20,349 bases of DNA from an uncultured Bacilli bacterium (GTDB taxonomy: Bacteria > Bacillota_I > Bacilli_A > RF39 > UBA660), in NCBI GenBank assembly GCA_949746915.1, contig CATKEA010000114.1:1-20349 (forward strand), read 5' to 3'. Below the pieces are notes generated by a model, which was not told the origin of the DNA, searched no databases, and worked only from the letters and a program-made list of their open reading frames with translations. Below, piece after piece: positions 1 through 20,349 of this stretch. A program made the position numbers and the translations under genes. Position 1 is the stretch's first letter, and each line of letters opens with the position of its first letter.

Positions 1-185
1 ATTATTAAGTCTAAAATAATGACATCATAATCATTTTTTCTTTCTCTGATTATCTTTATTCCCTCTTCGCCATCATATGCTTCTAAAGATAATTCAATGC
101 TGGTGTTATTACTGCTAAAGTACTCCTTAACCATAGTAATTAATTCTTTACTATCATCAATCATAAGTACACGTATATTTTTCAT
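1..185 (-). CDS. Response regulator receiver domain, Spo0A-like (partial, 3' end outside window)
   Basis: This is the first 61 codons of a response regulator that runs off the left edge. It starts at the ATG at 185, behind a good AAGGAGA ribosome binding site. The N-terminus shows the receiver-domain pattern: a hydrophobic strand ending in the acidic pair D10-D11 (VLMIDD), an AYDGEEG segment near residues 36-42, and DVIILDL at 54-60 with the likely phosphoacceptor Asp59. The ELITMVKEY and YDGEEG segments and the ILDL(I) end resemble the Spo0A receiver more than OmpR-type regulators, and the upstream DNA carries a perfect 0A-box (TGTCGAA). The DNA-binding domain that would settle the identity is not in the window, so another single-domain or CheY-like regulator cannot be excluded. 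It is transcribed in the same direction as the pgk-tpiA operon but separated from it by a terminator. Confidence 0.7.
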   Translation of the reverse strand, partial: MKNIRVLMIDDSKELITMVKEYFSSNNTSIELSLEAYDGEEGIKIIRERKNDYDVIILDLI

Positions 186-231
186 CTTCTCTCCTTTTCG
201 TACTTCTAACAACTATTACCACGCAAGTATA

Positions 232-237
232 ATTATA
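232..237 (-). promoter_or_regulatory. Probable -10 box of the response regulator promoter
   Basis: A perfect TATAAT on the minus strand lies 47 bases upstream of the start codon at 185. The -35 position (about 255-260) has no good match to TTGACA, as is common for promoters that depend on an activator. The array of Spo0A-like boxes lies just upstream of that position. Confidence 0.45.
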
Positions 238-270
238 CAACAAATACTTCCAAATTGATACAGCATATAT

Positions 271-317
271 TGACAAGTATTGTCAAATGTTGTCGAATTA
301 TGTTAAATATTGACACT
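271..317. promoter_or_regulatory. Five tandem 0A-box-like 7-mers at 10-base pitch
   Basis: Head-to-tail boxes start at 271 (TGACAAG), 281 (TGTCAAA), 291 (TGTCGAA), 301 (TGTTAAA) and 311 (TGACACT), exactly 10 bases apart. The box at 291 is a perfect Spo0A consensus; the one at 281 has one mismatch and the one at 301 has two. The outer two are weak (three and four mismatches). The array lies about 45-95 bases upstream of the inferred transcription start of the response regulator, so autoregulation is the natural reading. Spo0A is known to bind tandem head-to-tail boxes about one helical turn apart. Regulation is inferred; the repeat itself is seen. Confidence 0.5.
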
Positions 318-331
318 TTTTTACTTAAAAT

Positions 332-357
332 AAAAACACTATCATTTGATAGTATTT
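332..357 (-). terminator. Rho-independent terminator of the pgk-tpiA operon
   Basis: On the minus strand an inverted repeat ACTATCA/TGATAGT (338-344 with 347-353), extended by A-T pairs, is followed by a T-rich run. It lies 25 bases past the stop codon of the small membrane protein and would end the operon before the response regulator. Confidence 0.65.
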
Positions 358-381
358 AAATATATTTATCTAATATGTTTT

Positions 382-555
382 CTAATCATTATTTAAAGCT
401 TGAATTCCATAGCATACTATTCCAAATAGTATAGCTATCATAAATATCCAAAAAATTGGATTATCGAAGTTTTTATCAACAATATTTTTTAATTTATCAA
501 ATGCTTCTCTTATCCAGATAGAGGCATCATCGAAAATATTTAAATGCATAGCCAT
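382..555 (-). CDS. 57-residue single-helix membrane protein, translationally coupled to tpiA
   Basis: The ATG at 555 overlaps the tpiA stop in TAATG, with a GAGGT ribosome binding site placed inside the last tpiA codons. The frame runs 57 codons to TAG at 382-384. Residues 1-33 are amphipathic and charged (IREAFDKLK and IVDKNFDNP stretches). Residues 34-52 form one hydrophobic helix (from IFWIFMIAI to CYGI), and the protein ends in a short polar tail ALNND. The hallmarks of a real gene are the RBS, the coupled start, the orderly topology and the terminator placed directly after it. No family is recognised. It could be a membrane-bound partner of the glycolipid enzymes encoded upstream, but only position supports that. 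Confidence 0.6.
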   Translation of the reverse strand: MAMHLNIFDDASIWIREAFDKLKNIVDKNFDNPIFWIFMIAILFGIVCYGIQALNND

Positions 556-1271
556 TACCTCACTTTATTAATAATATCAGACATTTTCTTAGGATTAAGA
601 GATGAACCTCCTATTAAATATCCATCAATATTTCTTATTTTTTCTAGTTCAACTATATTATCTGGACTTACACTACCACCATATAGTACTTTTATATCAA
701 CATCATATTTATCATATATTAAGTTTTTTATATATTCGGTTATTTCATAAATTTCATCATTAGTTGGAATAACACCTGTTCCAATTGCCCAAATAGGTTC
801 ATAAGCAATTATTACTTTTCCTAGTTGATTAGCTGATATATTCTTTAAAATTTCCAAATTTTCTTTTAATACTTTTTTGGTTTTTCCCTTGTCTTTTTCC
901 TCTTGATTTTCTCCAATACATAGAATAACATGCATTCCAGTTTTTAAGACATGTTCTATTTTCTTTTGAATGTCACTATTATTTTCTTTTAAAATAGTTC
1001 TTCTTTCTGAATGACCAACAATAACATAGGAAACATGTAAAAAACTTAATTGTTTAGCTGATATCTCACCTGTTAGAGCTCCATTATCTAATATGCCAAC
1101 ATTTTGGCTACCTAGGTAATAGTTATTGCTATTTAACTCAACTAAATAAGGATAAGATGGGCAAATAACAAGTTTTATTTTACTAGTATTTATTTCCTCT
1201 ATTTTATGTTTGTAATCAAGCACTTCTGGCAATGTTAAATTCATTTTATGATTAGCTACTATTAATTTCAT
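555..1271 (-). CDS. tpiA: Triosephosphate isomerase
   Basis: Interconverts dihydroxyacetone phosphate and glyceraldehyde 3-phosphate in the cytosol. The 238-residue TIM barrel is slightly shorter than the usual 250 or so. The catalytic lysine Lys9 lies in NHKMN (most homologues have NWKMN), the electrophile His87 in VGHSERR, and the catalytic base Glu158 in AYEPIWAIGTG, which also includes the flexible loop 6. The phosphate-binding YGGS is at 197-200, followed by DGYLIGGSSL near the C-terminus. The start codon overlaps the stop of the upstream glycosyltransferase by four bases (ATGA), so translation is probably coupled. In many Bacillota tpiA follows pgk directly; here three other genes lie between them. 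All active-site residues are present and the enzyme should be functional. Confidence 0.97.
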   Translation of the reverse strand: MKLIVANHKMNLTLPEVLDYKHKIEEINTSKIKLVICPSYPYLVELNSNNYYLGSQNVGILDNGALTGEISAKQLSFLHVSYVIVGHSERRTILKENNSDIQKKIEHVLKTGMHVILCIGENQEEKDKGKTKKVLKENLEILKNISANQLGKVIIAYEPIWAIGTGVIPTNDEIYEITEYIKNLIYDKYDVDIKVLYGGSVSPDNIVELEKIRNIDGYLIGGSSLNPKKMSDIINKVR

Positions 1272-2500
1272 TCTTTATCTCCTTTAGTAACTTTACCTGC
1301 TATTTTACCAAAAAGTCCTAATTGGTTTTCTTTATGACTAATAGCATAATTATAGACATTTAAAATAGCTTCAGCAAAAGTTGCAGATGAATAAGCTTCT
1401 GAATTAATACGTGCTTGTTTTGAAACTTTCTTTAATAGCTCTCGATCATTATAATAGGTCAATATGGCTTCTTTACATTCTTCTTTAGTAGTGAAAATAC
1501 GGCCATTTAATCCATCTATAACAGTGTTTATAAAACTTTCATCTTTTATACATATTGGTGGTACTCCAGATGCCATTGCTTCAATTACGGTTAATCCTTG
1601 TGTTTCTGTTATCGATGCTGTTAAAAAAACATTAGCAAGATGATAATAATATGGTATTTCATCCCAAGGTACTTTACCTGTTAAAATTACAAAATCTTCC
1701 ATGTTATTTTCTTTTATAAGATTAGCATATTTATCAAAGTCAGGACCATCACCAACTATTACGAATTTAATGTCTTTATATTCTTTCATTAGGTCTTTGT
1801 GAACATCTAAGAGATAGGTTACATTCTTTTCTTCAGCTAATCTTCCAACAAATACGGTTACAAAATCATCTTTATCTATTTTTAAACTTTTCTTTAATGA
1901 TAGTAATTTATCATTATCAATGTTTTCATCATAAAATCTATCTATTTCAATACCAGTTGGAACAATATGAATATTTTTATCTATTTTATATTTTTTTATA
2001 AATAAGTCATAGGTTTTTTTTGTTGGTACAATTAATTCACTTGCTGTTTTATCACAATAGAATAGTGTTAGGTATTCAACAATCTTTTTACTTGATTTAT
2101 CAAAGTATCCCTTAGTAATATAATGGATATAATCTTCATACATTGTATGGTATGTGTGAACTAACGGAATATTTAATTGCTTTGCTATAAGTCTTGCAAA
2201 TGTTCCAATACCAAACTCAGTATTAGAATGAATTATATCTAAATTCCAACCCTTAACAGTATTGATGGCCTTTAATGGGTAAATCCCTGTTAAACGATAA
2301 TCATATATTCCGATTGGAACACCAGGGATTCTTATAACATGTTCTTCTTCATTATATACATATTTCATATTTTCTGGATTAACTGTAACAACATATACTT
2401 CATGTCCCTTTTTTTCTAAAGCTTTTTTTAACATGGATACACTAGTTGAAACACCATTTATGAATGGTGGATATGTATCTGTAAATAATCCAATTCTCAT
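1268..2500 (-). CDS. GT4-family glycosyltransferase, probably a diacylglycerol glucosyltransferase
   Basis: A 410-residue retaining glycosyltransferase with two Rossmann domains (GT-B fold). The N-terminal domain opens with MRIGLFTDTYPP and the loop GVSTS (16-20). The C-terminal nucleotide-sugar domain has VGRLAEEKN (218-226), VGDGP (249-253) and the EX7E motif Glu299/Glu307 in ETQGLTVIEAMASG. Overall it resembles the 1,2-diacylglycerol 3-glucosyltransferases of Acholeplasma and lactic acid bacteria, which make the monoglucosyl lipid of the membrane and the lipoteichoic acid anchor. The acceptor cannot be proven from sequence; other GT4 mannosyl- or glucosyltransferases look alike. It overlaps the YbhN-type gene before it and tpiA after it by four bases each. 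A YbhN-family partner beside a lipid glycosyltransferase supports a membrane-lipid role. Confidence 0.85.
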   Translation of the reverse strand: MRIGLFTDTYPPFINGVSTSVSMLKKALEKKGHEVYVVTVNPENMKYVYNEEEHVIRIPGVPIGIYDYRLTGIYPLKAINTVKGWNLDIIHSNTEFGIGTFARLIAKQLNIPLVHTYHTMYEDYIHYITKGYFDKSSKKIVEYLTLFYCDKTASELIVPTKKTYDLFIKKYKIDKNIHIVPTGIEIDRFYDENIDNDKLLSLKKSLKIDKDDFVTVFVGRLAEEKNVTYLLDVHKDLMKEYKDIKFVIVGDGPDFDKYANLIKENNMEDFVILTGKVPWDEIPYYYHLANVFLTASITETQGLTVIEAMASGVPPICIKDESFINTVIDGLNGRIFTTKEECKEAILTYYNDRELLKKVSKQARINSEAYSSATFAEAILNVYNYAISHKENQLGLFGKIAGKVTKGDKE

Positions 2501-3522
2501 AGTTTACTCTCCCCTTTACGTAGGTGTGTACTAAAAATGATTCCACCTATAACCATTGGTAAATAATATGTTACAAAGCGCCATATTAGTAATGATGCTG
2601 TAAGTAGAGTTCCTGATATAAAATTGCCAAAAAATCTCATATATCCATACTCAATTCCACCGCTAGCACCCGGAATCGGTACAAAAGAACCAATTATTAA
2701 AATGTATGCGCTAGATACAATAGTTGTCATTGGATTAATATTTGCTATATTAGTAGAATTGGTCAATGCCCAAATGATAAATAATGGTGTTATATAGTTA
2801 GCTGTAAGTGATACTAAGTTATATAAATATCCTTTGAAACATAACATTTTATTGTTTATTAAATAAGTCGCACCTTCATGAAAATCATTGCACTTTTCTT
2901 CCCATTTTTCTTCTTGTTTTTTTCGATCTTTAACAATATGTAATTTTTCTAATAATAAAATTCCCTTATTAACACAAAACTTGTTAAATTTATTGCTAAA
3001 ACTGATAACTGCTAATAAGATAACTATGGCTGTGTTTATTGTAAATCCTAAAAGAATTAATCTTCTTAAAACAGGAACTTTACTAAATAAATGAAACTTA
3101 TAATTTAAGCCAATTGCAATTATACCATAAGTTACTAAGGCCATTTGATATAAAATAAAATTTTGAATAATCATATTAGTGGCTTTTGTAACTCTAATAC
3201 CTTCCTTTTTTAACATGTATACTTGTAATGGTTGTCCTCCTGTTGAAAACGGAGTTATTCCATTAAAAAACTTAGTTACTATCATCAGCTTTAAAACACT
3301 AGAAAAACGATAATTTGATTTATAACTTTTTACAATCTGATAAAAAGATAAGGCTTGGAAAGTTATAGTTAATGTTTCCATCAATATAGCTGCCAAAATC
3401 CATATTAAGTTAGCTTTTATTAGGAGCTCTACAACATTAGAAAAATCATCTTTTAAAATTAGAAATAATACAACTGCTGTAATTATTCCTAATATTATTC
3501 CATCTTTTTTTAAATCTTTCAT
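2497..3522 (-). CDS. YbhN/UPF0104-family integral membrane protein (lysylphosphatidylglycerol synthase TM-region family)
   Basis: A 341-residue polytopic membrane protein with about seven or eight hydrophobic helices. It shows the two family hallmarks: TGGQPLQ at 94-100 followed by the VYMLKKEG segment, and VPIPGASGGIEYG at 281-293. This is the flippase-like transmembrane domain of MprF, found alone as YbhN/AglD-type proteins. There is no C-terminal lysyl-transferase domain, so it is not a full MprF. Family members are linked to lipid or lipid-linked sugar translocation. The four-base overlap with the GT4 gene suggests the two act on the same lipid. A charged cytosolic loop at about 197-215 (KDRKKQEEKWEEK) separates the two halves. 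Substrate and direction of transport are unknown. Confidence 0.85.
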   Translation of the reverse strand: MKDLKKDGIILGIITAVVLFLILKDDFSNVVELLIKANLIWILAAILMETLTITFQALSFYQIVKSYKSNYRFSSVLKLMIVTKFFNGITPFSTGGQPLQVYMLKKEGIRVTKATNMIIQNFILYQMALVTYGIIAIGLNYKFHLFSKVPVLRRLILLGFTINTAIVILLAVISFSNKFNKFCVNKGILLLEKLHIVKDRKKQEEKWEEKCNDFHEGATYLINNKMLCFKGYLYNLVSLTANYITPLFIIWALTNSTNIANINPMTTIVSSAYILIIGSFVPIPGASGGIEYGYMRFFGNFISGTLLTASLLIWRFVTYYLPMVIGGIIFSTHLRKGESKL

Positions 3523-3530
3523 ATGCCCTC

Positions 3531-4007
3531 CTATTTTTTAAAGCTTTCTTCTCTTACAAGCTCTGTATGTTCAGTATTTTTATCTATTATTTCATAGTTA
3601 TTATTAATTGCAAATTTTATTAATTGATTATCTTTATTTTTAATTGTAATACTAATAAAGCTAGCTTCTAATTCATCAATAGCATAAGCTGTTGATAATG
3701 ATAATAAAGTTTGATTTGACATATTTTTATCTGATAAAGTAGAAAAACTTAAAGAATATTTTTTCTCATCTTTATATCCCTCGATAAAGGAAGCTCCTGT
3801 TATATCATTATCTTCTATCAAAAAAAAGGTTTCGTTATAATAATTGTCTTCCATTTTAGCTTTTTGATACTCTGCTTCATTATATGATATTCTAATATTT
3901 TGATAATAATTTATAAGATTTTGATTATTAGTTCTACTGGCATAATCTGCAATTTTTTTAAAAAGTTCATCATCAAATGGATTAGCTTTATATAGTGATG
4001 TAATCAT
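3531..4007 (-). CDS. Hypothetical protein with weak GNAT acetyltransferase-like pattern
   Basis: A 158-residue soluble protein between pgk and the YbhN-type gene. It starts two bases after the pgk stop, with its RBS (AGAGGG) inside the last pgk codons. The layout suggests a GNAT fold: strands around FFLIEDNDITGASFIEG (61-77), a helix carrying LLSLSTAYAIDEL, then the late-GNAT pattern of an Asn followed by LIKFAINNNYEII near 128-140. The acetyl-CoA pyrophosphate loop (Q/RxxGxG/A) is not recognisable, so it may be a diverged or non-catalytic member. No specific function can be assigned. Eight bases separate it from the next gene, so it is clearly part of the operon. Confidence 0.7.
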   Translation of the reverse strand: MITSLYKANPFDDELFKKIADYASRTNNQNLINYYQNIRISYNEAEYQKAKMEDNYYNETFFLIEDNDITGASFIEGYKDEKKYSLSFSTLSDKNMSNQTLLSLSTAYAIDELEASFISITIKNKDNQLIKFAINNNYEIIDKNTEHTELVREESFKK

Positions 4008-4009
4008 TA

Positions 4010-5194
4010 TTAATCCCTCTTTGAAATTATATCTAAACCTGGTAAAGTTTTTCCTTCTAAATATTCAAGTGTTGCTCCTCCTCCAGTTGAAGCATGAGAA
4101 ACTTTTTCTTTATATCCTGCTTCACTAGCTGCTGCTACAATGTCTCCCCCACCTAAAACAGTATGAGCATTTGATGATGATATTATTTCTAATATTTTTG
4201 ATGTTCCTGTACGATATTTTGGCATTTCATATACCCCCAAAGGACCATTCCATACAATAGTTTTGGCTGATTGTAATATATGTTTCCATTTTTCGATTGT
4301 ATCTGGTCCAATATCCATTCCTATTTCTTCATTAGAAATTTCTGATATGTCTGCTATATGACTAAATGATGAATCATTAAATTCTTCAGCAACATGAATA
4401 TCTACTGGTAAAACAATTTTGGAAGCTGATTTAGCTAAAATTTCTTTACAAAATTCAAGATTATCCTCATCTATTAAACTCTTTCCAACGTTTATTCCTT
4501 GGGCTTTAAGAAATGTAAAAACCATTCCTCCACCAATTAAAATATTATCAGCTTTATTAACAAGATTTTCTATGACTCCTATTTTATCAGATACTTTAGC
4601 TCCTCCTAATATTACAACATATGGTCTTTCTGGTTCATCTAATTTTCCTAAATTTAGTAATTCTTTTTCAACTAAAAGTCCAACACCATTTTCTAAATTA
4701 CTAGCAAGACCAACATTAGAAGCGTGAGCACGATGTATTGTTCCAAAAGCATCATTTATAAATACATCGCCAAGACTAGCCCAGTATTTAGCAAGAGCTT
4801 CATTATTTGAGCTTTCTTTTTTATCTTCTAAATCTTCATATCTTGTATTTTGAACTAAAAGAACATCACCTGATTGCATATTTTTAACAGCTTCTTCAAG
4901 TGCCTTTCCACGAGTCTTATTTATGAAAATAACTTCTTTATCTAACAATTCACTAAGTCTTATAGCAACTGGAGATAAATCATTCTTTGATAAATCGTTT
5001 GCTTCTTTTACACGCCCTAAGTGAGAAAATAAAATTACTTTAGCATTCTGGCTTATTGCATAATTAATCGTTGGTAAGCTTTCAACTATACGATTATCAT
5101 CGATTATTTTTCCATCTTTTATTGGCACATTAAAGTCACACCTAATAAGTACTTTTTTATTTTTTATATTTAAATCCTTAATAGTTTTCTTCAT
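4010..5194 (-). CDS. pgk: Phosphoglycerate kinase
   Basis: Transfers phosphate from 1,3-bisphosphoglycerate to ADP, the first ATP-yielding step of glycolysis. The 394-residue length is normal. The substrate-side signature RCDFNVP is at 18-24, SHLGR at 57-61, the hinge and nucleotide-side GGAKVSDK at 197-204, NGPLGVYE at 316-323 and GGGD at 348-351. The ATG at 5194 follows a strong AAGGAGA site. It is the first gene of a six-gene minus-strand operon that ends with tpiA and a small membrane protein, driven by an extended -10 promoter 43 bases upstream. gap lies about 500 bases upstream but is separated by its own terminator and by an XRE regulator gene, so the glycolytic genes are clustered but in two transcription units. 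Confidence 0.98.
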   Translation of the reverse strand: MKKTIKDLNIKNKKVLIRCDFNVPIKDGKIIDDNRIVESLPTINYAISQNAKVILFSHLGRVKEANDLSKNDLSPVAIRLSELLDKEVIFINKTRGKALEEAVKNMQSGDVLLVQNTRYEDLEDKKESSNNEALAKYWASLGDVFINDAFGTIHRAHASNVGLASNLENGVGLLVEKELLNLGKLDEPERPYVVILGGAKVSDKIGVIENLVNKADNILIGGGMVFTFLKAQGINVGKSLIDEDNLEFCKEILAKSASKIVLPVDIHVAEEFNDSSFSHIADISEISNEEIGMDIGPDTIEKWKHILQSAKTIVWNGPLGVYEMPKYRTGTSKILEIISSSNAHTVLGGGDIVAAASEAGYKEKVSHASTGGGATLEYLEGKTLPGLDIISKRD

Positions 5195-5236
5195 GTATAT
5201 CTTTCTCCTTTATATCATCATTAAGTACTAAATAGT

Positions 5237-5245
5237 ATTATATCA
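5237..5245 (-). promoter_or_regulatory. Extended -10 promoter of the pgk operon
   Basis: The minus strand reads TGATATAAT, an extended -10 (TGn plus perfect TATAAT), giving a transcript start near 5230 and a 5' leader of about 36 bases. The -35 position is only a T-run, consistent with an extended -10 promoter. The T-rich tract just upstream (5255-5290) includes a weak AAGACA/TGTCTT inverted repeat that may also end the XRE gene transcript. Confidence 0.55.
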
Positions 5246-5303
5246 ATTTTTAAGACAAAAAAAAACTTATTTTAATAAATATGTCTTTTTTGTAATACGA
5301 TAT

Positions 5304-5591
5304 TTAGTTTTTAACTAATATTTCTTCTGTTGGTTCTTCTTCATTTTCCAATTTTTCTACTCTTAATGTATATCCCATTGGGACTAATACTTTTAAAATG
5401 GTTGCTAAAGAAGGAGAATGTGTATTTTTTTCCATTCTAGCTATTGCAGATTGGTATAATCCACTTGCTTTAGCTAAGTTTTTTTGTGAGACCCCAGACT
5501 CTTCTCTGATTCTAATAGTATCATGAATTATCTCTGTTTCTAAATCTCTTAACATATCATCATCTTGGATATAATCCTTTAAACTTAACAT
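5304..5591 (-). CDS. XRE-family helix-turn-helix regulator, HigA antitoxin-like
   Basis: A 95-residue DNA-binding protein. Residues 34-56 form the helix-turn-helix (VSQKNLAKASG, then YQSAIARMEKN), followed by SPSLATILKVLVPMGYTLRVEKL. That C-terminal strand pattern is typical of HigA-type antitoxins and related XRE regulators. An amphipathic N-terminal segment (DYIQDDDMLRDLETE) resembles antitoxins whose toxin is encoded just upstream. No RelE/HigB-like gene lies next to it: gap and its terminator are upstream, the pgk promoter is downstream. It is therefore an orphan antitoxin or a stand-alone regulator. The short leader holds a split repeat CCTA-N4-TAGG at about 5603-5614, a possible autoregulatory operator, but this is weak. 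Confidence 0.85.
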   Translation of the reverse strand: MLSLKDYIQDDDMLRDLETEIIHDTIRIREESGVSQKNLAKASGLYQSAIARMEKNTHSPSLATILKVLVPMGYTLRVEKLENEEEPTEEILVKN

Positions 5592-5641
5592 TTCCCCATC
5601 ACCTACGTATAGGGTATCACAGAATACTCAAAAATGGAAGT

Positions 5642-5679
5642 AAAAAAGCTTCAAATTCGTTATATTTTGAAGCTTTTTT
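5642..5679 (-). terminator. Rho-independent terminator of gap
   Basis: A perfect 14-base inverted repeat (5642-5655 with 5666-5679, core AAGCTTCAAA/TTTGAAGCTT) with a 10-base loop and T-runs on both sides. It begins 23 bases past the gap stop codon. The symmetry lets it work in both directions, but both flanking genes are on the minus strand. Confidence 0.85.
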
Positions 5680-5701
5680 GATGTTTTTTTTATATTTTTA
5701 T

Positions 5702-6706
5702 CTATTTCGACATTAAATATTTGGCAGTTCTTACCATTTGAGTAGAATATCCCATCTCATTGTCATACCATGCAACAATTTTAACTAGTTGTTTTCCTTC
5801 TACTTCTAGGATATTAGTGCATAGTCCATCTACTAATGCACCACAGTGTGAACCAATTATATCACTAGATACAACTGGATCCATTGTAAATTTTAAAGTT
5901 TCATTAACATTTTGTTTAAATGCATTATTTATTTCCTCAACTGTGACATTTTTACCTAGTTCTAAAGTTAAGTCGATAACTGATCCTGTTGGAACTGGCA
6001 CACGCATAGCACTACCATCTAATTTTCCAGCTAAATTAGGAAGAACTTTTCCAATGGCGCTTGCTGCTCCAGTTGATGCTGGAATAATGTTTGCTGCAGC
6101 TGCTCTACCACGTCTAGCTTTAATACCTTTTTTATGAGGCACATCAAGTGTTGCTTGATCGTTAGTATATGCATGTACTGTTGTCATATATCCTTTGATA
6201 ACTTGAAAATTATCGTCAATAACTTTTAATACTGGAGCTAAACAATTTGTAGTACAGCTAGCAGCTGAAATAATTTCTTCACTACCATCTAAGGTATCAT
6301 GGTTTACATTATAAACAATAGTTTTTAACTCCCCTTTTGCTGGAGCTGAAATAATAACTTTTTTGGCACCAGCTTTAATATGAGACATTGCTTTTTCTTT
6401 ATCTGTAAAAGCTCCTGTACATTCAAGAACAACATCTACTCCAAGGTTACCCCATGGTAAAACAGATGGATCTTTTTCTGCATAAACTTTTATTTTTCTA
6501 TCACCGACAATGATTGAATCTTCAGTATTTGAAATTTCATCTTCACGATAATTTCGATGATTAGTATCATATTTTAATAAATATGCTAATTGCTCTGCAT
6601 CAGTTAAATCATTGATAGCAACTACTTCATACCCTGGATCTTCTTCCATTTGACGGAAAACTAAACGACCTATTCTTCCAAAACCATTAATTGCAACTTT
6701 AATCAT
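5702..6706 (-). CDS. gap: Glyceraldehyde-3-phosphate dehydrogenase (NAD-dependent type)
   Basis: Oxidises glyceraldehyde 3-phosphate to 1,3-bisphosphoglycerate, which Pgk uses next. At 334 residues it is full length. The Rossmann loop INGFGRIGR is at 6-14, and Asp33 in INDL indicates NAD rather than NADP preference. The catalytic Cys151 is in SAASCTTNC, the partner is His178 in TTVHAY, and the C-terminal WYDNEMGYS is intact. The start at 6706 follows an AAAGGAGAGA site. A TATAAT at 6737-6742 on the minus strand could be its -10 box, but no convincing -35 is visible. A strong terminator follows, so gap is probably transcribed alone. Confidence 0.98.
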   Translation of the reverse strand: MIKVAINGFGRIGRLVFRQMEEDPGYEVVAINDLTDAEQLAYLLKYDTNHRNYREDEISNTEDSIIVGDRKIKVYAEKDPSVLPWGNLGVDVVLECTGAFTDKEKAMSHIKAGAKKVIISAPAKGELKTIVYNVNHDTLDGSEEIISAASCTTNCLAPVLKVIDDNFQVIKGYMTTVHAYTNDQATLDVPHKKGIKARRGRAAAANIIPASTGAASAIGKVLPNLAGKLDGSAMRVPVPTGSVIDLTLELGKNVTVEEINNAFKQNVNETLKFTMDPVVSSDIIGSHCGALVDGLCTNILEVEGKQLVKIVAWYDNEMGYSTQMVRTAKYLMSK

Positions 6707-6812
6707 TCTATCTCTCCTTTATTTTAATACATCTTAATTATATAATATCTAATTTTTATTTGTATATACCTTGGACATAATATTACGTTAACTTGTGTAA
6801 AATTAACAGAAA

Positions 6813-8465
6813 TTATACTTTATAGCAACTTCCACCAACAAACTCACGTAAAATAGAATCTTCTGGTATTCTTTCTGATGGTATTGGTAAAAACACTTTA
6901 AGAAAATCTATTAGTCTCTTGGCTTCATTATAATATGGTGAGGTTGGATCAACAGAATATAAAAGTGGTTCTACATAGGTTTTTAGCACTCCTAGCTCAT
7001 AAATTAAAGCAGTATTAAATGTATAGTCAGAACAATCTTGGTATGGAAAAATGTACTTTTCTTCACCATTTCTTACTTTTGCCCATGTTTCAAGGCTTTT
7101 TTCAACACTACTACCTCTGGTTCTATTATCACGAACTATTCTTCTTAATAAGCGATTATCTGTTGTGGATACTCTAGTATGATTATCAATTTTTAGTTCT
7201 GTTAAAGCTGATAAATAAATAGTTACTTTATCTTCCTTTGGTATATTAGCTAAAACTTGTGGATTTAGGGCATGGATTCCTTCTATTAGAAGAATTTCAT
7301 TATCTTCTATCTTCATTTTTCTTTTAAATTCTTTACTTCCAGCAACAAAGTTAAATGTTGGGACTTGTACTTCTTCTTTATTTAATAGTGCAATCATAGT
7401 TTTTTCAAATAATTTCAAATCAACTGCTTCTAGTCTTTCAAAGTCTGGTTTACCATCTTCATCTAATGGAGTTTCATGTCTTTCAACAAAAAAGTCATCC
7501 ATCGATATCATTTTAGGATACATTCCAAAACATTTCAGACATAGTGCTAAACGATTACAGGTTGTTGTTTTTCCAGAAGAAGATGGACCAGCTATTAAAA
7601 TTATTTTAGGTCTTTTAGTTTTTTCAGCAATACTTCTAGCAATATTAATTAGGCGATTAGATTGCATCATTTCATCTATTTTTATTAATTCTTCTATAGT
7701 ACTATTTGATACACGATAATTTAAGTCAACTACGTTTTCTATATTCATTAGTCGTCCCCAATTACTACTTTCTTTAAAAAGATTAAAGACATTTGTACGA
7801 TGTTCATATTCTTTAATGGTATCTTTCATATAGATAGTTAAATATCTAAGAACGAATCCATGGTCATTTAGATATGTTAATTCAAATTTATCTAAATGTT
7901 TAGTTGAACTAGGCATCAATGTATAAAAATAATTATACATGTTTCCAAGTTTATACAAGGTTATATATGTATTTGTATTGTATTTCATTATTCCTACTTT
8001 TGGTTCATCTTTTATACTTTGAAAATAGTTTATAGCATCTATTCTTGATACATTAAGTTTAGTAATAGGAAGATCTTTAGCTACATTTTCATGCATTTTC
8101 TTTTCTAAATTTCTTAAATCTTCTTCTATCAAGCTTTTTGATGATTCAATATACAGACCTTTATCTATTGAATGGTTTACTTTTATATCTTCTGATTGAC
8201 CGAATAATTCCTTATATGAATATATAAGTAAGTAAATAAGACCACTTAGATATACTCTATTCCCACCTTTGGTGGTTAAATCCTCAAATTCAACAGTACA
8301 ATCTTTTATTAATGGTTCTTGAAGTTCCTTATATTTTCCATTTACTTTAGCAATAATAATATTATTTTTAAATCTATCTTGATAGTTTTGTGCTATATCG
8401 ATTAATTTAGTTCCTTTTGAAACTTTTATATTTGTTTGATAGATGTTTATATTTAGTTCATTCAT
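6813..8465 (-). CDS. TGS-domain nucleoside kinase, uridine kinase-like
   Basis: A 550-residue protein with the layout of the long uridine kinase-like proteins of Bacillota. An N-terminal TGS/ubiquitin-like domain covers about 1-65. A middle region of about 70-245 resembles the second additional domain of threonyl-tRNA synthetase. A C-terminal P-loop kinase follows, with the Walker A motif GPSSSGKT at 293-300, ISMDDFF near 319-325 (typical of uridine kinases) and LIEGIHALNP near 394-403. Such proteins are annotated as nucleoside kinases; the substrate has seldom been tested, and the role of the tRNA synthetase-like part is unknown. An AGGAGG site precedes the ATG at 8465. It is divergent from clpP with a 111-base shared promoter region. 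Confidence 0.9.
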   Translation of the reverse strand: MNELNINIYQTNIKVSKGTKLIDIAQNYQDRFKNNIIIAKVNGKYKELQEPLIKDCTVEFEDLTTKGGNRVYLSGLIYLLIYSYKELFGQSEDIKVNHSIDKGLYIESSKSLIEEDLRNLEKKMHENVAKDLPITKLNVSRIDAINYFQSIKDEPKVGIMKYNTNTYITLYKLGNMYNYFYTLMPSSTKHLDKFELTYLNDHGFVLRYLTIYMKDTIKEYEHRTNVFNLFKESSNWGRLMNIENVVDLNYRVSNSTIEELIKIDEMMQSNRLINIARSIAEKTKRPKIILIAGPSSSGKTTTCNRLALCLKCFGMYPKMISMDDFFVERHETPLDEDGKPDFERLEAVDLKLFEKTMIALLNKEEVQVPTFNFVAGSKEFKRKMKIEDNEILLIEGIHALNPQVLANIPKEDKVTIYLSALTELKIDNHTRVSTTDNRLLRRIVRDNRTRGSSVEKSLETWAKVRNGEEKYIFPYQDCSDYTFNTALIYELGVLKTYVEPLLYSVDPTSPYYNEAKRLIDFLKVFLPIPSERIPEDSILREFVGGSCYKV

Positions 8466-8576
8466 ATATGCCTCCTGCTTATTATTATCTTATATAGTTA
8501 TTTTAGCATATTTTGACGTTTTATTCTATGTATATAATTGTTTTATTTTTATTATTATAATTATAGGTGATAATTT

Positions 8577-9161
8577 ATGAATTTAGTACCAGTAGTTGTT
8601 GATAAAGAAAATGGTGGAGAAAGAAGTTATGATATTTTTTCTAGACTATTAAAAAATCGTATTATTATACTTAGTGGCGAAATTGATGATAATGTTTCTA
8701 ACAGCATTGTGGCACAACTTTTATATTTGGATTCATTAAATCATGATGATATTTCTATTTATATTAATTCTCCAGGTGGTTCTATTACTAGTGGTATGGC
8801 TATTTATGATACTATGAATTTTATTAAAAGTGATGTTAGTACTATTTGTATTGGAATGGCTGCAAGTATGGCTGCATTTTTACTTTCCTGTGGGACTAAA
8901 GGTAAAAGACTTATTCTTCCTAATGCTGAGGTGATGATTCATCAACCTCTTGGTGGTGCACAAGGTCAAGCAACTGAAATTAAGATTGCTGCGGAAAGAA
9001 TCCTAAATTTAAGAAAAAAATTAAATAGTATACTTGCTGATAATACAGGACAAGATATTAATAAAATTGATGCCGATACTGAAAGAGATCATTTTATGGA
9101 TAGTAATGAAGCTTTAGAATATGGTCTTGTTGACAAAATAGTAAAGAACAAGGAAAAGTAA
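8577..9161 (+). CDS. clpP: ATP-dependent Clp protease proteolytic subunit
   Basis: The serine peptidase chamber that degrades proteins delivered by Clp ATPases. At 194 residues it has the normal mature length. The catalytic triad is complete: Ser97 in GMAASMAA, His122 in VMIHQPLGG and Asp171 in [15 protein letters not shown] at 63-69 is the conserved substrate-binding strand, and the N-terminal segment [10 protein letters not shown] is the usual axial loop. The ATG at 8577 follows AGGTGA. Upstream are TTGACG (8513-8518) and TATAAT (8533-8538), but only 14 bases apart, too close for a standard promoter. No CtsR-type tandem operator was seen, so heat-stress control is not evident. Confidence 0.98.
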
Positions 9162-9232
9162 TAAATTCTATTTGCTAGTTTACTAATATTGTGATATTCT
9201 AAGTTTATATACTAGTATAATAGAGGTGGCTT

Positions 9233-9985
9233 ATGAGTAGAAAGAAAAAAGCTATTACAAAAATTAATAGAGTATGGCTTATTATGGTAGTGATATTATC
9301 TTTAGCAGGAATTATATTGCTAATTTTTGCAAATAGTGAGTATCATGGTAGACATTATAAATTTAGATATTCTGCAAAAAATACAGTATTATTCGATAAG
9401 AATATTGATGGCGAGTATATTATCATTGGTTCTTATGATGATTATAAAACATATTATCAGTCAATGCGAGATATACTAAAACAGGAAAAAGCCGATAAAA
9501 AAAGTTATGAACATACATTAAAAAAACTGGATGATTATATGGACGAAGATTTTTTTAAAAAACGTGGACTATTATTATTTTATGAGTATGCAGATGTTGG
9601 ATCTCTAAACTCCAAAATAATGTCTGTTGATAAAGATAAATCAATCGTTTATATAACATTATCAAAATATTCAATTGGTTCTAATCCAAGTGGTATTACA
9701 GATATTTATTTATTGCCAATTAATACGAGTGATTTTGAAGGGGTTAAATTCATATATAAAGAAAACTTTACACAGTCATTAATTTTTTCATGTATACTAG
9801 CTTTACCTTATATTGCCCTTTTTATATCAGTTGTTAATTTCTTGGTAAGATTGTATGATAGTAGATTATCTAGGGCTATTGATATAAAAAGAAAACAACG
9901 AAAAGATGCCATTGTTCAACTAACAGTTGGAATAATTATATCAATAGTATTATATTATGTAATTATTCCGTTGTTTCTTCATTAA
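9233..9985 (+). CDS. Hypothetical membrane protein with three predicted helices
   Basis: A 250-residue protein not recognised as a known family. A basic N-terminus (SRKKKAITK) precedes a first membrane helix at about 14-33. An extracytoplasmic domain of about 150 residues follows, rich in Tyr, Asp and Lys, with short strands such as VLFDKNIDGEYIIIGSYDDY and a charged helical part around residues 77-108. Two more helices lie at about 182-206 and 228-249, separated by a strongly basic loop (IDIKRKQRKD) that should be cytosolic. A clear AGAGGTGG site precedes the ATG. It lies 71 bases behind clpP in the same direction and may be co-transcribed; a TATAAT at 9216-9221 leaves room for its own promoter. 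A bidirectional terminator follows immediately. Confidence 0.8.
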   Translation: MSRKKKAITKINRVWLIMVVILSLAGIILLIFANSEYHGRHYKFRYSAKNTVLFDKNIDGEYIIIGSYDDYKTYYQSMRDILKQEKADKKSYEHTLKKLDDYMDEDFFKKRGLLLFYEYADVGSLNSKIMSVDKDKSIVYITLSKYSIGSNPSGITDIYLLPINTSDFEGVKFIYKENFTQSLIFSCILALPYIALFISVVNFLVRLYDSRLSRAIDIKRKQRKDAIVQLTVGIIISIVLYYVIIPLFLH

Positions 9986-10014
9986 AAAAGTGGATTTTAT
10001 ACTCCACTTTTTTT
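9984..10014. terminator. Bidirectional terminator between convergent genes
   Basis: An 11-base inverted repeat, AAAAAAGTGGA (9984-9994) with its complement at 10003-10013, has an 8-base loop. It is A-rich on the left and T-rich on the right. It sits between the plus-strand membrane protein gene and the minus-strand Fic gene, ending both. Confidence 0.9.
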
Positions 10015-10022
10015 ATATATTA

Positions 10023-10922
10023 TTAACTTTTTGTAAATTTTTTAACTTTATTATCCATATAGAAAATTTGATCTTCTATTCTGTTTAGGTTAAAATTAAC
10101 CCAATTGTTCCAACTTTCATTGTCAGGATTAATGGCAATATCTGCTATTTTATTACGATATTGTTCACGATAATCAAAGTAAGCATCACTAGTATAAAAA
10201 GCTGGTGTTGGAAAATAATATCCTAAATTTCTTTCTGTTAGTTCGTATGTTTTCAAAGCTTGTAATGTGCGAGCAAATCTTGTGTTACCATCATTAAAAA
10301 CTTGTAATGCTCCAACTAAGCCATGAATTATTGTTGGTTTAATCAATGTATAATTATCATGAATGGTGCTATTATAATATACAGTTAAATTCATTATTGA
10401 TTCTTCTATATCTTCACAAGGCAAACTAAAATAATGAATTTGTAAATCGCCTCTTCCACTTTTGCATACATAAGCTAAATTATCTTGACGATAATCATTT
10501 TTAATATATTTCTGACTTGATGTTCCATCTAATAATTTTTTATGAGACACTATTATTTTTTCTCTAGTTAAAGTATCTAATGGATATTTTTGATTTTTTA
10601 ATAGATAGTCAATAGCATATTGTCTTTTACCTTCCATATATAGTGTTAGCATATAAGGATCTTCTTGTTCTAAACTATGATTTTTTTGAATTTCAATTTT
10701 CTTTATAGCATGTAAGTATTGTTCTTTTTTCGTTTTTGATAAATTATTAATATCATCTAAATATTTTGTATACTTTTCTAAAACATCTTGTTCATGTTCT
10801 AAAGTCCAATCTGATAACTCAAGGTATGCAATAGCATCAAATATATTTAAGTTTACAACAGGATACTGTCCGCTACTACGCATTTCTTCTGCTCTTTGTA
10901 TTTCAGTTTGTAAATTATCCAT
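10023..10922 (-). CDS. Fic/DOC-family protein with catalytic His replaced by Gln
   Basis: A 299-residue Fic-fold protein. The Fic core motif, normally HPFxDGNGRxxR, is QVFNDGNTRFAR at 207-218. The anion-binding DGN, Arg215 and the final Arg are kept, but the catalytic histidine is Gln207 (codon CAA at 10302-10304), Pro is Val and the second Gly is Thr. Upstream, TLYMEG at 93-98 fits the (S/T)xxxE(G/N) inhibitory motif of class II Fic enzymes, with Glu97 in place to block the ATP gamma-phosphate. The flap-like segment and the helix carrying NYTLIKPTIIHGLVGAL precede the core. Most Fic proteins AMPylate target side chains using the missing His, so this one is either inactive for that reaction or does a different job. 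It has its own promoter and no toxin or antitoxin partner gene beside it. Confidence 0.85.
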   Translation of the reverse strand: MDNLQTEIQRAEEMRSSGQYPVVNLNIFDAIAYLELSDWTLEHEQDVLEKYTKYLDDINNLSKTKKEQYLHAIKKIEIQKNHSLEQEDPYMLTLYMEGKRQYAIDYLLKNQKYPLDTLTREKIIVSHKKLLDGTSSQKYIKNDYRQDNLAYVCKSGRGDLQIHYFSLPCEDIEESIMNLTVYYNSTIHDNYTLIKPTIIHGLVGALQVFNDGNTRFARTLQALKTYELTERNLGYYFPTPAFYTSDAYFDYREQYRNKIADIAINPDNESWNNWVNFNLNRIEDQIFYMDNKVKKFTKS

Positions 10923-10946
10923 ACTATCACCTCTTAATTATTGCAA

Positions 10947-10975
10947 ATTATATCATATTTTACTAATTTTTTCAA
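10947..10975 (-). promoter_or_regulatory. Sigma-A type promoter of the Fic gene
   Basis: On the minus strand, TTGAAA (10970-10975) and TATAAT (10947-10952) are separated by exactly 17 bases, with TGA directly before the -10, making it an extended -10. The transcript would start near 10940, 18 bases before the start codon, leaving room for the AGAGGTGAT ribosome binding site. Confidence 0.75.
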
Positions 10976-10997
10976 GCTTTTAATAATTTTTCACTAA

Positions 10998-11032
10998 AAA
11001 AGTAAATTCAGTACTTAGTTGAATTTACTTTT
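10998..11032 (-). terminator. Terminator of the M26 protease gene
   Basis: A perfect 13-base inverted repeat (10998-11010, AAAAGTAAATTCA, with its complement at 11020-11032) with a 9-base loop and a T-run on the minus strand. It lies 24 bases past the stop codon at 11057. Its presence directly after the C-terminal GLUG part supports that part as the true 3' end of the protease gene. Confidence 0.85.
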
Positions 11033-11056
11033 ATATTTTTTGCTATATTTGATTAC

Positions 11057-13153
11057 TTAACGCAATTCTGGATAACCATTAGCTGATATTGTATCTAAAT
11101 TCCAGATACTTTCATCAAAATGCATTCTATCTTTATAAAATGCTTTACTATGAATATCACTATTTGTAGCATTATTTAATTTTCCATTAGAACTGTCTGT
11201 TACTCTAGATAATCCTGTTGCGTCATTGTATTCAAAGCAATTATTTAGTTTAGTATTAACATTAGATGGTTCGGCTCCTGTAAATTTATATGGCATGAAT
11301 CCTGTTGTACCACTCATGTTTCCAATTGCAATAGAGTTTTTTATCATTGTTTCATCATATATATTTCCTACAATTCCTCCATTGTAGTAATTTCTAGATG
11401 CTCCATTATAAGTATTACTGTTTTTTATGATGCTTACATTAGAAATAACATTTTCAATTACAACTGATTGTTGACTCGCTCCTACTATTCCACCATTTTC
11501 AGTGGTAGTAACATCAAGTTGTCCTTGTACATAAACATTTTTAATTGAACCACCAAATTTTCTACCTATAAATGTTGAAACATAAACTCCTGATCCTTTG
11601 ACATTAGCATTTTTAACAGAAATTCTATCAAAAGTAGAAGTAGCAGTTTCTTTTCCATCTTGTCCAGCTATTACTCCAATATTATTAACTCCATTTAATG
11701 TAATATTCTCAAATTTTATATTTCTTAAAGTTGCTCCATTTGTTTGACTAGCAAATGCGGCAACAAAATTTTCTGATTCCCTATTATTAGTGAAATTTAT
11801 GATTTTTAAATTTTGAATGTTACCTTTAAAGTTTGCAAATAATGATTGGTTATTAAGATTTTTAATTGTATGATTATTACCTTCTATTGTTCCAGTAAAT
11901 GTTGACATGATAACACTTGTATTAGTATTACTGTATCCATTAAAGTCAATATCTGCAGTTAAAATATAATCATCATCTGGACTATTATTTAAATTTAAGA
12001 AATCTCTTAAGCTAGCTATTTCTCTTTTTGCCATAGCATTAGTTATATTATTTGGATCACTATTTTTTAATTTTGGTAATCCTCCACCATTGACATTAAC
12101 AAAATTCCAAATATTAGCATTAAATCTTAGATTATTTGTATAAAAATTACTATTTACAGTTGAGCGATTGATTGCAGTTATTCTATTAGTAAATGAAATT
12201 CCACTTTTTTCACTACTTGCTGTTCCGACAGCTTCTATTAACTCATAGTTATTATTAAAATTTCCTTCAACTACTTCTTTAGTAGCATTTCCGTATAATT
12301 TATATCCATTATTTACTTTACCTAATGAAATATTATTACTTATATTGGATACTGTTCTACCATTAGATGCATTAACAATTGCACCAAATAGTCCACCTGT
12401 TGAAGCTAGATTTCTTCCTCTTACACTAGCATTACTGAATGTATTATTTATTATTGATGAAGAAATATATCCAGCAATTCCTCCAACATTACTATTTCCA
12501 TTAACACTACCTAATGAATAACTATTTTTAATTGTTGAGTTTTGGAAGTATCCTACTAATCCACCAGCATTGTTTCCGCTATTAACAACTGAACCATTGA
12601 AACTACTTTTATCAATTTTATATATGTAATTAGCATTTCCAATTATACCTCCAATATTTCCATTTCCAGTTATTGTACTGTTAACTCCATGAACATTTTC
12701 AAGTGAAGAATATGTTGCTACTCCAAATAAACCACCTATTGTTCCACTATTAATTGAAGAACTTACATTTACTTCATATTTAACATTAGATACTGTTGTT
12801 CTATTTATTGTTCCAGCTAAACCACCTATTGTTACAGTTCCTGTTACATTAACATTTTTTAAATTAACATTTTCAATTATACTAAAGTCTATAGTTCTAG
12901 ATAGAGAACCTGCATTATTAGTAAAACAAGTAACATCAACATTTTCAATTGTTAAATTTTTAACATATGTGAATACCAATTTATTAAATAATGCTCTTTT
13001 TAGTCCTGTTATTTTATGATTATTTCCATCTAATGTACCAACAAAAGTATTTAACATACTATCATCAGAAATTTTTACAGGAATATTTGAAAAATCTAAG
13101 TCATTATCAAGAATAATATTTACTTCTGGATTATTTTTTACTTTAGCAATCAA
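11057..13153 (-). CDS. C-terminal GLUG solenoid part of the M26 protease, severed by a frameshift
   Basis: A 698-codon open frame that has no credible start of its own: the first start-like codon is TTG at 13153, and no ribosome binding site is visible. The frame stays open upstream to 13273 and there reads as the natural continuation of the protease (YREALYGYLK, then RVTDDFRSSIYDE). It holds two GLUG-type beta-solenoids. The first (to about residue 365) opens with FVGTLDGNNHKITGL; the second (about 379-698) opens with FTGTIEGNNHTIKNL. Both carry repeated GGLxG/GGIxG turns, and each ends in an aromatic cap (ANIWNFV...GLPKL and ESIWNLD...GYPEL). The protein ends right after the last cap, with no LPXTG or membrane anchor. 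GLUG repeats are typical of Zmp/IgA protease N-terminal regions and adhesins. If the frameshift is real, this part is probably not made. Confidence 0.85.
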   Translation of the reverse strand: MIAKVKNNPEVNIILDNDLDFSNIPVKISDDSMLNTFVGTLDGNNHKITGLKRALFNKLVFTYVKNLTIENVDVTCFTNNAGSLSRTIDFSIIENVNLKNVNVTGTVTIGGLAGTINRTTVSNVKYEVNVSSSINSGTIGGLFGVATYSSLENVHGVNSTITGNGNIGGIIGNANYIYKIDKSSFNGSVVNSGNNAGGLVGYFQNSTIKNSYSLGSVNGNSNVGGIAGYISSSIINNTFSNASVRGRNLASTGGLFGAIVNASNGRTVSNISNNISLGKVNNGYKLYGNATKEVVEGNFNNNYELIEAVGTASSEKSGISFTNRITAINRSTVNSNFYTNNLRFNANIWNFVNVNGGGLPKLKNSDPNNITNAMAKREIASLRDFLNLNNSPDDDYILTADIDFNGYSNTNTSVIMSTFTGTIEGNNHTIKNLNNQSLFANFKGNIQNLKIINFTNNRESENFVAAFASQTNGATLRNIKFENITLNGVNNIGVIAGQDGKETATSTFDRISVKNANVKGSGVYVSTFIGRKFGGSIKNVYVQGQLDVTTTENGGIVGASQQSVVIENVISNVSIIKNSNTYNGASRNYYNGGIVGNIYDETMIKNSIAIGNMSGTTGFMPYKFTGAEPSNVNTKLNNCFEYNDATGLSRVTDSSNGKLNNATNSDIHSKAFYKDRMHFDESIWNLDTISANGYPELR

Positions 13154-13230
13154 ATCTTCTGCGCTAGTTACGTGTACTACATTTGGTGTTTCATCATATA
13201 TTGAAGATCTAAAATCATCTGTAACACGTT

Positions 13231-13273
13231 TTAAATATCCATATAAAGCTTCTCTATAATATAAGTTGAAGCA
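13231..13273 (-). other. Frameshift joining the two parts of the M26 protease
   Basis: In the frame of the long N-terminal part, translation reads NASTYII and stops after nine more codons at TAA (13231-13233). In the frame of the C-terminal part, codons from 13258 downward read YREALYGYLK and stay open to 11057, while a TAA at 13274-13276 blocks that frame further upstream. The crossover must therefore lie between 13273 and 13231, most likely at the AT-repeat around 13255-13263. The net shift equals one lost base or two gained bases (for instance a duplicated AT). Confidence 0.85.
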
Positions 13274-16200
13274 TTACTATTAAGATCTATTGGTTTATTA
13301 TATGCTACATCAAGTTGCATAGCCTCTAAGGTTGTATTAATAGCCTTTTGAACATCTATTTTTGTAAATGTTTTTATTTTATCTTCAACTTTCTTATAGC
13401 GATTAAGCTGATATGATTTCCATGTAATATTTTCATCATTAGCTATTATTTTTAAGATTTCTGCATCACTTTTACCATTATATTGTCCACTTGCATAAGC
13501 AACATAACCATTATAACCAAAATCTGCTAGTAATTGATAAGCATTTAATACGAAGAATGCCTTATTAGCTGCTCCAGTACTTGCTGTATTTTCAACTATA
13601 TACCAGAAACTTCCTGTTGTATAGGCTTTATTTCCTCTTACTATTACTAAATGGTTATCCCATATATCCTCAATTGTTTTTAAGTTCATTTTTCTAAAAT
13701 CTTCTGCTGTTTTCCATGAGTATGCTTGATTATCAATTACTTGGGCAATTTTACATTGCTCTTCTGGTGTTAATCGTAAGAAAGCCATAGCTTCAATATA
13801 GTCTAAGAAAGCAAATGTATCATACATACCCTTGTAGTATGATTCGATATTAGCTAGTGTATTTATTCTCTCTTTTGTTAAATTAGTTGTCATAGTGCTA
13901 TCTATAGGTCTTGTATAAGTATAATTTGGTACAACTCCATATACACTATTGATGGCATTTGGATAAGGTTGTGTTAAGAAGTTATCTGTAAAGTGTTCTG
14001 CACCAGCACCACTTCTTCTTCCTCGTCCGTCTAAGAATATTTTTCCATCTTGATTATGAATTCCTTCATGTGAGAATACAACGAAATCACTTAAGGCATG
14101 ATGAGCTACCCAATTCATATCAGTTCCATTAGCAAATGCTGCTGATCCTGCTGGTTTAGTAATCCAATGTCCCATTGCTTCATAGAAGTATTTAAAAGCA
14201 GGTGCGGCATTTGGATCATTTGACCAATCTTTACCTATGGTACTATCATAACTTATCTGGCTCATATTAGATACGTTTTTAAATCCATTTCCAGGTAATT
14301 CTTCAACTACACCAGCAATAGTATCGTAGAATGGTACTGCTAGTGAAGCAAAGTTCTTTAAGGCTCTAAGTTTTGTTTCATAGTCTACTGAATCAATATT
14401 ACTGAAATATAGACGTAAGTTTCCAACTAAGATAGTTGTTGGTATTCCTAATACATATAAATCATCTTCTGGATATGACAATATGTATAGAATAATATGT
14501 TGTCTATTCTTTAAATGATCCCATACCCTATAACGAATATTAGAATAACGTGGAGCACCTTCTTCATAGATTACCCCTTGGTAGTTATCTATTATCCAAC
14601 TTGCAGAATCTTTTTTGTATTTTTCATTAGTTAAGTTTGTAATGAAGTAATCAAAGAAACTATAAATATCCTTACCAGTAAGAGTTCTAATATAATTATT
14701 ATAGTAATTATATGCTTGAGTAGTTTCTCTTTTAGTTTCTGGTAATAGTAAGTTTTTTGTCATACTTGTTACATTTAACTTATCACTAAATACTTTACCA
14801 TCAAAGAATATAATATCACGCATATTTATACCACCAATTTCAATATTATAGAAACGGTCAAAGTAATTATATGCATATATTAGTTTTTCTAGAGTATTAT
14901 TTGCTTTTAAGTCTTGAATTAATTTTTTTTCTAAAATTGGACTATTACTTGTTAAATTGAATTCCTTAGTATTTGCTAATAAATTCATAGCTATGTTTTC
15001 AGCATTTGTTTTAACTCTAGCAAAATTGTCTATATAATTTCTTCCTTCTGTTTCATCTGTTAAAACAGCTAAATCATTGACATAATCATAGGTACTAATT
15101 TTATTAACAATATATTCATATACTTTAGAATTTTTGTTTACTATGTATTTATTAAAATTATAATTGATTCCTAACTCTTCAATATTATAAGTTATAATCT
15201 GTTTGTCATCTTCTTTGTATGTTACATTGTATGTAATTGTTTCATCATCTGTAAATAATAATCTTATTGTTTTAATACGATTTTGGTCATTTTGATTTAA
15301 TGATAAAACTAATTTACCAGCTGCATCATAAGCAAAGATTTCTTTTATAATTTTTGTATTTAATAAATGATTAACTTCTAGTTTATTACCATCTACTAAA
15401 TAGAATTTTGCATCATAGAAAGGCATTAATTTATGCATATTATGATATGCTATTTCTCTATTTACATCATAATTATTTAATCCCTTTATTCTTTTATATT
15501 CTGGAATATAAACATTTTGATTGCTAGGTTTTTCAATAATATTTTCTGAATAGTTTGGGTCTTTCTCTTTAAGTGTTGGATATTGTCCACTTGCCACTTT
15601 ACTAAAATCCCAGATTTCTTCGCTCCAACCTAAGTTTTCAGTGTAAAAACTTTTTTTCTTTAAATCTTCTGGTGAAACTGTTGATATAGCATTATGACTA
15701 GCTTGGGTTTTCATATTTGAGGTTTCAAGCTCATAGTTATTTGATGAAGCGTTATTAATACCACTTCCAACAACTCGATAACCATTTCCGTCATTTGTAT
15801 TAGTTGCTAAACTTAATGTATTTTTTAAAATAATATTTTTTGAGTAACCTGATATACCTGCTAATGTTCCATTTCCAAATGTAACTATTACATTAGCATA
15901 AACATTTTCTACAACAACTCCTGATGGTGATTCACCAATAAATCCTCCAGAACCATCACTGCTAGAACTTACTTTACCTTGAACATAACTATTTCTTATT
16001 GTAGAGTTATATATTCTTCCGATAAATCCACCTGTTCTTTTCTGATTTCCTACTACAACATTAGTTGCAGAACATTTTTCAATCAAGCTATTTTGATCAA
16101 CGTAACCAACTAAGCTTCCTGTTCCATTGGCATTTGGACCTATTACAGTTGAGTTTTTTATATGAACATTAGTTAATGTAGTACTAGACATAGTTGAAGC

Positions 16201-19200
16201 AAGAACACCATTTCCATTTACTTTAGCATCGCTTAAAATTAAATTTTCTATTGTAGCTCCATTTAAGGTATAGAATAATGGTTTTGTTAGACCCTTAATA
16301 GTATGACCATTACCATTTAATTTTCCTTTAAATATTACTGATGAATCAATTAAAGAGTTACCACCATATCCACTTGCATCATAGTCTTTGTCTAAATTAA
16401 ATTCACCACTTGGGTTAGCTATAATTGCTTTTATAATATCATCTAAACTTCTATTAGAAGCGACATTGTTTTCTAATGTTCCATAAACAACTTCTAATTT
16501 ATGTTGTTTTTTATTACCAACATATTGAACTATGTTATTGTATGCAAGAACAAATTTTATTTGGTTATTTTCAATTTTATATTCATCAATTGTAGTATAG
16601 AATGATGGGATATTTTTCATATCAACTCTTACTAAGTATTTACTTAAGTCAGTTAAATCAGATTCTTTTACACTTAATACTTCATTTACTCCTGTACTTG
16701 TTTCTTTGTATAAAGTAATATTTTCAATATCTTTCATTTCATATTGACGCATACCTACATTTATAGTTTCGTTTAAAATAATTGCATTACTATATTCATT
16801 TTTTTGATTTGCATGATCATTGTCTAAATCGTAATTTACTATTATTTGAACATAATACTCTTCACTACCATTTTTTATGAATTTTACAGTATTTTTACCA
16901 TTATTAATAGTAGTTTCTTTTACGATTTTATTTGATTCATCTTTAATAATTATTTTATTACTTGTTATAGTATTTTCGTTATCTATTAATTCGAATATAA
17001 CATTTACTGTATTATCGTCATTTTCTTGATAACTAAATTTGTTAACTGTTGGATTGTCTTTTAATATTTCTATTTGAATAGACTTATTTTCAAGTTCTAA
17101 TTCTTTCCCATTACTTAAAATAATCTTTTCAATACTTATATTTTTTACACCACTTTGGTCATATGAAGGAATTTCTGTATAATAACTACCATTTTCTTCA
17201 CCTAAATCATAGTTGTTACCATTTATTATAACTTCAGTTGGAGTAAACATGCTAATGTTAGTACTATTAAATGAGACTTTTATATTTTCATTTTTAGTAA
17301 AATATATTGTTTCTGTATTCTTTGAATTATATGTCTTTAAGTTTGTAAGTTGTAGTTGATAGTTTTTTATAAGTTGGATTGGTTTAGTTAATAATACACT
17401 GTCTTTAACTACAACAGTCTTTTTAGTATCACGGTCATATGAAACTAATATCTCTAACGTGTATCTAACATTTTCTATGACATTAATATCTATTTTGTTA
17501 GTACCAACAGATAAATTGTTTATTTCTTTTACAAGTTCACTTGTTTCACTATTTATTAGTCTTATTTTGGCACTAGCAAAAGCTTGTTCTTTGTCATTTA
17601 TATCAAAAGATAATGTTACAGATTTTTCAGTATAATTATCTTTTACTTTATAATTTGAAATAGTAGGTGCATCTTTTAATACTTCTACCACTGCTTTATG
17701 ATTTAATTTAATTTCTTTATTTCCTTCTTGAACATAAATTCTAGTAAGATTTAACTCATAATTTCCTGCTTCAGCTGGGGATGTTAGTTCAATTTGATAT
17801 GTATTATCTGCTGTCTTTTTAACATTAAATTCTTCATTATTAACTCTAATTTTTGTAACATCACTTACTTGATTAGTATCTATAACATAACTAATATTAA
17901 ATTTTGTGTTTTTTTCTATAACAGATGGCTTATTAACATTTTTAATAGATGCTTTAGGAATTGCTTCTACTGTTTTTTCATATAGTAAACCATTACCAAT
18001 AATTGTAGTTTCATCTAATTCATATGATGCAAAGACTTTAATTTTATATCTTATATCAACAGGAACGTTAAATATGCTTTCAATACTTGTTGTTTGGCTT
18101 AATTCATTAAAAGGAAATGATTTTTCATCAATTAATTCATCATTACTTTTATAAACAGCTATTTTAATATTGCTTAAACTATGATGGATATCTTTAAAAT
18201 ATGCTTTTACGTTCATTGTTCCTTTTTCAGAATCTTCTGTCACTTCAACATTTGAAATAGATGGTTTTTCTTTTAATATTGAAACTTGAATTGTATTATT
18301 TTTATCTATAGTTAGTTCTTTACCATTAGATAAAACTATACTTTCTATTTTTAAAGTTTTCTTTCCTACATCAGTAATTTTTGGATAAATTACATAATAT
18401 TTTCCATTTTCTTTTGTTATATTATAGTATTTTCCATTAATTTTCGCTTGTTCTGGTGTATAAATACTAGCATTAGTGCTAGAAAAACCTATTTTTATGT
18501 CATCAATTATTTCAAATTTAAAACTTTCTACATCGCCTTTGTATGTATTAATATCAGATACTTTTATTTCATAATCTTTAATTAATTGAAATTTTTTACT
18601 AAAATTAACAACCCCTGTATTATCTGTTGCATCATCAATCATACCAGAACTTAAATCATAATATAAATAAATTCTAGCTATATATTGTTTTTTCTCTTCT
18701 ACATTTACAACTATTTTATTAGTACCAACAACTAGTTCTTTACCATAAATTGTTTCTTCTTTATCGTCTACAATTTCTATTACAGCATTAGTTAAACTTT
18801 TGTCTAAATCTTTAACATCAAAAGATATATTGAAAGTTGAGCTATCTATGTTTTCATCAGCACGATAGTTTTCAATAATTGGTGAATCTTTTAAGACATC
18901 AACTTTAATTATATGATTTGCATTTATAATTTTGTTATTATTTAAAATAACTTTATTAATTTTATATTCTTTAACTCCTGAAACGTTTTCAGTTGGTACT
19001 TCTACTTCATATTCATTAGGTAAATTTGTTTTCTTAACTATATATTCTTGATTATTAATTAATACTTTGTCAACACTTGCTCCATATGATACTTCAGCAA
19101 TGAATTTTAAAGTAACTGTACTATTTTTCTTTGGATAATAATTTTGTTGTTCTGAAGTTGATAAATGTACTGTATAATCTAATGTATTTTCAATTTTTTG

Positions 19201-20217
19201 AATTAGTAGTGACAAGTCCATAACAGTAAGTTTTCCATCACTACTTATATCAGCATTATTATGTTTATCTTTTGGAAGATATTTTAAATTAATTAAATGT
19301 AATTCTAATAGGTTCGCATCTAGGTAATTAACTTGACCATCACCATTTAACTCACCTTTATTATTGAAATCATATGAAAAAGCACTTACTGTTTCAAAAA
19401 ATACAAGTGATAACAATGAAATGATAATAAATGTATAGTAAGAGTCTTTGTCACTGAATTTTTTATTTTGTTTTAAAATTATATAAATTATCAAAATAAT
19501 TATAAGTAGAATAAGTAAAATCTTAAATAAGAAAAAAGTTCTTTTTTTATCATAACGATTATGATTTTTGTCATTCCATTTATCTTCTTCTTCAGTTCCT
19601 ATATTAGTGTTATCATTATTTTCACTATCATTATCATCTACTATTGGATCGTTTGGGGTTGTATTATTATCAATATTAGTATTATTATCTTGATTAGTAT
19701 TTCCAACATTATTATTATTGTTATTAACACTGTTAACTTTTATAACATCTAATTTTATGGTTTTAGCTTTAATATTCATATCAGCTGTTCCGTTGGAAGT
19801 CACCATATCTTTGACTTTTATGGTAGTTACTCCAGCTTTAATGTTATTTTTTACTTTTAATGTTACTTTAACAACATCTTCTTCTGTAGTTGTACCAGCT
19901 CTTTTTATAGCAATAAACTCTTTAGTTACTGGATTATATTGTAGTTGTTCCCAATTATTAAGACACACAAAATCTGAGGCATTTACACGTTCAAAAATTT
20001 TTTCATCATATTCTAATGTTGCCTTATAGGCATTTATACCTCTTTTAATCCCAGTAAATTTATCTAATTTTAAGAATATAGTAATTTTATCATTTTTTCT
20101 TATCTCTGTTTTATCTGCTCTAAAACTAGCATCTATTCCAGTAAAAGCCAAAACATTACTGCTAGGCACAATAAAAAGAGTTAAAACTAGTACTAATTTA
20201 ACCATAAACTTTTTCAT
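13231..20217 (-). CDS. M26-family zinc metalloprotease (IgA1 protease/Zmp-like) with cohesin, membrane hairpin and dockerin; truncated by frameshift
   Basis: A 2,328-residue secreted protease. A signal peptide (1-24, ending VLA) precedes a cohesin-like beta-sandwich (about 27-160), an Asn/Asp-rich linker (162-220), two membrane helices (227-248 and 261-279) around a basic loop, and a dockerin (283-348) with two calcium loops. Four tandem repeats of about 205 residues (350-1165) follow, then the M26 N-terminal region with a GLUG solenoid (about 1165-1553, containing FKGKLNGNGHTIKGL) and the catalytic domain (about 1570 to the end). Zinc ligands are His2050 and His2054 of HEGIH plus Glu2074, with catalytic base Glu2051; the 20-residue step to the Glu ligand and the NQDGKIFLDGRGRR tail fit M26. 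No LPXTG is visible. The family cleaves host proteins such as IgA1, but this substrate is unknown. The frame breaks just past the catalytic domain. Confidence 0.92.
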   Translation of the reverse strand: MKKFMVKLVLVLTLFIVPSSNVLAFTGIDASFRADKTEIRKNDKITIFLKLDKFTGIKRGINAYKATLEYDEKIFERVNASDFVCLNNWEQLQYNPVTKEFIAIKRAGTTTEEDVVKVTLKVKNNIKAGVTTIKVKDMVTSNGTADMNIKAKTIKLDVIKVNSVNNNNNNVGNTNQDNNTNIDNNTTPNDPIVDDNDSENNDNTNIGTEEEDKWNDKNHNRYDKKRTFFLFKILLILLIIILIIYIILKQNKKFSDKDSYYTFIIISLLSLVFFETVSAFSYDFNNKGELNGDGQVNYLDANLLELHLINLKYLPKDKHNNADISSDGKLTVMDLSLLIQKIENTLDYTVHLSTSEQQNYYPKKNSTVTLKFIAEVSYGASVDKVLINNQEYIVKKTNLPNEYEVEVPTENVSGVKEYKINKVILNNNKIINANHIIKVDVLKDSPIIENYRADENIDSSTFNISFDVKDLDKSLTNAVIEIVDDKEETIYGKELVVGTNKIVVNVEEKKQYIARIYLYYDLSSGMIDDATDNTGVVNFSKKFQLIKDYEIKVSDINTYKGDVESFKFEIIDDIKIGFSSTNASIYTPEQAKINGKYYNITKENGKYYVIYPKITDVGKKTLKIESIVLSNGKELTIDKNNTIQVSILKEKPSISNVEVTEDSEKGTMNVKAYFKDIHHSLSNIKIAVYKSNDELIDEKSFPFNELSQTTSIESIFNVPVDIRYKIKVFASYELDETTIIGNGLLYEKTVEAIPKASIKNVNKPSVIEKNTKFNISYVIDTNQVSDVTKIRVNNEEFNVKKTADNTYQIELTSPAEAGNYELNLTRIYVQEGNKEIKLNHKAVVEVLKDAPTISNYKVKDNYTEKSVTLSFDINDKEQAFASAKIRLINSETSELVKEINNLSVGTNKIDINVIENVRYTLEILVSYDRDTKKTVVVKDSVLLTKPIQLIKNYQLQLTNLKTYNSKNTETIYFTKNENIKVSFNSTNISMFTPTEVIINGNNYDLGEENGSYYTEIPSYDQSGVKNISIEKIILSNGKELELENKSIQIEILKDNPTVNKFSYQENDDNTVNVIFELIDNENTITSNKIIIKDESNKIVKETTINNGKNTVKFIKNGSEEYYVQIIVNYDLDNDHANQKNEYSNAIILNETINVGMRQYEMKDIENITLYKETSTGVNEVLSVKESDLTDLSKYLVRVDMKNIPSFYTTIDEYKIENNQIKFVLAYNNIVQYVGNKKQHKLEVVYGTLENNVASNRSLDDIIKAIIANPSGEFNLDKDYDASGYGGNSLIDSSVIFKGKLNGNGHTIKGLTKPLFYTLNGATIENLILSDAKVNGNGVLASTMSSTTLTNVHIKNSTVIGPNANGTGSLVGYVDQNSLIEKCSATNVVVGNQKRTGGFIGRIYNSTIRNSYVQGKVSSSSDGSGGFIGESPSGVVVENVYANVIVTFGNGTLAGISGYSKNIILKNTLSLATNTNDGNGYRVVGSGINNASSNNYELETSNMKTQASHNAISTVSPEDLKKKSFYTENLGWSEEIWDFSKVASGQYPTLKEKDPNYSENIIEKPSNQNVYIPEYKRIKGLNNYDVNREIAYHNMHKLMPFYDAKFYLVDGNKLEVNHLLNTKIIKEIFAYDAAGKLVLSLNQNDQNRIKTIRLLFTDDETITYNVTYKEDDKQIITYNIEELGINYNFNKYIVNKNSKVYEYIVNKISTYDYVNDLAVLTDETEGRNYIDNFARVKTNAENIAMNLLANTKEFNLTSNSPILEKKLIQDLKANNTLEKLIYAYNYFDRFYNIEIGGINMRDIIFFDGKVFSDKLNVTSMTKNLLLPETKRETTQAYNYYNNYIRTLTGKDIYSFFDYFITNLTNEKYKKDSASWIIDNYQGVIYEEGAPRYSNIRYRVWDHLKNRQHIILYILSYPEDDLYVLGIPTTILVGNLRLYFSNIDSVDYETKLRALKNFASLAVPFYDTIAGVVEELPGNGFKNVSNMSQISYDSTIGKDWSNDPNAAPAFKYFYEAMGHWITKPAGSAAFANGTDMNWVAHHALSDFVVFSHEGIHNQDGKIFLDGRGRRSGAGAEHFTDNFLTQPYPNAINSVYGVVPNYTYTRPIDSTMTTNLTKERINTLANIESYYKGMYDTFAFLDYIEAMAFLRLTPEEQCKIAQVIDNQAYSWKTAEDFRKMNLKTIEDIWDNHLVIVRGNKAYTTGSFWYIVENTASTGAANKAFFVLNAYQLLADFGYNGYVAYASGQYNGKSDAEILKIIANDENITWKSYQLNRYKKVEDKIKTFTKIDVQKAINTTLEAMQLDVAYNKPIDLNSNASTYIIEKLYMDI
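13996..14070 (-). other. M26 zinc-binding active site
   Basis: HEGIH is encoded at 14056-14070 and the third ligand Glu2074 at 13996-13998. The segment between carries DGKIFLDGRGRR, the family signature for peptidases of the IgA1 protease/ZmpB group. All ligands and the catalytic Glu are intact. Confidence 0.9.
16723..19170 (-). repeat. Four diverged tandem protein repeats of about 205 residues
   Basis: Each unit has two beta-sandwich-like halves joined by a conserved [VI]LK[DE]xP linker at residues 441, 647, 846 and 1051, spaced 206, 199 and 205 residues apart. The first half carries V/AxINxxxY and a [VI]xLxxG/NK[EK] strand pair; the second half ends in a YDL/YDR-type strand. The units are strongly diverged at DNA level, so this is an old duplication forming a stalk rather than a recent expansion. 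Confidence 0.7.
19170..19369 (-). other. Dockerin type I module within the M26 protease
   Basis: Residues 283-348 contain two F-hand calcium loops: ELNGDGQVNYLD (289-300) and DISSDGKLTVMD (323-334). Each is followed by a Leu-rich helix (LLELHLI; LSLLIQKI). The first loop has Glu instead of Asp at position 1; the other ligand positions (N291, D293, N297, D300; D323, S325, D327, T331, D334) fit. The module lies directly after the second membrane helix. Confidence 0.8.
19737..20139 (-). other. Cohesin-like module at the N-terminus of the M26 protease
   Basis: Residues 27-160 follow the cohesin pattern: SFRADKTEIRKNDKITIFLKL, then an NAYKATLEYDEKIFE segment, a WEQLQYNP strand, VVKVTLKVK, and a final TIKVKDMVTSNGT plus IKLDVI strand. 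Such domains bind dockerins in other proteins. The assignment is from pattern only; related surface beta-sandwiches exist. Confidence 0.65.
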
Positions 20218-20246
20218 CTTTGAAGCACCCCAAAACTTTGCTTACG

Positions 20247-20275
20247 ATTATAACATATTTTTTATATTTAGTCAA
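20247..20275 (-). promoter_or_regulatory. Sigma-A type promoter of the M26 protease gene
   Basis: On the minus strand TTGACT (20270-20275) and TATAAT (20247-20252) are 17 bases apart, and TGT precedes the -10 as an extended element. Transcription would start near 20240, giving a leader of about 22 bases with a GGGGTG ribosome binding site. No operator-like repeat is visible nearby. Confidence 0.8.
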
Positions 20276-20291
20276 TTGAAATTTATTTAAT

Positions 20292-20338
20292 AAAAAACAT
20301 CTGTAATATGGAAATACTAAAATTTCCATGGAGATGTT
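20292..20338 (-). terminator. Terminator of a gene upstream, beyond the right edge
   Basis: A two-part hairpin on the minus strand: outer stem AACATCT/AGATGTT (20296-20302 with 20332-20338), inner stem ATGGAAAT/ATTTCCAT (20308-20315 with 20322-20329), then a T-run (complement of 20292-20297). It should end a minus-strand gene lying past the window, so the protease gene is transcribed from its own promoter. Confidence 0.75.
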
Positions 20339-20349
20339 CTTTGTCATAA

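Follow-up and report, generated by a model that had tools for sequence, protein, structure and literature searches.

The window analyzed here is a stretch of 20,349 nucleotides, contig CATKEA010000114.1 of assembly GCA_949746915.1, from an uncultured Bacilli bacterium. Its minus strand carries a frame from 20217 to 13231 that translates into 2,328 amino acids and contains, in order, a signal peptide, a cohesin, an Asn/Asp-rich linker, two membrane helices, a dockerin, Ig-like repeats, and an M26 peptidase. The order from the signal peptide to the dockerin, with a basic loop between the helices, had been read from the letters in an earlier note and was confirmed by translation, Pfam matches, and hydrophobicity. 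The features, with the evidence for each, were as follows.

13231..20217, minus strand: whole frame, cassette plus M26 peptidase, 2,328 amino acids (translation)
20247..20275, minus strand: promoter-like TTGACT-17-TATAAT site ahead of the start codon, its second hexamer preceded by TG (consensus scan only, which returned 3 sites in 19900 to 20349 versus 2.9 expected in shuffles)
20143..20217, minus strand: first signal peptide, residues 1 to 25 (translation, hydrophobicity)
19744..20139, minus strand: cohesin domain, residues 27 to 158 (PF00963; beta-rich model with high pLDDT)
19552..19740, minus strand: Asn/Asp-rich linker without LPXTG, residues 160 to 222 (sequence, low model pLDDT, relatives)
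19468..19545, minus strand: membrane helix 1, residues 225 to 250 (hydrophobicity, model helix at 223 to 250)
19438..19467, minus strand: basic interhelix loop, residues 251 to 260, putatively intracellular (sequence)
19381..19437, minus strand: membrane helix 2, the proposed internal signal peptide ending in VSA/F, residues 261 to 279 (homology to split-form signal peptides, motif)
19183..19359, minus strand: dockerin, residues 287 to 345, with two calcium-loop motifs at 289 to 300 and 323 to 334 (PF00404; high-pLDDT model)
13426..15198, minus strand: M26 catalytic region (PF07580; similarity to 7jgj)
11057..13153, minus strand: C-terminal GLUG/M26_N-like part in another frame (PF05342, 65.5 bits; joined to the protease without a break in relative P0002)

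The peptidase part matched PF07580 with 78.5 bits (cutoff, 22), contained the HExxH motif of M26 catalytic regions as HEGIH, and resembled a pneumococcal IgA1 protease of known structure (7jgj; E = 2e-37). No G5 domain was matched in the window protein in a Pfam scan with E values up to 1. The gene is interrupted near 13231 (13120 to 13300), a feature that the earlier note did not mention, with the C-terminal part resuming in the other frame listed above. The closest relatives among the matches listed (P0002 to P0005) are uninterrupted and about 3,039 to 3,051 amino acids long, and the break may be natural or an assembly error. A gene for a Fic-domain protein (10023 to 10922; 26.7 bits, cutoff 24) adjoins the interrupted protease gene.

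Both cassette domains named in the earlier note exceeded their Pfam cutoffs. Residues 25 to 165, scanned alone, matched PF00963 with 35.0 bits (cutoff, 24.1), and the cohesin scored 34.1 bits in a six-frame search of the genome; it had no Pfam match when the whole 2,328-amino-acid protein was scanned. The domain was modeled as beta rich, with pLDDT values of 94 to 98 per block of 10 from residues 31 to 160. Compared alone to solved structures, the cohesin gave no match with E values up to 10, and the family profile gave one cohesin chain, 3ul4_A, a cellulosome-anchoring protein (E = 0.068). Residues 290 to 342 matched PF00404 as a type I dockerin (33.2 bits; cutoff, 22.9), and the first of the two calcium-loop motifs begins with Glu. 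Hydrophobic helices were placed at 225 to 252 and 261 to 281 by script and at 223 to 250 and 258 to 286 in the model. Helix 2 ends in FETVSA/FSYDF, i.e., V277-S278-A279. The pattern LP.[TS][GNASE] had no match anywhere in the window protein, in agreement with the earlier note, and the streptococcal-type LPXTG before helix 1 is accordingly absent from it.

With residues 1 to 560 as the query, at least 55 related proteins were retrieved from the 7998 scored candidates that shared the most words. In some of these relatives, helix 1 is immediately preceded by LPQTG or LPKTG, and at least 10 (P0034, P0042, P0045, P0046, and P0048 to P0053) begin with a signal peptide followed by a dockerin. Within the window's own taxonomic order, matches to some part of residues 1 to 560, not always to the whole cassette, were obtained in 104 of 385 genomes. 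The same cassette also precedes proteins with PF16116/PF16173 (P0039, P0054, and P0063 to P0065) and a protein with PF13860 (P0057), and it is therefore a cassette rather than a feature of M26 peptidases only.

Gene arrangement was examined in 78 loci from named genomes, fetched with a 12-protein alignment (half of them fused forms) led by P0042. The scan used two patterns, both of them dockerin peptides, and loci were confirmed against P0042, a protein that starts with the dockerin and has no cohesin; linkage to a cohesin was therefore not built into the search. Homemade cohesin and dockerin profiles were run on all frames of the loci; the former misses the cohesin of P0030/P0031, which is plainly visible in the sequence. 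Three loci without a dockerin frame above 60 bits (L062, L071, and L114) were left out before counting; L062 is a frame-broken fused gene, though it was entered as "adaptor" in the dockerin tree. The remaining 75 loci contained 77 main genes, five of which were too close to the end of a contig to be read (L057, L066, L069, L081, and L117), so that 72 were readable. The counts are of genes rather than of independent events and include many near-identical relatives (e.g., L049/L110/L111); the 84 sets reduce to 70 nonredundant ones.

A search for the same layout in homologues, proposed in the earlier note, showed it to be conserved. Of the 72 readable genes, 46 were fused like that of the window (including L073, which has a frame break and both helices), and 24 were split into a cohesin gene and a gene for a protease beginning with a signal peptide and dockerin. 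Cultured strains that have the fused form include Mediterraneibacter catenae SW178 (L103) and Lachnoclostridium sp. An76 (L108). A cohesin was thus linked to the dockerin protease in 70 of 72 genes; the other two (L064 and L104) start with the dockerin and have no cohesin upstream. In the split loci, the cohesin gene lay upstream on the same strand and was directly adjacent in 23 of 24 cases, at distances of 5 to 272 bases, with another small cohesin gene intervening in L040. These two-gene pairs suggest that a window-type gene makes both a surface anchor and an enzyme that clips onto it.

The split cohesin genes encode proteins of about 305 to 321 amino acids with a signal peptide, a cohesin of the same family as that of the fused forms, and, in most, a recognizable but different C-terminal dockerin. 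When five of them were scanned with Pfam, the dockerin exceeded the cutoff in all five and the cohesin in four (the fifth scored 22.0 against 24.1). With the homemade profile, split cohesins scored 186 to 206 bits, and among the 45 intact fused ones, 30 scored at least 160 and 15 scored 98 to 156. A tree of 88 cohesins placed the fused and split forms together, apart from nine others, with a support of 89/89, on few columns and with some long branches; fused and split labels required 4 and 3 changes, as opposed to 26 and 20 when shuffled. Some loci also encode small cohesins that bear a C-terminal helix, with LPKTG or LPQTG in L049, L060 (a fused locus), L077, and L087 and with LPKAG in L040 and L105. 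Three of four that were scanned passed the cohesin cutoff, and that of L040 did not (13.3 bits). Together with the split cohesin genes, these candidate wall-anchor cohesins suggest a two-tier arrangement, in which the enzyme would sit on an adaptor and the adaptor on a wall anchor. Downstream of three split loci (L049, 20796 to 22745; L077, 9512 to 14202; and L087, 20855 to 25511), proteins with an internal cohesin and a C-terminal dockerin were observed together with small LPXTG-bearing cohesins, an array that resembles a small scaffold system.

Residues 1 to 356 were modeled with AlphaFold2 on 44 sequences, with a pTM of 0.69. The pLDDT was 94 to 98 in the cohesin and dockerin (95 to 98 per block for the dockerin, residues 291 to 340) and mostly below 50 in the linker. 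By our own estimates, a pTM of 0.40 to 0.46 would be expected if only the cohesin were well placed and, roughly, 0.50 to 0.60 if the pair were docked; the estimate is itself rough, since the docked value lies below the one observed. The pTM, from one prediction judged by its summary scores, points to a docked cohesin-dockerin pair. Coevolution of the two domains, approached through distance matrices, was uninformative as evidence of pairing, with a partial correlation between cohesin and dockerin given the Ig-like repeats of 0.31, no stronger than that between cohesin and Ig-like repeats given the dockerin (0.41).

Sortase cuts LPXTG between T and G and retains the part before the cut. An LPXTG near the N terminus should therefore lose the enzyme behind it, and because only the leader part would be kept, how LPXTG-bearing M26 proteases stay on the cell is a real question. 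Among the 46 fused genes, a canonical LPXTG stood right before helix 1 in 18, a degenerate form in 5, and none in 23. In those 18 relatives, LPXTG forms the end of the linker and occurs together with the same cohesin and dockerin, and the stretch from LPXTG through helix 1 to the basic loop resembles an ordinary sorting signal placed in midprotein. Sortase genes were present in all 48 genomes searched (14 from the window's own family plus 34 identified via 35 of the 78 named loci; at least three genomes were counted twice), including four matches in the window's own genome; being universal, they were uninformative for discriminating LPXTG-bearing from LPXTG-less forms. The proposal in the earlier note that the cohesin-dockerin pair replaces sortase anchoring was not supported, because 18 of the 46 fused genes combine this pair with an LPXTG next to helix 1. 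The window's lineage has the same type of anchor but no LPXTG. In such relatives, the pair and sortase would act together, and the form in the window would be a membrane-held version.

Helix 2 has its homologue in the signal peptide with which the split-form proteases begin. In L064/P0050, the signal peptide ends nearly as helix 2 does in LPXTG-bearing fused forms, and the gene resembles a fused one in which helix 2 has turned into an N-terminal signal peptide. A signal-peptidase-like motif (small residues at positions -3 and -1 behind the hydrophobic core) followed helix 2 in 46 of 46 fused and 24 of 24 split genes and in 17 of 17 genes of the window's own genome and family (without L021, which is cut at its start); in the window protein, V277-S-A279 constitutes the predicted cleavage site. 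At helix 1, used as a control with equal 14-residue tails, the motif occurred in 18 of 46 fused genes and 4 of 17 genes of the own genome and family. Shuffled helix 2 tails still averaged 40.1 of 46, 17.7 of 24, and 12.0 of 17, respectively, and the motif is therefore permissive and mostly reflects residue composition. The homology of helix 2 to genuine signal peptides carries more weight than the motif counts, most of which composition gives, and is the main support for the putative signal-peptidase site seen in the earlier note.

The window's own genome (86.8% complete) contains only two clear cohesins by profile, both within cassette proteins. The second cassette protein, on contig C154 (L009, 117 to 3587), has 1,156 amino acids and the same order of parts; its helix 2 ends in VYA/Q, a long Asn/Ser repeat loop separates the two helices, and its cohesin (30.1 bits) and dockerin passed the cutoffs of the genome search. 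In a scan of the whole protein, it had no Pfam match and no peptidase. A search for further dockerin proteins, also suggested in the earlier note, returned this paralogue and two dockerin peptidases, of types M60 and M6, whose dockerins look different; against the cassette-dockerin profile, the window protein scored 104 bits, the paralogue 43, and the M6 protein about 22, and the M60 protein gave no match. The M60 peptidase gene (L008, 175 to 6038) is followed by a gene for 275 amino acids with a signal peptide, an acidic linker, and a membrane helix, the front domain of which is not recognizable as a cohesin. The M6-type peptidase (L007, 779 to 4940) has a C-terminal dockerin, and the protein encoded ahead of it is membrane anchored and has a cadherin-like domain. 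As candidate cohesins, these two neighboring membrane proteins were set aside after profile comparison, which gave 17% and 32% probability over short stretches.

Residues 1 to 345 would serve as an anchoring cassette that makes the gene effectively two secreted proteins in one frame. The first would be a surface anchor made up of the signal peptide, cohesin, flexible linker, helix 1, and basic inner loop, which in the many relatives with LPXTG before helix 1 would include a complete sortase sorting signal. The second would be a client enzyme consisting of a second signal peptide (helix 2), the dockerin, the Ig-like repeats, and the M26 peptidase. The chain would cross the membrane as a hairpin, with the cohesin and the enzyme both outside, and signal peptidase would cut after helix 2 (V277-S-A279/F280). 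After the cut, the hairpin would hold the cohesin, which sortase would move to the wall in LPXTG-bearing relatives; the freed enzyme would start with the dockerin, and the cohesin would recapture it, probably in a calcium-dependent manner. We infer the topology, the cleavage, the binding, its calcium dependence, and the role of the dockerin as the cohesin's main partner, and we regard a scaffold-client polyprotein, cut after helix 2 with the dockerin enzyme recaptured by its own cohesin, as probable. The interpretation in the earlier note agrees with the domains, their linkage, the homology of helix 2, and the predicted docked pair and fails in replacing sortase; corrected to a mechanism that goes with sortase, it is the best-supported one.

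Alternatively, helix 2 may never be cut, and the pair may close across the hairpin to stiffen or orient a protease held in the membrane by its own helices. Such a chain would require no recapture, and the motif counts in the main group largely reflect composition. The same bacterial family also includes a divergent subfamily (L027 to L039) in which the cohesin, both helices, and dockerin-like loops are kept, with basic residues right after helix 2, the first loop following almost at once, and a variable insert parting the loops. There, 5 of 12 genes have the motif against a shuffled mean of 4.0, leaving the subfamily without a clear cleavage site (12 of its 13 loci were counted; L035, with a dockerin closer to the main group, was omitted), and its pair may be an uncleaved clasp. 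For the window protein, an uncut hairpin appears unlikely: in the split forms, the homologous segment serves a secreted protease as its N-terminal signal peptide, and related IgA1 proteases are reported in PMC9637739 to be cut downstream of LPXTG.

The partners may also be different ones, with the cohesin mainly binding the dockerins of other molecules and the protease dockerin binding other cohesins, as in a node of a cellulosome-like mesh. The split cohesin genes with their own C-terminal dockerin and the loci with small LPXTG-anchored cohesins fit such a network, as do the second cassette protein and the two further dockerin peptidases of the own genome. The restriction of clear cohesins in that genome to the two cassette proteins, together with the low or absent scores of the M6 and M60 dockerins compared to those of the window protein and its paralogue, makes it improbable. 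The window protein has one cohesin, not the several cohesins or enzymes per scaffold of a cellulosome-like scaffoldin. Least credible of all is that the cohesin-like domain is a mere spacer or stalk and its linkage ordinary domain accretion. Cohesin-like modules without demonstrated dockerin binding are known, but the pair is kept together, fused or split, in nearly all of the 72 readable genes, and the prediction seems to place both domains confidently relative to each other. The scaffold-client reading remains the preferred one.

The window protein shares its M26 catalytic region with Gram-positive M26 metallo-IgA1 proteases (pneumococcal IgA1P/Zmp and Gemella IgA1P); the full-length Gemella structure 7uvk matched only over window residues 898 to 1960, the M26 part. 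These enzymes are described as sharing an N-terminal LPXTG (PMC9637739 and the review PMC7939560) and as being cut 56 residues downstream of it (PMC9637739, citing Bender and Weiser 2006), a distance comparable to the about 60 residues from LPQTG to the proposed cut in the LPXTG-bearing relative P0027. They differ from the window protein, which has neither an LPXTG nor a G5 match and has a cohesin and dockerin around its helices. Another source states that the mature IgA1 protease is linked covalently by sortase A (PMC7695701), which is at odds with a simple cleavage like the one proposed here.

Among cellulosome-type systems, work on the Limousia mucinolysome (PMC12997984) describes dockerin peptidases and an LPXTG scaffoldin with a cohesin, cSca5. 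As proposed for the cassette, a surface cohesin would there hold dockerin proteins, including peptidases, and scaffoldins of this kind have both a cohesin and a dockerin; the anchor and the enzyme are described as separate proteins, whereas in the window they share one frame with an internal signal-peptide-like helix. The peptidase scaffoldins ScaO and ScaP of Pseudobacteroides cellulosolvens resemble the window protein in combining a predicted peptidase module, one cohesin, and one dockerin in a single protein, but the available portion of that source (PMC5590126) mentions neither a membrane hairpin nor a cut separating the pair. No description of the cohesin/hairpin/dockerin layout was found in the literature searched (titles and abstract openings, with few subscription papers).

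The arrangement is real, widespread, and unusual. It is somewhat likely, on balance, that one frame yields a surface receptor and a docking enzyme in equal amounts, parted at an internal signal peptide, that the cassette is reused before several enzymes, sometimes as two genes, and that it illustrates how a wall-bound enzyme can be retained through an N-terminal LPXTG. The cassette shows what such an LPXTG could hold: with the cohesin before the motif and the dockerin at the start of the enzyme, it would give a concrete answer to the question of how LPXTG-bearing M26 proteases are attached, and this answer would cover a large set of bacteria labeled Clostridia, Bacilli, and Lachnospiraceae. 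If true, the cassette would represent a natural display device of compact build as well as an unusual polyprotein for a bacterium.
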